In this document: positions 1 to 64,000 of the stretch, in pieces
Layout of the letters: each line of letters opens with the position of its first letter
Numbering within the stretch: the first letter of the stretch is position 1
Source: Magnetospirillum sp. ME-1
GTDB lineage: Bacteria > Pseudomonadota > Alphaproteobacteria > Rhodospirillales > Magnetospirillaceae
Reading direction: 5' to 3'
Assembly: GCF_002105535.1 (NCBI RefSeq)
Contig: NZ_CP015848.1
Coordinates: 3,700,926 to 3,764,925 of the forward strand
Length of the DNA: 64,000 nucleotides
The notes under the pieces: generated by a model
Databases searched by the model: none
Told to the model about the DNA's origin: nothing
Seen by the model: only the letters and a program-made list of their open reading frames with translations
Program-made: the position numbers and the translations under genes

Positions 1-1220
1 CCGACCCAGGAGGTCAGCACCGCGCCGCCATGGCGCTTCTGGGTGTCGATCACCGCCTGGGCGGCCTCCAGCCCGTCGGCCATGGCGTTGGGGGCGTGGA
101 TCACCAGGGTGGCGTCCACCTCCTCGGCCTCGATCAGCACCCGGGCCATGTCGGCGTAGCGTTTGCCGTTGGCGTCGACGCCCAGGTCCACCGGATTGCC
201 CCCCTTCCAGTTGCGGGGCATCAGGGCGGTGAGCTTGCGCAGCGTTTCCTCGGACAGCTGGGCCATCTGGCCGCCGCCGGGGCCGCCCATCTCGGCCAGC
301 GCCATCATGGCGGTGCCGCCGCCGTTGGACAGCACGGCCAGACGCTGGCCCTTCATGGGCTTGGCCCGCGCCAGGGTCTCCACCGCGCCGAACAGCTCGT
401 CGATGTCGTGCACGCGCAGCGCGCCGGCCCGGCGGATGGCGGCGTCGAAGGAATCCTCGGGGCGGGCCAGGGATTCGGCCAGGAACGGCCCGATGGGGTG
501 GTCGTCGGCCTCCGGCACGGCGCGGACCAGCAGCACCGGCTTGTTGCGGGCGGCGGCGCGGGCGGCGGGGATGAAGTTGCGCCGGGCGCCGATGGATTCG
601 ATGTAAAGCAGGATGGCCCGCGTCTGGTCGTCGTTGGCCAGATAATCCATGACGTCGGCGAAGTCGATGTCCAGGGCGTCGCCCAGGCTGATGAAGTGGG
701 AGAAGCCGATGCCGCGCGGCCGGGCCCAGTCCAGCACGGCGGTGGACAGCGCGCCGGACTGCGACACGAAGGCCACCTTGCCCGGCAGGGCGGGCACATG
801 GGAGAAGCTGGCGTCCAGGCGGATGCGCGGCACCAGCACCCCCAGCGCGCCGCCGCCCAGGATGCGCAACCCCCAGGGGCGCGCCGCTTGCAGCACCGCA
901 TCCTTGTCCACGTCGCCGGCGATGATGATGGCCGCCCGGGTTCCCCGCCGCCCCAGGTCGTCCAGCAGCTTGGGCACCGTCTCGCCCGGGGTGCACAGCA
1001 CCGCCAGGTCGGGGGTCAGCGGCATGGAGGCCACGTCGCGGTAGGCCAGCACGCCGGCCACCGCCCGGTGGGAGGGGTGGACCGGCATGATCGGGCCCTT
1101 GAAGCCCGCCGCCAGCAGATTGCGCATCACCACGGCGCCCGCCGAGCGCGGACGGTCCGAGGCCCCGATCACCGCCACCGAGGTGGGCTCGAACAGGAAG
1201 GAAAGGTTGTGAATGCTCAT
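1..1220 (-). CDS. PatZ/YfiQ-type protein lysine acetyltransferase, acyl-CoA synthetase-like part (3' end outside window)
   Basis: The reading frame starts at the ATG at 1220 and stays open to the window edge, giving about 406 residues. An N-terminal Rossmann CoA-binding domain begins with SVAVIGAS (residues 14-21). A succinyl-CoA-ligase-like domain follows (SQSGAL near 160), then a second ligase-CoA domain. Collinear stretches such as MRNLLA, FTPDLAVLCT-like and AAIRRAG/ELFGAVETL match the layout I know for E. coli PatZ (YfiQ/Pka), which acetylates acetyl-CoA synthetase and other proteins. As in PatZ, the SHTGA phospho-histidine of true ADP-forming synthetases is absent; that region reads AESLARPED. 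This part is therefore probably a CoA sensor rather than a synthetase. The GNAT domain expected at the C terminus would lie beyond base 1. The family is well supported; the full architecture is not visible. Confidence 0.8.
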   Translation of the reverse strand, partial: MSIHNLSFLFEPTSVAVIGASDRPRSAGAVVMRNLLAAGFKGPIMPVHPSHRAVAGVLAYRDVASMPLTPDLAVLCTPGETVPKLLDDLGRRGTRAAIIIAGDVDKDAVLQAARPWGLRILGGGALGVLVPRIRLDASFSHVPALPGKVAFVSQSGALSTAVLDWARPRGIGFSHFISLGDALDIDFADVMDYLANDDQTRAILLYIESIGARRNFIPAARAAARNKPVLLVRAVPEADDHPIGPFLAESLARPEDSFDAAIRRAGALRVHDIDELFGAVETLARAKPMKGQRLAVLSNGGGTAMMALAEMGGPGGGQMAQLSEETLRKLTALMPRNWKGGNPVDLGVDANGKRYADMARVLIEAEEVDATLVIHAPNAMADGLEAAQAVIDTQKRHGGAVLTSWV

Positions 1221-1354
1221 AGCTGACGAGTTTCTGCCGCAGGCGCGAAAAAGCAAGGAAGAAGTGGGGCTTTTAGCCATCTTCCCGGCGGAGCGCGCTT
1301 GGTCTATGGTGCGCGGCGCGAAGGGGTTCGCCGTCGATTCGGGATTGTGTCCAG

Positions 1355-2173
1355 ATGTTCAGAATGGCTGTCGCCGCCTTGGTCGTTTCGCTCGCCTGCG
1401 CCGCCCCCGTCCTGGCGGCCGACGAGGGGTCCGCACCCACGCCGCTGGTCCAGACGCTGCCGCCCGCCCCCCTGGCTCCGGCCGAGGAGACTCCCGGCTT
1501 CCAGGCGGTGCGCCCGCTGCCCGGCGCCGAGGCTCCGGCCCCCGTCGCGGCCCCCGCACCGGCCGCACCGCCGCCGCCCGTCGCCGTGACGGCGCCTCCG
1601 CCGCCTCCGCCCGCGCCGCCCGCCATTCCGGCCCAGGCCGAGAACGGCCCGCTTCCCCTGCTGCTCCAGGCGGGGATCGCGGCGCTGATGATCGCCGTCG
1701 GCGCCCTGGTGGCCGGGTTGGTGGGCATCATTACCGCCAATGCCGGCCGCCGCCGGGACGAGGCCGTCCGCCGCAAATCCGCCGCCGCCACCCTGGTCAT
1801 CGAGCTGGAGGCCCGCATCCAGGCCTTCGAGGCGGTGCCGGTGCCGCCCAATGCCGAGGCCGGCGTGTCCTTCGTCTCCGCCGTCGTCGCCCTGGCCGAT
1901 CTGGATTACGGCTGGCGGGCGGTTCAGGCCTCGCTTTATCTGTTGCCCGAACGCCTGGCAGGGCATCTGGCGGTGCATTACGCCGCCGTCCACCATGTGG
2001 CCAAGTTCATCAAGGGCCAGTCCCTGGCCGCCGGCCTGCGCATGCTGCAGGCCAACCGCATCGGCGGCCATCCCTGTCCCGACGCCGGCACCATGCGCGA
2101 AGCCCACGTGGAGCTGGCCGCCGCCTTCCGGGGCCTGGACAAGATCGTCATGGGTCTGAAGTCGGTGGGCTGA
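1355..2173 (+). CDS. Hypothetical membrane-anchored Pro/Ala-rich protein
   Basis: This 272-residue protein is not one I recognise. An N-terminal signal peptide (residues 1-22, ending near VLAAD) is followed by a Pro/Ala-rich stretch (about 25-90). One strong transmembrane segment lies near 103-127 (LLLQAG through GIITANAG). A charged, predicted-helical domain of about 140 residues then begins at RRRDEAVRRKS. If the signal is cleaved, the Pro-rich part would be periplasmic and the C-terminal domain cytoplasmic. It is divergent from the PatZ-like gene, 134 bp away, and runs 47 bp upstream of a toxin-antitoxin pair to which it shows no obvious link. The ATG at 1355 is chosen because it gives a clean signal peptide. 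No catalytic motif is visible. Confidence 0.7.
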   Translation: MFRMAVAALVVSLACAAPVLAADEGSAPTPLVQTLPPAPLAPAEETPGFQAVRPLPGAEAPAPVAAPAPAAPPPPVAVTAPPPPPPAPPAIPAQAENGPLPLLLQAGIAALMIAVGALVAGLVGIITANAGRRRDEAVRRKSAAATLVIELEARIQAFEAVPVPPNAEAGVSFVSAVVALADLDYGWRAVQASLYLLPERLAGHLAVHYAAVHHVAKFIKGQSLAAGLRMLQANRIGGHPCPDAGTMREAHVELAAAFRGLDKIVMGLKSVG

Positions 2174-2220
2174 CGGCCAATCCCATTGCCCGTGCGCATG
2201 TCGCGCACTATCTTAAGGCC

Positions 2221-2442
2221 ATGCGACAGGTCCTGACCGATATCGAGGCTGGCAAGCTGACCGAGGAATTGCGGCGACGCGGCATTCCCGCGGGGCAGCG
2301 TCTGCGCGTGGTGGTCGAGAGCATCGAGGCGGACGAGCCGTCCATCACCGCCATGAATGCGGCGGGGGGCGCCTTCGACTGGCTGGCGGATGAGCCCGAC
2401 CTTTACAGCGATGCCGATCTGGTCGAGCGTTTCCGGCCATGA
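2221..2442 (+). CDS. Putative type II antitoxin partner of a MazF/PemK-like toxin
   Basis: A 73-residue acidic protein (MRQVLTDIEAGKL...) whose stop codon overlaps the next start in an ATGA arrangement (2439-2442). Size, charge and four-base coupling to a MazF/PemK-like frame are typical of type II antitoxins, which are made in excess of the toxin and neutralise it. I do not recognise the DNA-binding fold, so the assignment rests on position and size. The first 25 residues look helical. It starts 47 bp after the preceding gene and could be co-transcribed with it. Confidence 0.6.
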   Translation: MRQVLTDIEAGKLTEELRRRGIPAGQRLRVVVESIEADEPSITAMNAAGGAFDWLADEPDLYSDADLVERFRP

Positions 2443-2787
2443 GCGGAATCGCTTTCGGAGCTCTGGTGCTTACCGATTTTCCTTTTTACCGATCTGACGG
2501 CGACCAAACGCCGTCTGGCCCTGGTCATCTCCGCCGACAATGATCGGCGCACGGACGTGGTCGTGGCCTATATCACCTCCGCCGTTCGAGGTGATCCGGA
2601 TGCCAAGGTGATGGAGCCGACCGGCGAAAACGGTCTCAAGGTGCCGTCCATGGTTCGCTTCGATAAGGTCGCGACCATCCACAAGGACATCATCGCCGGG
2701 CGATTGGGCGAGGCGGATGCGGCGTGGTTGGCCGAGGCACGCCGTATTTTCTTCGGAGTATTCGGATTCGGCAATCCGACGAACTGA
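2439..2787 (+). pseudogene. MazF/PemK-family toxin with a +1 frameshift in a T5 run
   Basis: From the ATG at 2439 the first 16 codons read MSGIAFGALVLTDFPF, close to the MazF/PemK start in which DFPF is followed by TDL. At the run of five T (2483-2487) the frame then breaks, and the starting frame ends after 34 codons. Removing one T restores TDLTATKRRLALVIS and an open frame to the stop at 2787. The restored protein of about 115 residues carries the K-R-R-x-A-L-V-I-S core and ends in RRIFFGVFG. Possible explanations are a disabling mutation, a sequencing error in the homopolymer, or expression by +1 ribosomal slippage or RNA polymerase slippage on U5. It is coupled to the upstream antitoxin by ATGA. 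Confidence 0.75.
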
Positions 2788-2862
2788 CCGCTTCCGGTTC
2801 GGCGGTTCAGGGATCGTCCGCCTTAAATAAGTAAATCAGTACCGAAATACATAAACCTGTCC

Positions 2863-2888
2863 CCGCCGGAAGACCTCGCTTCCGGCGG
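2863..2888. terminator. Perfect 10-bp stem hairpin, possible terminator
   Basis: Arms ccgccggaag (2863-2872) and cttccggcgg (2879-2888) are exact reverse complements around a 6-nt loop. No T-tract follows on either strand, so it is either a weak terminator downstream of the toxin gene or some other structured element. Confidence 0.4.
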
Positions 2889-3079
2889 CCAATTGTCTCT
2901 GCCCGAACATTGCCCGAAGGAAAGTGATGCGATCCCGATTCAAGTATCGTCACTCTTGTTGTGCGATGCACCAGGATCGGGCTTTGGGCAAAGGGTGTGG
3001 AATAAGAATTTTGTGGTTATTTCAGGGATATTGCAGCCGTGCGGCAAGCTGTGACATCCCGCCATCTGATACAAAACTT

Positions 3080-3109
3080 TTGACACAATGGGCATAGGTG
3101 TAATATAAC
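3080..3109 (+). promoter_or_regulatory. Sigma70-like promoter for the phenylacetate-type operon
   Basis: TTGACA at 3080-3085 and TATAAC at 3104-3109, separated by 18 bp, in an AT-rich patch that stands out from the GC-rich background. It lies about 60 bp upstream of the ATG at 3169. The predicted 5' leader is short. No clear regulator operator could be picked out by eye. Confidence 0.5.
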
Positions 3110-3168
3110 GGAGGAAATCAAAGGGGCGCCGCAACAGGTCCCCGCCATTCATCCGGGAGGGTTTTCTT

Positions 3169-3579
3169 ATGAAGAGCACGCTGGTCGCCGGTCTGACCGC
3201 CACCCGCCGCTATGAGGTCGACAAGGGCCGCACCATCGGCTTCATGGGTGACGAGGCGCGGGTCTACAACACTCCGGCGCTGATCTACGACATGGAGGTC
3301 ACCGCCCGCGACCTGCTGCTGGAGCATTCCGATGCCGGCGAGGATTCGGTCGGCACCCGGGTCGAGGTCGATCATCTGGCTCCCACCCTGCTGGGCCAGT
3401 GGGTCGAGATCACCGTGACCGTGGAAGAGGTCAAGGGTCCCGGCGTGACCTTCTCGTTCACCGCCAAGGACTCGCTCGACAATATCGGCAAGGGCGTGCA
3501 CAAGCGGTTCGTGGTCGGCGTCGAGCAGACCAAGGCCCGTCTGCTGGCCAAGGCCGAAAAGGCGAAGAGCGCATCATGA
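3169..3579 (+). CDS. FlK-like hot-dog thioesterase
   Basis: This 136-residue protein resembles fluoroacetyl-CoA thioesterase (FlK) and related hot-dog proteins. The FlK catalytic triad Thr42/Glu50/His76 is matched by Thr35 (NTPAL), Glu43 (MEVTARD) and His69 (DHLAPT) with identical spacing. The family hydrolyses small acyl-CoA thioesters in the cytoplasm. It is the first gene of the operon, and its stop overlaps the start of the molybdoenzyme gene (ATGA at 3576-3579), which implies translational coupling. A plausible substrate is the acyl-CoA product of the neighbouring oxidoreductase, for example phenylglyoxylyl-CoA, or a non-productive CoA ester that must be cleared. The substrate is inferred; fold and active-site residues are seen. 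Confidence 0.8.
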   Translation: MKSTLVAGLTATRRYEVDKGRTIGFMGDEARVYNTPALIYDMEVTARDLLLEHSDAGEDSVGTRVEVDHLAPTLLGQWVEITVTVEEVKGPGVTFSFTAKDSLDNIGKGVHKRFVVGVEQTKARLLAKAEKAKSAS

Positions 3580-6359
3580 GCGCCGCCCCGCCCCGTCTTG
3601 GGGAACAGGGGGGTGGGGGAAGCAAGGTCGAGAAGGTCCAGACGTACTGCTACCAGTGTGTGGCGGGTCCCGACCTGATGACCGTGAAGGTGGTTGACGG
3701 CGTCGCCACCGAGATCGAGCCCAATTTCAAGGCGGCCGATACCCACCCGGCCGAGGGCAAGGTTTGCGTCAAGGCGTTCGGACTGATTCAGAAGTCCTAT
3801 ACGCCGCACCGCATCCTCACTCCCATGAAGCGGACCAACCCCAAGAAGGGGAAGGACCAGGATCCCGGCTTCGTGCCCATCTCGTGGGACGAGGCGATGA
3901 GCACCATCGCCGAGAAGCTGAACGCCATCCGCGCCGAAGGCCTGCTGGACGAACACGGCTATCCCAAGGTGGCGGCTTCGTTCGGCGGCGCCGGCACGCC
4001 CACCCAGTACATGGGCTCGCTCACCGCCTTCCTGGCCGCCTGGGGTCCCATCGATTTCGGCTTCGGCTCGGGCCAGGGCGTCAAGTGCTATCACTCCGAG
4101 CACCTGTACGGTGAATTCTGGCATCGCGGCTATGTGATCACGCCGGACACGCCGCGCGTCAATTACATCATCAATTGCGGCGCCAACCACGAGGCGTCGG
4201 GCGGCGTCTGCGGCGTCTACCGCCATTCCGAGGCCCGCGCCCGGGGCGCCAAGCGCATCCAGGTGGAGCCGCACCTGTCGGTGACCGGCGCCTGTTCGGC
4301 CGAGTGGCTGCCCATCAAGCCCAAGACCGACGCCGCCTTCCTGATGAGCCTTCTGAACGTGCTGGTCCACGAGGCCGCGCGCGACCGGCTCGACCTGGAT
4401 TTCCTGAAACACACCACGTCCAGCCCCTATCTGGTCGGCCCCGATGGCTGGTATCTGCGCGATCCCGAGACCAACAAGCCGCTGCTGTGGGACGAGAAGT
4501 CGGGCCGTGCCGTGGCCCACGACACCCCTGGCGCGGTTCCCGCCCTGGAAGGCCGCTTCACCGTGTCCCGCGCGGTGACCCTGGGCGCCGACGACGAGCG
4601 CTGGGAGCACCGGGACGTGGAGGGCGTCACCGCATTCACCAAGTTCGTCGATCACGTCCGCACCTATACCCCGGCCTGGGCCGCCAAGGTCTGCGACGTG
4701 CCGGAAGCGCGCATCCGCAAGATCGCCAACGAATTCCTCGACAACGCCTGCGTCGGCCAGACCATCGAGATCGACGGGGTGGAGATGCCCTACCGCCCGG
4801 TGGCGGTGACGCTGGGCAAGACCGTCAACAACGGCTGGGGCGGCGCCGAGTGCTGCTGGGCCCGGACCATGCTGGCCGTGCTGGTGGGCGCGCTCGAGGT
4901 GCCCGGCGGCACCATCGGCACCACCATCCGCATCAACCGTCCGGTGATGAACCGTCTGGAAAGCTTCGACGGCTGCCTGGACGGCTTCATGGAATATCCG
5001 TTCAACCCCACCGACAAGGACACCTGGGCGGCCAAGCCGATCATCCGCAACGCCTACAAGATGCTGGTGCCGCTGGTGGGCAATTCCTCGTGGAGCCCGG
5101 CGCTGGGTCCGACCCAGTTCTCGTACATGTTCCTGGACGAGCCCCAGGACGAGATTCCGCGCGCCACCTTCCCGGAATTCCTGCTGGTCTACCGCACCAA
5201 CCCGGTGATCTCGTTCTGGGACACCGACCGGGTGGCCGACGTGGTGTCGCGCATGCCCTTCGTGGTGTGCTTCGCCCATACCAGGGACGAGACCAACCAC
5301 TTCGCCGACATCCTGCTGCCCGACGCCACCGATCTGGAAGGCATGCAGCTGATCCGCATCGGCGGCACCAAGTTCCAGGAGCAGTACTGGAAGACCCAGG
5401 GCTTCGCCCTGCGCCAGCCCAGCGTCAAGCCCCAGGGCGAGGCCCGCGACTTCACCGACATCGCCACCGATCTGGCGGTGCGCACCGGGTTGAAGGAAAA
5501 GTACGTGGCCGCCATCAACCGCGGCTCCCACGGCGTGCCGCTCAAAGGTGCCAACTGGGATTTCAGCCTTCCCGTCGACAAGGCCCCGACTCTGGAAGAG
5601 GTGTGGGACGCGTCCTGCCGCTCGGCCTCGGCCGAACTGACCGGCGGTGCCGAGTCCCAAGGCCTGGACTGGTGGAAGCAGAACGGCTTCCGCACCATTC
5701 CGTTCCCCGAGACCAACTGGTTCCTGACGCCTGCGCTCAAGGCCAAGGGCCTGCGCTACGAGCTGCCCTACCAGGAGCGTCTGGCCCGCATCGGCCGCCA
5801 ACTGGCCAACCGCCTGCGCGAGGCCGGCATCACCTGGTGGGATAACCAACTGACCGAATACCGGCCGCTGATGGAATGGCACAACTTCCCCGGCTACTGG
5901 GACCAGAGCGTGGTCGAGTTCGGCAGCAAGGTCGAGGACTTCCCCTTCTGGGTGGTCACGGCGCGCTCCATGCAATACGCCTGGGGCTCCAACATGCATA
6001 TCCCGCTGATGCGCGAGGTGTCGGGCAACGTCAAGGGCCATGACGGCGTGATGATGAACCCCGAGGCCGCCCGCAAGATCGGTGTGCGTGACGGCGAGCG
6101 CATCGTCGTCACCGCGCCGACCGGCAAGAGCGTGTCGGGCCGCGTGGTGCTGACCCAGGGCATCCGCCCCGACACCATCCTGATGATGGCCCAGTTCGAC
6201 CACTGGGCCACGCCGGTGGCCAAGGATTTCGACGTGCCCAGCATGAACAGGCTCACCGCCATGACCATGCAGCTGACCGACGCCACCGGCTCGGCCGCCG
6301 ACCTTAGCCGCGTCGCCATCCGAAAAGCGGGTCCCGACGAGCAGGGGAGGCGGGCATGA
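3576..6359 (+). CDS. padB: Molybdopterin oxidoreductase, probable phenylacetyl-CoA:acceptor oxidoreductase catalytic subunit (PadB-like)
   Basis: A 927-residue DMSO-reductase-family enzyme binding Mo-bis-MGD. The N-terminal FeS motif is Cys25-x2-Cys28 ... Cys64, but the usual third Cys (position 32) is Pro; Asp33 is the nearest alternative ligand. Cys171, in the sequence VKCYHSEH, is the likely Mo ligand. There is no twin-arginine signal, so it should face the cytoplasm, where CoA esters are. Overlapping downstream genes encode a four-cluster FeS subunit and a membrane anchor, matching the subunit make-up I recall for the membrane-bound Thauera enzyme that oxidises phenylacetyl-CoA to phenylglyoxylate with quinones. 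A phenylacetate-CoA ligase in the same cluster supports this. Another arylacetyl- or acyl-CoA substrate remains possible. The start at 3576 overlaps the thioesterase stop. Confidence 0.7.
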   Translation: MSAAPPRLGEQGGGGSKVEKVQTYCYQCVAGPDLMTVKVVDGVATEIEPNFKAADTHPAEGKVCVKAFGLIQKSYTPHRILTPMKRTNPKKGKDQDPGFVPISWDEAMSTIAEKLNAIRAEGLLDEHGYPKVAASFGGAGTPTQYMGSLTAFLAAWGPIDFGFGSGQGVKCYHSEHLYGEFWHRGYVITPDTPRVNYIINCGANHEASGGVCGVYRHSEARARGAKRIQVEPHLSVTGACSAEWLPIKPKTDAAFLMSLLNVLVHEAARDRLDLDFLKHTTSSPYLVGPDGWYLRDPETNKPLLWDEKSGRAVAHDTPGAVPALEGRFTVSRAVTLGADDERWEHRDVEGVTAFTKFVDHVRTYTPAWAAKVCDVPEARIRKIANEFLDNACVGQTIEIDGVEMPYRPVAVTLGKTVNNGWGGAECCWARTMLAVLVGALEVPGGTIGTTIRINRPVMNRLESFDGCLDGFMEYPFNPTDKDTWAAKPIIRNAYKMLVPLVGNSSWSPALGPTQFSYMFLDEPQDEIPRATFPEFLLVYRTNPVISFWDTDRVADVVSRMPFVVCFAHTRDETNHFADILLPDATDLEGMQLIRIGGTKFQEQYWKTQGFALRQPSVKPQGEARDFTDIATDLAVRTGLKEKYVAAINRGSHGVPLKGANWDFSLPVDKAPTLEEVWDASCRSASAELTGGAESQGLDWWKQNGFRTIPFPETNWFLTPALKAKGLRYELPYQERLARIGRQLANRLREAGITWWDNQLTEYRPLMEWHNFPGYWDQSVVEFGSKVEDFPFWVVTARSMQYAWGSNMHIPLMREVSGNVKGHDGVMMNPEAARKIGVRDGERIVVTAPTGKSVSGRVVLTQGIRPDTILMMAQFDHWATPVAKDFDVPSMNRLTAMTMQLTDATGSAADLSRVAIRKAGPDEQGRRA

Positions 6360-7009
6360 CCAAATGGGCCATCGTCGCCGACCTGGGACGCTGCGTCGGC
6401 TGCCAGACCTGCACCACCGCGTGCCGCCACGCCAACGCCACGCCGCCCGGCGTGCAGTACCGCAAGGTGCTGGACATGGAGGTGGGCACCTTCCCCGACG
6501 TGCGCCGCGTCTTCGTGCCGGTGGGCTGCATGCATTGCGACGAGCCGCCGTGCCGCGACGTCTGTCCCACCACGGCCACCAAGAAGCGCGCCGACGGCAT
6601 GGTCACCATCGACTATGACATATGCATCGGCTGCGGCTATTGCATCGTCGCCTGTCCCTACCAGGCCCGCTACAAGGTGTCCAAGCCCACCTTCGCCTTC
6701 AAGGACCAGGCCACCCAGAACGAACTGGCGCGCTACGATGAACGCTTGCTTGGCGTCGCGCAGAAGTGCACCTTCTGCGTCGACCGGGTCGATTACGGGC
6801 TGGCCAACGGGTTGACCCCCGGGGTGGCGCCGGAAGCGACTCCCGCCTGCGTCAACGCCTGCCTGTCCAAGGCGCTGACGTTCGGCGACACCGATAATCC
6901 TGACAGCAACGTCAGCAAGCTGCTGAAGCGGTACAAGTCGTTCCGCATGCACGAGGAACTCGGGACCGGTCCCAACATTCACTATCTGTGGGAGACCGAG
7001 GACGAATGA
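6356..7009 (+). CDS. padC: Four-cluster ferredoxin-like electron transfer subunit (PadC-like)
   Basis: This 217-residue protein of the DmsB/NrfC/PsrB family transfers electrons between the molybdoenzyme and its membrane partner. Sixteen cysteines occur in the expected four groups: C-x2-C-x2-C-x3-C near residue 12 (CVGCQTC), C-x2-C-x4-C-x3-C near 61 (CMHCDEPPC), C-x2-C-x2-C-x3-C near 90 (CIGCGYC), and C-x2-C (CTFC) with C-x3-C (CVNAC) further on. This predicts four [4Fe-4S] clusters. There is no export signal, consistent with a cytoplasm-facing complex. Its ATG overlaps the stop of the catalytic subunit (ATGA at 6356-6359), and its own stop overlaps the anchor start, so the three subunits are translationally coupled. 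Confidence 0.85.
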   Translation: MTKWAIVADLGRCVGCQTCTTACRHANATPPGVQYRKVLDMEVGTFPDVRRVFVPVGCMHCDEPPCRDVCPTTATKKRADGMVTIDYDICIGCGYCIVACPYQARYKVSKPTFAFKDQATQNELARYDERLLGVAQKCTFCVDRVDYGLANGLTPGVAPEATPACVNACLSKALTFGDTDNPDSNVSKLLKRYKSFRMHEELGTGPNIHYLWETEDE

Positions 7010-7938
7010 GCGAGGAATTCGAAGACGCCCCGGCCATGCGCCATCAGGGCCTGGCGCCCTGGCTGCAGACCGCCTGGGACATGCGCGCCGCCGGCAATTT
7101 CATCGGCGGCGGCTCGGGCACCGGCCTGTTGATCCTCACCTCGCTGGGGTCCTTCGCCGGACTTTACAGCCCGGTGCTGCTGCTGGCCGGTCTGGCCCTG
7201 GTCGGCCTCGGCCTGTTTTCCGTCTTCCTCGAGATCGGCCGTCCGCTTCGCGCCATGAACGTCCTGCTGGGCGGCAAGCGCAGTTGGATGACCCGCGAAG
7301 CGTTTGTCGCCGCCGTGCTGTTCCCGCTGGGGGGCGCCGCGCTGATCTGGCCGGATCTGGCCAAGCTGGTGTGGATTCCCGCCGCCGCCTATCTCTATTG
7401 CCAGGCCCGGATTCTCGAATCCGCCAAGGGCATTCCCACCTGGCGCTCGCCCTTGATCCTGCCGCTGACCGTGGTCACCGGCTTGGTCGAGGGCGCCGGC
7501 ATCCTGCTGCTGCTGGGGACCCTGTTCCTGGATGCGGGCGCGCCGGAATGGGTGGCCGGCACCCTGGTGGCCACCATCGCGGGGCGCATCTTCGTGTGGA
7601 TGTTCTACCGCCGCCGCATGGTGGGCGGCGAGGCGCCGGTGGAAGCCGCCGCCATGCTGATCCGCCTGTCCATGCCCTTCACGCTGGGCGGCAACATCAT
7701 TCCCATCGCCTTCCTGGTGCTGGCCGGCATTCAGCCCGACATCCGCGCCGCCGCCCTGGCCGCCGCCGGTCTGGCCGCCATGGCGGGTGGCTGGGCCATG
7801 AAGATCGTCATCGTCACCAAGGCGGCCCACAACCAGGGCTTCGCCATCAACCATTCCCCCGCCCGTGGCGGCGGGGAATCCGGTCCGGGCTTCAAGCCGG
7901 GCTGGCGTGAGGTTCCTAAGGACCAGGACAAGAAATAG
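7006..7938 (+). CDS. padD: DmsC/NrfD-like membrane anchor and quinone-reactive subunit (PadD-like)
   Basis: A 310-residue integral membrane protein with about eight hydrophobic segments, for example around SGTGLLILTSLGSF, VLLLAGLALVGLG, LILPLTVVTGLVEG and LAAAGLAAMAGGWA. By position and topology it is the DmsC-type anchor that passes electrons from the FeS subunit to the quinone pool. The start at 7006 overlaps the previous stop (ATGA). The tail after residue 285 is hydrophilic and charged. In the phenylacetate model it makes oxidation of phenylacetyl-CoA quinone-dependent. The specific Pad assignment depends on the neighbours. Confidence 0.7.
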   Translation: MSEEFEDAPAMRHQGLAPWLQTAWDMRAAGNFIGGGSGTGLLILTSLGSFAGLYSPVLLLAGLALVGLGLFSVFLEIGRPLRAMNVLLGGKRSWMTREAFVAAVLFPLGGAALIWPDLAKLVWIPAAAYLYCQARILESAKGIPTWRSPLILPLTVVTGLVEGAGILLLLGTLFLDAGAPEWVAGTLVATIAGRIFVWMFYRRRMVGGEAPVEAAAMLIRLSMPFTLGGNIIPIAFLVLAGIQPDIRAAALAAAGLAAMAGGWAMKIVIVTKAAHNQGFAINHSPARGGGESGPGFKPGWREVPKDQDKK

Positions 7939-8008
7939 GCACCGTCCGGCCGGCGGGGAGGCTTCCCTTTTCCGAGCACGCGTGCGGGCAAAGAGAGGAG
8001 AGGCTTTG

Positions 8009-9940
8009 ATGGTCAAGACGTTGGATGCTGCCCGCCTGGGCGTCGCGGCGGGCGAGGCTGGCGACGACCTGCGCGTCGCCCTGACGAACACCCGCGAGTT
8101 CGGCATGGTGATCTCGGCCGGCTTGGGCGCACGTGAAGCCGCCCTGGCCGAGGGCGCCTTCCGCAAAGACGGCGCCGCCGTGCATGCCTCGGTGGAACTC
8201 GCCGACGGCACCGGCTTCCTGGCCCGCTTCAAGCGCACCTTCGCCTATCGCCGTCTTGCCGCCCGGGGCGTTGCTCCCGACGCCGCGCTGGAAAAGTGCT
8301 TCGCCGCCCTGATCGATTTTGGCCGTTCGGAGGCCGCGCGGACCACCGGCGAGGTGGTCCTCGACCTTTCCGCCTCCAAGGACGGCCTCACGGGTTCGGT
8401 TTCGACCAAGGCCTGCGAGGCGGCCCCCACCCGTCTGGCCCGTCCCATCGCCAAGATCGACAAGCTGATCCACCCGGAAAAGATCGGCATCATCGGCGTG
8501 TCGGCCAGTGGAATGAATTTCGGCCGCATCATCCTGAAGAACCTGATGGGCAGCGGCTGTCCCAAGGAACGGCTGGTCATCATCCGCCCCGAGGAGACGG
8601 AGATCGACGGCGTCAAGTGCGTGGAAAGCCTTGCCGCCCTGCCGGCCAAGCTCGACCTCCTGATCGTCGCGGTGCCGTCCGGCGCGGTCTATCCGCTGGT
8701 CGACGAGATCATCGCCACCGACAAGGTCCACGCCGTGATGCTGATCCCCGGCGGCATGGGCGAGACCGAGGTGAGCAAGGAGCCGGCCGCCGCCCTGGCG
8801 GCCCGCATCAACGCCGCCCATGGCAAGGGTGACGGCGGCCCGGTGTTCCTGGGCGCCAATTGCCTGGGCGTGGTCAGCCATCCCGGCGGCTACGATTCCT
8901 GGTTCATCCCCTTGGAACGCCTGCCCAAGCCCGCCAAGAAGGCCAAGCGCAACTCGGTGCTGCTGAGCCAATCGGGCGCCTTCATGATCACCCGGTTGAG
9001 CCGCAACCCGTGGCTGGACCCGGCCTACGCCCTGGCGCTGGGCAACCAGACCGATCTTACCCACGGCGACATGCTGACCTATTTCGCCGCCCGCGACGAT
9101 ATCGAGACCATCGGTGTCTATGTGGAGGGCTTCAAGGACGGCGACGGTCTCGACTTCGTGCGTGCGGTGCGCCGCGCTGTGGCGTCGGGCAAGCAGGTGG
9201 TGGTCTACAAGTCGGGCCGCACCGAAGCCGGCGCGGCCGGCGTCATGGGCCACACCGCCTCGGTGGCCGGTGATCCCGCCCTGTTCGAATCCGTGGTGCG
9301 CCAGGCCGGCGCCATGGTGGCCGAGGACGTGGACGTCTTCGACGATTTGTTCTACATCGCCGGCGCCTTCCATCATAAGACCATCGGCGGCAACCGGGTG
9401 GGCGGCATCTCGGGCGCCGGCTTCGAGGCGGTGGGCATCGCCGATTCCACCGTGACCGAGACCTTCGCGCTGCGCATGGGCGAGCTGACCCCTGCCACCG
9501 TGGCCAAGGTGCAGCAGATCCTGGTGGACAAGAAGCTGGATTCCCTGGTCACCGTCAGGAACTCCATCGACATCAACCCCGGCGCCGACGACGAATGCCA
9601 TCTGGCCATCACCGAAGCCTTCGCCCAGGACCCCAATATCGACGCCGTGGTGGTGGGCATGGACCCCACCGCACCGTCGGTAATGGGGCTGGTGGAAAGC
9701 AAGTTGCGGCCCGGCTGGGACATCAATAATCCCAAGAGCAGCCTTTTCCTGTTCCCGCCCATCGTCGAGCGCAATGCGAAGCCCATCATCGCCATCGTCG
9801 ATGGCGGGCCGCTCTACGATGCCATGGCCGGCGGGCTGATGGACAAGGGCGTCTGCGTGTTCCGCAACTGCTTCCGCGGCACACGCGCGCTGGCCCGCTA
9901 CGTCGAGGCCCGCCTCTACGCCGCCACGTTGAAGGGGTAA
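8009..9940 (+). CDS. NDP-forming acyl-CoA synthetase family protein with truncated ATP-grasp N terminus
   Basis: A 643-residue protein of the ADP-forming acyl-CoA synthetase superfamily. Residues 150-290 are a CoA-binding Rossmann domain (IGIIGVSASG), and the next domain has the nucleotide-loop-like SQSGAF. The phospho-histidine motif is intact as GHTASVAG, unlike in the PatZ-like protein at the window start, so acyl-phosphate chemistry is possible. The first 150 residues (FGMVISAGLG...) resemble only the end of an ATP-grasp domain, and the N-terminal nucleotide-binding half is missing. The start at 8009 follows a strong ribosome site (gagaggagagg). It lies 70 bp after the PadD-like gene and 66 bp before a phenylacetate-CoA ligase. 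It may activate an acid or recover ATP from a CoA ester such as phenylglyoxylyl-CoA, perhaps with a partner subunit elsewhere. The substrate is unknown. Confidence 0.75.
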   Translation: MVKTLDAARLGVAAGEAGDDLRVALTNTREFGMVISAGLGAREAALAEGAFRKDGAAVHASVELADGTGFLARFKRTFAYRRLAARGVAPDAALEKCFAALIDFGRSEAARTTGEVVLDLSASKDGLTGSVSTKACEAAPTRLARPIAKIDKLIHPEKIGIIGVSASGMNFGRIILKNLMGSGCPKERLVIIRPEETEIDGVKCVESLAALPAKLDLLIVAVPSGAVYPLVDEIIATDKVHAVMLIPGGMGETEVSKEPAAALAARINAAHGKGDGGPVFLGANCLGVVSHPGGYDSWFIPLERLPKPAKKAKRNSVLLSQSGAFMITRLSRNPWLDPAYALALGNQTDLTHGDMLTYFAARDDIETIGVYVEGFKDGDGLDFVRAVRRAVASGKQVVVYKSGRTEAGAAGVMGHTASVAGDPALFESVVRQAGAMVAEDVDVFDDLFYIAGAFHHKTIGGNRVGGISGAGFEAVGIADSTVTETFALRMGELTPATVAKVQQILVDKKLDSLVTVRNSIDINPGADDECHLAITEAFAQDPNIDAVVVGMDPTAPSVMGLVESKLRPGWDINNPKSSLFLFPPIVERNAKPIIAIVDGGPLYDAMAGGLMDKGVCVFRNCFRGTRALARYVEARLYAATLKG

Positions 9941-10006
9941 GGGGCTTGCCCCATACCCGGCGGCGGGATAGATAGGGACCCGCAGGCGGAAGGGAGGGAC
10001 CAGGCC

Positions 10007-11314
10007 ATGAGCGCGGATTTCATGTATGCCCCCGAGGTGGAGCGTCTGGACCGCGCCGGCTTGGCGCGCCTGCAGCTGGAGCGCCTGAAGGCGCTGCTGG
10101 CTCACGCCTATGCCAACGTCCCCCATTACCGCGCCGCCTTCGACGCCGCCGGCGTGAAGCCCGACGATCTTCGGCATCTCGAGGATCTGGCCCGCTTTCC
10201 CTTCACGGTGAAGGCCGACCTGCGCGACAATTACCCCTTCGGCCTGTTCGCGGTGCCCAGGGAGCAGGTGCTGCGCATCCACGCCAGTTCCGGCACCACC
10301 GGGCGGCCCACCGTGGTGGGCTATACCAGGGGCGATCTCGACAATTGGGCCGATCTGATGGCCCGCACCCTGGCGTCCACGGGGGCGCGGCCCGGCGACG
10401 TGATGCACAACGCCTATGGCTACGGGTTGTTCACCGGCGGCCTGGGCTTTCATTACGGGGCCGAGCGGCTGGGCTGTTCGGTGGTGCCCATGTCGGGCGG
10501 CAATACCGAGAAGCAGATCACCCTGATCAGGGATTTCGGCGCCCGCGTGCTGACCGCGACGCCTTCTTACGCTCTCAACATCGCCGAGGTGGCCGAGGGC
10601 ATGGGCATGGATCTGGCCGAATCCACCCTTCGGGTCGGCTCGTTCGGGGCCGAGCCCTGGAGCGAGACCATGCGGGCCGAACTGGACCGGCGCTTAGGCA
10701 TCCGCGCCTGCGACACCTATGGCCTGTCCGAGATCATGGGGCCGGGCGTCGCCGCCGAGTGTATCCACCGGGTCGGCCTGCACGGCTGGGAGGACCATTT
10801 CCTGTTCGAGATCATCGATCCCGAAACCATGGAGCCGCTGCCCATGGGAGCCGAGGGCGAACTGGTCATCACCACGCTCACCAAGCAGGCGCTGCCCATG
10901 GTGCGCTACCGCACCCGCGACATCACGCGCCTCTCCGACGAGCCCTGCGCCTGCGGCCGCACCCATGTGCGCATCCTGCGCGTCACGGGCCGCAACGACG
11001 ACATGATGATCATCCGGGGCGTCAACGTCTATCCCAGCCAGATCGAGGCGGCCCTGGTGGGCTTCCCCGGCGTGGCGCCCCATTACCTGCTGACGCTCAC
11101 CCGCCAGGGTTCGCTCGACCACCTGACCGTGGAAGTGGAGGCGGCGGACGGGCGCGGCGAGGACGACCGCGCCCACCTGGCCCGCCAGGCCCGCCACCAC
11201 CTGAAATCCCTGGTCGGCATCACCGCCGAGGTGATCGTGCGGCTGCCCGGCGAACTGCCGCGTTCCCAGGGCAAGGCGGTGCGGGTGCGGGATTTGAGGA
11301 AAGAGGCGCAGTAG
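10007..11314 (+). CDS. paaK: Phenylacetate-CoA ligase (AMP-forming)
   Basis: A 435-residue member of the PaaK branch of adenylate-forming enzymes, the usual length. Visible landmarks are the P-loop HASSGTTGRPTVV (about residues 91-103), the adenine-site region YGLSEIMGPG, the hinge region RYRTRDIT, and a C-terminal domain with DDMMIIRGVNVYPSQIE as in PaaK. It converts phenylacetate, ATP and CoA into phenylacetyl-CoA in the cytoplasm, which would feed the oxidoreductase encoded upstream. The anaerobic version is sometimes called PadJ. It ends 2 bp from the convergent metal-handling operon, so the two operons are packed tail to tail with no room for a hairpin terminator outside the coding sequence. 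Confidence 0.88.
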   Translation: MSADFMYAPEVERLDRAGLARLQLERLKALLAHAYANVPHYRAAFDAAGVKPDDLRHLEDLARFPFTVKADLRDNYPFGLFAVPREQVLRIHASSGTTGRPTVVGYTRGDLDNWADLMARTLASTGARPGDVMHNAYGYGLFTGGLGFHYGAERLGCSVVPMSGGNTEKQITLIRDFGARVLTATPSYALNIAEVAEGMGMDLAESTLRVGSFGAEPWSETMRAELDRRLGIRACDTYGLSEIMGPGVAAECIHRVGLHGWEDHFLFEIIDPETMEPLPMGAEGELVITTLTKQALPMVRYRTRDITRLSDEPCACGRTHVRILRVTGRNDDMMIIRGVNVYPSQIEAALVGFPGVAPHYLLTLTRQGSLDHLTVEVEAADGRGEDDRAHLARQARHHLKSLVGITAEVIVRLPGELPRSQGKAVRVRDLRKEAQ

Positions 11315-11316
11315 CC

Positions 11317-11739
11317 TCAATACCGCCCGAACACCTGCGACCCTTCCGGGCCGAAGGTCTGGACCACGTTCTCTTCCTTAGGGCCGCCCATGCCGGGCGA
11401 GCCCATGGGCATGCCCGGCGAGGCGATGCCGCGGGTCTTGGGGCGCTCCTTCAGCAGCTTGTCCACCGCCTCGGCGGGCACGTGGCCCTCGATCAGGTAG
11501 CCGTCCACCTTGGCGGTGTGGCACGACTGCATGGGGGCGGGAATGCCGTAGGCGCGCTTGATCTGGTCGATGTCGTCCACATCGATGGACTTCACCTTAT
11601 AGCCCGACTGGCGCATGTGCTCGGCCCAGCCCTCGCAGCAGCCGCAGGTGGGCGACTTCCACATGGTGACCTCGCGCTCGGCGGCCGAAGCGGGCAGGGC
11701 GGCAAGCAGGCCGAGCAGGAATGCGAAGACGGTCTTCAT
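11317..11739 (-). CDS. DUF411-family periplasmic metal-binding protein
   Basis: A 140-residue secreted protein. The signal peptide (residues 1-20) ends at ASAAE, followed by TMWKSPTCGCCEGW, the Cys-x-Cys-Cys signature of DUF411, and a conserved MQSCHTAKVDGYLIEGHVP stretch. The family commonly sits beside copper-resistance genes and is thought to bind metal in the periplasm. A Met/Gly/Pro-rich tail (GMPMGSPGMGG) may add soft-metal ligands. It is the last gene of the - strand metal operon, 13 bp after the cytochrome gene. The ATG at 11739 has an AGGAGG-like site just upstream. Confidence 0.8.
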   Translation of the reverse strand: MKTVFAFLLGLLAALPASAAEREVTMWKSPTCGCCEGWAEHMRQSGYKVKSIDVDDIDQIKRAYGIPAPMQSCHTAKVDGYLIEGHVPAEAVDKLLKERPKTRGIASPGMPMGSPGMGGPKEENVVQTFGPEGSQVFGRY

Positions 11740-11752
11740 GGCTCGTTCCTCC

Positions 11753-12457
11753 TCAGTGCTTGTGGCCGGCATGGGGATCGGCCGAGGCCGGCACGCTGCC
11801 CAGCCCGTTGGCCGCCTGCATGGCGCGGATATAGGCCAGCACCTCCTTGTCCTGGCCCGGCTTGACGCCTTCGGGCTTGGGCATGTCGCCGAACCGCCAC
11901 ATATGTGCCTTGGCCCCCTTGTTGACGGCGTCCAGGATGACGTCGTCGCCATGGGCCGAGCCCAGGGCGTAGAAGGGATGCAGCAGCGGCGGGCCGTTGT
12001 CGCTGCCGCGCAAGGTTGTGCCGTGGCAGGTGGCGCACACCGCCTCGAACACCTTGCGGCCGGCTTGCGCCTGGACCGGCAGGTTGGCCGGCGTGATCAG
12101 CTCGGTCTGCTGGAAGCGCAGCGACAGGGGCTTGCCGTCCACGGTCAGCCCCAGCACGGCGGCCACCTTGTCGCCGGACTTGACCGGGATTTCGGCCACC
12201 AGGCCATCGCCCTTAGGCGCCAGCGGCACGTCCAGCTTCTGGCCGCCCAGCAGCAGGGTGGCCTTGCCCTCGGCCTTGACCGGCTTGTCGTTGCGGTCGC
12301 GGACCCAGACCTTGACGGCCCCGTCGCGCACGGCGAATTCGGCACGGTAGCCGCCGCTTTCGGTGATCTGGCCGCCGAAGAAGGCGGCGAGCGCGCCCTG
12401 GGCCAGGGCCGAGGGCACGGTCAGCAGGAGGGCCAGGGTGAGCAGGCGTGTCTTCAT
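11753..12457 (-). CDS. Periplasmic monohaem cytochrome c with N-terminal beta domain
   Basis: This 234-residue secreted protein starts at the ATG at 12457 and has a signal peptide ending near SALAQG. Residues about 25-120 are beta-rich without haem and resemble a periplasmic metal or adaptor domain. The haem-binding motif CATCH lies near residue 140, and the Met in GDMPKP is the likely distal ligand. The C terminus is His-rich (DPHAGHKH). It sits between the RND pump gene (23 bp upstream) and the DUF411 gene. It may link metal handling to electron transfer, for example oxidation of Cu(I), but that role is inferred from neighbours only. Confidence 0.75.
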   Translation of the reverse strand: MKTRLLTLALLLTVPSALAQGALAAFFGGQITESGGYRAEFAVRDGAVKVWVRDRNDKPVKAEGKATLLLGGQKLDVPLAPKGDGLVAEIPVKSGDKVAAVLGLTVDGKPLSLRFQQTELITPANLPVQAQAGRKVFEAVCATCHGTTLRGSDNGPPLLHPFYALGSAHGDDVILDAVNKGAKAHMWRFGDMPKPEGVKPGQDKEVLAYIRAMQAANGLGSVPASADPHAGHKH

Positions 12458-12480
12458 GGTCGAAATCTCCTTGGGCCGGA

Positions 12481-15400
12481 TCATGTCCGCGCCTCGTTCA
12501 CAAGTCCAGCGAGGGCGTTTCGCCCCAGCAGCAGCACCACCACCGGGGTCACCAGGGTGTCGAGTAAGGTCGACGACATCAGGCCGCCGAAGATCACCAC
12601 CGCCACCGGGTGCAGGATTTCCTTGCCCGGTTCTCCCCCGGCCAGGACCAGGGGCAGCAACGCCAGGGCGGCCACCAGGGCGGTCATCAGCACCGGGGTC
12701 AGGCGTTCGAGCGAGCCGCGCACGATCATGGCGGGGCCGAATTCCTCGCCCTCGTGGCGCATCAGGTGAAGGTAGTGGGTGATCTTCATGATGCCGTTTC
12801 TGGACGCGATGCCGGCCAGGGTGACGAAGCCCACCATGCCCGCCACCGACAGCGGCAATCCGGCCAGCCACAGGGCGGCGACGCTGCCCACCAGGGCCAT
12901 GGGGATGTTGGCCATGATGATCAGGGCCAAAAGCCCCGAGCGGAAATGGGCGTGCAGCAGGGCGAAGATGGCGGCCAGCGACACCAGGGCCAGCAGGCCG
13001 ATCAGCTTCGCCGCGTCCTGGCGGCTTTTGAACTGGCCTTCATAGGCGATGGAATAGCCGGGCGGCAGCTTCATCTGGCCCAGGGACGCCTGGACCTCCT
13101 CCATGATGGTCCCTAAGTCGCGGCCCTGGGAGTTGGCGAACACCACCACCCGGCGGCGCAGGTTGTCGCGGTTGATCAGGTTGGGGCCCTGGGTCTCCAC
13201 CACCTCGGCCACCAGGGACAGCGGCACCTTGCCCGCCGGGGTGTCCACCAGGATCTGGCGGAAATCCGAGGTCTGGGCCCGCCAGTCCTCGGCCAGGCGC
13301 AAGACCACGCTGGTGCTGCGCTCGCCGTCCCTGACCTGGGACACCACCTTGCCCTGGAGCGCCGCTTCCAGGGTCTCGGTCAACTGGCCGAGGCCCAGGC
13401 CGTATTTGCGCGCCTCGGCGCGGTCGAGGCGGATCTGCACCTGGGGGATGAGGACCAGCTTCTCGATCTGCAGGTCGGCGACGCCGTTGACCTCCTGCAT
13501 GCGGCCCCTGGCCTCGGCGGCCAGGGATCGCAGCGTGTCCAGATCGTCGCCGAAGATCTTGACGGCGATCTCGGCCCGCACTCCCGACAGCAGGTGGTCG
13601 AGACGGTGCGAGATGGGCTGGCCGATATTGATGCCGATGCCGGGAATCCGGGCCAGCCGGGCGCGGATGTCGGCCAGGATCACCGCGCGCGGTCGTCCCG
13701 ATTGATGCAGGTCCACGTCGATTTCCGAGGTGTGGACGCCCTCGGCGTGCTCGTCCAGCTCGGCGCGTCCCGTCCGCCGCCCGGTGGACACGGTTTCGGG
13801 CACCTCGCGGATCAGGGTTTCGGCGATGGTGCCGATGCGGTTGGATTCCGACAGCGAGGTCCCGGGCGGCAGCACCACCGAGATCATCACGGTGCCCTCG
13901 TTGAAGCTGGGCAGGAAGGTGCGGCCCAGGAAGGGCACCGAGGCGGCGGCTGCGACCATCAGGGCGATGGCCGGAATGATCACCGCCCTGGGGTTGGCGA
14001 AGGACCAGTCCAGCAGCCGCCGGTCCCAGGCCTTGAGATGCCGCACCAGGGCGGAATCCCCGTGGCCCACCGCCTTGGCCTTGGGCAGCAGCAGGGCCGA
14101 CAGCGCCGGGGTGACGGTGAGCGACACCACCAGCGAGGCCAGGATCGACACCACATAGGCGACGCCCAACGGCGCGAACAGCCGTCCCTCGATCCCCGAC
14201 AGGGCGAACAGGGGCAAAAAGGCCAGCACCACCACCAGGGTGGCGTAGACGATGGAGTTGCGCACTTCCGACGATGCCGCCAGCACCACGCCCAGGATGG
14301 GGCGCGGCTCGGGCAACGCCGCGTTCTCGCGCAGGCGCCGCAGGATGTTCTCCACGTCCACCACGGCGTCGTCCACCAGCTCGCCGATGGCCACCGCCAG
14401 ACCGCCCAGGGTCATGGTGTTGATGGACAGGCCCAAAGCCTGGAACACCAGGGCGGCCACCACCATGGACAGCGGAATGGCGGTCAGGCTGATGAAGGTG
14501 GTGCGCATGTTCATCAGGAAGGCGAACAGCACGATGGCCACCAGCACGGCGCCGTCGCGCAGCGCCTCGGCCACGTTGGCCACGGCGCGGCCGATGAAGT
14601 CGGCCTGGCGGAACAGCACGCGGTCGGCCTCGATGTCGGGCGGCAGCGTCCGGCTGATCTCGGCCAGGGCGGCCTCGACCTTGGCGGAGAGCGCCACCGT
14701 GTCGGCGCCCGGCTGCTTGGAGACCGCCAGGATCACCCCCGGACGGGCGTCGATGGCGGCGTCGCCGCGCTTGATGCCCGCGCCGATGCGGACCTCGGCC
14801 ACCTGGTCGACGGTGACGGGGGCGTTGTTGCGCCATGCCACCACGGTGTTCCGAAGGTCGTCCAACTCGGTGGTCTGGCCGATGTTGCGGATCAGGAACT
14901 CGGCCGAGCGCTGTTCCAGAAAACCGCCGGTGGTGTTGCGGGCAAAGCCGGCCAGGGCTTTTTCCACGTCGGCGTAGCCCAGCCCCAGGGCCGACATCTT
15001 CGACGGCGAGACCAGGACCTGGATCTGGCGCACCTCGCCGCCGATGGGAATCACCTGGGCGATGCCGGGGATGGAGAGCAGGCGGGGGCGAAGCACCCAG
15101 TCGGCCAGGGAGCGCAGCTCCATGGGCGAGGTGGCACCGGCCTTGGAGCGCACCCCCACCAGCATGATCTCGCCCATGATGGAGCTGACCGGCCCCATGA
15201 CGGGATTGATTCCGGCGGGCAGCAGGTCGCGGGCCGAGGACAGGCGCTCGGCCACCAGCTGGCGGTTGCGGTAGATCTCGGTGCCCCAGTCGAACTCCAC
15301 GAAGACGATGGCAAGGCCCACGCCGGAATTGGACCTGACCCGCACCACGCCGGGCGCGCCGTTCATGGCGGTCTCGATGTGGCGGGTGACCATGGTCTCG

Positions 15401-15582
15401 GTCTCCTCGGGCGCGAGGCCTGGCGCCTCGGTCATGATGGTGACCGTGGGGCGGTTCAAATCGGGGAAGATGTCGATGGGCAGCCGCGACAGCACCAGCA
15501 AGCCATAGACGGTGAGCGCCAGGGCGGCGGCCAGGACGAACAGCCGGTGACGCAGGCTGAGCGCGATGATGGAATCGAACAT
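12481..15582 (-). CDS. Heavy-metal efflux RND permease (CusA/CzcA family)
   Basis: A 1,033-residue inner-membrane RND pump, full length for the HME-RND subfamily. It starts with [14 protein letters not shown]. The fourth helix carries [17 protein letters not shown], the region holding the proton-relay acidic residues. The two large periplasmic loops and the repeated 6+6 helix layout are present. These pumps export divalent or monovalent metal ions across the envelope using proton influx, together with a periplasmic adaptor and an outer-membrane channel. The adaptor is the adjacent upstream gene (6-bp gap). No outer-membrane factor is encoded nearby, so a shared TolC-like channel is likely. 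The DUF411, DUF2946-like and cytochrome neighbours suggest copper, but metal specificity cannot be read securely. Confidence 0.88.
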
Positions 15583-15587
15583 GGCGG

Positions 15588-17138
15588 CTACCTCAGCGCC
15601 TTCAGTTGCTCGACGCCTTGAATCACCACCTTCTCGCCCGCCCTGACGCCCTCGATCTCGGCCAGGGGGCCGACCACCCGCTCGATGCGGATTGGGCGGG
15701 CCTCGAACACTTCCGGCGCGGTGCGCACGAACACTACCTGGCGGCCGCCGGATTCGGCGATGGCCGAGCGCGGCACCGCCATGCGCAGCCGGGTGGCGCC
15801 CGTGGCCAGGAAGACGTCCACCGGCATGCCGATGCGCAAGGCGCTCGAATGGTCCGATGGAACCGCGAAGATGGCATGCACCCCCTGGTCCAGGGCGTCG
15901 ACCCGGGGGCTCACCCCCAGCAGCGACAGGGGCACCAGCTGATCGGGCAGCAGCTTGGTGGCGGCGGTGGCGGCGCCGATGCGCGGCGCCAGGGCCAGGT
16001 CGTGCACCACCGCCTCGACCCGCACGCGGGCCGGATCGACGATCTCGACCATGGCCCGGTCCACCGCCACCACCTCGCCGGGGACCACGTGGACGTCGGT
16101 GACCACGCCGTCCACGGGGGCGCGCACCAGTTCGCGGCCCAGGGCGGTGCCCAGCAGCTGGGCGCGTTCACGCCGCAGCTGGTCGAGGCGGGTGCGGGTG
16201 TCCTCCACCAGCTTGGCGGCGACGATGCCCTGCAGCGCCGTCTGGCGGACGGCTTCCCGCTCGGTGATGGCGATCTCGCTTTCCACCCGGTAGAGCGCGG
16301 CGCGCTTGTCCGAGCGTTCCAGGCTGGACAGCGTCGGCTCCAGCACGGCGATCACCTGGCCGCGCTTGACCGGCTGGCCGGGGACGGGCAGGGGGAATTC
16401 CGGGTCGGCGACGATGCGGGCCGGCTGCGAGGGCTGCACCCTGGCATAGCCGGCGGGGTCGGGGACCACGCGGCCCACCACCCGGACGGATTCGGCGGAT
16501 TCGGCGGAATCCACCTTCTGGGTGCGGATGCCCAGCAGGAACTGGGTGGGCTTGGCCATCACCAGCAGGGCGCCCGGCTGGGCGGCGGGCGCTTCGGCCT
16601 CGGCGTGCCCGTGGCCTTCATGGGCGCGGGCCGAGGGGATGAAGAGTGCCAGCAGCAGCAAGGCGGGAAGCGCCCGGCGGCGGCCCAGTCCCCAGGCCGC
16701 CACCACCAGCACCGCGCCGATGGCCGCGCCGCCCGCCCAATGTTGCCAGTGCGCTACCGGAGCCGGGGGGGCGGCGGGGGGCGGCGGGATCATGACGCCG
16801 CGCGCCAGCAGCAGGTCGTCGCGTCCTTGCGCGCTGATCACCAGGGTGAGGTCGGCCCCGGCGGCGGGTGGACTCCAGGTCAGGGCATAGGTCCCCGGCC
16901 CTTCGGCCGGCGACGCCTTGCCGCTCCACCCCTCCGTCTCGGCGTCGATGGCGGCGTCGGCCACGGGGGCGTTGCCGTCCAGATCGGCAAGATACAGCAG
17001 GGTGCGGCCGTCCGCACCGGGGACCAGCACCACCTGGAAGGAATCGCCTTCGGCGCCGATACCGGGGGTGACGGGCTGGGCCAGGACGGCAGGAGCGAAC
17101 GCGGCCCAAAAGGCCAGCGCCAGGAAACGTGCAAACAT
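15588..17138 (-). CDS. RND periplasmic adaptor (CusB/CzcB-like) with N-terminal extension
   Basis: A 516-residue membrane-fusion protein. After a signal peptide it has an unusual periplasmic domain (about 20-125), a membrane segment (about 135-165, [15 protein letters not shown]) and a His-rich stretch ([10 protein letters not shown], near 172) that could bind metal. The usual adaptor follows: a lipoyl/barrel half near 240-270, a coiled-coil hairpin (about 275-335) and the beta-barrel end. Typical adaptors are near 400 residues, so the first 170 are an extra metal-handling module. It links the pump encoded 6 bp downstream to an outer-membrane channel. The ATG at 17138 is chosen because it gives the signal peptide. 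Confidence 0.82.
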
Positions 17139-17189
17139 GGGAGATCATCCCCGAAACGGTGAATCCGGACAGACTTCAGGCGTGCGGAA

Positions 17190-17555
17190 TCAGAGTCTGG
17201 GGGGCTCGGCGGGCGGGCCGACCAGGGCTTGGGTTTCCAGGCGGGCGGCGGGACGGGCCCTGAGCGGGGCCGGGGCGAAGCTTTGCGCCGGCAGCGCGGT
17301 CACGCCGGGCAGGGCGGCCGAGGCGCAGCCCGATGTCAGGCACAGGCAGTCGGGACAGGCATGGCCGCCGGCATCGTGGCGGTCGCCGGGGGCGTCCTTG
17401 GCCGTTTGCTCATGACAGGGCATGTCCTGGTGGACACCGCCCTGGTGATGCATGGCCTCGCCGGCCTGGGGGCCGGCGCTCCACGCCACGAGCGCCACCG
17501 CCAGAGCCAAGGCCGGCAGGCACAGTCTCGACAGGCGGGAGAAAAGGTCGCGCAT
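17190..17555 (-). CDS. Small secreted Cys/His-rich protein (DUF2946-like)
   Basis: A 121-residue protein from the ATG at 17555, with a signal sequence (LCLPALALAVALVAW). The mature part has a His/Met/Cys cluster (EAMHHQGGVHQDMPCHEQ, then HDAGGHACPDCLCLTSGC) suited to binding soft metals. Proteins of this type precede copper-efflux RND genes in many Proteobacteria. It appears to be the first gene of the metal operon, 51 bp before the adaptor gene. A start 36 bp further upstream is possible but would spoil the signal peptide. Function beyond metal binding is unknown. Confidence 0.65.
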   Translation of the reverse strand: MRDLFSRLSRLCLPALALAVALVAWSAGPQAGEAMHHQGGVHQDMPCHEQTAKDAPGDRHDAGGHACPDCLCLTSGCASAALPGVTALPAQSFAPAPLRARPAARLETQALVGPPAEPPRL

Positions 17556-17694
17556 GCGGCCACTATGGCCGAAAAGGCGGGGGCGGGGCAAGGGGCAAGG
17601 GACCCCGCGCTATCCTTCGGTATAGGACCTTGGATATTTGAGGCTTTCGTTTCCATGTTACAGTCATGGGATCAACCAGGTGCGGATCCAGGCC

Positions 17695-18042
17695 ATGCCC
17701 GACGATCAAGGACACGAGCGCAGGCGCTATCCCCGCTTCCACGGTCTGCACCTGATGGCCAATATCGGCGGCAAGCTGGTGCGGGTGGCGGAGATTTCGG
17801 CCGGCGGCATGACGCTGGAGGCCGGCTTCAAGGCGACGGCCAGCACCCTTCGCTTCACCCTTTACCCCAGCGACAACGGCAAGCTCGACATCAACCACGG
17901 TATCGGCGGCACCTGCCGGGTGGTGCGCGAGGACGCGCAATTCGTCGCGCTGCGCTTCGATCCGGCCACCTACCGCCTGGTCAAGTTCATCGCCGAATGC
18001 TCGGACGCGGGGCCGGACAAGGATTCCTTCCTGGGGGCTTAA
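17695..18042 (+). CDS. PilZ-domain protein
   Basis: A 115-residue single-domain protein. The c-di-GMP-binding signature RxxxR is present as RRRYPR near residue 9, and the second motif, usually (D/N)xSxxG, reads EISAGG near residue 37. Such proteins bind cyclic-di-GMP and act on motility, exopolysaccharide or a partner enzyme. It is transcribed alone, divergent from the metal operon. Two large GGDEF proteins in the same window could supply the nucleotide. The Glu in place of Asp/Asn in the second motif may lower affinity. An upstream in-frame ATG exists, but the chosen start fits the domain boundary. Confidence 0.8.
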   Translation: MPDDQGHERRRYPRFHGLHLMANIGGKLVRVAEISAGGMTLEAGFKATASTLRFTLYPSDNGKLDINHGIGGTCRVVREDAQFVALRFDPATYRLVKFIAECSDAGPDKDSFLGA

Positions 18043-18070
18043 GGCGACATGCGTTAAATGTGAGACGCGC

Positions 18071-18158
18071 TGTCATCCTGAACGAAGTGAAGGATCTTTC
18101 AGCCAGAGGCGGTCGGCATCTCACCTGAAAGGCCCTTCGGCTCCGCCTCAGGGTGACA
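18071..18158. repeat. 88-bp palindromic intergenic element
   Basis: It opens with tgtcatcctgaacg and closes with cctcagggtgaca, partial inverted repeats of each other, enclosing aaggatctttcag and ctgaaaggccctt. It resembles the 106-bp family found elsewhere in the window (gtcatcc ends, ggatct core) but is shorter and diverged. It lies between the convergent pilZ and rarD genes. Confidence 0.6.
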
Positions 18159-18187
18159 ACCTGTGTCAGATTTCAGCCTCGCCGCCC

Positions 18188-18326
18188 TAGAGTTTGTCCG
18201 ACTTAGGCTGAACCCCATTCCCCTCACCGTCACCCCCGGGCTTGACCCGGGGGTCCATGGATGGCCGGGTCAAGCCCGGCCATGACGAGTGGATGGAGTG
18301 CTTCAGCCTAACCCAGACAGACTCTA
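18188..18326. repeat. 139-bp element with terminal inverted repeats overlapping the rarD stop codon
   Basis: The outer 25 bp at each end (18188-18212 and 18302-18326) are imperfect inverted repeats, matching at about 21 of 25 positions. Inside is a nested palindrome built from cgggcttgacccgg and ccgggtcaagcccgg (about 18229-18286). The right end supplies the TAG stop codon of the rarD gene. The structure looks like a MITE or a large REP-type unit. Confidence 0.65.
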
Positions 18327-19199
18327 GCCCTCCCTCTGCCGCCAGTTGTCGGCCAGATACAGCCCGATGGCCGCCCAGATGCAGCCGAAGGTGATCAGGT
18401 GGGCAAGGCCGGGGCTTTCGCCATAGGCCAGCACCGCCAGCAGGAAGTGCCCGGTGGGCGCCATGTACTGGAAGAAGCCCAGCGTGGTGTAGCGCAGCCG
18501 CGAGGCGGCGGCGGCGAACCACAGCAGCGGCAGCGCGGTCACCGGTCCACCGGCCACCAAGGCGGCGGCCAAAGCGGGTGTTCCGCCCAAAACGGGCGAG
18601 CCTTCCGCCATGCGCCAGGCCAGATAGGCTACCGCCAGCGGAAACAGCAGCCCGGTCTCCACCGCCAGCCCGGTCAGCGGCGTCACCGGCAGCCGCTTGC
18701 GCAACAGCCCATAGACTCCGAAGGTTCCGGCCAGGGTGAGCGCCGCCCAGGGCGGCGTGCCGGTGGCCACCGCCAACTGGACGACGCCCGCCAGGGCCAG
18801 GGCGACGGCGGCCCATTGCAGCGGGCGCAGCCGCTCCTTCAAGACGAGGACGCCCAGCGCCACGTTGACCAGCGGGTTGAGGAAATAGCCCATGCTGGCT
18901 TCCAGCACGTTGCCTTCACCCACCACCCGGATGAACACCAGCCAGTTGACGCTGATGCACAGCGTCGAGGCGGCCAGGACCAGCAGCCGGCGGCGCGAGG
19001 CGAGCAGGACGAACACCTCGTCCCAGCGCCTCGTCCAGTTCAGCATCACGCTCACCGCCAGCAGCGACCACACCACGCGATGGGCCAGCACCTCGGCGGG
19101 CGGCACCGACGCCACCAGCTTCCAGAAGGCGGGAAACAATCCCCAGGTGCCGTAGCAGGCCAGGGCGAAGAGGACGCCCCGGCGATGTTCCGCGCTCAT
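18324..19199 (-). CDS. rarD: RarD-type EamA/DMT transporter
   Basis: A 291-residue integral membrane protein with ten predicted helices in two EamA halves, the normal size for RarD. The start (RRGVLFALACYGTWGLFPAFWK), the region GNVLEASMGYFLNPLVNV and the later LGFFQYMAPTGHFLLA are characteristic of the family. RarD proteins are inner-membrane permeases; chloramphenicol sensitivity was the first reported phenotype, and the natural substrate is not established. Its stop codon lies inside a palindromic repeat, suggesting that the element inserted at or just past the gene end and may have altered the last codons. Confidence 0.85.
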   Translation of the reverse strand: MSAEHRRGVLFALACYGTWGLFPAFWKLVASVPPAEVLAHRVVWSLLAVSVMLNWTRRWDEVFVLLASRRRLLVLAASTLCISVNWLVFIRVVGEGNVLEASMGYFLNPLVNVALGVLVLKERLRPLQWAAVALALAGVVQLAVATGTPPWAALTLAGTFGVYGLLRKRLPVTPLTGLAVETGLLFPLAVAYLAWRMAEGSPVLGGTPALAAALVAGGPVTALPLLWFAAAASRLRYTTLGFFQYMAPTGHFLLAVLAYGESPGLAHLITFGCIWAAIGLYLADNWRQREG

Positions 19200-19230
19200 G
19201 GCTTATACCAGAGCGCGGAAGCGGCGAGGG

Positions 19231-19737
19231 TCAGTCGGCGACCAGGGCCTCGTCCGGGTCCTCGGCCCAGTCGCGCTCCGGCTTGGGGGTTCGGGCAATC
19301 CATTTTTCCAGTTCCGCCACGTGTTCTTCTTCTTCTTCCGCCATCTCGGCGGCCAGGGCCCGGACTTCCGCGTCATCGCTTCCCGAGGCTTCGTCGGCAT
19401 AGAAGCGGTGGCCCCGCTTCTCGTTCTCCAGGGCGAAGTCCAAGGCGTGCCAGGCGGTCATCATGTAATGGGCGGCGCCGGGCGTGCCCACTTCCGGCGG
19501 CTCGGGGGTGTTCCAGCGGTACTGCCACGATTTCAGCTTGGGCAATTCGTGCCCGTTGGAGCGGGCCGCCACCGACGCCCCGTGCAGGCGCGAGAACTTG
19601 GCCATCTGGCGGAACAGCTCGGCCACTTCCATGTTGTTGTGGACTTCCATGGTGTCGGCCAGTTCGTCGTAGCGATCCGCCGCTTCATGTTCCATGGCCA
19701 AGGCATGGGCCAGGAACAGGGCTACCTTCGTGGTCAT
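19231..19737 (-). CDS. Ferritin-like (rubrerythrin-type) diiron protein
   Basis: A 168-residue protein with a four-helix ferritin-like pattern. Helix 1 has AMEHEAADRYDELAD, helix 2 has AELFRQMAKFSRLH, the third has ALENEKRGHRFYADEA, and the fourth has the acidic stretch EMAEEEEEHVAELEKW. These provide the E, ExxH-type and second E/ExxH diiron ligands. There is no rubredoxin domain, so it is erythrin-like rather than full rubrerythrin. Such proteins reduce peroxide or handle iron in the cytoplasm. A clear GGAGGA ribosome site precedes the ATG at 19737. It is transcribed separately from its neighbours. Confidence 0.75.
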   Translation of the reverse strand: MTTKVALFLAHALAMEHEAADRYDELADTMEVHNNMEVAELFRQMAKFSRLHGASVAARSNGHELPKLKSWQYRWNTPEPPEVGTPGAAHYMMTAWHALDFALENEKRGHRFYADEASGSDDAEVRALAAEMAEEEEEHVAELEKWIARTPKPERDWAEDPDEALVAD

Positions 19738-19885
19738 GGGCAGTGTCCTCCTGCTTGAACCGAGGCGACGGGTGGCGGCGGCGCCTCACCGATGCCGACA
19801 GTATGCCCCATGACCGCAGCCTCGGCCATGCCCCTTCCGAAGGTGGGGGTATGACCGAAAGATCAGGTTGAAACGCCGGATCGGG

Positions 19886-20515
19886 CTAACGGGCCTCGCG
19901 GCCCTTGAGGTAGAAGGCTACCGCCTGGGCGCGGTTGCCGACGCCCAGCTTGTCGTAGAGGTTCTTCAGGTGGAACTTCACGGTGTTGAGCGAGATGTCC
20001 AACTGGCCCGCCATCTGCTGGTTGGTCAGTCCGCCGGCCAGGGCGGCCAGCAATTCCCGCTCGCGGGGCGTCAGGCCGGCCAGGGGGTCGCTGGCCAGGG
20101 AGGAGACGTCGATGAATGGAAACACCATGCGCCCGGCGGCCACGGCGATGATGGTGTCGAGCAGCTGTTCGGGCGGTTCGCGCTTGGAGCAGAAGCCGGC
20201 GGCGCCCAGCGTCATGGCCTGGCGCGGCACGTCGGGATTGGGGCTGCCGGTATAGACGATCAGCCGGGGGGCGTCGGTACGGGCCCGCAGGGTCTGCAGC
20301 ACGCCGCGTCCGTCCAGGTAGGGCATTTCCCACCCGATGACCCCGACGTCGAAGGGGGTCTTGTCCACGGCTTCGATGAAGCGTTCGCCATCGCTGGCCA
20401 CGGCAGCCACGGTAAAGCGCTCGTCGCCCGAGAAGAGCTTGATCAGACTGCTCTGGAGCAGCGGATTCTTCTCGGCGATGACGATGGTGATCGGTCGGCT
20501 CTGCTGCACGGCCAT
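19886..20515 (-). CDS. LuxR/NarL-type regulator with degenerate receiver domain
   Basis: A 209-residue two-domain regulator from the ATG at 20515, which has AAGGATCT upstream. The receiver (residues 8-125) lacks key acidic residues: the Asp-Asp pair is Glu15-Lys16 (IVIAEKNP), and the phosphoacceptor position in VGVIGWEMP is Gly61 instead of Asp. The later Lys (FCSKREPPE) is kept. The C-terminal LuxR helix-turn-helix (LTPRERELLAALAGG through NTVKFHLKNLYDKL) is intact. It therefore probably binds DNA but is not controlled by ordinary phosphorylation. No histidine kinase is adjacent. Target genes are not evident. Confidence 0.85.
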   Translation of the reverse strand: MAVQQSRPITIVIAEKNPLLQSSLIKLFSGDERFTVAAVASDGERFIEAVDKTPFDVGVIGWEMPYLDGRGVLQTLRARTDAPRLIVYTGSPNPDVPRQAMTLGAAGFCSKREPPEQLLDTIIAVAAGRMVFPFIDVSSLASDPLAGLTPRERELLAALAGGLTNQQMAGQLDISLNTVKFHLKNLYDKLGVGNRAQAVAFYLKGREAR

Positions 20516-20697
20516 AGATCCAGATCCTTCCCCCAGGAGCCCCAATGGTAAAGCCCTCAGACCCCGCCCTCCTGAGGCCGTGATCTTACCGTTTGTGCGA
20601 AAAACCGCAAACCTTGATCGCGAGTTACCCACACTTTTCCTACACCACGGCGGGGGGAAAGGGCCATCCTGCCCGAAGTATCGCCGAACCAAAGAAT

Positions 20698-20725
20698 AAG
20701 GCCGGCCCCCGGGGAGGCCGGCCTT
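20698..20725 (-). terminator. Rho-independent terminator of the CHAP gene
   Basis: A 10-bp perfect stem, aaggccggcc (20698-20707) and ggccggcctt (20716-20725), with an 8-nt loop, followed on the - strand by the T-rich ttattcttt. It begins about 20 bp after the stop of the CHAP-domain gene. Confidence 0.75.
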
Positions 20726-20744
20726 ACGCCTTGCGGATTGGTTG

Positions 20745-21440
20745 CTAGGCCTGCTCGGCCCAGGCGCGGGCGTCGAACTTGCCCATGTCGCCTTCGATGG
20801 CGGCGGGAGCGGCGACGGGCAGGGCGGCGGGACTCTCGGCCGGGACGCTGGCCTTGGCCTCGATCACCGCGGCCGGAGCGGCGGGAGCGGTGGGCTCGGC
20901 CTTCAGGGCGGCGGGCGCGGCGGTCTCGGTCTTGACCTTGGGCTGGGCCGGCACTTCGGTGCGCAGCGAGGCGGGCACAACGGTGTTGCCGGGGCGGGAC
21001 ACAAAGCCCTGGGTCTTATAGACGCGGCTGCCGTATTCGCGGGACGGCTGGTACCAGACGCGGACCTGGCTCCAGTCGTTGTTGGGCGAAACGTCGAGCA
21101 CCGGCACCGCCTTGGTCACCTTGCCGCGGCCGGCGCTGCGGAACGGCGCCCAATTGGCGTGGTCGACCAGGACCACGCGGCTGCCGGCGGTGCCGCGCAC
21201 CACCGAGACGTGGCCATGGGACATCTTGCCCTGGCGCTTGAAGACCAGGACCGAGCCGACCTTGGGGGTGTTGCCGCGGTCATAGACGCCCTGGGCGGCT
21301 TCCCACCACTTCCAGGCGTCTCCCTTGAGATTGAGGCCGGTGACTTCGCGGGCGTAGGTCACACACTGCAGGGTGGCGTTGGCTTCGAAGGGCAGGGCCA
21401 GAAACAGCGCCGCCGCGAGCAGGATGATCACTTTCCGCAC
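20745..21440 (-). CDS. Secreted CHAP-domain amidase-like protein
   Basis: A 231-residue exported protein. The signal peptide covers residues 1-22 (LFLALPFEANA). The CHAP domain (about 25-135) has the nucleophile Cys in LQCVTYARE, the His in MSHGHVSVV and the polar residue in VDHANW. CHAP enzymes cleave peptidoglycan cross-links or related amides. The C-terminal 90 residues are Ala/Pro/Lys-rich and low-complexity, perhaps a wall-spanning or interaction tail. Translation starts at GTG (21440) behind a very strong ribosome site, ggagggagggag. A terminator follows the gene, so it is probably a single-gene unit. Confidence 0.8.
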   Translation of the reverse strand: MRKVIILLAAALFLALPFEANATLQCVTYAREVTGLNLKGDAWKWWEAAQGVYDRGNTPKVGSVLVFKRQGKMSHGHVSVVRGTAGSRVVLVDHANWAPFRSAGRGKVTKAVPVLDVSPNNDWSQVRVWYQPSREYGSRVYKTQGFVSRPGNTVVPASLRTEVPAQPKVKTETAAPAALKAEPTAPAAPAAVIEAKASVPAESPAALPVAAPAAIEGDMGKFDARAWAEQA

Positions 21441-21630
21441 CGGTCTCCCTCCCTCCGGTTATTGGTGAAGCCGATTGTGTATATGTGAAAAGCCGATGGC
21501 AACCTGATTCGACATCATATCGCCAAAACTTTGAAACAAATTGAAACAATGCATGCGGAATACATGGTTGCCGGCGGGGCTTTCGGAGCGGGCGGCGCTC
21601 GGGCTATGATCCGGGCGGACCCTGGAGGAC

Positions 21631-22584
21631 ATGCGAGTGAAGCGGATATTCGTTCCGGCCCTGCTGATTGGATTGGCCTTGGCTTCGTCGGCCGGGGCTG
21701 CGGATCGCCGGACCCTGGTCATCGCCGGCGGCGAGGTCACCGGTTATTACTTTCCCGTGGCCGGCGCGCTGTGCCGGGTGATCAACAAGGACCATCCCCT
21801 GGGATTGGGCTGCGCGGTGATGCCCAGTTCCGGCTCGGCCGCCAATCTGGCGGCGCTGAAATCCGGCGACGCCGATCTGGCGCTGGTGCAGTCGCGTGCC
21901 GCCCAGATGGCCTTCATCGGCGCCGAGGGCTTCAAGGAGGCCGGTCCCATGGCCGATCTGCGCGCCGTCATGGCGCTGCACGGCGAGGTGTCGGTGGTGG
22001 TGGCGCGGCCCGGAGCGGGGATCGAGCACCTGGGCGACCTCAAGGGCAAGCGGGTCAATCTGGGCAAGCCGGGCTCGTTCCAGCGGGCCTCGGCCGACAT
22101 GGTGATCGAGGCGTCGGGCCTGTCCCAGGGCGACCTGTCGGTGCTGGTGGAACTGGACCTGGCGGAACAGGCGGCCGAGTTGTGCCAGGGCAATATCGAC
22201 GCCGCCATCTTCACCGGCATCCATCCCATGCCCGAGGTTCAGGTGGCGGTGGAGGAATGCGGTGCCTCGCTGGTGCAGATCCGCTCCAAATCCATGGATT
22301 CCTTCTTCAAGAAGGTGCCGTGGGCGACCCGCTTCTCCATCAAGAGCGGCACCTATGACGGCCAGAAGGAGGAGGTGGCGGCCATCGGGCTGAAGACCCT
22401 GCTGGTCACCACCAGGCTGTCGGCCGAGGAGGTGGCGGCGGTGAACAAGACCGTTTGGGCCAATTTCGGCGCCTTCACCCGCCTGCATCCGGCGCTTCGG
22501 GGCCTGTCCAAGGCGGATGCCCGCGGCGACGGCATCCCCATCCGCCTGCATGACGGAGTCGAGAAGGCTCCGGCGGAGCGCTGA
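21631..22584 (+). CDS. TAXI-family TRAP transporter solute-binding protein
   Basis: A 317-residue periplasmic binding protein. The signal peptide ends at SSAGAAD, and the mature N terminus (LVIAGGEVTGYYFPVAGALC) has the TAXI pattern in which GG-x-T-GxYYP-x-A-x-A-x-C is conserved. TAXI proteins normally deliver solutes such as glutamate or other acids to a fused TRAP membrane subunit. No TRAP membrane gene is present here, so it is an orphan or works with a distant permease. A CTGGAGGAC site precedes the ATG. The next gene starts 3 bp after its stop, so the two are probably co-transcribed. Confidence 0.82.
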   Translation: MRVKRIFVPALLIGLALASSAGAADRRTLVIAGGEVTGYYFPVAGALCRVINKDHPLGLGCAVMPSSGSAANLAALKSGDADLALVQSRAAQMAFIGAEGFKEAGPMADLRAVMALHGEVSVVVARPGAGIEHLGDLKGKRVNLGKPGSFQRASADMVIEASGLSQGDLSVLVELDLAEQAAELCQGNIDAAIFTGIHPMPEVQVAVEECGASLVQIRSKSMDSFFKKVPWATRFSIKSGTYDGQKEEVAAIGLKTLLVTTRLSAEEVAAVNKTVWANFGAFTRLHPALRGLSKADARGDGIPIRLHDGVEKAPAER

Positions 22585-22587
22585 GCC

Positions 22588-23244
22588 ATGGCGGGTGCGC
22601 TGGCCGCATGCCTGGGCGGGCCTGACGACCGGCTTCGCGCCAGGGCGGCGGGTGAGCGCCTGGCGGCGCTGGCCGCCGGGATGGGCGGAGATCCGGTCTC
22701 GCTGCTGACCCGGGGCCAGGACGCGGAGGCTTTTCGCCATTATCCCGCCGGTGACGTCTACGACCTGTCGTCCCATGCCCAATTCTATTACCACAGCCAT
22801 CGGGACGGGGAATTCGGCCACATCCATCTGTTCCAGCGTCCGCGCGGCATGCCGCGCGGGCTGGCGCCGGCCGTGGCGACGGTCGATCCCGACGCCCCCT
22901 GCCATCTGATCGCCGTGGGATTCGGCGCCGGCGGCGAGGCGACGGAGCTGTTCACCACCAACCGCTGGGTGACCGGCGAGGCATGGTACGGGGCCGACGC
23001 GGTCAAGGCCATGGTGGCCGGTCTGCGGCTGGCGCCGGCGGGGCCCTGGGCGCCGGTGGCCCGGTGGCTGGCGGCGCTGGTGGAGTTCTACCGGCCGCTG
23101 ATCGGGTTGCTGGTCGACGAGCGGGACCGGACGGTGGCGGCCTGGGGACGGGCCCATCCCGGCCGGGACGAACTGAACGACGAACGCCTGGAGATCACCT
23201 CGGCGCGCTCCATCGACCTGGCCGCCGATCTGGCGGGTTTGTAG
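22588..23244 (+). CDS. Conserved hypothetical protein (possibly DUF6969)
   Basis: A 218-residue soluble protein whose function I do not recognise. Distinctive stretches are HYPAGDVYDLSSHAQFYYHSH near residues 51-71 and GEFGHIHLFQR just after, a His/Tyr/Asp-rich block that could bind metal. I associate this pattern loosely with the uncharacterised DUF6969 family. It has no signal peptide or membrane segment. It starts 3 bp after the TAXI gene, implying one transcript and perhaps a shared role. It is followed by a palindromic element before the convergent cytochrome gene. Confidence 0.65.
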   Translation: MAGALAACLGGPDDRLRARAAGERLAALAAGMGGDPVSLLTRGQDAEAFRHYPAGDVYDLSSHAQFYYHSHRDGEFGHIHLFQRPRGMPRGLAPAVATVDPDAPCHLIAVGFGAGGEATELFTTNRWVTGEAWYGADAVKAMVAGLRLAPAGPWAPVARWLAALVEFYRPLIGLLVDERDRTVAAWGRAHPGRDELNDERLEITSARSIDLAADLAGL

Positions 23245-23274
23245 CGTCGTGCACTAAATCGGCTCCCCCTTTGC

Positions 23275-23369
23275 GTCATGGCCGGGCTCGACCCGGCCAT
23301 CCACGTGGAGCCGTTTACCGCTGTGCCGGATGGAGCCGCGTGGATGCCCGGAACACGTCCGGGCATGAC
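23275..23369. repeat. 95-bp palindromic intergenic element
   Basis: It starts gtcatggccgggctcgaccc and ends gtccgggcatgac. Inner arms (catccacgtgg and ccgcgtggatg) also pair. It shares the gtcatggccgggc motif with the core of the 18188-18326 element. It lies between convergent genes, ahead of a separate terminator. Confidence 0.6.
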
Positions 23370-23418
23370 GAGGGTGGAGTTGGCGCGGACTTACGGCTCG
23401 ACGCGCCGAGCCCTCCCC

Positions 23419-23458
23419 AAAAAAGCAACGCCGCCGCCCCGTTGCCGGGGCGGCGGCG
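23419..23458 (-). terminator. Rho-independent terminator of the cytochrome c gene
   Basis: A 12-bp GC stem, cgccgccgcccc (23429-23440) and ggggcggcggcg (23447-23458), with a 6-nt loop. On the - strand the stem is followed within 4 nt by six consecutive T (the A run at 23419-23424). It lies about 25 bp past the cytochrome stop codon. Confidence 0.88.
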
Positions 23459-23483
23459 CCAAAGCCTTCGAAGGCCGGAAGTC

Positions 23484-23849
23484 TTACTTCACGGTCTTCA
23501 GATAGCCGATCACGGCGGCCAGATCCTCGGGCTTCTTCAGGCCGGCGAAGGCCATCTTGTTGCCGGGGACCGCGCCCTTGGGGTCGGCCAGGTACTTGGT
23601 CAGGCCGGCTTCGTCCCAGGTCAGGCCCGAGTTCTTCATGGCGTCGGAATACTTGAAGGTGGCTTCACCGCCGGCCTTGCGGCCGAACACGCCGGCCAGG
23701 CTGGGGCCGACGCCGTTCTTGCCGGCTTCGACCTTGTGACAGGCCTTGCACTGGTTGAAGGCGGCCGGGGCCTCCTGGGCGGACGCGGCGAACGGGGCGG
23801 CGAGGAGGGCGGCTCCGAGGACGAGGCCCAGCTTCTTGGTGTTGAGCAT
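23484..23849 (-). CDS. Periplasmic class I cytochrome c
   Basis: A 121-residue secreted cytochrome. The signal peptide ends at AASAQE. The haem attachment motif CKACH is near residue 34, and the axial Met is probably in GNKMAFAGLKKPEDL. Size and layout match small soluble c2/c552-type electron carriers that shuttle between bc1 complex and terminal reductases or oxidases. The ATG at 23849 is preferred over an upstream TTG because a GGAG site lies about 8 nt before it. It is a monocistronic unit with its own strong terminator. Confidence 0.88.
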   Translation of the reverse strand: MLNTKKLGLVLGAALLAAPFAASAQEAPAAFNQCKACHKVEAGKNGVGPSLAGVFGRKAGGEATFKYSDAMKNSGLTWDEAGLTKYLADPKGAVPGNKMAFAGLKKPEDLAAVIGYLKTVK

Positions 23850-23982
23850 CAGAATCTCCAATTGCGCAGGTATGGATGAGTGGCGCGATGCGTTCCTTAT
23901 CCCCTAGGATTGTGTCGAATTCAAGAGGCTCAGGGCAATTTTCGGGCTAAAGTCCGCCGGTGCGATCGTATAAGTACGAAAA

Positions 23983-26478
23983 ATGCATGATTTACCCATA
24001 GATACCGTCATCCCCGAAATTCGTGCCGCCCTGGCCGCCTCCCACGGACTGGTGCTCCAGGCTCCGCCGGGGGCGGGCAAGACCACCCGCGTGCCGCTGG
24101 CTTTGCTGGACGAATCCTGGCTGGGGGGAAAGCGCATCCTGATGCTGGAGCCCCGGCGGCTGGCGGCGCGGGCCGCCGCGTCGCGCATGGCCGCCACCTT
24201 GGGCGAGCAGCCGGGCGAGACGGTGGGCTGGCGCATCCGCTTCGACTCCCGAATCGGGCCGAAGACCCGTATCGAGGTGGTGACCGAAGGCATCCTGGGC
24301 CGCATGATCCAGGACGACCCGTCCCTGGACGGCATCGGTCTGGTGATCTTCGACGAGTTCCACGAGCGCTCGCTGTTCGCCGATCTCGGCCTGGCCCTGG
24401 CCCTGGAATGCCGCCAGGCCTTGCGCGACGACCTCAAGCTGCTGGTGATGTCGGCGACGCTGGACGGCGGCCCGGTGGCGCGGCTGATGGGCGACGTGCC
24501 GGTGGTGACCAGCCAGGGCCGCGCCTTTGCCGTCGAGACCCGCTTCCTCGCCCGGCCCGAGCCCCGCGCCTTTATCGATGCCGTGGCGGCGGCGGTGGTC
24601 CGCGCCCTGGGCGAGGAGGAGGGCGACGTGCTGGTCTTCCTGCCCGGTGCCGGCGAAATCCGCCGGGTCGAGGCCCTGTTGGCCGAGCATCCGGCGACGC
24701 GCGGCGTCCAGATCGCGCCCCTTTACGGCGATCTGTCCCAAGACGCTCAGGACGCCGCCATCCGGCCGCGCCGGGACGGGGGGCGCAAGGTGGTGCTGGC
24801 CACCTCCATCGCCGAGACCTCGCTCACCATCGAGGGCGTGCGGGTGGTGGTGGATGGCGGGCGCATGCGGGTGGCGCGCTTCGATCCCGGCTCGGGCATG
24901 ACCCGGCTGGCGACGCTGCCGGTGTCGCGCGCCGGGGCCGACCAGCGCAGGGGCCGCGCCGGGCGCCTGGGGCCGGGGGTATGCTATCGCCTGTGGTCCG
25001 AGGCCGACGACCGCGCCCTTCTGCCCTTCACCGCGCCCGAGATGGTCGAGGCCGATCTTGCCCCCCTGGCTCTCGACCTTGCCCAATGGGGGGCGGGCGA
25101 CGCGGGCGCCCTGGCCTGGCTCGATCCGCCGCCCGCCGCCCATCTGGCCCAGGCCCGCCAGTTGCTGAGCGAGTTGGGGGCTCTGGACAGGGATCTGCGC
25201 ATCACTGCCCACGGCAAGGCCATGGCGCGTCTCGGCCTGCATCCCCGCCTCGCCCACATGGTGCTGAAGGGACGCGAGATGGGTCTGGGCGGGCTGGCCT
25301 CGGATCTGGCCGCGCTTTTGGAGGAACGCGACGTGCTGCGCCCGGGGCAGGGGGCGCGCGACGGTGACATCCGCCTGCGGCTCGACGCGCTCCGGGGCGA
25401 GGAGAGGGGGCTGCCGGTGGACAAGGGCGCCCTGGCCCGCGCCCGTCAGGCGGCCCGCGACGGCCGCCGCCGTCTGGGCCTCAAGGGCGGCGAGCAGCAG
25501 GGCGAACGCGGCGATGTGGGCCCGCTGCTGGCCCTGGCCTATCCCGACCGCATCGCAAGGCGGCGGCCGGGGGGGGAGCCGCGCTACGCCATGACCGGCG
25601 GCGGCGGCGCCCTGTTCGCCTCCCACGAGCCCCTGGCCGCCGAGGAATGGCTGGTCCTGGCCGAGACCGACGGCGACCGGCGCGAGGCCCGCATCTTCCT
25701 GGCCGCGCCGCTGACCCTGGCCGAGATCGAGAGCCAGTTCGAGGGCGACATCCGGGCCGAGACCGTCTGCCGCTGGGACGGGCGGGAAGAGGTGGTGCAG
25801 GCGCGTGCGCGGCGCGTGCTGTGGTCCCTGGTCATCGAGGACAAGCCGCTGAAATCCGCCGATCCCCAGGCGCTTGCCGCCGCCATGGCCGAGGGTGTGC
25901 GGCAGATGGGTCTCGCCGCGCTGCCGTGGACGCCGGACCTGGAAAAGCTGTGCCGCCGCGTCGCCTTCATGCGCGGGCTGGAGCCCGAGGGCGAGTGGCC
26001 CGATTTGTCCGAGACGGCCCTGCTGGCCGGGCTGGAGGATTGGCTGGTGCCTTACCTCGCCGGCATCACCAGACGCGCCCATCTCGCCCGCCTGGACCTG
26101 GGGGCGGCGCTGGGCGGCCTGCTGCCGTGGGAGATGAAGAAGCGCCTGGACGAGTTGGCCCCCACCCATGTGGAGGTGCCCTCCGGCTCGCGCGTGCCCA
26201 TCGATTATTCCGGCGACGTGCCGGTGCTGGCGGTGCGCTTGCAGGAGATGTTCGCCTGCGCCGAGACGCCCCGTATCGGCGGGGGCAAGGTGCCCTTGCT
26301 GCTGCACCTGCTGTCGCCGGCCCGGCGGCCCATGCAGGTGACCCGCGATCTGGCCAGCTTCTGGGCCAACGCCTACAAACAGGTGAAAGCGGACCTGAAG
26401 GGCCAGTACCCCAAGCACTGGTGGCCCGATGATCCCATGCAGGCCGAACCCACGGCGCGGGCCAAGCCGAGGAAGTGA
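23983..26478 (+). CDS. hrpB: ATP-dependent helicase HrpB
   Basis: An 831-residue DEAH-box helicase, the usual HrpB length. Walker A is APPGAGKTT (about residues 27-35), the DEAH-type box is IFDEFHER (about 120), SAT is in MSATLDG (about 155), and motif VI is DQRRGRAGR (about 320). An HA2-like region and the HrpB-specific C-terminal domain follow, including LPWEMKKRLDELAPTH and YPKHWWPDDP. It is cytoplasmic; its RNA target in bacteria is poorly defined. The gene stands alone and ends 12 bp before a palindromic repeat that separates it from a convergent gene. Confidence 0.93.
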   Translation: MHDLPIDTVIPEIRAALAASHGLVLQAPPGAGKTTRVPLALLDESWLGGKRILMLEPRRLAARAAASRMAATLGEQPGETVGWRIRFDSRIGPKTRIEVVTEGILGRMIQDDPSLDGIGLVIFDEFHERSLFADLGLALALECRQALRDDLKLLVMSATLDGGPVARLMGDVPVVTSQGRAFAVETRFLARPEPRAFIDAVAAAVVRALGEEEGDVLVFLPGAGEIRRVEALLAEHPATRGVQIAPLYGDLSQDAQDAAIRPRRDGGRKVVLATSIAETSLTIEGVRVVVDGGRMRVARFDPGSGMTRLATLPVSRAGADQRRGRAGRLGPGVCYRLWSEADDRALLPFTAPEMVEADLAPLALDLAQWGAGDAGALAWLDPPPAAHLAQARQLLSELGALDRDLRITAHGKAMARLGLHPRLAHMVLKGREMGLGGLASDLAALLEERDVLRPGQGARDGDIRLRLDALRGEERGLPVDKGALARARQAARDGRRRLGLKGGEQQGERGDVGPLLALAYPDRIARRRPGGEPRYAMTGGGGALFASHEPLAAEEWLVLAETDGDRREARIFLAAPLTLAEIESQFEGDIRAETVCRWDGREEVVQARARRVLWSLVIEDKPLKSADPQALAAAMAEGVRQMGLAALPWTPDLEKLCRRVAFMRGLEPEGEWPDLSETALLAGLEDWLVPYLAGITRRAHLARLDLGAALGGLLPWEMKKRLDELAPTHVEVPSGSRVPIDYSGDVPVLAVRLQEMFACAETPRIGGGKVPLLLHLLSPARRPMQVTRDLASFWANAYKQVKADLKGQYPKHWWPDDPMQAEPTARAKPRK

Positions 26479-26489
26479 CGGCATGCGTT

Positions 26490-26595
26490 TGTCATCCCGA
26501 CGACCATCGGGAGGAGGGATCTCGTCCTGGTGCGGCATTTCAGGACTGGCACCGCTATACCAAGCGGAGATCCCTCGCTTGCGCTCGGGATGACA
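26490..26595. repeat. 106-bp palindromic element, copy 1
   Basis: The ends tgtcatcccga and tcgggatgaca are inverted repeats, and the inner arms ggagggatctcgtcc and gcggagatccctcg also pair. The same layout recurs at 33225, 55600 and 63281, the second and fourth in the opposite orientation. It sits between the convergent hrpB and NnrS-like genes. Confidence 0.85.
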
Positions 26596-26607
26596 CGGTT
26601 CGGCTTG

Positions 26608-27651
26608 CTACCGCTTCCTTGCCCCCAGCACCGTCGCCAGCATGGTGACGATGAACAGGGCGATGGCCGCCGCATTGCCCATTCCGCCCCATTGGCGCAC
26701 GGCGTGGAGGTCCAGCAGGTCGCCGGCCACGCGCAGCAGCAGCGAGGCGTGCAGCACGGCCAGCGGCAGGTAGAACACCGGCCGGTAGGGCACGGCGACG
26801 CGCAGCACGGCGGGCAGGATGACGGGAGCGTGGCCGTAGACCATGGCGAAGACGAAGCCGACGAACAGGGCGTGCAGGGCGGCGTCGTACATCACGCCGG
26901 TCTCGCCCGCGCCCAGGCGGGTCATCAGCAGCCCGGCGGCCAGGGCCCAGGCATAGCCCGACAGCAGGCACACCGCCACGTAACGGGTCAGCCCCGGCTG
27001 GCGGATGGTGCGCTTGACCACGTCGTTGATCAGCGACCACAGGGTCAGCAGGGCGAGACCCAGGCCGAACAGCGTCCACGAGGCCATGGCCATGCCGGCC
27101 AGCAGCAGCGCCAAGGGTGGAAACAGGGTGGGGGTGCGCCAGCGCCAGGGCGGCAGGAAGCGCGACAGTTCCAGCCGCTCGCCGGCGATGGTCAGCACCA
27201 GGAAGGCGGACCACAGGGGGACCGAACGGGCGGTCTCGGCACCGAGCGCCCAGGCCAGATTGCCCGCCGCCCAGCACAGCCCGCCCAGGCCCAGAACGGT
27301 GGTGAACACCTCGCGCTGGCGGGCGATGACGGCAAGGCTCATGGCGACGAAGATCAGGCTGCCGGCCAGCAGCAGCGAGGCGCCGGCCTGGGGCTGCCCG
27401 GCAATCAGCAAGATGCCGCCCAGCGCGGTGAACAGCGGCGAGCCGTAGCCCCAAGGCTTGGCCAGGGCCACCGCCCGCTCCAGCCCGATGACGGTGCCGA
27501 AGAAGCCGCAGATCATCAGCGGCCCGTGGACCAGGGCCAGGTCGGCTCCTCCCACCGGCCAGCCCAGGCGCCCTTCGCCGGCGATGATGCCGGCCACCAG
27601 CGAGACGGCGCCCGCCATCAGCAGCGGCAGGCGGCGGAGGGTGACGCTCAT
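26608..27651 (-). CDS. NnrS-like polytopic membrane protein
   Basis: A 347-residue protein with about ten hydrophobic helices and very short loops. Histidines lie in or near helices (LALVHGPLMICGFFG near residue 41, ALHALFVGFVFAMVYGHAPVILP near 265), as in NnrS, a haem- and copper-containing membrane protein linked to nitric-oxide tolerance. The match is by topology and His/Met pattern only, so NnrS-like is a best guess. Its ATG overlaps the stop of the preceding DUF59 gene by one base (TGATG), so the two are coupled. An NsrR-like regulator is present in the window at 55.2 kb but is not linked to it. Confidence 0.55.
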   Translation of the reverse strand: MSVTLRRLPLLMAGAVSLVAGIIAGEGRLGWPVGGADLALVHGPLMICGFFGTVIGLERAVALAKPWGYGSPLFTALGGILLIAGQPQAGASLLLAGSLIFVAMSLAVIARQREVFTTVLGLGGLCWAAGNLAWALGAETARSVPLWSAFLVLTIAGERLELSRFLPPWRWRTPTLFPPLALLLAGMAMASWTLFGLGLALLTLWSLINDVVKRTIRQPGLTRYVAVCLLSGYAWALAAGLLMTRLGAGETGVMYDAALHALFVGFVFAMVYGHAPVILPAVLRVAVPYRPVFYLPLAVLHASLLLRVAGDLLDLHAVRQWGGMGNAAAIALFIVTMLATVLGARKR

Positions 27652-27956
27652 CAGCCGGGCCAGCCCATGATGGCCTTGGCCGAGGCCGACATGCGCGACG
27701 GTTCCCAGAAGGGGGAATCGAGCACTTCGACGCTGACCGGAAGCTGGTCCCTGGCGGCTTCGCGCGCCACCCGTTCGGACTGGTCGGCGAGATAGGCGCT
27801 TTGCGGGCAGGCCGGCGTGGTCATGATGAGGTCCACATAGATGCCTTCCGGCGCGATGCGGACCGCTTCCACCAGCCCCAGATCGACGATGTTGACCCCG
27901 ACGTCGGGATCGATGACCTGGCGCAGCGCTTCGCGGATTTCGTCTTCGGTGATCAT
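27651..27956 (-). CDS. DUF59/MIP18-family metal-sulfur cluster assembly protein
   Basis: This 101-residue protein consists of one DUF59 domain: VIDPDVGVNIVDLGLVEAVRI near the start and LIMTTPACPQS with the conserved Cys. Relatives (SufT, PaaD, MIP18) assist maturation of FeS proteins or metal-sulfur centres. Coupling to the membrane protein downstream by a one-base overlap suggests a joint role, perhaps cofactor supply to it. It has no signal peptide and should be cytoplasmic. Confidence 0.85.
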   Translation of the reverse strand: MITEDEIREALRQVIDPDVGVNIVDLGLVEAVRIAPEGIYVDLIMTTPACPQSAYLADQSERVAREAARDQLPVSVEVLDSPFWEPSRMSASAKAIMGWPG

Positions 27957-28021
27957 GGGCTTCGTCCTGCTGTCGACGGGAATACCTTAGCGCGGTGCTG
28001 AGGCTCCCGGCATGATGGCGG

Positions 28022-30079
28022 TCAAGCCGGCAAGAAGACCTTGAACGTGCTGCCCTCGCCGGCGGCGGATTCGACCCAGACGCGCCCGCCGGCCCGTTCG
28101 ACGATCTTCTTGACGATGGCCAGGCCGATGCCGGTGCCCTCGAACTTGTCGCGGGTGTGCAGGCGCTGGAAGATGCCGAAGATGCGTTCCGAGAATTGCG
28201 GATCGATGCCCATGCCGTTGTCGGCGACCGAGATCACCCAGCCGCCCTCCGTCTTGCCGGCGGTGACCCTGACGATGGGGGTACGCTCCGGGTGGCGGTA
28301 TTTCAGCGCGTTGCCGATCAGGTTCTGGAACAGCCGGACCATGTCGTCGCGCACCAGATCAAGGACCGGCATGCCCGGCGCCCGCTCCACCTGGGCGCCG
28401 GTCTCCACGATGGTGGTGCGCAGGTTGGCGATGGCCTCGTCGATGGCATCGCCCAGATTGACCGCTTCCACCGGCAGGGCGCGGTGGCCGATGCGGGAAA
28501 ACTCCAAGAGGTCGATCATCAGCCGGTCCATGCGCTTGGCGCCTTCGCGGGCATAGGTGATGTAGTCGCGCGCGTCGGCGTCGAGTGTCGCGCCGTAGCG
28601 GCGTTCCAGCAGCGAGACGAAGCTGGCCACCTGGCGCAGCGGCTCGCGCAGGTCGTGGCTGGCGATATAGGCGAATTGTTCGAGATCGGCGTTGGACCGG
28701 GCCAGTTCGGTGGCCTGCTGGGTCATGGCCCGTTCGGCCGCCAGGCGTTCGGAGATGTCGCGGAACACCAGGACGGCGCCCTTGACCGTGTCCCCGTCCC
28801 AGATGCCGGTGACGATGAACTCCACCGGAAAGCTGCCGCCGTTGGTGCGCCAGAAGGTCTCGCCCTGCACCTCGCGGGTCTGGCCGTCGCGCAGGGTCCC
28901 CAGGACGGGGCAGTTCTCGTGGGGATAGGCCGAGCCGTCCTGATGGCTGTGGTGGTTGGCGGCGTGCAGGTCGATGCCGATGGGGTCTTCGTGTTCCCAT
29001 CCCAGCGCTTCCCGCGCGGCGGGGTTCATGAAGGTCACCTTTCCCCGGGCGTCGATGCCGCAAATCCCTTCGCCCGCCGTGGACAGGATCAGCTCGGCCT
29101 CGCGCCGGGCGCGGTCGGTGGCCATCTGCGCCTGCTCCTCGGCCTTCATGGCGCGCAGCAGGATCAGGGCCAGCAGCGAAAAGGCCAGGGTCACCAGACC
29201 GGCGATGGAGGCCAGGGTGGCCGTCTGGCGCCGCCAGGGCGCCAGCAGATCGTCGATGCCGGCGGTGACGATGACGATCAGGGGATAGTCGCGCAGCCGC
29301 TGGAACGATACCAGCCGCTCCTTGCCGTCGACGAACTGGCTGGCCGAGCGGAAGATGCCCTTCAGCGCCAGGGCGTAATTGTTCTTGTAGGACGGCGTGT
29401 CGGCGATGTTGATGCCGATGACGTGGTCTTCCTGGGGCACGCGGAACAGGAAGGTGCCGTCGGCCCTCAAGATGGCGATGGAGCCGGACGGTTTGATGCG
29501 CTCGGCCTCGAAGGTCTTGGCGATGCGGTCCAGCTCGATGGCGGCGAACAGCACATTCACGTCGCCGCCGCCCTTGTCCACCGGAACCGAGACGGGAATT
29601 CCCCATTTTCCGCTGACCCGGCTGACCACCGGATTGCCGATGAAGAAGCCGCGCGTCTCGAAGCGCGCCTGCGCCTTGACATAATCGCGGTCGGAGACGT
29701 CGGCCAGCGGCTTCGGGCCGCGCTTGGGGATGTAGTGCAGCCCGCCCGAGCGCGTCACCATGCGGACGTCCAGCATGCCGTCCGACATTTGGCGCAGGCG
29801 GTCCACCAGGGCGATGAAGGCCGGCGATTCGCCGGGGTCGAACTGGGGGTGCTCGGCCAGCCACAGATTGCTGACCGCCAGCGAGGTCTCGGCATGGCGG
29901 AACAGCCGCAGCGTCTGTTCCTCGGCCGCGGTGGTCAGCTGCTCGAGGATCACCGCGTTCGACGCCAGGACCCCCTTGCGCTGGGACCAGGACCAATAGG
30001 CGACGAATCCCCACAGCACCAGGAGCATGGCCCCCAGCAACCCCACCACGATTCTGCGGCTGGAGGGGCGGAAATCCAC
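28022..30079 (-). CDS. Membrane sensor histidine kinase (dCache-PAS-HisKA-HATPase)
   Basis: A 685-residue kinase. Two membrane segments (about 10-30 and 305-330) bracket a large periplasmic dCache-type sensor domain with DGMLDVRMVTRSG and the later SDRDYVKAQ region. A PAS domain follows (about 340-460), then the HisKA H-box SHDLREPLRQ, whose His is the phosphorylation site, and the ATPase domain with N-box NLIGNALKYR, G1 DNGMGI and G2 GTGIGLAI. HDLREPL-type kinases resemble bacteriophytochrome/LytS-like family members with simple receivers. No receiver gene is adjacent, so its partner is elsewhere. The start is GTG at 30079, 6 bp after dihydroorotase, suggesting co-transcription. Confidence 0.87.
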   Translation of the reverse strand: MDFRPSSRRIVVGLLGAMLLVLWGFVAYWSWSQRKGVLASNAVILEQLTTAAEEQTLRLFRHAETSLAVSNLWLAEHPQFDPGESPAFIALVDRLRQMSDGMLDVRMVTRSGGLHYIPKRGPKPLADVSDRDYVKAQARFETRGFFIGNPVVSRVSGKWGIPVSVPVDKGGGDVNVLFAAIELDRIAKTFEAERIKPSGSIAILRADGTFLFRVPQEDHVIGINIADTPSYKNNYALALKGIFRSASQFVDGKERLVSFQRLRDYPLIVIVTAGIDDLLAPWRRQTATLASIAGLVTLAFSLLALILLRAMKAEEQAQMATDRARREAELILSTAGEGICGIDARGKVTFMNPAAREALGWEHEDPIGIDLHAANHHSHQDGSAYPHENCPVLGTLRDGQTREVQGETFWRTNGGSFPVEFIVTGIWDGDTVKGAVLVFRDISERLAAERAMTQQATELARSNADLEQFAYIASHDLREPLRQVASFVSLLERRYGATLDADARDYITYAREGAKRMDRLMIDLLEFSRIGHRALPVEAVNLGDAIDEAIANLRTTIVETGAQVERAPGMPVLDLVRDDMVRLFQNLIGNALKYRHPERTPIVRVTAGKTEGGWVISVADNGMGIDPQFSERIFGIFQRLHTRDKFEGTGIGLAIVKKIVERAGGRVWVESAAGEGSTFKVFLPA

Positions 30080-30085
30080 TGCCTG

Positions 30086-31417
30086 CTACCGGCTTTCCTG
30101 GAAGCGGACGGGCTCGCCCGCCGCACTTCCCAGCAATTGCCCGTCGCGCATCACCGTCTGGCCGCGCACGATGGTGGCGATGGGCCATCCCGTGACCTTC
30201 TGGCCGTCGAAGGGCGTCCAGCCGCAGCGGCTTTCGATCCAGTCGTTGGTGATGGTGCGTTCGGCCTTCATGTCGACCACGGTGAAATCCGCGTCATAGC
30301 CCACCGCGATGCGGCCCTTGCCGGTGATGTTGTAGATCCGGGCCGGGCCGCCGCTGGTCAGGTCCACCAGCCGCTCCAGGCTGAGGCGGCCGTGGTTGAC
30401 GTGGTCGAGCATCAGCGGCACCAGGGTCTGCACCCCGGTCATGCCGGACGGGCTTTGGGGATAGGGCTTGTCCTTTTCCTCGCGGGTGTGGGGCGCGTGG
30501 TCCGAGCCCAGCACGTCCACCACCCCGTCGGCGATGGCGGCCCACAGGGCGTCGCGGTGCCGGGCGCCGCGGATGGGCGGATTCATCTGGGCATAGGTGC
30601 CGAGGCGCTCGTAGCATTCGGGTGCCGCCAGGGTCAGGTGCTGGGGCGTGGTCTCCACCGTGGCGATGTCCTTGTGCCCGGCCAGGAACTCCATCTCCTC
30701 GGCGGTGGTGACGTGCAGCACGTGGACGCGGCGCCCGGCCTTCTCCGCCAGGGCGATCAGGCGCTTGCTGGCCATCAGCGCGGTCTCGACGTCGCGCCAC
30801 TGGTGGTGGACGCGGGGGTGCGCCCCTTCCTCGGCCACGTGCTTGCGCTCGATCAGGCGGCCCTCGTCCTCGCAATGGACGGCGACGCGGCGGAAGCCCT
30901 GGGCCAGCACCCGGGCCAGGGTCTCGTCGTCGGCCACCAGCAGGTTGCCGGTGGAAGACCCCATGAAGATCTTGATGCCGGCGCAGCCGGGGATGCGCTC
31001 CCATTCGGCCAGATTCTCGATGTTGTCGGACGCCGCGCCGATGAAGAAGGCATGGTCCACCCAGGCGCGGCCCCGGGCGCGCTCCAGCTTGTCGCGGATG
31101 GCGTCGGCGGTGGTGGTGGACGGCTTGGTGTTGGGCATCTCGAAGATGGCCACCACGCCGCCCTGGGCGGCGGCCCGCGTGCCGCTCTCCAGGTCTTCCT
31201 TGTGCTCCAGGCCCGGTTCGCGGAAATGCACCTGGGTGTCGATGACGCCCGGCAGCACGGTCAGCCCGCGCAGGTCGACGTCGTCGGCGGCCGAGGCGCC
31301 CAGCAGATCGCCGATGGCCCGGATGCGGCCGTCGCTGACGGCGATGTTGGTGCGCAGCGTGCCGCTGGGCGTCACCACCATGCCATTGCGCAGGATCAGG
31401 TCGAAGGTCTGGGCCAT
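30086..31417 (-). CDS. pyrC: Dihydroorotase
   Basis: A 443-residue amidohydrolase of the long (class I) dihydroorotase type, catalysing ring closure of carbamoyl-aspartate to dihydroorotate in pyrimidine synthesis. The metal-binding DTQVHFREPG (about residues 59-68), the GIKIFMGSSTG segment, HCEDEGR with a metal-ligand His, HVLHVTTAEE, and the catalytic Asp in GSDHAPHT are all present. A typical GGAGAGG site precedes the ATG at 31417. It lies between asparagine synthase and the histidine kinase on the same strand with small gaps, so one transcript is plausible. Annotation as a generic amidohydrolase or allantoinase is less likely given the FREPG motif. Confidence 0.9.
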   Translation of the reverse strand: MAQTFDLILRNGMVVTPSGTLRTNIAVSDGRIRAIGDLLGASAADDVDLRGLTVLPGVIDTQVHFREPGLEHKEDLESGTRAAAQGGVVAIFEMPNTKPSTTTADAIRDKLERARGRAWVDHAFFIGAASDNIENLAEWERIPGCAGIKIFMGSSTGNLLVADDETLARVLAQGFRRVAVHCEDEGRLIERKHVAEEGAHPRVHHQWRDVETALMASKRLIALAEKAGRRVHVLHVTTAEEMEFLAGHKDIATVETTPQHLTLAAPECYERLGTYAQMNPPIRGARHRDALWAAIADGVVDVLGSDHAPHTREEKDKPYPQSPSGMTGVQTLVPLMLDHVNHGRLSLERLVDLTSGGPARIYNITGKGRIAVGYDADFTVVDMKAERTITNDWIESRCGWTPFDGQKVTGWPIATIVRGQTVMRDGQLLGSAAGEPVRFQESR

Positions 31418-31446
31418 GGCACCTCTCCAAACAGAATATCGAAGGA

Positions 31447-33207
31447 TTATATCCGTTCCGCCAGTTCGGAAAAGGTATCACCACTCGGAATCCGGCCGAG
31501 AATATGCCTTTGATGCCAAAGGGCATAGAACAGCAGCGTCCAGCAGGCGAAGGCGGTGTCCTTGGCGCAATCCTTGAACAGGCGTTTCACCTTGCCGGGA
31601 TGGCAGATTTCCTCGATGCCCGGCTGATGGGCCACCAGGGCGCCGATCTCGGGGCGGGTGGCGATCCATTCGCCCACGGGAACGGTGAAGCCGCGCTTCT
31701 TGTCGAAGGGCCGGGCGGCGGGCAGCGCCGTTTCCAGCCAGCGGCGCAGCAGCCACTTGCCCAGGCCCTTCCTCACCTTCATGTGGTCGGGCAGGCGGAA
31801 GGCGAAGGCCGCCACCACCGGATCGAGGAAGGGTACGCGGCCCTCGATGCCGTTGGCCATCAGGCAGCGGTCGGCCTTGGTCAAAAGGTCGTTGGGCAGC
31901 CAGTCGGCGCAATCCACCGCCTGGGCGGTCTGCAGCCGGGTGCGGCCGGGCATGGCCTCGGCCCGTTCGGCCAGCTTCATGCCGTGGCGCCAGTGGTTGA
32001 GAACGCCGTCGCGCAAAAGTCCGTCCAGACCGTCGAAGGTGCCCTTTCTGCGCATGGGCTTGGTCAGGGGCCAGGGGCGCATGGCGTGGCGATAGCGGCC
32101 ATAGCCGCCGAACAGCTCGTCGCCGCCCTCGCCCGACAGGATGACCTTGACCTCCGTCCTCGCCTCCCGGGCCAGCTTGAAGGTGGGCAGGCAGGCGTAA
32201 TCGGCGGCCGGGTCGTCCATGGCGGCGGCGACCTGGGGCAGCAGGGACCAGAAGTCGCTTTCCCCGAACTCCACCTCCACATGCCGCGCGCCTACCGTGC
32301 GGGCCAGTTCGCGGGCGTGGGCGCGCTCGTCATGGGCCTTGGTGCCGGGGAAGCCGGCGGTAAACGCCAGCACGCCCCTGGGATTGAGCCGCGCCATCAG
32401 GGCCAGCACCACCGAGGAATCGATGCCGCCCGACAGGAACATGCCGTAGGGCACGTCCGAGCGCTGGTGCAGTTCCACCGATTCGGTCAGGGTGTCGTCC
32501 AGCTCGTCCAGCAGGCGGTCGGGGCTGTCCTCGACAGGCCCGCCGGCGGGCAGGGCGGGCAGGCGGCGGCTTTCGCTGACGCAGCCCGCTTCGGCCACCA
32601 CCGTCTCGCCGGGGCTGAGGCGGCGGACGCCCTTGAAGATGGTCCTTGTCCCGGTGGTGAACTGCAGTTGCAGCAGCTCGGCCAGGGCGACCGGGTCGAT
32701 GTCCGCCTTGACCTGTCCGGCCGCCACCAGGGCCTGGGGCTCGGAGGCGAAGGCCAGGCCGGGGGAGGATTCCACCAGATAGAGCGGCTTGATGCCGAAG
32801 GGGTCGCGGCTGAGGATCAGCTTGTCCGCCCCGCCGTCATGGATGGCGATGGCGTACATGCCGCGCAAGGACCGGGCGAAGGCCGGTCCCTGGTGGCGGT
32901 AGAGATGCAGCGGCGGCTCGCAATCGGAACCGGTGGCGAAGCTTTGCCCCGCCATGTCCGCCTTCAGCTCCAGGTAGTTGTAGACCTCGCCATTGGCGAC
33001 GATGGCGTTGCCCGCCCCGTCCAGGATGGGCTGCCGTCCGCCTTCCAGGTCGATGATGGACAGGCGGTTCTGCACCAGCCCCACATTGCCCGCCACATGG
33101 CGGCCGCGCCCGTCGGGGCCGCGATGGGCCAGGGCGTCGGCCAGCTTGTCCAGCACCGTCTCGTCGGGCGGAGCGCCCGCGGTCATCAGGCCGGCGATGC
33201 CGCACAT
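31447..33207 (-). CDS. asnB: Asparagine synthase (glutamine-hydrolysing)
   Basis: A 586-residue enzyme. Cys2 after the initiator Met is the glutaminase nucleophile (MCGIAGL), followed by HRGPDG and RLSIIDLEGG. The synthetase domain has the PP-loop FLSGGIDSS near residue 258 and GEGGDELFGGYGRY near 350. Length and motifs are full. It makes asparagine from aspartate and glutamine, although similar proteins occur in surface polysaccharide loci. Two glycosyltransferases lie immediately upstream on the same strand, so a role in modifying a sugar or peptide of an envelope glycan is also possible. A palindromic repeat separates it from them. Confidence 0.9.
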   Translation of the reverse strand: MCGIAGLMTAGAPPDETVLDKLADALAHRGPDGRGRHVAGNVGLVQNRLSIIDLEGGRQPILDGAGNAIVANGEVYNYLELKADMAGQSFATGSDCEPPLHLYRHQGPAFARSLRGMYAIAIHDGGADKLILSRDPFGIKPLYLVESSPGLAFASEPQALVAAGQVKADIDPVALAELLQLQFTTGTRTIFKGVRRLSPGETVVAEAGCVSESRRLPALPAGGPVEDSPDRLLDELDDTLTESVELHQRSDVPYGMFLSGGIDSSVVLALMARLNPRGVLAFTAGFPGTKAHDERAHARELARTVGARHVEVEFGESDFWSLLPQVAAAMDDPAADYACLPTFKLAREARTEVKVILSGEGGDELFGGYGRYRHAMRPWPLTKPMRRKGTFDGLDGLLRDGVLNHWRHGMKLAERAEAMPGRTRLQTAQAVDCADWLPNDLLTKADRCLMANGIEGRVPFLDPVVAAFAFRLPDHMKVRKGLGKWLLRRWLETALPAARPFDKKRGFTVPVGEWIATRPEIGALVAHQPGIEEICHPGKVKRLFKDCAKDTAFACWTLLFYALWHQRHILGRIPSGDTFSELAERI

Positions 33208-33224
33208 CAGCGTCGCTCCCTGTT

Positions 33225-33330
33225 TGTCATCCCGAGTGCAGGCGAGGGATCTCCGCCTGCTCCAATCGTGCCGATTCTGAAACGCCGGATCAGGATGAGA
33301 TCCGTCCTCCCGTTGGTCGTCAGGATGACA
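33225..33330. repeat. 106-bp palindromic element, copy 2 (inverted)
   Basis: It shows tgtcatcccgagtgcaggcg at the left and cgtcaggatgaca at the right, with ggatctccgcctgc and gagatccgtcctcc inside. This is the reverse orientation of the 26490 copy. It lies between two genes transcribed in the same direction, the only copy not between convergent genes. Confidence 0.85.
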
Positions 33331-33337
33331 GGGGAGG

Positions 33338-34366
33338 TCATCGCTTCACCTTGTCGAAGAAGTCGAGATAGCGCGCCACCACGGCGGCTTCCGTGAACTG
33401 GCGCTCGTAGGCGCTGCGGCCCGCTTCGGCCAGGGCGCGGGCGGCATCGGGCTGGTCCAGCAGGCGGCGGATGGCTTCGCTCAGGGCCTGGTCGTCGTCC
33501 ACCGGCACCAGCAATCCGTCGACGCCGTCGGTGATCAGCTGTTTCGGCCCCTGGGAGGCCGCCGCGATGACGGGCCGGGCGGCGGCCCAGGCCTCGATCA
33601 CCACATTGCCCAGGGGCTCGTGGCGGGACGGGCAGACGAACAGGTCGCCGGTGGCGTACAGCGCCGCCACGTCGTCGCGCCAACCCAGGAAGCGCACCCG
33701 GGGCTTGACCGACAGATGGGCGGCCAGGGCTTCCAGCTCGGCCCGCTGGGGCCCTTCGCCGGCGATCCACAGATAGCAGTCGTGAATCTGCTCCACCGCC
33801 CGCAGCAGCACGTCGAAGGCCTTGTTGGCGTGCAGGCGGCCCATGGCGACGATCAGCCTGGCCCCCGGCGGCGTGTCGAACGAGGCGCGCGGCACCGGGG
33901 TGGCGCCGCGTGAGTCGGCGACGAAATTGGGGACGTAGTGAACCTGCCCGGCCGGTCGTCCTTGCGCGATGATCCAGTCGCGGATGTCGGGGGTGTTGCC
34001 GATCAGGTGGTCGCACTGGCGGTAATATTTCAGGTCGTAATAGCCGCCCAGGCGGCCCACCGTCACATGGGGGCCCCTGGGCACGAAGCGGCTGGCCCGG
34101 TTCATCCAGGTCAGCACGATGTCGGGCCGGAAGTCCTTGACCTCGCGGCCGAAGCGCCAGTGGGTGACGAGGTCGAGCGCGCCGCCGAAGGGGGCTTCCA
34201 CCACGTCCAGGCCCTGGGCGCGCAGCTGCTCGGCGCGCTTGGGATTATCGCGGATCAGCAGGCGCTGGGTCACTCCGGCGCGGGCCAAAGCGGGGGCCAG
34301 GCGCTCGAAGAACGCCTCGGCTCCGCCATGGGGCGCACCGGCCATGGCCTGGAGCAGCCGCGTCAT
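33338..34366 (-). CDS. Glycosyltransferase (GT4-like)
   Basis: A 342-residue GT-B fold enzyme. The N-terminal GAPHGGAEAFFERLAPAL has the GGAE acceptor-side loop. The C-terminal half has LHANKAFDVLLRAVEQI (usually GRLxxxKGxDxLL), FLGWRDDVAALYATGDLFVCPSRHEPLGNVVIEAWAAARPV, and the conserved E-x7-E-like pattern in the last part. It would transfer a sugar from a nucleotide donor to a glycan or lipid acceptor in the cytoplasm. The ATG at 34366 overlaps the stop of the upstream glycosyltransferase by four bases, so they act as a coupled pair. Donor and acceptor are unknown. Confidence 0.85.
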   Translation of the reverse strand: MTRLLQAMAGAPHGGAEAFFERLAPALARAGVTQRLLIRDNPKRAEQLRAQGLDVVEAPFGGALDLVTHWRFGREVKDFRPDIVLTWMNRASRFVPRGPHVTVGRLGGYYDLKYYRQCDHLIGNTPDIRDWIIAQGRPAGQVHYVPNFVADSRGATPVPRASFDTPPGARLIVAMGRLHANKAFDVLLRAVEQIHDCYLWIAGEGPQRAELEALAAHLSVKPRVRFLGWRDDVAALYATGDLFVCPSRHEPLGNVVIEAWAAARPVIAAASQGPKQLITDGVDGLLVPVDDDQALSEAIRRLLDQPDAARALAEAGRSAYERQFTEAAVVARYLDFFDKVKR

Positions 34367-35385
34367 CTGAGCCAGCCTTCGAGCGTCGCCGCCACGCCGT
34401 CCCAGGTCCGGGCCTTCCAGGCGGCGCGGGCCTCGGCGCCCATGGTTTGCTGGACCGACCGGTCGGTCAACAGCATGACGGCCAGATTGGCGAAGGCGTC
34501 GTCGTCGGGGGCGGAATAGCCGGTCACCCCGTCGATGATGCGCTCGCTTGCCGCGCCAAGCGGGCGGATCACCGCCGGGCAGCCCGAAGCCTGGCTTTCC
34601 ATCAGGGTGAAGCAGCCCATGTCGTCGGCATGGCCGGGATAGAGGTGGACGCGGGCTTCCGACAGGGCGGCGCTCATCAGGTGGTCGCCCTGGGGCCGGG
34701 TCACCACCACGCCGTGGGCGGCGGCCTCCAGCACCTTGGCGGCCAGGGGGCGCAGGCCTTCCTCCACCGCGCTGCCCTCGGCGGCGGCGGCCAGGGTCAT
34801 GGAATGGACGTGCAACTCGGCGTCGGGCACCTTGGGGCGGATCTTCCTCACCCACAGGTCCACCAGCCAGTCCAGGCCGTGGGCGGGATGGGTGGTGACC
34901 ACGGCGCGCGGCGGGTCCTGGGGCCTGGGCGAGACGTTCAGGTAATCGGGACGCACCGCCATGGGCAGCAGGCCGGCGGCCAGTCCCTTGGCCTGGAAGT
35001 CGCGGGCCTGGGCCTCGGCCACCAGCAGCAGCAGCGGCTTGTGGGTATCGAGCATGGCGCGCGTGGCGGCGCGCTCCAGCATGCGGCCCGGCCCGGTGTG
35101 CCAGAACACCCGCTTGCCGGCATGGCGGACGAATTCCAGCAGCGCCGGCTTGCGAAAGGCGATCAGCGCGTCGGTCCTCAGCGGCTTCTTGCCGTCGAAG
35201 GTCTCCCACTGGGCGCTTTCGATGTGCATGCCCCAGCGGCAGCGGTTGAACACCTGCACGGTATGGCCGAGGCGGGCCAGGGCGCCGGGCAGCGAGGCGA
35301 AGGCCTTCTCGGCCCCGCCCAGCGGGCGCGACGCGGCGGAATAGCCGTCGAAGGGGATGGAATCGTCCACGAGGGTGATATGCAT
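34363..35385 (-). CDS. Glycosyltransferase family protein
   Basis: A 340-residue protein starting MHITLVDDSIPFDGYSA. It has a GGAEKAF loop near residue 24 and a late segment LYPGHADDMGCFTLMESQASGCPAV with the E-x7-E arrangement of GT-B enzymes. The start at 35385 is inferred because it begins at the fold edge. It overlaps the next glycosyltransferase gene (ATGA at 34363-34366). The pair probably builds part of a cell-surface polysaccharide or lipopolysaccharide. It is divergent from ygfZ, with a 96-bp shared intergenic region. Confidence 0.78.
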   Translation of the reverse strand: MHITLVDDSIPFDGYSAASRPLGGAEKAFASLPGALARLGHTVQVFNRCRWGMHIESAQWETFDGKKPLRTDALIAFRKPALLEFVRHAGKRVFWHTGPGRMLERAATRAMLDTHKPLLLLVAEAQARDFQAKGLAAGLLPMAVRPDYLNVSPRPQDPPRAVVTTHPAHGLDWLVDLWVRKIRPKVPDAELHVHSMTLAAAAEGSAVEEGLRPLAAKVLEAAAHGVVVTRPQGDHLMSAALSEARVHLYPGHADDMGCFTLMESQASGCPAVIRPLGAASERIIDGVTGYSAPDDDAFANLAVMLLTDRSVQQTMGAEARAAWKARTWDGVAATLEGWLR

Positions 35386-35481
35386 GGTGGGAATCTTATA
35401 AGGCGGCGAGTGGGGCTTGTCATCCCGGCTGGTTTGACCCACCCTTCAGTTCGGAAGGGGAGTCGGAAAGGAAGTGCGACA

Positions 35482-36384
35482 ATGAGCGACAAGGTCTTCG
35501 TGCGTCTGGAGCAGCGCGCCGTGCTGGAAGTGGGAGGCGAGGATCGCCGGACCTTCCTGCAGGGACTGGTTTCCAACGACATGAACAAGGTGGCCGGCGA
35601 CCGGGCCGTGTTCACCGCCCTGCTCACCCCCCAGGGCAAGTTCCTCTACGACCTGTTCGTGGTGGAACTGGGCGAGGTCTTCCTGATCGAGGCCGAGGCG
35701 GCGCGCATCGAGGAGCTGAGGAAGAAGCTCTCCATGTACAAGCTGCGCTCCAAGGTGAGCGTCGGCGCAGCCGCCAACATGGCGGTGTTCGCGCTGCTGG
35801 GCGAGGGCGCGGCAGCCGCTTTCGATCTCGGCTCCGAGGCCGGCGCGGCGACGGAATTCGCCGGCGGCACCGTCTTCGTCGATCCCCGTCTGGCCGAAGC
35901 CGGCCTGCGCGCCCTGCTGCCCGCCGATGGCGGGCCCCGCGTGCTGGAAGCCAACGACTTCAAGCCCGCGCCGTTCGAGGCGTGGGATCAGGCCCGCATC
36001 CGCCTCGGCCTGCCCGACGGGTCGCGCGACCTGGAGGTGGAAAAGGCCATCCTGCTGGAAAACGGCTTCGAGGAGCTGAACGGCGTCGATTTCAACAAGG
36101 GCTGCTACATGGGCCAGGAGCTGACGGCCCGGACCAAGTATCGCGGCCTGGTGAAGAAGCGCCTGATGCCGGTCAGCATCGACGGTCCCGTTCCCGCCCC
36201 CGGCACGCCGATCCTGCTGGGCGAGGTGGAAGCGGGTGAGATGCGCTCGGCCTCGGGCGCCAGCGGCCTCGCCCTGGTGCGGCTCGAGCAGTTCCGGGCC
36301 CAAGGGGGCGCCGGGCTGTCGGCGGGCGGAGCCACGCTGATCGCCGCCCGGCCCAAATGGGCGGTGTTCCCCGAAGGTGAGTGA
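35482..36384 (+). CDS. ygfZ: YgfZ/GcvT-family tetrahydrofolate-binding FeS protein
   Basis: A 300-residue protein. The diagnostic K-G-C-[YF]-x-G-Q-E motif is present as KGCYMGQE (about residue 212), carrying the redox-active Cys. It starts with MSDKVFVRLEQRAVLEVGG and DRRTFLQGLVSNDM, typical of YgfZ. These proteins use folate to help maintain or repair FeS enzymes such as MiaB. The ATG at 35482 has ggaaaggaag upstream. It is followed by a VOC-fold gene overlapping or abutting its stop, suggesting a two-gene operon. Confidence 0.88.
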   Translation: MSDKVFVRLEQRAVLEVGGEDRRTFLQGLVSNDMNKVAGDRAVFTALLTPQGKFLYDLFVVELGEVFLIEAEAARIEELRKKLSMYKLRSKVSVGAAANMAVFALLGEGAAAAFDLGSEAGAATEFAGGTVFVDPRLAEAGLRALLPADGGPRVLEANDFKPAPFEAWDQARIRLGLPDGSRDLEVEKAILLENGFEELNGVDFNKGCYMGQELTARTKYRGLVKKRLMPVSIDGPVPAPGTPILLGEVEAGEMRSASGASGLALVRLEQFRAQGGAGLSAGGATLIAARPKWAVFPEGE

Positions 36385-36388
36385 CGTC

Positions 36389-36775
36389 ATGGACGACGGG
36401 CTGGCCCGGCGGGTGACGCCGCTGACCGTGGTGGCGGATATGGCGGAGACGGTGGCCACCTACGTGGCTCTGGGCTTCGAGCCGGTGGAAAGCGGCGACG
36501 CGGGCTGTGTGGGCTTGCGCGCCGGTCCCACCTACCACGTGGTGGCGACCAAATCCTACATGGAGCGGCAGTTCAGCCCGCTGACCGTGGCGCTGCTGCT
36601 CGACCGCACCACGCCCTATGTCTACGTCTCGTCCCTGGACGAGGCCAAGGCGCGGCTGTCGCCCATGGCCGCCATCGTCGAGCAGGCGGCGCCGGGCGAC
36701 GGAATCCGCGAGGCGGTGGTCGAGACCGGCGGCCAATTGCTGGTCCTGGCCGAGAAGGTCCCGGCCGAGGCTTAG
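36389..36775 (+). CDS. VOC-fold (glyoxalase-like) protein
   Basis: A 128-residue protein whose N-terminal TVVADMAETVATYVALGFEPVESG has the start of a vicinal-oxygen-chelate module: a short strand and helix followed by GF-x-P. Only one module is present, so it may dimerise. The metal ligands (usually His/Glu) are not clearly conserved. It may not be enzymatic. A GTG at 36377 that overlaps the ygfZ stop is an alternative start; the ATG at 36389 has a better-spaced ribosome site. Its last four bases overlap the end of the convergent giant repeat gene (36772-36775). Confidence 0.65.
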   Translation: MDDGLARRVTPLTVVADMAETVATYVALGFEPVESGDAGCVGLRAGPTYHVVATKSYMERQFSPLTVALLLDRTTPYVYVSSLDEAKARLSPMAAIVEQAAPGDGIREAVVETGGQLLVLAEKVPAEA

Positions 36776-39700
36776 GCGACGGCCGATTCCAGGGCGGCGA
36801 TCTGCTCGGGCGTCATGCCGGCGATCTGGGTGGTGGTGAAGGCGTCCACCTGGGTGGCGGTCAGAGCCTCGATCTGAATCGGGGCCAGCGCCGCCACGTT
36901 GGTGGTGCTGAGATTGCCGACCTGGGTGGTGGTCAGGCCGCTCAGCTGGCCGGCCGACAGCGACGCCATCTCGGTGGTGCTGAGATTGCTGACCTGGGTG
37001 GGCGTCATGGCACGGATCTGGGTGGCCGACAGGCGGGCGAACTGGGTGTTGGTCAGCGCCTGCAGCTGGACGCCGGTGAGGTTGGTCACCTGAACCGTGG
37101 AAAGCGCCTGGATCTGGGTGTCGGTCAGCGCCTGCACCTGGGTGGTGGACAGGGCGCGGATCTGCATGCGGGTCAGCGAGCCCAACTGCTCGCTGTCCAT
37201 CTGGGCGATCTGCGAGGTGGACAGGCCGCCGATCTGGGTCGGCGTCAGCGCGGCGATCTGTTCCCCGGCCAGGGCGTAGAACTGGGTGGCGTCCAGGCTG
37301 GCCAGCTGCTCGGCGCTCAGCCCGACGATGCTGGTGGGCGACAGGGCGTTGACCTGGGACGGGGGCAGCGCTCCGATCTGGGTGGTGGACAGCGCCGACA
37401 GCTCGGTGACGGTCATGCCCCAGATGCCGTATTGCGACAGCGACGAAATCTGGGTGGTGGAGAGCGCCTGCACCTGTGTGGTGGACAGCGACGCGATGCC
37501 GCTGGCCGATATTCCGCCCAGCTGGGTGGTGGTCAGCGCATCGATTTCGGTGGCGGTCAGTCCGCCGACCTGGGTGGTGGTGAGAGCCCCCATCTGGGTG
37601 ACGGTCACCGCCTGCAGCTGGGTGGTGGACAGCGCCCCCAGCTGGGTTCCGGTCAGGCCGCCGATGCCGGTGGTCGACAGCGAGGCGATCTGGGTGGTCG
37701 ACAGGCCGCGCACCTGGGTGTTGGACAGCGAGCCGATGCCGGTGGCGGTCAGTCCCGCCAGCTGGGTGGCGGCCAGCGATCCCACCTGGGTGGTGTTGAG
37801 GCCGCTCAGCTGGGCCGAGGCCAGCGCCCCCATCTGGGGGCCGGTCAGGCCGCGCAGCTGGGTGGTGGACAGCGCGCCCATCTGGGCCGAGGTCAGCCCG
37901 GCGAGCGACGCGGTGGCCAGGGCCGCCATCTGGGTGGCGGCCAGCCCGCGGATCTGAGTGGACGACAATCCGGCCAGCTGGCTGGAAGCCAGGCCCGACA
38001 GGCCGGTGTTGGACAAGGCGGTCAGCGAGGTGGTGGACAGGCTGCCGATCTGGGTGGCCGACAGCGCCCGCACGCCGGCGGTGCCAAGGCCCGCCAGCTG
38101 GGTGGTGGACAGCCCGGCCAGGTCGGCGGTGGACAGCCCCTGGATCTGCGCGGTGCTTAAGCTCCCCATCTGGGCGGCGGACAGCCCGCGCAGCTGGGTC
38201 AGCGACAAGGCGTCCACCTGGGTGGCCGACAATGCGGCCAGGGCGGTGGTGTTGAGCGCCGCCATGTGGCTGACCGACAGGCCGCCCATCTGGGCGGTGG
38301 ACAGGCCGTGGATCTGGGTGGTGGCCAGCCCCGCCACGGCGGTGACGGTCAGGGCGGCGATCTGGGTGGGCGTCATGGCGCCGATCTGGGTCTCGTCCAG
38401 CTCGTCCACCTGCTCGGCCAGCAATCCCCGGATCTGGGTGATGGTGAGCGCCCCCACATCCTCGGTGGTGAGGTCGCCCACCGCGGTTTCGGACAACTGG
38501 CCGATCTGGGTGGCCGACAGGCCGCGCAGCTGGGTGACGGTCATGGCCTCGATCTGGCCGCCGGTGAGGCCGCCCACGCCGCCCACCGACAGGGCAGCGA
38601 TCTGGGTGGCGGTCAGCTGGCTCACCTGCGCCGTGGACAGCGCCGCGATCTGGGTGCTGCCCATGCCGGCCAACTGGGTGGTGGACAGCGCGGCGAAGGC
38701 GGTTCCCGACAGGCCCGCCACCTGGGTGGCGGTGAGGCCACCCATCTGCTGGGCGGTGAGCGACCGCAGCTGGGTGGCCGACAGCGCCGCCACCTGGGTG
38801 GAGCCCAGGCCGGACAGCGCCGTCTGGCTGAGGCCGGCCACCTGGGTGGTGGACAGGGCCGCCACCTGGGCGAGGCTGAGGCCGGCGGTCTGCTCGGCGG
38901 TCAGGCCGGCCAGCGTCGCCACCGGCAGGGCGCGCAGCTGGGTGACGGACAGCGCCGCCAGTTGGGCGGTGGACAGGGCCGCCGCCTGGGTGGCGCGCAG
39001 CCCGGCGATCTGGGTACTGGTCAGCGCGGCCATGGCGGTGGTGGAGAGCCCTCCCACCTGGGTGGAGCTCATGGCGGCCAGCTGGGTAGCGGACAGGGCG
39101 CCCAGCTGGGTGGTGGACAATTGCGCCAGGCCGGTGGTGGACAGGCCGGCGACGCTGGCCCCCGACAGCGCGCGGATCTGGGTGACCGACAGCACGCTCA
39201 TCTGGGCCGGACCCAGGGCGCCCAGCTGCGCCCCGCCCAGCCCGGCCGCCTGGGTGGCGGTCAGCGCCGACAGCCCGGTGGTGGACAATCCGGCGAACTG
39301 GGCCGAATCCAGGGCACCCAATTGCGCCGTGCCCAGGCTGCGCACCTGGGTGGCCGACAGCGCGCCCAGCTGGGTGGTGCTCATGCCGGCCATCTGCTCG
39401 GTGCCGAGGCCGGCGATCTGGGTGGTGGACAGCGCGGCCATCTGGGTGCCCGAAAGCCCGTCGATGCCCGATTCCGACAGCCCGGCCAGCTGGGAGGCGC
39501 TGAGCGAGCGCAACTGGGTGGAAGACAGGCTGGCCACCTGCGACGACGACAGGCCGTCGATGGCTCCGGCGGCGATGGCGGCGATCTGGGGGCCTCCCAG
39601 GGCGGTCAGCTGGGTGGTGGCCAGGGCGCCCAGCTGGGTCTCGCCCAGGCCGGCGATCTGGGTGGGGGTCATGGCCCGGATGCGGGTCTCGCTGAACACT

Positions 39701-42700
39701 CCCATCTGGGTGGGCGACAGACCGCCCACCGCCCCGGCCGACAGCGCCGCCATCTGGGTCGCCGTCATGCCCGACAGCGTGGTGGTGGACAGCGACGCCA
39801 CCTGGGTGGCGGTCAGGCCGCCCAGCTGGGTGACGGTCAGCGCCCCCAGATCGGTGGCCGACAGTCCGCTCACCTGATCTCCGGTCAGCGCACCCACCTG
39901 GGCCGCGCTCCAGGCCCGCAGCTGGGTGGGGGTGAGGGCTTCGATCTGGGTGGCCGACAGCCCGGCGATGCCCGAGGCGGACATGGCCGCCATCTGGGTG
40001 ACGGAGAAGGCGGACAGCTGATTGGTGCTGAGATTGGCCACGGTATCGGCGGCCAGTCCCTGCATCTGGGTGGTGGACAGGCCGGCCAGCTGGGTGTTGC
40101 TCAGCCCGGCGATCTGGCCGGCATTGAGCGCCGCCAGCTGGGTGGCGCCCAGGCCGCGCAGCTGGGTGTTGGTCAGGGCGGCCAGGGTGGCGGCACCCAG
40201 CCCGGCCACCTGGTCCTGGCTCAGCGCGGCGATCTGGGCCGCGCCGAACGCCTTGACCTGGGTGTCGCTGAGGCTGGCCATCTGGCTGTTGGTCAGCCCG
40301 GCCATGGCCCCGGCCGACAATGCGCCCAGCTGCGAGGTCGAGAAGGCCCCCACCTGGGTGGTGGACAGGGATTCCAGCTGGGTGGCGGTCAGGCCGCGCA
40401 GCTGGGTGGTGGACAGCACCGCCAGATCGGTGGACGTCATGCCGTCCAGCCCGTCCTCGGACAGGGCGGAAAGCTGGGTGGCCGACAGCACCCGCAGCTG
40501 GGTGGCGGTGAGCGATTCGATCTGGGCGGCGCCGAGGGCGGCCAGGGCAGAGGTGCCCAGCGCCGTCACCTGGGTGATGGACAGGGCCGCCAGCTGCCCG
40601 GTGGTCATGGCCTGGGCCTGGGCCTGGCTCAGCCCGCCGATCTGGGTGGCGGACAGCGCCCGGATGCGGGTCTCGCCCAGGGTGGACATCTGGGTCTCGG
40701 CGAGGCCGCTCATGGCCGTGGCCGACAGCGCCCCCAGCTGGGTGGCGGTCAGGCCGTCCAGGGTGGTGGTGGTCAGCGCCCCCATCTGGGACGCGGTCAG
40801 TCCCGACAGTTGGGTGACGGTCAGCACCCCCAGCTCGGCCGAGGTCAGGCTTTCCACCTGGGTAGGCGACAGCCATCCCACCTGGTCGGGCGACAGGGCG
40901 CGCATCTGGGTCGAGGACAGCCGGGCGACCTGGGTCTGGCTGAGGCCGCTCACCCCGGCGGCGGACAGCGCCCCCATCTGGGTGGAACTGAACTGGGTGA
41001 CGTCCAGATTGGCGATGGTGTCGCCGCCAAGGCTGCGCATCTGGGTGGTGGACAGCGCCGCCACCTGGGTCGTGGTGAGGGCGCCCAGCTGGCTCGCCGA
41101 CAGCCCGGCCAGCTGCGACGCGCCGAGGGCGCGGATCTGGGTGACGGACAGCGCCGCGATGGTCGAGGTGTCCAGGCCGCCGATCTGCTCCATGCCCAGC
41201 GCCGCGATCTGGGTGGTGGCGAGCGCCGCCAGCTGGGCCGGCGCCAGCCCGGCGATGCCGGTGGTGGACAGGCCGGCCATGGCGGTGACGCTGATGGCGG
41301 CCACCTGGGTGGAGGTGAGCGCCGCCAGCTGGGCCGAATCCAGGCTGGCCGTCTGGGTGGCGGTCAGGCCGCGGATCTGCGACGCCGACAGCGCGGCCAG
41401 CTCGTCGTAATCCAGCCCGTCCAGCCCGTCCTCGGACAGGGCGCCGATCTGGGTGGCCGACAGCGCACGCAGCTGGGTGGTGGACAGGGCGCCGATCAGG
41501 GCGCTGGACAGTCCCGACAGGGCGGTGTTGCTGATGCCGCCGACCTGGGTGGCCGACAGCTGGCCCAGCTGCGAGGCCCCCAGGGCGCCCAGCTGCGCCG
41601 CCCCCAGGCCGCCGATCTGGGTGGTGGACAGGGCCGACAGCTGGGTCTGGCTCAGTCCGCCGATCTGGGTGGTGGACAGGCTGGCCAACTGGGCGGCGGT
41701 CAGGCCGCGGATCTGGGTGACGGACAGCTCGCCGATCTCGGTGGAGTCCAGCTGCGAGAGCTGGGCGGCGGACAGCCCGGCCAATTGGGTGGGGGTCAGC
41801 GCGCCCAGCTGGGTGACGGTGAGGGCCGCCACCTGGGTCTCGGCCAGCCCGGCCAGCCCCGAGGTGGACAGGGCGGCGATGCTGGCGGCGTCCAGTCCTT
41901 CGATCTGGGTCTGGCTCAGCGCGCCGACCTGGGTCGCGGTCATGCCGCCGAACTGGGTGCGGGTCAGCGACGACAGTACGGTGGCCGACAGGCTGGAGAT
42001 CTGGTCGGGGCTGAAGCCGGCGATCTGGGTGGTGGACAGCACCCGGATCTGGGTCGCCGACATGGCGTCCATCTGGCTGTTGCTCAGGCCGGACACGCCG
42101 GCGCTGGACATGGACATCAGCTGGGTGAAGCTGAGCAGGCCGATCTGGGTGGTGGACAGTTCGGACAGGCTGGTGGCACCCAGGCCGCGAATCTGGGTGG
42201 CGGTCAGGGCCGCCATCTCGGTGGCGGTCAGGCTCTGCAGCTGCGTGCCGCTCATGGCGTTCAGCTGAGCGGTGGAGAGCGCGCGCAGCTGGGTGAAGGA
42301 CAGCTGCGCCACCTGATCGGGGGTCAGCGCCGCCACCTGGGAATTGGCCAGCCCGGCCACCTGGGTAATGCTCAGCGCCCCCATCTGGGTGGCCGACAGG
42401 ATGGCCACCTGGGCTTCGGTCAGGGCGCGAAGGGCGCCGACGCCCAGCGCCGCCACCTGCGACGATCCCAGCGCCGCCAGCTGGCTGTCGGACAGCTGGC
42501 CGATATTGGTGGCGGTCAGCCCCCGGACCTGGGTGACGGACAGCGCCGCCACGGCCGACGGCGACAAGGCGGCGATGGCGGTATCCGACAGGGCGGAAAT
42601 CTGGGTGGCGGTGAGCGCGCGGACCTGGGTCGCCGACATCTCGCCCAGCTGGGTCTGGCTCAGCCCGGCCAGCTGGGTCGGGCGCAATGCCGAAATCTGC

Positions 42701-45225
42701 GTCTGCGACAATCCGCCCAGCTGGGTGGTGTCCAACAGGCCGATCTGGGTGGCGGTGAGCCCGGTGATCTGGGTGGTGGACAGGCCGCCCAGCGCCGCCG
42801 GCGTCAGTCCCGGCAAGGCATCGGGCGACAGCGCCCCCAGCTGGGTCTCCGACAGGCCCTTCAACTGGGCCGATGACAGGTGGCTGACCTGATCGGCGTT
42901 CAGGCCCGCCAGGGCGAGGATGCCCAGACCGCCGATCTGGGTGGCCGACAGGCCGCCCAGCTGGGTTTCGCTCAGCATGCCCACCCGGTCCTGGGACAGG
43001 CCCAGAAGCCCGGTGGTGGACAGCGCGCCGATCTGGGTGGCGTCCAGCGAGTTGAACTGCTCGTCGCTCAAGCCCCGGATGTGCCCGGCGGTCAGCCCGC
43101 CCAGCTGGGTGGTGGTCAGGCGGTCCAGGGTGGTCTCGGTCAGGGCCGCCGCCTGTTCGACGCTCAGCCCCCCCATCTGCGCCGAGGACAGCGCCGCCAG
43201 CCGGGAATCGGTCAGGGTCTCGATGACCTCGACCGACAGGCCCCTGATCTGGGTGGCGGTCAGCGCGCCCATCTGGGTGGTGGACAATCCCGCCATCTGG
43301 GTGGGTGTGAACGCCGACAGCTGGCCCGGCGTCAGGCTGCGCACCTGGATCAGGCTGAACGCTCCCAGCTGGGCCGGGGCCATGGCGGCGATCTGCCCGT
43401 CGGACAGGTTGGCGATCTGGGTGGCGCTCAGTCCCGCCACCTGCGTGGTGCTCAACTGGCCGATCTGGGTCGGGCTCAGTCCGGCCAGCTGGGTGGAGAG
43501 CAATCCGCCCAGCTGGGTCTGGTTGAGCGCACCCAGCTGCTCGGCGCTCAGCTGCGCCACCTGGAATTCGTTGAGGCCGCGCAGCGCCGTGGTGGTGAGC
43601 GCGGCGATCTGGGCGGTGCCGAGCGCGGCCAGCTGGGTCTCGTCGAACTCGGTCAGGGCGCGTATGCCCAGGCCCTTGACCTGATACTGGTTCAGGCCGG
43701 CGATCTGCGTCGTGTCCAGGGCGTGAATCTGCTCGGCGCCCAGCATGCCGATCTGGGTGGCCGACAGGGCGGCGAACTGGGTCGCGGTCAGGGCGCGCAG
43801 CTGGGTCGCCCCCAGCCCCGCCATGGCGGTCAGCGCCAGGGCGGCGATCTGCGAGCCGCTCATGGCCTGGATCTGGTCCGGCGACAGATAGCCGATCTCG
43901 GTGGCGGTCAGCGCCTTGATCTGGGTGGCGTTGAAGGCCGCCAGCTGGGTGGGCGTCAGGGCCTCCACCTGCTCCTGGGTCAGCCCGCCGATATCGGTGG
44001 AGGTCAGCCCGCGCACCTGGGCGGCCGACAGCCCGCTGATCTCCATGGTGGAGAAGGTGGCGAACTGCGAGGTGGACAGCGCCCCAATCTGGCTGGCCGA
44101 CAGGCCGGCGATCTGGGTGGCGTCCAGGGATTCCACCGCCGTGGTGGACAGCGCCCGGATCTGGTTGGTGCTCAACACCGCCACCTGATCGGCGGACAGC
44201 CGGTCCACCTGGGTGGCGCCCAGCCCGGCCACGGCGCGGGTGGCCAGATAGGAAAGCTGGGTGGAGGTCAGCCCCGACAATTGCGCGTCGGTCAGCCCGC
44301 CCACCTGCTTGGCGGTCATGGCCCCCAGCTGGGTCGGGCTTAAGCCCGCCATCTGGGTCGGCGTCAGGGTGGCGATGGCGGTGGTGCTGAGGAACTGGAA
44401 CTGCGAGGCGGTGATGGCCGCCATCTGGGTGGCGGTCATGGCCGCGATCTGGGTCTCGGCCAGCCCCTGGATGCCGAAGGCGCTGAGCGCCGCCACCTGG
44501 TCGGCGCTCAAGGCGGCGATCTGGTCGGGGCCGAGGGCGCCCGACGCCGTCTGGGTCAGGCCGCGCAGCTGGATGGTGGACAGCGCCCCCACCTGGGTGG
44601 CGCTGAAGGCCGAGACCTGGGCGGAGGAAAGCGCCAGCATGCCGGTGATGGACAGGCCGCCCAGTTGGGCCGGGGTCAGCGAGGCCAGGGTCTCGCTGGC
44701 CAGTCCGCCTATCTGGGTGCCGGTCATGGCGGCGATCTGGCTGGCTCCCAGGCCGGTCATCTGGGTGGCGGTGAGCGCCCCGGCCTCGGTAATGGTCAGG
44801 CCGCGCACCTGGGTGGCCGACAGCACCGACAGCTGGCTGGGCGCCAGGGCGCGGAACTGGGTCACCGTCATCTCGCCCAGGTCGGTGGCGGTCAGTCCCT
44901 TGATCTGCAAGGCCGACAGCGACGAGATGACGTCGACTCCGAAGGCATCGAACTGGGCGTCGAGCAGCACCGACAATTGCTCGCCGCTGAACGCCACCTG
45001 GGAGGGGGACAGGCTGCCGATCTGGGTCTCGGTCAGCCCCGTCATCTGGGCGGTGCTGAGCGAGGCCAGCTGGGTGGCGCTGAATTCCTGGATCTGCTCG
45101 ACGGTGAAGGCGGCGACCTGGAACGAGCTGAGCTCGCGGATGTCCGACGCGGTCAGGTCCCGAATGGCCGCGCCGCTCAGCTGAGCGATCTGCGCCTCAT
45201 TCAATGACGATATGGACGAGACCAT
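36772..45225 (-). CDS. Giant octapeptide-repeat protein (2,817 residues)
   Basis: One uninterrupted frame encodes about 340-350 copies of an 8-residue unit, consensus L-[ST]-x-T-Q-[IVLM]-x-[AG], from close to the first residues (MVSSISSLNEAQIAQL) to the end (TPEQIAALESAVA). It has no signal peptide, membrane segment, Cys, RTX-like or other known domain, and very few Lys or aromatic residues. Each unit carries a helix-capping pattern: hydrophobic residue, Ser/Thr cap, Gln three residues later, then hydrophobic. This suggests a stack of short helical turns (inference). The ATG at 45225 has GGAGAAG upstream. It stands alone: downstream is a convergent gene, upstream a 190-bp gap and yciB. I do not recognise the family; a large scaffold, filament or surface protein are options. 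Confidence 0.85.
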   Translation of the reverse strand: MVSSISSLNEAQIAQLSGAAIRDLTASDIRELSSFQVAAFTVEQIQEFSATQLASLSTAQMTGLTETQIGSLSPSQVAFSGEQLSVLLDAQFDAFGVDVISSLSALQIKGLTATDLGEMTVTQFRALAPSQLSVLSATQVRGLTITEAGALTATQMTGLGASQIAAMTGTQIGGLASETLASLTPAQLGGLSITGMLALSSAQVSAFSATQVGALSTIQLRGLTQTASGALGPDQIAALSADQVAALSAFGIQGLAETQIAAMTATQMAAITASQFQFLSTTAIATLTPTQMAGLSPTQLGAMTAKQVGGLTDAQLSGLTSTQLSYLATRAVAGLGATQVDRLSADQVAVLSTNQIRALSTTAVESLDATQIAGLSASQIGALSTSQFATFSTMEISGLSAAQVRGLTSTDIGGLTQEQVEALTPTQLAAFNATQIKALTATEIGYLSPDQIQAMSGSQIAALALTAMAGLGATQLRALTATQFAALSATQIGMLGAEQIHALDTTQIAGLNQYQVKGLGIRALTEFDETQLAALGTAQIAALTTTALRGLNEFQVAQLSAEQLGALNQTQLGGLLSTQLAGLSPTQIGQLSTTQVAGLSATQIANLSDGQIAAMAPAQLGAFSLIQVRSLTPGQLSAFTPTQMAGLSTTQMGALTATQIRGLSVEVIETLTDSRLAALSSAQMGGLSVEQAAALTETTLDRLTTTQLGGLTAGHIRGLSDEQFNSLDATQIGALSTTGLLGLSQDRVGMLSETQLGGLSATQIGGLGILALAGLNADQVSHLSSAQLKGLSETQLGALSPDALPGLTPAALGGLSTTQITGLTATQIGLLDTTQLGGLSQTQISALRPTQLAGLSQTQLGEMSATQVRALTATQISALSDTAIAALSPSAVAALSVTQVRGLTATNIGQLSDSQLAALGSSQVAALGVGALRALTEAQVAILSATQMGALSITQVAGLANSQVAALTPDQVAQLSFTQLRALSTAQLNAMSGTQLQSLTATEMAALTATQIRGLGATSLSELSTTQIGLLSFTQLMSMSSAGVSGLSNSQMDAMSATQIRVLSTTQIAGFSPDQISSLSATVLSSLTRTQFGGMTATQVGALSQTQIEGLDAASIAALSTSGLAGLAETQVAALTVTQLGALTPTQLAGLSAAQLSQLDSTEIGELSVTQIRGLTAAQLASLSTTQIGGLSQTQLSALSTTQIGGLGAAQLGALGASQLGQLSATQVGGISNTALSGLSSALIGALSTTQLRALSATQIGALSEDGLDGLDYDELAALSASQIRGLTATQTASLDSAQLAALTSTQVAAISVTAMAGLSTTGIAGLAPAQLAALATTQIAALGMEQIGGLDTSTIAALSVTQIRALGASQLAGLSASQLGALTTTQVAALSTTQMRSLGGDTIANLDVTQFSSTQMGALSAAGVSGLSQTQVARLSSTQMRALSPDQVGWLSPTQVESLTSAELGVLTVTQLSGLTASQMGALTTTTLDGLTATQLGALSATAMSGLAETQMSTLGETRIRALSATQIGGLSQAQAQAMTTGQLAALSITQVTALGTSALAALGAAQIESLTATQLRVLSATQLSALSEDGLDGMTSTDLAVLSTTQLRGLTATQLESLSTTQVGAFSTSQLGALSAGAMAGLTNSQMASLSDTQVKAFGAAQIAALSQDQVAGLGAATLAALTNTQLRGLGATQLAALNAGQIAGLSNTQLAGLSTTQMQGLAADTVANLSTNQLSAFSVTQMAAMSASGIAGLSATQIEALTPTQLRAWSAAQVGALTGDQVSGLSATDLGALTVTQLGGLTATQVASLSTTTLSGMTATQMAALSAGAVGGLSPTQMGVFSETRIRAMTPTQIAGLGETQLGALATTQLTALGGPQIAAIAAGAIDGLSSSQVASLSSTQLRSLSASQLAGLSESGIDGLSGTQMAALSTTQIAGLGTEQMAGMSTTQLGALSATQVRSLGTAQLGALDSAQFAGLSTTGLSALTATQAAGLGGAQLGALGPAQMSVLSVTQIRALSGASVAGLSTTGLAQLSTTQLGALSATQLAAMSSTQVGGLSTTAMAALTSTQIAGLRATQAAALSTAQLAALSVTQLRALPVATLAGLTAEQTAGLSLAQVAALSTTQVAGLSQTALSGLGSTQVAALSATQLRSLTAQQMGGLTATQVAGLSGTAFAALSTTQLAGMGSTQIAALSTAQVSQLTATQIAALSVGGVGGLTGGQIEAMTVTQLRGLSATQIGQLSETAVGDLTTEDVGALTITQIRGLLAEQVDELDETQIGAMTPTQIAALTVTAVAGLATTQIHGLSTAQMGGLSVSHMAALNTTALAALSATQVDALSLTQLRGLSAAQMGSLSTAQIQGLSTADLAGLSTTQLAGLGTAGVRALSATQIGSLSTTSLTALSNTGLSGLASSQLAGLSSTQIRGLAATQMAALATASLAGLTSAQMGALSTTQLRGLTGPQMGALASAQLSGLNTTQVGSLAATQLAGLTATGIGSLSNTQVRGLSTTQIASLSTTGIGGLTGTQLGALSTTQLQAVTVTQMGALTTTQVGGLTATEIDALTTTQLGGISASGIASLSTTQVQALSTTQISSLSQYGIWGMTVTELSALSTTQIGALPPSQVNALSPTSIVGLSAEQLASLDATQFYALAGEQIAALTPTQIGGLSTSQIAQMDSEQLGSLTRMQIRALSTTQVQALTDTQIQALSTVQVTNLTGVQLQALTNTQFARLSATQIRAMTPTQVSNLSTTEMASLSAGQLSGLTTTQVGNLSTTNVAALAPIQIEALTATQVDAFTTTQIAGMTPEQIAALESAVA
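36790..45190. repeat. Tandem 24-bp coding repeat with roughly 1-kb superperiod
   Basis: The DNA repeats every 24 bp (ctgggtggtggacagc-like on the + strand), one unit per octapeptide. The units are diverged. A higher-order repeat is visible from marker units encoding LSEDGLDGL-like octads whose ends fall at about 37440, 38496, 39480, 40464 and 41439, giving spacings of 1056, 984, 984 and 975 bp (44, 41, 41 and about 40.6 units). Matching LGGDTIANL and LAADTVANL units also lie 975 bp apart (41011 and 40036). This points to growth by duplication of blocks of about 41 units. Confidence 0.85.
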
Positions 45226-45370
45226 GTGTGCTTCTCCGGCCGAACCCTAGCGGATCGCGGCGACGCCAGACCTGATTTCGCGTGGCAACGCAAAAAGCAT
45301 GCCGAGCCCTGCCCGTAATGGGATGCGGGCGTATTCCTATGTTTCTTATAAGGATGAACGGGAGTCGCGT

Positions 45371-45405
45371 CCCGGCAAATTTTGCCTGGTGCAGATTTTG
45401 CCGGG
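45371..45405. other. Hairpin between yciB and the giant gene
   Basis: Arms cccggcaaa (45371-45379) and tttgccggg (45397-45405) pair perfectly around a 17-nt loop. No T-tract follows on either strand. It lies just past the yciB stop and about 145 bp upstream of the giant gene start, so it may end yciB transcription or affect read-through into the giant gene. Confidence 0.45.
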
Positions 45406-45416
45406 CCGATCTTGCC

Positions 45417-45986
45417 TCATTCGCCGGGCGAGGCAGCCTCTTCGACCATGTGCCGGCGGATCAGCGGCATCTGGAACAGCATGAAGACGAAGGTGAGCGC
45501 CATGCTGCCCGGCACCTTCCACAAGACCCAGACGTCCAGGCTGGCGACGCGGCGCACCACCTCGTTCAGCAGGGCCATGGCGATGAAGAACAGGCAAAAG
45601 CGCAGCGACAGGGCCCGCCAGCCGTCGTCGTCGAGGGCCAGCGCCTCGCCCAGCACCGCCTTGACCGTGGGGCGCTTCAAGATCAGGCCGCCGCCCAGCA
45701 CGGCCGCGAACAGGCCATAGACGATGGACGGCTTCATCATGATGAAGGTCTCGTCGTTCAGCCACAGGGTGAGGCCGCCGAACACGCCCACCACCAGGGC
45801 GGTGACCAGCGGCATCAGGGCGACCTTGCGGGTGACGGCGAAGGACAGCACCAGGGCCACCGCCGTCGCCGCTATCAGCGCGGCGGTGGCGGGCAGCAGG
45901 CCCTTCAGCCAGTAAAGCCCCAGGAACACCGCCAGCGGCCCGAAATCCACGGCGGGCTTCAGCCATTTGGGGGCGTTGTTTTGCAT
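45417..45986 (-). CDS. yciB: Septation/inner-membrane protein YciB (IspZ)
   Basis: A 189-residue membrane protein starting MQNNAPKWLKPAVDFGPLAVF, the usual start of the YciB/IspZ/IspA family. About five membrane segments (for example LVTALVVGVFGGLTLWLND, SIVYGLFAAVLGGGLIL) and the motif MMKPSIVYGLFA identify it. It supports normal cell division and envelope growth, and the length is standard. The ATG at 45986 is preferred to an upstream frame extension because the family begins there. The next gene downstream on the same strand is the giant repeat protein, about 190 bp away. Confidence 0.9.
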   Translation of the reverse strand: MQNNAPKWLKPAVDFGPLAVFLGLYWLKGLLPATAALIAATAVALVLSFAVTRKVALMPLVTALVVGVFGGLTLWLNDETFIMMKPSIVYGLFAAVLGGGLILKRPTVKAVLGEALALDDDGWRALSLRFCLFFIAMALLNEVVRRVASLDVWVLWKVPGSMALTFVFMLFQMPLIRRHMVEEAASPGE

Positions 45987-46089
45987 GGCGGCGTATTGTC
46001 CTGGGCAGGTGGGAAACACTGGCGGGCAACCTGCCACATGGGGGGGCGCAAGGTAAAGTTCCATCCCTCGGATCGTGGCCCGCGGAGCC

Positions 46090-48552
46090 TCAATGCGAAT
46101 GGAAGCGGTAGTCGTTCTTGCCGGATTTCTTGGCAACGTACATGGCTGCGTCGGCATTGGTGAGAAGCGTCTCTGCATCGTCAGCGTCGTCGGGAAAGAG
46201 GCCGATGCCGATGGAGGTGCCCACTCGTGCCACCTTGTCGCCAAAGACCATGGGGCGGTTGATGGCGGCGATGATGCGGTTGGCGATTTCGATGATCTCG
46301 TCGCGGCCGTTGGGATTTTCCAGCAGCACCACGAACTCGTCTCCGCCCAGGCGCGACACCGTGTCGGTGGTGCGCACCGAATCCACCATGCGGACCGCGA
46401 CCTCCTTGAGGACGAAGTCACCGATTTCGTGGCCCAGGGTGTCGTTGACCGCCTTGAAACCGTCCAGGTCCAGAAACATCAGCGCGACCGGCGAACGGGC
46501 GCGCACCGCAGTCGCTAACGCATGCTCCAGGCGGTCGCGGAGCAGGGTCCGGTTGGGCAGGTCGGTCAGGGCGTCGTGGAAGGCGATATGCCGTATGCGC
46601 TGGTCGTCCCGGCGAAGCTCGGTGACGTCACTGAACATTGCCACGTAATGCAGGGGTTTGCCGTCCGAGTCTTGGATGGCGGACACCGTCTGCCAGACCA
46701 GGAAGGCTTCGCCGTTCTTGCGGCGGTTCCACAACTCGCCCTCGAAGCGCCCTTCCTCGGTCAATTTGCGCCAGAAGGCTTGGTAAAAGGACTGATCCTG
46801 GTGATTCGATTTCAAAAGCTTTGGCGTCTGGCCCACGGCCTCCTCGCGGTCATAGCCGGTGATCCGGGTAAAGGCTTCGTTGACTGTCAGGATCGTACCC
46901 CTGGGATCCGTGACGATGATGCCCTGGGACGCCTCGTGAAACACCCTGGCGGCCAGGGCGCTCTGAGCTTCGGCCGCCTTGCGCTCGCTAACATCCTCGA
47001 AGGTCCAGATGCTGCCGCCGGCGGGGTCGTCGGGCGTCAGCAGCTTTCCCCACATGCGCGCCCAGAGAAGGTGCCCGTCCTTGTGGCGCATCTGCCGCTC
47101 GACACCGTAGCGCTCACCCCGGAGCAGGGCGTCGTACGCGGTTCGCCCCAGTTGCTCGTAGGCCTCGTCGCTGGGGTAGAACATACGGGTACTCTGGCCG
47201 TTCATTTCCTCGACGGTGTGGCCGAAAATGTCCGACATGGCCTGGTTGCACCAGACCTGCTGGCGATTCTTGACCAGGGCGATGCCGATACTGGAGCAGG
47301 CCAGGATGGTGTCCAATTGCTGCATCTTGTCGAAATAACGTTGCTGCAGCGTCACATGGCTGGTCACGTCGCGGGAATAGGCCGCCACCAGCGAGACCGT
47401 GCCGCGGGCATCGGTGATGGGATAGATGGAGTTATCGAGAAACAGCCCGTCGCGCTGGTCGGGAAAGTGCTTCGGCCGCCCGTTGGCAACGACGGCATTC
47501 ACCGCGTCCCGGCGATTCTTGCGGACTGGATCTGGGAAGAAGTCGTAAACGCATTTTCCGATCAGATCGTCCGGAATCTTTTGAAAGCGGGAAGCCAGTG
47601 CCTGGTTGCAGGCCAGGACGGTACCATTCGGCGCCAGCAGGCAGGCGGCGTCCAGGGACGCGTTGATCAGGGCGGCGGTCCGTCTTTCACTTTCCCGAAG
47701 TCTCTCCAGGTTCCGCAGATAGGCGAAGAGGGCATAGGACAAGGCCAGAGACAGGGCGATCGCTCCGGCTTCCAAGAGGTTGAGGGCGGCGGTGTCGCCA
47801 TGCCATCCCGTTGTCGGCATGGCCGCCAGTTGCCATGTCCCGCCGGGGACGTGGGCGTCGAACAGCAGGGCGTCCTCTCTGAACAGGCGTTCGTCGCCGA
47901 AGAAGGCCACACCGTTCGCACCCTTGCCGTCCACGCCGCGCAGGGCGAAACTGATGCCGCGCTCTTCCATCTTCAGGTCGGCGGACCATAAGATGTCGTC
48001 CAGGTCGAGTACGATGCTGATGACGCCCCAGTAGCGGCCATCGGCGAAGAAGACCGGAGTCCGGCTGATGACGCCCGTCCCCCCCTGGCGCAGGTTCACC
48101 GGTCCGGCCAGGACCGTGGAGCGGGTCTCGATGGCGCGTTGCACGCTCGGCCATTGGCTGGGAATATCAGGATAGTACAATCCGATGGCGGCCTGATTCC
48201 CTTCGTGGGGAAAGACCCGGGAGATCCGGTTGTCGGGGGCGATGCCGATATTGCGGATATGGCGGCCGTACTGATGCAGCGCCTGAAGCGCACGGTCGGC
48301 GCTGTCCCCCATGACGCCGTTCTGGGCCACGATATGAGCGACCATGCCGTTGGCCAGAAAGACATTGGCGTTCAATTCGGCTTCCAGCCGGGCCAAACGC
48401 GCCAGCGCAGCCCGACCGACATCGGCCCGCAATTCCTGGTCCCGCCGCCCGCGCTCCGTCGTCACGCCGAAATGGATCAGCAGGCACAAAGTCGTGAGGG
48501 CAGCGCCGCTGATCAGCAGGTGTGAAAATCTGAATGCGTTCAAGGGCGGCAA
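46090..48552 (-). CDS. CHASE-PAS-PAS-PAS-GGDEF diguanylate cyclase
   Basis: An 820-residue membrane protein. A first helix (about 10-28), a CHASE-like periplasmic sensor (about 30-255), a second helix (about 258-278), three PAS domains (about 290-405, 415-535, 540-655) and a GGDEF domain (660-820) are seen. The catalytic loop is intact (LGGDEFVVLL) and the inhibitory I-site RTTD lies five residues upstream, so it should make cyclic-di-GMP under product feedback. There is no EAL domain. Translation appears to start at TTG (48552), with a good GGAGGGAGA site about 8 nt before and no ATG in the next 60 codons. Signal and target are unknown; the PilZ protein at 17.7 kb is a possible effector. Confidence 0.87.
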   Translation of the reverse strand: MPPLNAFRFSHLLISGAALTTLCLLIHFGVTTERGRRDQELRADVGRAALARLARLEAELNANVFLANGMVAHIVAQNGVMGDSADRALQALHQYGRHIRNIGIAPDNRISRVFPHEGNQAAIGLYYPDIPSQWPSVQRAIETRSTVLAGPVNLRQGGTGVISRTPVFFADGRYWGVISIVLDLDDILWSADLKMEERGISFALRGVDGKGANGVAFFGDERLFREDALLFDAHVPGGTWQLAAMPTTGWHGDTAALNLLEAGAIALSLALSYALFAYLRNLERLRESERRTAALINASLDAACLLAPNGTVLACNQALASRFQKIPDDLIGKCVYDFFPDPVRKNRRDAVNAVVANGRPKHFPDQRDGLFLDNSIYPITDARGTVSLVAAYSRDVTSHVTLQQRYFDKMQQLDTILACSSIGIALVKNRQQVWCNQAMSDIFGHTVEEMNGQSTRMFYPSDEAYEQLGRTAYDALLRGERYGVERQMRHKDGHLLWARMWGKLLTPDDPAGGSIWTFEDVSERKAAEAQSALAARVFHEASQGIIVTDPRGTILTVNEAFTRITGYDREEAVGQTPKLLKSNHQDQSFYQAFWRKLTEEGRFEGELWNRRKNGEAFLVWQTVSAIQDSDGKPLHYVAMFSDVTELRRDDQRIRHIAFHDALTDLPNRTLLRDRLEHALATAVRARSPVALMFLDLDGFKAVNDTLGHEIGDFVLKEVAVRMVDSVRTTDTVSRLGGDEFVVLLENPNGRDEIIEIANRIIAAINRPMVFGDKVARVGTSIGIGLFPDDADDAETLLTNADAAMYVAKKSGKNDYRFHSH

Positions 48553-48697
48553 CGCGGTCTCCCTCCGCGACCTCGGAAGGGGCTATGACTTAGGTCATGT
48601 TCCATGCTTGCCGCAGCTTATCGCCTTCACCCCTTGGCGTGAAGACGCAACCGGCGCCTCGCCGAGCCGGCGCGGGCTGTTTGCGCTGCGTTTCGCT

Positions 48698-50521
<1,824 letters not shown>

Positions 50522-50527
50522 GGGCGT

Positions 50528-51877
50528 CTAGTCCTTCTTCGCTTTCTTGGCGGCCTGCTGGGCGCGGAACCGGTCGGCCCAGCCCTTCAGCTCCATCTGC
50601 GAGCCGCGCGCCACCGCCAGCGCGCCCTCGGTCACCTCCTTGGTGATCACCGAGCCGGCGCCCACCACGGCCCCGTCGCCGATCTTCACCGGGGCCACCA
50701 GCGAGGTGTTGGAGCCGATGAAGGCGCCTGCGCCGATATCGGTGAACGACTTGTTGAAGCCGTCGTAATTGCAGGTGATGGTGCCCGCGCCCACATTGGC
50801 GCCGGCGCCCACCCGGGCGTCGCCGATATAGGTCAGGTGGTTGACCTTGGCGCCCTTCTCGATGGTGGCCTTCTTCACCTCGACGAAATTGCCGATATGG
50901 GCGTTCTCGCCGATCTCGGCGCCGGGGCGCAGCCGGGCGAAGGGGCCGGCGGCGACGCCGTCTTCCACGGTGCAGCCCTCGAAATGGCAGAAGCCCTTGA
51001 TCTCGACGTTGTCGCCCACGGTGACGCCGGGGCCGAACACCACGTGCGGCCAGATTGTGACGTCACGACCGATCTTGGTGTCCCACGACAGCCACACGGT
51101 GGCGGGGTCGATCAGGGTGGCGCCGCCCTCCATGGCGGCCTCGCGCAGGCGGGCCTGAACCAGGGATTCGGCCACCGCCAGTTCCGAGCGGGAATTGACG
51201 CCCAGCAATTCGGCCGGATCGCCCTCCACGTGCGAGCAGGTGGCGCCGTCGGCGCGGGCCAGGGCGACGATATCGGTCAGGTAGTACTCGCCCTTGGAAT
51301 TCTTGTTGTCGACCCGCTCGATCAGGCTCCACAGGCGGTTGCCGTCGATGCACATCACGCCGGAATTGCACAGCGGGTTCTCGCGCTGGTCGGGGGTGGC
51401 GTCGCGGTATTCCACGATGGCCTTCAGCCCCTCGGCGCCCACCACCAGCCTTCCGTAATGGCCGGGGTCGTCGGGCTTGAAGCCCAGCACCACCACCGCC
51501 GGGTCGCGGGGGCCTCTGCGCTCGGCCAGCATGCGCTCCAGCGTCGCCCGGGTGATCAGCGGCGTGTCGCCATAAAGCACCAGCACGTCGCCGTCGAACG
51601 GACCCAGCGCCGCCTTGGCCTGGAGAACGGCGTGGCCGGTGCCCAGCCGGTCGGTCTGGATCACCGTGGGATGGGGGGCGACGGTCCTGCTCACCACGTC
51701 CATGTCGGGGCCGACCACCACCACCATGCGGTCGGGCGCCAGGCCCGAGACGGTGTCGAGCAGGTGGCTGACCATGGGACGGCCCGCCAGCGGATGCATC
51801 ACCTTGGGCAGCGACGACTTCATGCGCGTTCCCTGGCCTGCGGCAAGGACGATGACGGCGAGCTTGGCGGAAGCCAT
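50528..51877 (-). CDS. glmU: Bifunctional GlmU (uridylyltransferase / acetyltransferase)
   Basis: A 449-residue protein. The N-terminal pyrophosphorylase starts MASAKLAVIVLAAGQGTRM with the L-x2-G-x-G-T-x-M loop. The C-terminal half is a left-handed beta-helix with hexapeptide repeats (VEDGVAAGPFARLRPGAEIG, NVGAGTITCNYDG) and the acetyltransferase site. It converts GlcN-1-P to UDP-GlcNAc. The ATG at 51877 is chosen to match the family start. It is the first gene of the glmU-glmS operon, divergent from gph with a 94-bp gap. Confidence 0.96.
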   Translation of the reverse strand: MASAKLAVIVLAAGQGTRMKSSLPKVMHPLAGRPMVSHLLDTVSGLAPDRMVVVVGPDMDVVSRTVAPHPTVIQTDRLGTGHAVLQAKAALGPFDGDVLVLYGDTPLITRATLERMLAERRGPRDPAVVVLGFKPDDPGHYGRLVVGAEGLKAIVEYRDATPDQRENPLCNSGVMCIDGNRLWSLIERVDNKNSKGEYYLTDIVALARADGATCSHVEGDPAELLGVNSRSELAVAESLVQARLREAAMEGGATLIDPATVWLSWDTKIGRDVTIWPHVVFGPGVTVGDNVEIKGFCHFEGCTVEDGVAAGPFARLRPGAEIGENAHIGNFVEVKKATIEKGAKVNHLTYIGDARVGAGANVGAGTITCNYDGFNKSFTDIGAGAFIGSNTSLVAPVKIGDGAVVGAGSVITKEVTEGALAVARGSQMELKGWADRFRAQQAAKKAKKD

Positions 51878-51971
51878 GATGCGGGCTGGACCCAATCTGT
51901 TGCGGTTGTGGCCGGAAGGTGCCACAAAAGGCCCGAGCGGGCCAAGTCAATCTTTGTTGCGGAAGGTTTCA

Positions 51972-52634
51972 ATGGGCATGGGATTGCAGGCGGTGCTGTT
52001 CGACCTGGACGGCACCCTGATTCATTCGCTTCCCGATCTGGTGGCGGCGGTCAACCGGCTGCTGGCCGGCGAGGGGCGCGGAGCCCTGGACGACCGTACG
52101 GTGATGTCCTTCGTGGGCGACGGGGCGGGCACCCTGGTGACCCGGGTGTTCATGGCCACCGGCGGCATGCCGGGCCCCGAGGTGGAGCCGTATCTCGAGC
52201 GTTTCCTGGCCGATTACGAGCCGCGTTCGGCCGAGAACACCGTGCCCTGGCCCGGCGTGCCCGAGACCCTGGCCGAGTTGAAGGCCGCCGGTTTGCGCCT
52301 TGCCGTGTGCACCAACAAGCCGTCGCGGGCCACCGCCGAGATCCTGGCGGCGCTGGATCTGGAACGCTGGTTCGATCTGGTGGTGGGCGCCGACGACGCA
52401 CCCGCCATCAAGCCCGACCCCGCCCATGTCACCTGCATCCTCGACCATCTGGGGGTGGCGGCCGGGGCTGCGGTGATGGTGGGCGATTCCACCAACGACA
52501 TCGTGTCGGCCAGACGGGCCGGAGTGCGGAGCGTGGCGCTGTCCTTCGGCTATTGCCACGGGCCGGTGGCGGATTTGGGCGCCGACTGGATCGTCGACGA
52601 CTTCCGCGATCTTTCCCGCCTGCTGCTGGGGTAG
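51972..52634 (+). CDS. gph: Phosphoglycolate phosphatase (HAD family)
   Basis: A 220-residue HAD hydrolase. Motif I is FDLDGTLIHS with the nucleophile Asp, motif II Thr is in VCTNKPS, and motif IV is VGDSTNDIVSARRAG. The size and GCxx-type C2 cap fit Gph, which removes 2-phosphoglycolate formed from DNA repair or Rubisco. Another small sugar phosphate is possible. A GGAAGG site precedes the ATG at 51972; a second in-frame ATG two codons later is an alternative. It is not in an evident operon. Confidence 0.85.
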   Translation: MGMGLQAVLFDLDGTLIHSLPDLVAAVNRLLAGEGRGALDDRTVMSFVGDGAGTLVTRVFMATGGMPGPEVEPYLERFLADYEPRSAENTVPWPGVPETLAELKAAGLRLAVCTNKPSRATAEILAALDLERWFDLVVGADDAPAIKPDPAHVTCILDHLGVAAGAAVMVGDSTNDIVSARRAGVRSVALSFGYCHGPVADLGADWIVDDFRDLSRLLLG

Positions 52635-52712
52635 CCCTCTTGCGTTGAAAGAGGTTCGGGGCCATGCTCTCCCCAGCCGATAGTCGGGGGCGCCGTGGTC
52701 GAGGGTAAGGGT

Positions 52713-55166
52713 ATGCCGCAAGAGCGGCGGGTTGAGGAATTGTCGCAGCAGGTGGAGCGCCTGTCGCTGTACCAGGCGGTGTTCGACAATGCCTGCGAGG
52801 GTATTTTCGCCACCAACTCGGCCAACCGCATCATCGCCGTCAATCCCGCCTTCACCGCCATCACCGGCTATACGGCCGAGGAAGCCATCGGCAACGATCC
52901 CCACATGCTGAGCTCGGGGTTCCACGACCGCGCCTTCTACGACGAGATGTGGCAGCATCTCTCGGCTCATGGCCGGTGGCAGGGCGACGTCATCGACCGC
53001 CACAAGGACGGCCGCCCCATCCGCCTGTGGCTGTCCATCACCAGCCAGCGCGGCCCGGATGGAGCGGTCGACCGCCGCATCGCCGTGTTCCGCGACGTCA
53101 CCGAGGCGCGCGAGACGGCCGAGCAACTGTGGCAACGCAGCAATTTCGACCCGCTGACCGAACTGCCCAACCGCAACCTGTTCCTCGACCGCCTGCTGCA
53201 GGCCCTGGTCCTGGCCGGGCGCGAGGGCTCCAAGGCGGCCATGCTGTTCATCGGCCTGGACGGCTTCAAGAACATCAACGATTCGCTGGGCCACTGGATC
53301 GGCGACAAGGTGCTGCAGGAGGCGTCCCGGCGGTTCCAGAGCTGCCTGCGCCAGGGCGACACGGCGGCGCGCTTCGGCGGCGACGAATTCACCGTGGTGC
53401 TCTCGGGCGTGCGCTCCACCTCGGAAGTAGAGGCGGTGGTCCGCTCGGTGCTCGAGGCGCTGCAGGAACCCTTCGTGGTCGAGCATCACCACATCCTGAT
53501 CTCGTGTTCCATCGGCGTCTGCCTGTGGCCGGGCGATGGCGAGGACGTGGAGGCCCTGATGCGCAACGCCACGGCGGCGCTGCAGCAGGCCAAGCAGGCC
53601 GGGCGCAACACCTTCCGCTTCTTCACCCCGGCCATGGACGCCCGCGCCCAGGCCCGCTCCAAGCTGGCCGACGAATTGTCGGGCGCCCTGGCCCAGGGCG
53701 AGTTCCATCTGGTGTTCCAGCCCCTGGTGGACGTCAAGACGGGCAAGGTCAACGCCGCCGAGGCGCTGCTGCGCTGGCACAACCGCTATCTCGGCGTGGT
53801 CAGCCCCGACCAGTTCGTCCCCCTGGCCGAGGAACTGGGCCTGATCCGCCCCATCGGCGAATGGCTGATCACCGCCGCCTGCCGCGAGGCGCTGGTCTGG
53901 CAGGGCATGGGCCTGGGCGACATCAACATCGCCGTCAACATCTCGCCCCGGCAGTTCCAGCAGGGCGACATCGTCTCCATCATCAAGCGCGCCCTGGACG
54001 AGACCCGCCTGCCGCCCTGGCTGCTCACGGTGGAGATTACCGAGGGGCTGCTGCTCTCCAACGGCGAGGAGATCCTGGCCAAGATGGAGGCCATCCGCAG
54101 CCTGGGCGTCAGCCTGTCGGTGGACGATTTCGGCACCGGCTATTCGTCGCTGTCCTACCTGAAAAGCTTCCCGGTGGACGTGCTGAAGATCGACCGCTCG
54201 TTCATCGCCGACATGGGGGAGCGCTCCGACGACGCCACCATGGTCGAGGCGATCATCGCGCTGGGCCACTCGCTGCACCTGGAAGTGGTGGCCGAGGGCG
54301 TCGAGACCCAGGAGCAGCTGGATTTCATCACCAATCAGGGCTGCGATGTGGCCCAGGGCTATTTCTTCTCGCCGCCGCTGTCCGGGCCGCGCTTCCGCGA
54401 ATTCGTGCTGGGGCGCCACGGCCTGCCCCATCCCAGCGGCGTGTCCGGCGTGGCGCCCCATGGAATCCGGGTGCTGTTCGCCGACGACATGGAACTGGTG
54501 CGTCTGGTGTTCCGCGATTTCCTGGACGGCACCGGCTGCGTCATCGACGAGGCGTCGGGCGGGGCGGAGGCCGTCGCCAAGGCCACCGCCGTGCGCCCCG
54601 ACGGCGGCAACCGCCATCAGCTGGTGGTCCTCGACCTCTGCATGCCCGAGGTGGACGGGTTCCAGGTGGCCAAGGCCATCCGCCAGTTCGAGGAGACCCA
54701 CGGACTACCGGCGGTGCCGCTGATCGCCCTGACCGCCGACGATTCCGAGGCCAGCCGGATACGGGCCATCGACGCCGGCTTCAACCGCTTCCTCGCCAAG
54801 CCCATTTCCCGCTCGGACCTGCTGGCCGCCATGGCCGAGATGCTGCCGCCCACCGAAATCGACGCCGCGCCCGAGGCGCCGGGACTGGCGGCGGGCATCA
54901 ACATTCCCGCCGGGCTGGAGCACCTGCTTCCCTCGTTCCTGGCTGAAATGCTGAAGGACCAGGAGATTCTGCGCCGCCTGGCCGAGGCGGGCGACCGCGC
55001 CCGGCTCACCGATCACGCCCACGCCATGCGGGGCAAATGCGGCATGTTCGGCGAGGAGGCGCTTTATACCCTGCTGGGCGATCTGGAGGCGCTGGCGCCC
55101 GAGGGCGAGGGCGGCGAAATCACCCGTCTGGTCGCCAAGGTCGTTGAACGGGTCGGCCGCCTGTAG
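52713..55166 (+). CDS. PAS-GGDEF-EAL-receiver-Hpt signalling protein
   Basis: An 817-residue cytoplasmic protein with an uncommon order: PAS (about 15-135), GGDEF (145-305), EAL (320-560), response-regulator receiver (about 585-710) and a C-terminal Hpt domain (about 730-815). The GGDEF loop is FGGDEFTVVL with I-site RQGD. The EAL has AEALLRW, DDFGTGYSSL and EGVET, so both synthesis and breakdown of cyclic-di-GMP look possible. The receiver keeps Asp in VVLDLCMPEVDG and the Lys in LAKPIS. The Hpt His is in HAHAMRGKCGMFG. The receiver and Hpt suggest a phosphorelay link. The ATG at 52713 behind gagggtaagg is chosen over a GTG 18 bp upstream. Confidence 0.88.
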   Translation: MPQERRVEELSQQVERLSLYQAVFDNACEGIFATNSANRIIAVNPAFTAITGYTAEEAIGNDPHMLSSGFHDRAFYDEMWQHLSAHGRWQGDVIDRHKDGRPIRLWLSITSQRGPDGAVDRRIAVFRDVTEARETAEQLWQRSNFDPLTELPNRNLFLDRLLQALVLAGREGSKAAMLFIGLDGFKNINDSLGHWIGDKVLQEASRRFQSCLRQGDTAARFGGDEFTVVLSGVRSTSEVEAVVRSVLEALQEPFVVEHHHILISCSIGVCLWPGDGEDVEALMRNATAALQQAKQAGRNTFRFFTPAMDARAQARSKLADELSGALAQGEFHLVFQPLVDVKTGKVNAAEALLRWHNRYLGVVSPDQFVPLAEELGLIRPIGEWLITAACREALVWQGMGLGDINIAVNISPRQFQQGDIVSIIKRALDETRLPPWLLTVEITEGLLLSNGEEILAKMEAIRSLGVSLSVDDFGTGYSSLSYLKSFPVDVLKIDRSFIADMGERSDDATMVEAIIALGHSLHLEVVAEGVETQEQLDFITNQGCDVAQGYFFSPPLSGPRFREFVLGRHGLPHPSGVSGVAPHGIRVLFADDMELVRLVFRDFLDGTGCVIDEASGGAEAVAKATAVRPDGGNRHQLVVLDLCMPEVDGFQVAKAIRQFEETHGLPAVPLIALTADDSEASRIRAIDAGFNRFLAKPISRSDLLAAMAEMLPPTEIDAAPEAPGLAAGINIPAGLEHLLPSFLAEMLKDQEILRRLAEAGDRARLTDHAHAMRGKCGMFGEEALYTLLGDLEALAPEGEGGEITRLVAKVVERVGRL

Positions 55167-55199
55167 CACCATGGGTGTTCAATCCCGGGCGGCATCATC

Positions 55200-55586
55200 A
55201 TGAAGATCACGCAGTTCACCGACTTTTCCATCCGTCTGCTCATCTACCTGTCGCGCCACCGCGACCGGGTGGTGACGGTGCGCGAGGTGGCGGAGTATTA
55301 CGGCATCTCCGCCGAGCACCTGAAAAAGATCGTCCGCTCCCTGGCCGATCTGGGACACGTGCAGACGGTGCGGGGCAAGCATGGCGGACTGCGCCTGGGT
55401 CGCGAGCCCCGGGACATTCAACTGGGCCATCTGTTCCGCCAGCAGGAGAATTTGGCCCTGCTGCCCTGCCACGAGCCTTGCGACACCTGCCCCATCGTGG
55501 AATGCAAATTGCGCAGCCTGGTGGACGACGCCCTGGCCGCCTTCCTGGCCGTGTTCGACGGCAAGACCCTGGCGGATGTGGTTTAG
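55200..55586 (+). CDS. nsrR: NsrR-like Rrf2 transcription regulator
   Basis: A 128-residue Rrf2-family protein. It starts MKITQFTDFSIRLLIYLS and has the helix-turn-helix with ISAEHLKKIVRSL followed by VRGKHGGLRLG, close to NsrR. Asp8 and cysteines at 90, 94, 97 and 102 could bind an FeS cluster, but the spacing (Cys-x3-Cys-x2-Cys-x4-Cys) differs from the three-Cys pattern of E. coli NsrR. NsrR represses nitric-oxide stress genes and is inactivated by NO. No obvious target gene adjoins it. It follows the signalling gene at 55166 by 33 bp and ends 13 bp before a palindromic repeat. Confidence 0.8.
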   Translation: MKITQFTDFSIRLLIYLSRHRDRVVTVREVAEYYGISAEHLKKIVRSLADLGHVQTVRGKHGGLRLGREPRDIQLGHLFRQQENLALLPCHEPCDTCPIVECKLRSLVDDALAAFLAVFDGKTLADVV

Positions 55587-55599
55587 CGAGGCACTCGTC

Positions 55600-55707
55600 T
55601 GTCATCCCGACGACCTGCGGGAGGAGGGATCTCGTCCTGGCACGGCTTTTCAGAATTGGCCCTGTCAGAGCAGGCGGAGATCCCTCGGCTTACGCCTCGG
55701 GATGACA
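55600..55707. repeat. 108-bp palindromic element, copy 3
   Basis: The ends tgtcatcccgacgac and gcctcgggatgaca pair, as do ggagggatctcgtcc and gcggagatccctcg. It has the same orientation as the 26490 copy and lies between the convergent nsrR-like gene and epmA. Confidence 0.85.
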
Positions 55708-55718
55708 ATGAAAAACAC

Positions 55719-56765
55719 TCAGCCCGCCACCGGCGCCCACAGAACCTCGTCGATGCGCTCCGCCCCGGCCAGCAGCATGACCAGCCGGTCGAAACCCAGC
55801 GCGTTTCCGGCCGAATCCGGCATGCCGAACTCCAGGGCGGACAGGAAGTCCTCGTCCAGGGGGTAGCGCTCGCCGTAGAGGCGCTGCTTCAGGTCCATGT
55901 CGGCGGTGAAGCGGCGGCGCTGTTCGCCCGCGTCGGTCAACTCGCCGAAGGCGTTGCACAGTTCCACCCCCAAGGCATAGGCCTCGAAGCGCTCGGCCAC
56001 CCTTGCATCGGCGGGCGACGGGCGCGACAGTGCCGCCATGGACACCGGATAGGAATGAAGTATGACCGGTCGGTCGAAGCCCAGATGGGGCTCGACGCGG
56101 TCCAGCATCACCTTGAAGAAGATGTCCTCCCAGGTGTCGGACGGGCTGACCGAGATGCCGATGCGCGCCGCCTCGGCCGCCAGGACCGACCGGTCGGGCG
56201 ACCAGGGATCGGGGGCGGTGACCAGGATGTCGATGCCGGCGTATTCACGGAAGGCCTCGGCCACCGACAGCCGCCGCCAGGGGACGAAGGGATCGCATTC
56301 CTGTCCTTCCCGCCGCAGCGTTTCCACCCCGGCGGCCCTGGCGCAGTCCTGTACCAGGGTTTCGGTGTCGGCCATCAGGTCGGCGATGGAGGCTCCGGCC
56401 CGATACCATTCCAGCATGGTGAATTCGGGATGGTGGGTTTGCGAGCGCTCGGCATTGCGGAACACCCGGGCCAGTTGGTAGAGGCGCGGCATTCCGGCCA
56501 CCAGCAGCTTCTTCATGGCGAATTCCGGGCTGGTGTGGAGATAGAGCGGCCGGTCGGGCCCGCCATAGGGATCGGCCAGCGCGGTGGCGAAGGCCTTGAG
56601 GTGGGGCTCCAGGCCGGGCGAGACCTGCAGGCAGGGGGTCTCTACCTCCCTAAAGTCGCGGGCGGCGAAGAAGGCGCGGGTAGCGCCCAGCACGCGGGCG
56701 CGCAGTTCCAGATTGCCGCGCCGCGCCGCGAACACCTCGGGCCGCCACCATTCTTTACCTGCCAT
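55719..56765 (-). CDS. epmA: EF-P lysine lysyltransferase EpmA
   Basis: A 348-residue class II aminoacyl-tRNA-synthetase-like enzyme without a tRNA-binding domain, the normal EpmA/GenX/PoxA size. It starts MAGKEWWRPEVFAARRGNLELR and has ETPCLQVSPGLEPHLKAF, FRNAERSQTHHPEFTMLEWY and a final NALGFDRLVMLLAG, all typical. It attaches a lysine to EF-P. The substrate-modifying partner EpmB is divergent, 26 bp away, and EF-P itself follows epmB, so the full modification set is in one locus. Confidence 0.92.
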   Translation of the reverse strand: MAGKEWWRPEVFAARRGNLELRARVLGATRAFFAARDFREVETPCLQVSPGLEPHLKAFATALADPYGGPDRPLYLHTSPEFAMKKLLVAGMPRLYQLARVFRNAERSQTHHPEFTMLEWYRAGASIADLMADTETLVQDCARAAGVETLRREGQECDPFVPWRRLSVAEAFREYAGIDILVTAPDPWSPDRSVLAAEAARIGISVSPSDTWEDIFFKVMLDRVEPHLGFDRPVILHSYPVSMAALSRPSPADARVAERFEAYALGVELCNAFGELTDAGEQRRRFTADMDLKQRLYGERYPLDEDFLSALEFGMPDSAGNALGFDRLVMLLAGAERIDEVLWAPVAG

Positions 56766-56791
56766 GGCCTTTTCCTCTATCTAGGGACCCC

Positions 56792-57823
56792 ATGTCCCGC
56801 CGCCGCACCCTTCGCACGCCCCAGGACCTGCTCGACGCCGGATTGATCTCCGATGCCCGGGCGGTCGACGAGGTCGCCCGCGCCTATGCCGTGGCCCTGA
56901 CGCCGGCGGTGGCGGACCTGATCGACCCGGCCGATCCCCATGACCCCATCGCCCGGCAATACGTGCCCTCGGCCGAGGAACTGGTCACCACGGCGGAGGA
57001 ACGGGCCGACCCCATCGGCGACGCAGCCTACAGCCCGGTGAAGGGCCTCGTCCACCGCTACCCCGACCGGGTGCTGCTGACGCCGCTGCTGGTCTGCCCG
57101 GTCTATTGCCGCTTCTGCTTCCGGCGGGCGCGGGTGGGCGATGCCGAGGCCACCATGACCGAGGCGGAGATGGATTCCGCCCTGGCCTATGTGGCGGAGC
57201 GGCCCCAAATCCGCGAGGTGATCCTGACCGGCGGCGACCCGCTGATGCTGGGCGAGACCCGTCTGGGGGCGCTGCTGGCCCGCATCCGGGCCATTCCCCA
57301 TGTGGACCTGATCCGCATCCACTCCCGCGTGCCGGTGAGCGACCCCAAGCGGATCACCGCCGCCCTGGCCCGCCTGCTGGGGGACGGCGAAAAGCCGGTA
57401 TGGCTGGCCGTCCACGTCAACCACGCGCGCGAGCTTTCCCCCGCCGCCTGCGCCGGACTTGGGCTTCTGGCCCGCGCCGGCGTGCCGCTGTTGTCCCAGA
57501 CCGTGCTGCTGAAGGGCGTCAACGACACGGTCGAAACGCTGGAAGAGCTGTTCCGCGCCCTGGTGCGCAACCGGGTGCGGCCCTATTACCTGCACCACCC
57601 CGATCTGGCGCCCGGCACCGGCCATTTCCGCCCGACCATCGCGAAGGGCCAGGCCCTGATGCGCACCTTGCGTGGCCGCCTGTCGGGCATCGCCCAGCCC
57701 ACCTATGTGCTCGACATCCCCGGCGGCGCGGGCAAGGTGCCGGTGGGGCCCGGCTATTGGGATGGGGAGGGCGCGACGGTGACCGATCCCCAGGGCGGCG
57801 AACACCCCTATCTCCCGGGGTGA
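56792..57823 (+). CDS. epmB: EF-P beta-lysylation protein EpmB (radical SAM lysine 2,3-aminomutase type)
   Basis: A 343-residue radical SAM enzyme. The cluster motif C-x3-C-x2-C is present as CPVYCRFC, followed by FRRARVG. It resembles lysine 2,3-aminomutase but is shorter, as EpmB is. The PLP-binding Lys is likely in DIPGGAGKVPV near the C terminus. EpmB makes (R)-beta-lysine for EpmA. The gene lies between epmA (divergent) and efp (73 bp downstream, same strand). Confidence 0.92.
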   Translation: MSRRRTLRTPQDLLDAGLISDARAVDEVARAYAVALTPAVADLIDPADPHDPIARQYVPSAEELVTTAEERADPIGDAAYSPVKGLVHRYPDRVLLTPLLVCPVYCRFCFRRARVGDAEATMTEAEMDSALAYVAERPQIREVILTGGDPLMLGETRLGALLARIRAIPHVDLIRIHSRVPVSDPKRITAALARLLGDGEKPVWLAVHVNHARELSPAACAGLGLLARAGVPLLSQTVLLKGVNDTVETLEELFRALVRNRVRPYYLHHPDLAPGTGHFRPTIAKGQALMRTLRGRLSGIAQPTYVLDIPGGAGKVPVGPGYWDGEGATVTDPQGGEHPYLPG

Positions 57824-57896
57824 CGGCTATTCTTGCCTTCCCCCAGGCGACCTGATAGGGTCCGCGCCAATTTCCTTAAGCCCTGTTGGAACTCCC

Positions 57897-58463
57897 ATGA
57901 AGATCAACGCCAACCTGATTCGCCCCGGCAACATTCTCGAGCATAACGGCCGCCAGTACGCCGTGCTGAAGATCCAGATCGTCCAGCCCGGCAAGGGCGG
58001 CGCCTTCATCACCGTGGAAATGCGCGACATCCGCACCGGCAACAAGACCAACGAGCGCTGGCGCACCGCAGACACCGTCGAGAAGTGCAACGTCGAGGCC
58101 AAGGAATGCACGTTCCTGTTCCGTGACGATTCCATCATGACCTTCATGGATTCCGAGAGCTTCGAGCAGTTCACCATGCCCAACGACACCCTGGGCGACA
58201 CCATCGGCTTCCTGCAGGACGGCATGGTGGTCGAGGTGGATTTCGTCGAGGGTTCGCCCGTCTCCATCACCCTGCCGGAAAAGGTGGTGATGAAGGTGGT
58301 CGAGGCCGATCCGGTGGTGAAGGGCCAGACCGCGTCGTCGTCCTACAAGCCGGCCAAGCTGGAAAACGGCATGAAGATCCTGGTCCCCCCCTTCCTGGAG
58401 GAAGGCGAGGTGATCATCGTCAGCACCGCCGACTGCACCTATGTCGAGCGGTTCAAGGGCTAA
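57897..58463 (+). CDS. efp: Elongation factor P
   Basis: A 188-residue protein of standard length. It starts MKINANLIRPGNILEHNGR and has the modification loop QPGKGGAF with Lys33 as the residue to be lysylated. The terminal IVSTADCTYVERF is also conserved. It relieves ribosome stalling at polyproline. Several proteins in this window have long Pro stretches (1355, 59344), which would need it. The modification enzymes are next to it. The downstream phosphatase starts 3 bp after its stop, so the two may be co-transcribed. Confidence 0.96.
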   Translation: MKINANLIRPGNILEHNGRQYAVLKIQIVQPGKGGAFITVEMRDIRTGNKTNERWRTADTVEKCNVEAKECTFLFRDDSIMTFMDSESFEQFTMPNDTLGDTIGFLQDGMVVEVDFVEGSPVSITLPEKVVMKVVEADPVVKGQTASSSYKPAKLENGMKILVPPFLEEGEVIIVSTADCTYVERFKG

Positions 58464-58466
58464 GCG

Positions 58467-59264
58467 GTGATCATTCGCTCCGCCCTGCTCAACGTCATGA
58501 TGGGGGCGGCCCGCAAGGCCGCCCGCAACCTCGTCCGCGATTACGGCGAGGTGGCGCAGCTGCAGGTGTCCAAGAAGGGCCCCGCCGACTTCGTGTCCTC
58601 GGCCGACTTGAAGGCCGAGAAGACGCTGCGTGCCGAGCTGAAGAAGGCCCGTCCCGGCTTCGGCTTCCTGCTGGAAGAGGGCGGCGAGGTCGCCGGCGAC
58701 GACAAAAGCCACCGCTGGATCATCGATCCCATCGACGGCACCACCAACTTCCTGCACGGCATCCCCAATTTCTGCATCTCCATCGCGCTGGAGCGTGACG
58801 GTGAGCTTTTCGCCGGCGTGGTCTACCAGCCGCTGGGCGACGAGATGTTCCATGCGGAAAAGGGTGCCGGCGCCTTCCTGAACGAGCATCGCCTGCGGGT
58901 CTCCGCCCGGCGCAAGCTGGAAGACACCCTGATCGCCACCGGCATTCCCTTCCACGGCCGCCCGGGCCACGAGGTCTTCTTGAAGGAGCTGGGCGCGGTG
59001 ATGGGCCAGGTGGCGGGAATCCGCCGTTTCGGTTCGGCGGCTCTCGATCTCGCCTATGTGGCGGCCGGGCGCTGCGACGGCTATTGGGAAACCGGCATCC
59101 AGCCGTGGGACATCGCGGCGGGCATCGTGCTGGTCAAGGAAGCCGGCGGCTACGTCACCGATTTCCAGGGTGGCTCGAAGATGCTGGACAACGGCCAGGT
59201 GCTGGCCGCCAACGACCATCTGCACCAGCCGCTGCTGAAACTGCTGAAAGCGGCGCGGGGATAG
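58467..59264 (+). CDS. suhB: Inositol monophosphatase family enzyme
   Basis: A 265-residue enzyme. The metal-binding motifs are in EEGGEVAGDD (Glu), DPIDGTTNFLHGIPNF and, near the end, WDIAAGIVLVKEAGGYVTD. It hydrolyses inositol phosphate or related substrates. The start is GTG (58467), 3 bp past the efp stop, with AAGGG upstream. The family also contains NADP phosphatases and fructose-1,6-bisphosphatases, so the exact substrate is not settled, although SuhB is the usual name for this type. Confidence 0.88.
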   Translation: MIIRSALLNVMMGAARKAARNLVRDYGEVAQLQVSKKGPADFVSSADLKAEKTLRAELKKARPGFGFLLEEGGEVAGDDKSHRWIIDPIDGTTNFLHGIPNFCISIALERDGELFAGVVYQPLGDEMFHAEKGAGAFLNEHRLRVSARRKLEDTLIATGIPFHGRPGHEVFLKELGAVMGQVAGIRRFGSAALDLAYVAAGRCDGYWETGIQPWDIAAGIVLVKEAGGYVTDFQGGSKMLDNGQVLAANDHLHQPLLKLLKAARG

Positions 59265-59343
59265 GGTTGTGGCCGGACTCGCGTTCGGCTAGATTCCTTG
59301 ATTACGAAAAGAACGAGGGACTTCCAGCCGGGAGAGGGACGTG

Positions 59344-60594
59344 ATGATCAGGGGGAGAAACGTCGCGTTGCTGGCGCTGGGAGCGCTTGTTTCCGTCGCG
59401 GCCGCGCCCGCATCCGCCCAGGTGGTGGTGGGTGAGTATCGCCCCAGCGTCGACGTCAACTGGGACGTGCTGGACAAGCTGGGGCCGGAACCCACCCTGC
59501 CGGGCCTGGTGACCCGTCCGCCCTCGGCCGCCATTCCCGGGACCGCTCCACGCCCCGTGGCACGGCCCGCCTCCCCTAAGGCCGGCGCGTTCAAGTCCTA
59601 TGTCGAGGCGGCCCCCAAGGCCGCCGCGCCCAAGGCCGTCACGACCAAGCCCAAGGCCGAGCCCAAGGCCGAGCCCAAGGCCGAGCTCGCCGCGACCGCG
59701 CCTGCTCCCAAGGCCGAGATTCCCGCCGCCCTGCCCCCCAAGACCCCCGAGCCGGTCAAGGCCGAGCCGGTCAAGGTTGTCGAGGCCCCCAAGGCATCGG
59801 GTCCCGCTCCCAAGCCGGCCAAGCCCGACATCGCGGCCGAGGTGCCTCCGCCGCCGCCCAAGGCTGCCGCCAAGGTCGAGCCGGTGAAGCCCGAGCCGTC
59901 CAAGGCCCCCGAACCTCCCAAGGCTGAACCTCCCAAGGCCGAGCCGGTCAAGGTCGAACCGCCCAAGGTGGTCGAGGCCCCCAAGGTTCCCGAGCCGGTC
60001 AAGGCGCCGGAACCCGCCTCGGCGGTGCAGTTCGTCAAGACCCCGCCGCCCGCCGCCGCTCCGGCCCCGGTCTCGGCTCCGGCGCCCGCCGCGCCCGCGC
60101 CCATGCCGGTGGTTCCCGCCCCCGTGGTACAGGCTCCGCCCATGGCTCCGCCGCTGCCCGTGGCCCCGCCGCCGGTGGTCGCGCCCGCTCCGGTGGTTGC
60201 GCCGCCCGCTCCGGTGGTCGCTCCCCCGCCTGCGCCGGCGCCCCAACTGGCGGCCCTGCCGCCCGCCCAGCCCAGCCGCAAGGGCGACAACCTGACGGTG
60301 CCCTTCGCCACCGACAGCTCGCATCTGCCGGAATCGGCCCGCGCCGAACTGGACCGCCTGGCCCAGCGCATGGACAAGGACGAAAGCCTGAACCTGCAAC
60401 TGCTGGCCTATGCCGCCGGCGACGAGGCCAACGCCAGCAAGGCGCGGCGTCTGTCGCTGTCGCGCGCGCTGGAGGTGCGCAAGTACCTGATGGAGATGGG
60501 CGTGCGCTCCACCCGCATCGAGGTCCGCGCGCTGGGCAACAAGGTGGAGAGCGGCGCCGCCGACCGCGTCGACGCCATGCTGGTGGCGCGCTAG
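59344..60594 (+). CDS. OmpA-like protein with long Lys/Pro/Ala linker
   Basis: A 416-residue exported protein. The signal peptide ends at APASAQV. A long low-complexity region (about 85-310) is made of KAEP, PKA and APAP-type repeats and could span the periplasm, as in TonB. The C-terminal OmpA-like domain (about 315-415: FATDSSHLPESARAELDRLAQ, then LSLSRALEVRKYLMEMGVRSTRIEVRALG) would bind peptidoglycan. A GTG three bases earlier is an alternative start. The two following genes encode a proton-channel-like and another OmpA-like protein, so they may form one envelope system. Confidence 0.8.
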   Translation: MIRGRNVALLALGALVSVAAAPASAQVVVGEYRPSVDVNWDVLDKLGPEPTLPGLVTRPPSAAIPGTAPRPVARPASPKAGAFKSYVEAAPKAAAPKAVTTKPKAEPKAEPKAELAATAPAPKAEIPAALPPKTPEPVKAEPVKVVEAPKASGPAPKPAKPDIAAEVPPPPPKAAAKVEPVKPEPSKAPEPPKAEPPKAEPVKVEPPKVVEAPKVPEPVKAPEPASAVQFVKTPPPAAAPAPVSAPAPAAPAPMPVVPAPVVQAPPMAPPLPVAPPPVVAPAPVVAPPAPVVAPPPAPAPQLAALPPAQPSRKGDNLTVPFATDSSHLPESARAELDRLAQRMDKDESLNLQLLAYAAGDEANASKARRLSLSRALEVRKYLMEMGVRSTRIEVRALGNKVESGAADRVDAMLVAR

Positions 60595-60697
60595 GGGCTG
60601 CCCGCCGTATTTCGGACATGATCGCGTGCCAGGGTGAGCGGCGCGCGGGACTGCCCGCCTGCCGCCAGACCGCCTGTCGCCTGATCGAGAGCCGCCC

Positions 60698-61846
60698 ATG
60701 ATCCGTCCCACCCGCTACCTGCTGCGCATGGCCGCCTTTCTGGTGCTGGTCGCCGCCCTTGCGGCGCTGCTGCACGAGGGGCTGATGGCGGCCTTCGCCC
60801 ACAATCCGGCGCTGAACGCCCTGCTGTTCGGCGTGTTCCTGGTGGGAATCGTGCTCAATTTCCGCCAGGTGATGCTGCTCACCCCCGAGGTGGAGTGGCT
60901 GGACAACTGGCGCAAGGGCCAGCCCGCCCTGTCGGGGCGCCTGCGCCTGCTGGCCCCCATGGCCGGCATGATGGGCGAGCGCCAGGGACGGTTCAGCCTG
61001 TCGGCCATGGCGCTGCGCTCGGTGCTGGATTCCATCGCCGCCCGTCTGGAGGAGCAGCGCGACCTGTCGCGCTACGTGGTCGGGCTGATGATCTTCCTGG
61101 GCCTGTTGGGCACCTTCTGGGGCCTGTCGCAGACGGTGGGCTCGGTGGGCGAGGTGATCGCCTCGCTGGCCATCGGCGGCGCGGATCCGGCGGCGGCCTT
61201 CGAGGGCCTCAAGGCGGGCATGGCCAAGCCCCTGGCCGGCATGGGCACCGCCTTTTCCACCTCGCTGTTCGGCCTGGCCGGGTCGCTGGCGCTGGGTTTC
61301 CTCGACCTCAATGCCGGTCAGGCGCAGAACGCCTTCTACAACGAGCTGGAGGAATGGCTGGCCGGGCAGACCCGCCTGGGCTCCGGCGGCCCGCTGAGCT
61401 CGGTCGAGGAAGGCGGCGCCGGCCAATCGGTGCCCGCCTATATCCAGGCGCTGCTGGAACAGACCGCCGATTCCCTCGACAATCTCCAGCGGGTGATCGC
61501 CCGGGGCGAGGACAATCGCGGCGCCGTCAACGCCTCGCTCACCCTGCTGACCGAGAAGTTGTCGGCGCTGACCGATCACATGAAGGTGGAGCAGTCGCTG
61601 CTCTTGAAGCTGGGCGAAGGGCAGCTGGAGACTCGCGCCCTGATGGCCCGCATGGTCGAGGGCGGCGCCGGCGGCGGCATGGACGACGCCAGCCGTAACC
61701 ATCTGCGCAGCCTGGACGGCAGCATGAAGCGGCTGGTGGACGAGACGGTGGCCAGCCGCGACCAGCTGACCGCCGAGCTGCGCAACGAGATCCGGCTGCT
61801 GGCGCGCACCATCGCCGCCATCGCCGAGGAACCGCTGGAGCGCTGA
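60698..61846 (+). CDS. MotA/TolQ/ExbB-like proton channel protein
   Basis: A 382-residue membrane protein with two early helices (about 10-30, 40-58) and a pair further on around LMIFLGLLGTFWGLSQTVGSVG and GTAFSTSLFGLAGSLALG, the pore-forming part of the family. The rest is cytoplasmic and helical. The next gene, 4 bp later, has a MotB-like transmembrane Asp and an OmpA domain, so the two probably make a proton-driven stator-like unit. No flagellar genes or TolA/TonB are adjacent. The task is unknown: perhaps envelope integrity. Confidence 0.75.
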   Translation: MIRPTRYLLRMAAFLVLVAALAALLHEGLMAAFAHNPALNALLFGVFLVGIVLNFRQVMLLTPEVEWLDNWRKGQPALSGRLRLLAPMAGMMGERQGRFSLSAMALRSVLDSIAARLEEQRDLSRYVVGLMIFLGLLGTFWGLSQTVGSVGEVIASLAIGGADPAAAFEGLKAGMAKPLAGMGTAFSTSLFGLAGSLALGFLDLNAGQAQNAFYNELEEWLAGQTRLGSGGPLSSVEEGGAGQSVPAYIQALLEQTADSLDNLQRVIARGEDNRGAVNASLTLLTEKLSALTDHMKVEQSLLLKLGEGQLETRALMARMVEGGAGGGMDDASRNHLRSLDGSMKRLVDETVASRDQLTAELRNEIRLLARTIAAIAEEPLER

Positions 61847-61849
61847 TCC

Positions 61850-62851
61850 ATGCCTCTGGCCCGCCGCGCCCGCCGCTCCGTCGATATCTGGCCCGGCTTC
61901 GTCGATGCCCTGGCGACGCTGATCATGGTCATCGTCTTTTTGCTGATGATCTTCGTGCTGGCCCAGTTCTTCCTGGGCCAGGCGCTGTCGGGCCGCCAGA
62001 AGGCCCTGGACGATCTGGGCCGCGAGATGGCCGCCCTGGCCGAGAAGCTCAACCTGCAGACCAAGGCCAACGCCGCCCTGCAGCTGGAGTTGGAAAGCAG
62101 CCGGGCGGACAAGGCCAAGATGGAGGCCTGGGCGGCGGGGGTTCACCAGGACATGGCGGCGCTGCTGGCCTTGAAGGACGAGAAGGAGGCCGAACTGGCC
62201 GCCGAGAAGAAGATCTCGGACGAGGGCCGCGCCCAGCTGGCCCTGCTCAACCAGCAGATGGCGGCGCTGAAGGACGAACTGGCCCGCCTCACCGCCGCGC
62301 TGGAAGCCTCGGAAGCCCGCGACAAGGAACAGAAGGCCCAGATCTCGGATTTGGGCAAGCGGCTCAACGTGGCGCTGGCCGGCAAGGTGGAGGAACTGCA
62401 GAAGTTCCGCTCGGAATTCTTCGGCCGCCTGCGCAAGGTGCTGGGCGACCATCCCGGCATCCGCATCGAGGGCGACCGCTTCGTCTTCCAGTCGGAATTG
62501 CTGTTCGAGACCGGCTCGGCCGATCTCGGCCCCGAGGGGCGCGAGCAGGTGAGCAAGCTGGCCGCCACCGTGCGCGAGATCAGCGCCGGCATGCCCAAGG
62601 GCCTCAACTGGGTGCTGCGCGTCGACGGCCATACCGACAAACGCCCCATCACTTCGGGCAAGTTCCCCTCCAACTGGGAACTGTCCACGGCGCGCGCCAT
62701 CACGGTGCTGCGGGCGCTCGCCGCCGACGGCGTGCCCAAGGATCGCCTCGCCGCGGCCGGATTCGGCGAGTTCCAGCCGGTGGACAACGGCAAGACCGAG
62801 GCCGCCTACGCAAAGAACCGCCGGATCGAGATCAGGTTCGATCAGCGGTAG
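61850..62851 (+). CDS. MotB/OmpA-like peptidoglycan-binding protein
   Basis: A 333-residue protein. The single N-terminal helix carries the conserved proton-carrying Asp in the WPGFVDALATLIMVIVF segment. A long coiled-coil (about 45-195, rich in KALDDLG, EKKISDEGRA and LNQQMAALKDEL) follows. The C-terminal OmpA domain has FVFQSELLFETGSADLG and VDGHTDKRP, the peptidoglycan contact. It is the stator-like partner of the preceding protein (4-bp gap). The coiled-coil is longer than in MotB. Confidence 0.8.
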   Translation: MPLARRARRSVDIWPGFVDALATLIMVIVFLLMIFVLAQFFLGQALSGRQKALDDLGREMAALAEKLNLQTKANAALQLELESSRADKAKMEAWAAGVHQDMAALLALKDEKEAELAAEKKISDEGRAQLALLNQQMAALKDELARLTAALEASEARDKEQKAQISDLGKRLNVALAGKVEELQKFRSEFFGRLRKVLGDHPGIRIEGDRFVFQSELLFETGSADLGPEGREQVSKLAATVREISAGMPKGLNWVLRVDGHTDKRPITSGKFPSNWELSTARAITVLRALAADGVPKDRLAAAGFGEFQPVDNGKTEAAYAKNRRIEIRFDQR

Positions 62852-62865
62852 GCTTGGCAGCGTTA

Positions 62866-62926
62866 GGGCCGGGACGACCCGCGCCCCTTATCCCTCATCG
62901 TCCGGGACGGCCCGGGTCATGCGGAG
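62866..62926 (+). ncRNA. Guanidine-II (mini-ykkC) riboswitch candidate
   Basis: Two short hairpins, each with an ACGR loop, precede the SugE-type gene. Hairpin 1 has ggg (62871-62873), loop ACGA (62874-62877) and ccc (62878-62880), with outer pairing to the flanking gggc/gccc. Hairpin 2 has ccggg (62902-62906), loop ACGG (62907-62910) and cccgg (62911-62915). Paired ACGR loops are the hallmark of the guanidine-II riboswitch, which controls Gdx/SugE exporters by exposing the ribosome site when guanidinium binds. The GGAG site at 62923-62926 lies 8 nt after hairpin 2. This fits a translational switch. Confidence 0.85.
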
Positions 62927-62935
62927 CATTGCGAG

Positions 62936-63250
62936 ATGCCGTGGATTCTTCTTCTGCAGGCCGGATTGCTGGAAATCGGCTGGGCCGTGGGGCTGAAATA
63001 CGTGGACGGGCTGTCTCGGCCCATCCCCCTGGTGCTGACCGGGGCCGCCATGGTGGGCAGCGTGGTGCTGCTGGGCATGGCCATGCGCTCCCTTCCGCTG
63101 GGGACCGCCTATGCGGTGTGGACCGGCATCGGCAGCGTGGGAACGGTGATCGCCGGCATCATCTTGTTCGCCGAGCCCGCCGATGCCCTGCGCCTGGCCT
63201 GCATCGCCATGATCGTGGCGGGGATCATGGGCCTTAAATTGGCAGCGTGA
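62936..63250 (+). CDS. sugE: SMR-family guanidinium exporter (SugE/Gdx)
   Basis: A 104-residue four-helix protein, the normal SMR size. Glu13 in helix 1 (LLEIGWAVGLK) is the proton/substrate-coupling residue. The Gdx-type signatures LGTAYAVWTGIGSVGT and GIILFAEP are present. Gdx proteins export guanidinium in exchange for protons. The upstream ACGR-loop leader supports this substrate over a general quaternary-amine exporter. It is monocistronic, ending 30 bp before a palindromic repeat. Confidence 0.9.
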   Translation: MPWILLLQAGLLEIGWAVGLKYVDGLSRPIPLVLTGAAMVGSVVLLGMAMRSLPLGTAYAVWTGIGSVGTVIAGIILFAEPADALRLACIAMIVAGIMGLKLAA

Positions 63251-63280
63251 TCACGCCGCCGGCCTTTGCCCGACGCCTGA

Positions 63281-63386
63281 TGTCATCCCGAGCGAAGCCG
63301 AGGGATCTCCGCCTGCACCGGCGGTACCGGTTCCGAAAATCCGTGCCGGGACGAGATCCCTCCACCCTCCGGGCGTCGGGATGACA
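63281..63386. repeat. 106-bp palindromic element, copy 4 (inverted)
   Basis: The ends tgtcatcccgagcgaagccg and ggcgtcgggatgaca pair, with agggatctccgcctgc and cgagatccctccaccc inside. Opposite orientation to the 26490 and 55600 copies. It lies between the convergent sugE and the last gene. Confidence 0.85.
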
Positions 63387-63395
63387 GGTCGGTGA

Positions 63396-64000
63396 TTACT
63401 CGTCCTCGACCGTGAAGGCGTCCAGGATGTCCTCGAAGCCGCCGTCGATGTTGTCCGGCGCGATCTGGGCGAACAGGTCGAGGATGATCACCGCGTTCAA
63501 CAGGGCGTCGCGGCTGACCGAGTTGCGCATGCGCTCGGCCAGGTGCGAGTTCATCACCGACAGGTCCTGGTAGTGCTGCTTCAGCCCGTCCAGGGTCACC
63601 GGGCCGTCGGTGCCGGTCATGCGCTGCTGCACGATGGCCGACAACAGCCAGGACGAGAACGAGCGGAACAGGGTCTCCTGCTCGTCGGCGAACGGCAGGT
63701 GGAAGCGGGCCATGGGGCGCAGGAAACGGGTCAGCGGGCAGCCCGAGGTGGCGCAGACCAGCCCGATCAGCGAGCCCAGCCCCGCCTGCAGGGTGGTCTT
63801 GCTGACGATGGTGCGGTTTTCGGTATCGACCTCGACCACCGCCTTGGTGTGCGAGACACTGTCCTTGAAGGTGGGCAGGAACATGGCGATGCCCAGAGCC
63901 GCCGGGCAATAGGCGCAATCGTCGGACAGCGTGCAGTTGGGGCAGCGGTGATGGTCCAGCCGGGCCCAGTCGGGCTTGGGCGCGGTGGGGGGGATGTCCA
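63396..64000 (-). CDS. Hypothetical protein with four-Cys cluster (5' end outside window)
   Basis: The frame is open from the window edge to the stop at 63396, so at least 201 residues are seen and the start lies beyond 64000. Near the left of the visible part is Cys-x2-Cys-x6-Cys-x2-Cys (CPNCTLSDDCAYC), which could bind zinc or an FeS cluster. A helix-rich region follows (LRPMARFHLPFADEQETLF, LNAVIILDLFAQIAP) and the end is acidic (LDAFTVEDE). I do not recognise the family. It has no clear operon partner in the window. Confidence 0.65.
   Translation of the reverse strand, partial: DIPPTAPKPDWARLDHHRCPNCTLSDDCAYCPAALGIAMFLPTFKDSVSHTKAVVEVDTENRTIVSKTTLQAGLGSLIGLVCATSGCPLTRFLRPMARFHLPFADEQETLFRSFSSWLLSAIVQQRMTGTDGPVTLDGLKQHYQDLSVMNSHLAERMRNSVSRDALLNAVIILDLFAQIAPDNIDGGFEDILDAFTVEDE

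Follow-up and report, generated by a model that had tools for sequence, protein, structure and literature searches.

An ALTTAQ octad-repeat protein of 2,817 residues in Magnetospirillum sp. ME-1: a predicted alpha-solenoid whose relatives are often encoded beside a GT41 glycosyltransferase

The stretch of DNA analysed here (the window, 64,000 nucleotides from the single-contig, 4.55-Mb genome of Magnetospirillum sp. ME-1) carries a gene (P0001) whose frame runs from an ATG without a break and encodes an ALTTAQ octad-repeat protein (Table 1). Tiling by dynamic programming left 25 residues outside the octads, 7 at the N-terminus, 6 at the C-terminus and the rest in two internal breaks. Position 1 is Leu in 301 of the 349 octads, position 2 Ser or Thr in 265, position 4 Thr in 200, position 5 Gln in 258 and position 6 Leu, Ile, Val or Met in 330. 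Self-identity is 0.35 at a lag of 8 residues vs. 0.05-0.11 at other lags up to 40, multiples of 8 excluded. Cys is absent, Lys makes up 0.21% of the protein, Phe 1.2%, Tyr 0.2% and Trp 0.1%, and a Pfam profile search gave no other credible domain. An earlier sequence-only reading, which had described an unbroken frame of 2,817 residues with about 340 to 350 octads, no Cys, almost no Lys or aromatic residues and no other domain, is thus borne out on each of these points. The NCBIfam profile search of the protein gave no match, and no evident signal peptide was seen by eye at the N-terminus (MVSSISSLNEAQ...).

Table 1. Features of the octad-repeat gene and its upstream region (positions within the window)
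Feature	Position	Strand	Remarks
ALTTAQ octad-repeat protein gene (P0001)	36772..45225	-	2,817 aa, 349 octads
Octad phase break, aa 80-86	44968..44988	-	octad minus one residue; from tiling
Octad phase break, aa 1407-1411	40993..41007	-	truncated octad; from tiling
36 octads, aa 1940-2227, folded with a 61-row alignment	38545..39408	-	AlphaFold2 pLDDT 96.9, pTM 0.86
aa 1-480, folded as a single sequence	43786..45225	-	AlphaFold2 pLDDT 82.3, pTM 0.63
Sigma-54-like -24/-12 element	45290..45303	-	GGCATGCTTTTTGC; 64 bases before the ATG; also in ortholog L040

Upstream of the repeat gene lie genes for IspA, a PAS-GGDEF protein, GlmS and GlmU, and downstream of it a convergent small ORF without a Pfam match and a further open frame are followed by genes for a GT4-type glycosyltransferase, an asparagine synthase, an amidohydrolase and a histidine kinase. 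A conserved operon around the gene was considered and rejected, as among 24 loci only that of the ortholog L040 matched beyond generic kinase and GGDEF domains. The element upstream of the start codon resembles the sigma-54 -24/-12 consensus, and a sigma-70 scan found nothing at this element. A strict form of the pattern precedes 6 of the 86 repeat genes and none of the 657 flanking ORFs that served as controls; GGCA-N6-TTGC gives 6/86 vs. 4/657 and a looser form 15/86 vs. 56/657. It should be noted that the strict pattern was picked after the window copy and that of its ortholog had been seen, and with both excluded it occurs before 4 of 84 genes, three of them from Niveispirillum. We therefore treat the element as a hint that concerns a minority of repeat genes.

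The strand opposite the repeat gene is also open, with long frames of up to 1,536 aa. The minus frame has a GC content by codon position of 0.64/0.56/0.95, like the other likely genes of the window but unlike the long plus-strand frame, and on this pattern it is the coding one. L040, from a same-genus genome (G013), is an ortholog of equal length that aligns free of gaps at 75.8% amino-acid and 81.5% nucleotide identity. Its differences fall 564/307/690 on codon positions 1, 2 and 3, in agreement with coding by the minus frame. An earlier argument that the intact frame points to selection is supported, with zero indels over 8,454 bp at 18% nucleotide divergence and a dN/dS of 0.45. Within the octad, position 5 is the best conserved between the orthologs (96%), followed by position 1 (91%) and the others (65-79%). 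As Gln fills position 5 in just 258 octads, most of the exceptions have been kept too. Two further octad genes are found in the same genome, one encoding a giant protein of 4,593 residues and the other a protein of 1,455 residues (both measured stop to stop). Where other relatives align with gaps, these are often whole octads, for example 17 of 19 gaps against L039 and 53 of 57 against the giant paralog. The share is lower for L037 (4 of 8), L038 (10 of 15) and L043 (16 of 107), the frame of which is largely non-octad.

The protein is a real, conserved member of a named family, which is unstudied as far as the open-access literature shows. Pfam PF20080 (ALTTAQ_rpt) scores 1,070.4 bits against a gathering cut-off of 26.4, its repeat spans the whole protein with 98 stretches each passing E<=1 alone, and it also matches all 61 of 61 family segments. 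A position of the protein outside known families is not supported, considering this strong membership and the existence of a solved octad protein (9zem, see below). The sequence-only reading would have yielded to placement in a CHARACTERISED family; the profile search gave a named one, for which Pfam supplies the name only and no paper was found in the open-access literature. Searches of the same literature also found no paper on eight-residue-repeat solenoids or HeliScrew, on GT41 or OGT/SPINDLY joined to type I secretion, or on a "large exoprotein" in Magnetospirillum. Two papers found for 9zem are unrelated, and the best 12 of 39 titles on OGT, Caulobacter, adhesins and type I secretion do not deal with this protein. 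The 3.4-octad period and the charge faces are new here, and the gene neighbours of the family are described below.

With the window's own genome counted, 15 of 40 relatives and 6 of the 385 genomes sampled across the class carry the repeat, and Caulobacter vibrioides is the only one of 14 control genomes to do so. A scan of named genomes gave at least 597 stretches, of which 586 were confirmed, and the best 80, corresponding to 73 distinct loci, were kept. These best 80 come from Acetobacteraceae, Caulobacterales, Azospirillaceae, Methylobacteriaceae, Pseudomonas and Burkholderiales, together with a few MAGs labelled Planctomycetota, Acidobacteria and Geobacter. A further 56 plasmid records match the repeat, and the annotations seen on plasmids are "hypothetical protein", "heme utilization protein" and "large exoprotein involved in heme utilization or adhesion". 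One such case is the ALTTAQ-like protein at 7855-12540 of Cereibacter sphaeroides pRSKD131B (L155), where the name "heme utilization protein" looks like a carried-over misannotation. A phage or viral origin was rejected, as tblastn gave no match in phage records and no viral contig was confirmed in what was a weak test with six peptides only. Separately, Foldseek against viral models (BFVD) gave four matches at E<=0.001 from uncultured Caudovirales, one of them 35% identical over 110 columns. Three of the models (A0A6J5QPU1, A0A6J5Q6G8 and A0A6J7X2V1) match the octad model locally with E values of 6e-7 to 3e-5, the TM scores in the best 50 rows reach at most 0.28, and some phage proteins may therefore hold short octad-like stretches.

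In the AlphaFold2 model built with an alignment (Table 1), every one of the 36 octads is predicted to form one helix of 4-6 residues that starts at octad position 3. The single-sequence model of the N-terminal part gives the same pattern less regularly, with several merged or irregular helices, such as residues 81-94 at a phase break and 321-334 elsewhere. A helix start at position 3 would make Ser/Thr 2 the N-cap, Gln 5 N3, Leu 1 N' and the hydrophobic residue at position 6 N4. The helix N-cap box with hydrophobic staple that had been proposed from the repeat pattern is thus reproduced in the models, and the conservation of position 5 between the orthologs fits it. A continuous alpha-helix or coiled coil was rejected, as the models show mini-helices instead. 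Neither model contains a beta-strand, and a leucine-rich repeat was rejected on this ground in spite of a match to LRR_EndoS (72 bits, cut-off 27.9) that recurs in 55 of 61 segments. CAAP1 (PF15335; 100 bits in total, cut-off 25) has 0 stretches that pass alone and was taken as a composition artefact, and the other Pfam and phmmer side matches, several above Pfam cut-offs, were likewise rejected as compositional.

The octad fold appears to be partly precedented, to judge by sequence, by a solved protein. The best PDB sequence match, 9zem (HeliScrew4), which from its name we take to be apparently a designed protein, has a phmmer E value of 1.6e-15 over 104 residues, whereas the remainder of the phmmer list consists mostly of leucine-rich-repeat chains that we regard as compositional. 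HeliScrew4 contains 120 residues of octads such as LTPEQIAA and LSPDKIAA. It differs from the natural repeat in having about 15 octads with Pro at position 3 and Glu or Asp at position 4, where the natural repeat mostly has Ala, Thr or Ser. The likeness is one of sequence pattern; 9zem is absent from the best 50 of 253 Foldseek rows.

Clustering of 734 flanking ORFs from 97 loci (some of which cover the same region twice) gave a dominant cluster, present in 66 loci, that encodes a TPR and GT41 (OGT-like) enzyme. The GT41 search profile was built from this cluster itself, and 11 of the 11 members sent to Pfam exceed the PF13844 cut-off. Neighbours were counted for 81 repeat ORFs of at least 300 aa in the 73 loci from the best 80 of at least 597 stretches, and 65 of these ORFs have at least 1.2 kb of downstream sequence. 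Within this set of 65, a GT41 gene lies on the same strand no more than 500 bp downstream in 45 cases and anywhere in the locus in 53, and 20 have none directly downstream. Among near relatives of the window gene, GT41 lies at -2 to +31 bp in four (L037, L038, L039 and L071) and is absent from the examined flanks of L040 and L036. A GT41 copy (67%) in G003 is on a different contig from the repeat gene L036, and a Thioclava plasmid copy of the repeat has no GT41 or type I neighbours. Proteins with an adjacent GT41 gene are not significantly enriched in Thr (p 0.07) or in Ser plus Thr (p 0.13; 53 vs. 21 proteins). Genome-level co-occurrence was set aside, as 4 of 5 other repeat-carrying sampled genomes have GT41 yet so do 147 of 385 class genomes, which makes it uninformative.

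Own-genome searches found no GT41, ABC_tran or HlyD relative within the 64-kb window. The genome's closest GT41 enzymes are encoded by two genes next to the giant paralog and share 55% and 48% identity with that of L092 (the L039 gene region), and HlyD-like genes occur at six other places with 24-33% identity. Several other associations were observed. The region G003:C28:82615-134608 of a same-genus genome holds an unusual array of more than a dozen GT41-like matches in about 52 kb. A gene of 422-448 aa (radical SAM, PF04055, in the one member scanned) lies 207-209 bp upstream of the giant paralog in seven loci (L031, L033, L034, L035, L041, L075 and L076, L041 being the same region as L075), and two more conserved genes precede it in four of the seven. 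FkbM-type methyltransferases (PF05050 in the one member scanned), perhaps for glycan methylation, are found near the repeat gene in 11 loci (L078, L079, L084-L086, L090, L096, L099, L105, L123 and L138).

A second group of neighbours may point to export. A type I ABC gene, called at a profile score above 250 bits, is in the locus of 20 of the 81 repeat ORFs, and HlyD in that of 16 (again in the 73 loci from the best 80 of at least 597). The HlyD of L066 passes NCBIfam type_I_hlyD, and for two ABC proteins scanned type_I_sec_HlyB was the top NCBIfam match, below its cut-off. C-terminal extensions that carry EF-hands resemble type I substrates. Five extensions were scanned, and EF-hand families exceed the cut-off in two of them (L080 and L145, both Burkholderiales), fall below it in two (the second L080 ORF and L122) and give no match in one (L091, Pseudomonas). 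Could the protein instead stay inside the cell? An intracellular filament, ruler or scaffold, that is, a cytoplasmic solenoid with GT41 acting there on the solenoid or on another target, would suit the absence of an evident signal peptide by eye, of any secretion domain or RTX repeats recognised by Pfam or NCBIfam in the window protein, and of a type I ABC gene at all but 20 of the 81 repeat ORFs. It would also suit GT41 enzymes, which are generally cytoplasmic. However, at several loci an ABC gene and then an HlyD gene precede the repeat gene, with no more than about 160 bp between the end of HlyD and the repeat gene. On a Cereibacter plasmid, HlyD, type I ABC and GT41 stand in a row and the repeat gene adjoins them on the other strand, and there are also the EF-hand matches in L080 and L145. 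We consider an intracellular role unlikely and favour export.

The distribution of charge provides an independent view of the fold. The acidic octads of the window protein repeat every 3.39-3.40 octads (power 19-20 vs. a shuffle 95% maximum of 7.8), Arg or Lys at position 7 has the same period of about 3.4 (12.0 vs. 8.0) and Gly at position 8 has a period of 2.0 (22.0 vs. 8.1). From 105 distinct family proteins, the window's included, the 89 with at least 80 octads were analysed. An acidic period of 3.36-3.50 octads is significant (p<=0.01, 200 shuffles that keep composition and ignore relatedness) in 78 of these proteins, including the window protein and its ortholog. The highest acidic peak is in this band in 59 proteins and elsewhere at 2.0 (18), 2.38-2.47 (8), 7.5-8.1 (3) or 2.66 (one). 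Eleven of the 89 have no significant 3.4 band, five of them from Pseudomonas. Pseudomonas versions of the protein (L091, L107, L112, L134 and L136), which have a C-terminal extension, show a charge line at 2.44 octads in place of 3.4. The lines at 2.4 and 7.7 are consistent with aliasing of the second and third harmonics of the 3.4-octad rotation. From acidic to basic octads, the phase shift in the window protein is 165 degrees. The phase could be tested in 88 proteins and exceeds shuffles in 85, of which 54 lie at 150-210 degrees and 18 at 30-120, with different values in the giant paralogs (45-60) and L145 (34-69). Mutual information between octads, when summed, peaks at lags 3, 4, 7 and 10 (2.1-2.3; other lags up to 12, 1.6-1.8). 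Most simply, these patterns can be read as a solenoid with about 27 residues per turn and an acidic stripe opposite a basic one, and the period together with the offset of about 165 degrees argues for some 102 turns. The regular helical superstructure that had been predicted from the pattern is thereby supported from a second side.

It is also conceivable, although we judge it unlikely, that the 3.4-octad signal is a relic of an ancestral tandem unit of 24 octads (576 bp) and no structural pitch at all, as 24/7 is 3.43. The charge lines of the giant paralogs at 2.0, 3.43 and 4.8 octads are harmonics of 24, and many matches are spaced 576 bp apart. In the window protein, however, lag 10 (0.403) equals lag 24 (0.405) in strength and 10 does not divide 24, the best periods of the 45 strongest long proteins vary from 3.385 to 3.471 (a spread that is partly within resolution), and mutual information peaks at lags 3, 4 and 7 as well. 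Duplication of a 24-octad unit contributes to the period in the giants. Overall, we regard the structural reading of the window protein, a solenoid with one predicted mini-helix per octad, as strong, whereas its turn geometry, handedness, pitch and side-by-side packing are inferred. Capping, regularity and selection, as first read from the sequence, are supported; a position outside known families is not.

Foldseek against the PDB gave no global match among the best 50 of 253 rows, the first being LegL7 (a leucine-rich-repeat protein, query TM 0.22) and ranks 2-7 mesothelin chains with query TM of 0.26-0.35. In the comparison with mesothelin and ARM/HEAT solenoids, four chains have E values of 2.9e-4 to 6.4e-4 at a query TM of 0.26-0.35. 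Mesothelin, which has also been the subject of a structure prediction paper (PMC2628672), is described in PMC10035497 as 24 short helices wound into a compact right-handed solenoid, in which each full-circle repeat has 27-37 residues. The octad protein had been held to be unlike any solenoid that could be named; its period gives about 27 residues per turn, compared with 27-37 per circle in mesothelin, where the repeats differ in length and have little sequence in common. A mesothelin-like solenoid that binds carbohydrate or protein, with GT41 modifying another surface protein, draws on these ranks and on the 3 of 61 family segments that score Pfam Mesothelin, but the query-normalised TM stays at or below 0.35 in the best 50 of 253 rows and GT41 is usually the very next gene to the repeat, and we consider it improbable. 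The last alternative, a non-functional low-complexity frame held open by GC bias or antisense coding, as GC-rich repeats can open long frames on both strands, is hardly credible given the GC3 of 0.95 in the minus frame, the indel-free ortholog with its dN/dS of 0.45 and the recurrence of the octad family in many genera.

The frequent placement of repeat genes beside GT41 suggests a glycosylated cell-surface fibre. Our favoured reading, which we put forward as somewhat better than an even choice, is that the protein forms a rod-like alpha-solenoid and that its family is most likely exported by type I secretion, to work as a surface or matrix fibre that is commonly O-glycosylated by GT41. Each octad would form one mini-helix, capped by Ser/Thr 2 and Gln 5 and stapled by Leu 1 and the hydrophobic residue at position 6. 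Every 3.4 or so octads would complete one turn, and 349 octads would give a rod of about 90-100 nm at an assumed 0.9-1 nm per turn. One face would be lined with acidic octads and the roughly opposite one with basic octads, so that rods could pack side by side. Type I secretion would place the protein outside the cell, and the GT41 encoded just downstream would commonly modify the many Ser and Thr residues of the repeats. Export and glycosylation of the window protein itself are proposed from the gene neighbours of its relatives; with neither GT41 nor exporter at the window locus, both would have to act in trans. A bolder version, which we offer as speculation more doubtful than probable, is a new class of fibre in which type-I-exported, GT41-glycosylated rods of thousands of residues, acidic on one side and basic on the other, zip laterally into sheets or bundles and the octad count serves as a molecular ruler.

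Known systems offer partial parallels. HMW1 is a beta-helix adhesin exported by two-partner secretion, and its GT41 enzyme HMW1C is cytoplasmic and encoded beside it. In HMW1/HMW1C and in serine-rich repeat adhesins, a large surface adhesin is found beside a cytoplasmic glycosyltransferase that modifies it. ALTTAQ proteins differ from HMW1 in being predicted alpha-solenoids with a TPR and GT41 enzyme and, in some loci, type I genes. Giant type I adhesins of the RTX/LapA type are likewise very long and repetitive, and type I genes are found at some ALTTAQ loci, but the window protein lacks RTX nonapeptides and a Ca-binding domain and its repeats are predicted to be alpha-helical.

To our knowledge, the targets of bacterial OGT-like enzymes are mostly unknown, and ALTTAQ repeats are a possible large class of substrates for them. 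The models describe a very simple natural alpha-solenoid, with one mini-helix for every eight residues and a predicted total of more than 100 turns. As a natural counterpart to a solved octad protein, the repeat leads to clear predictions of the size of a turn and of the charged faces. A family that has gone unannotated, and at times been misnamed "heme utilization", thus becomes a testable system.
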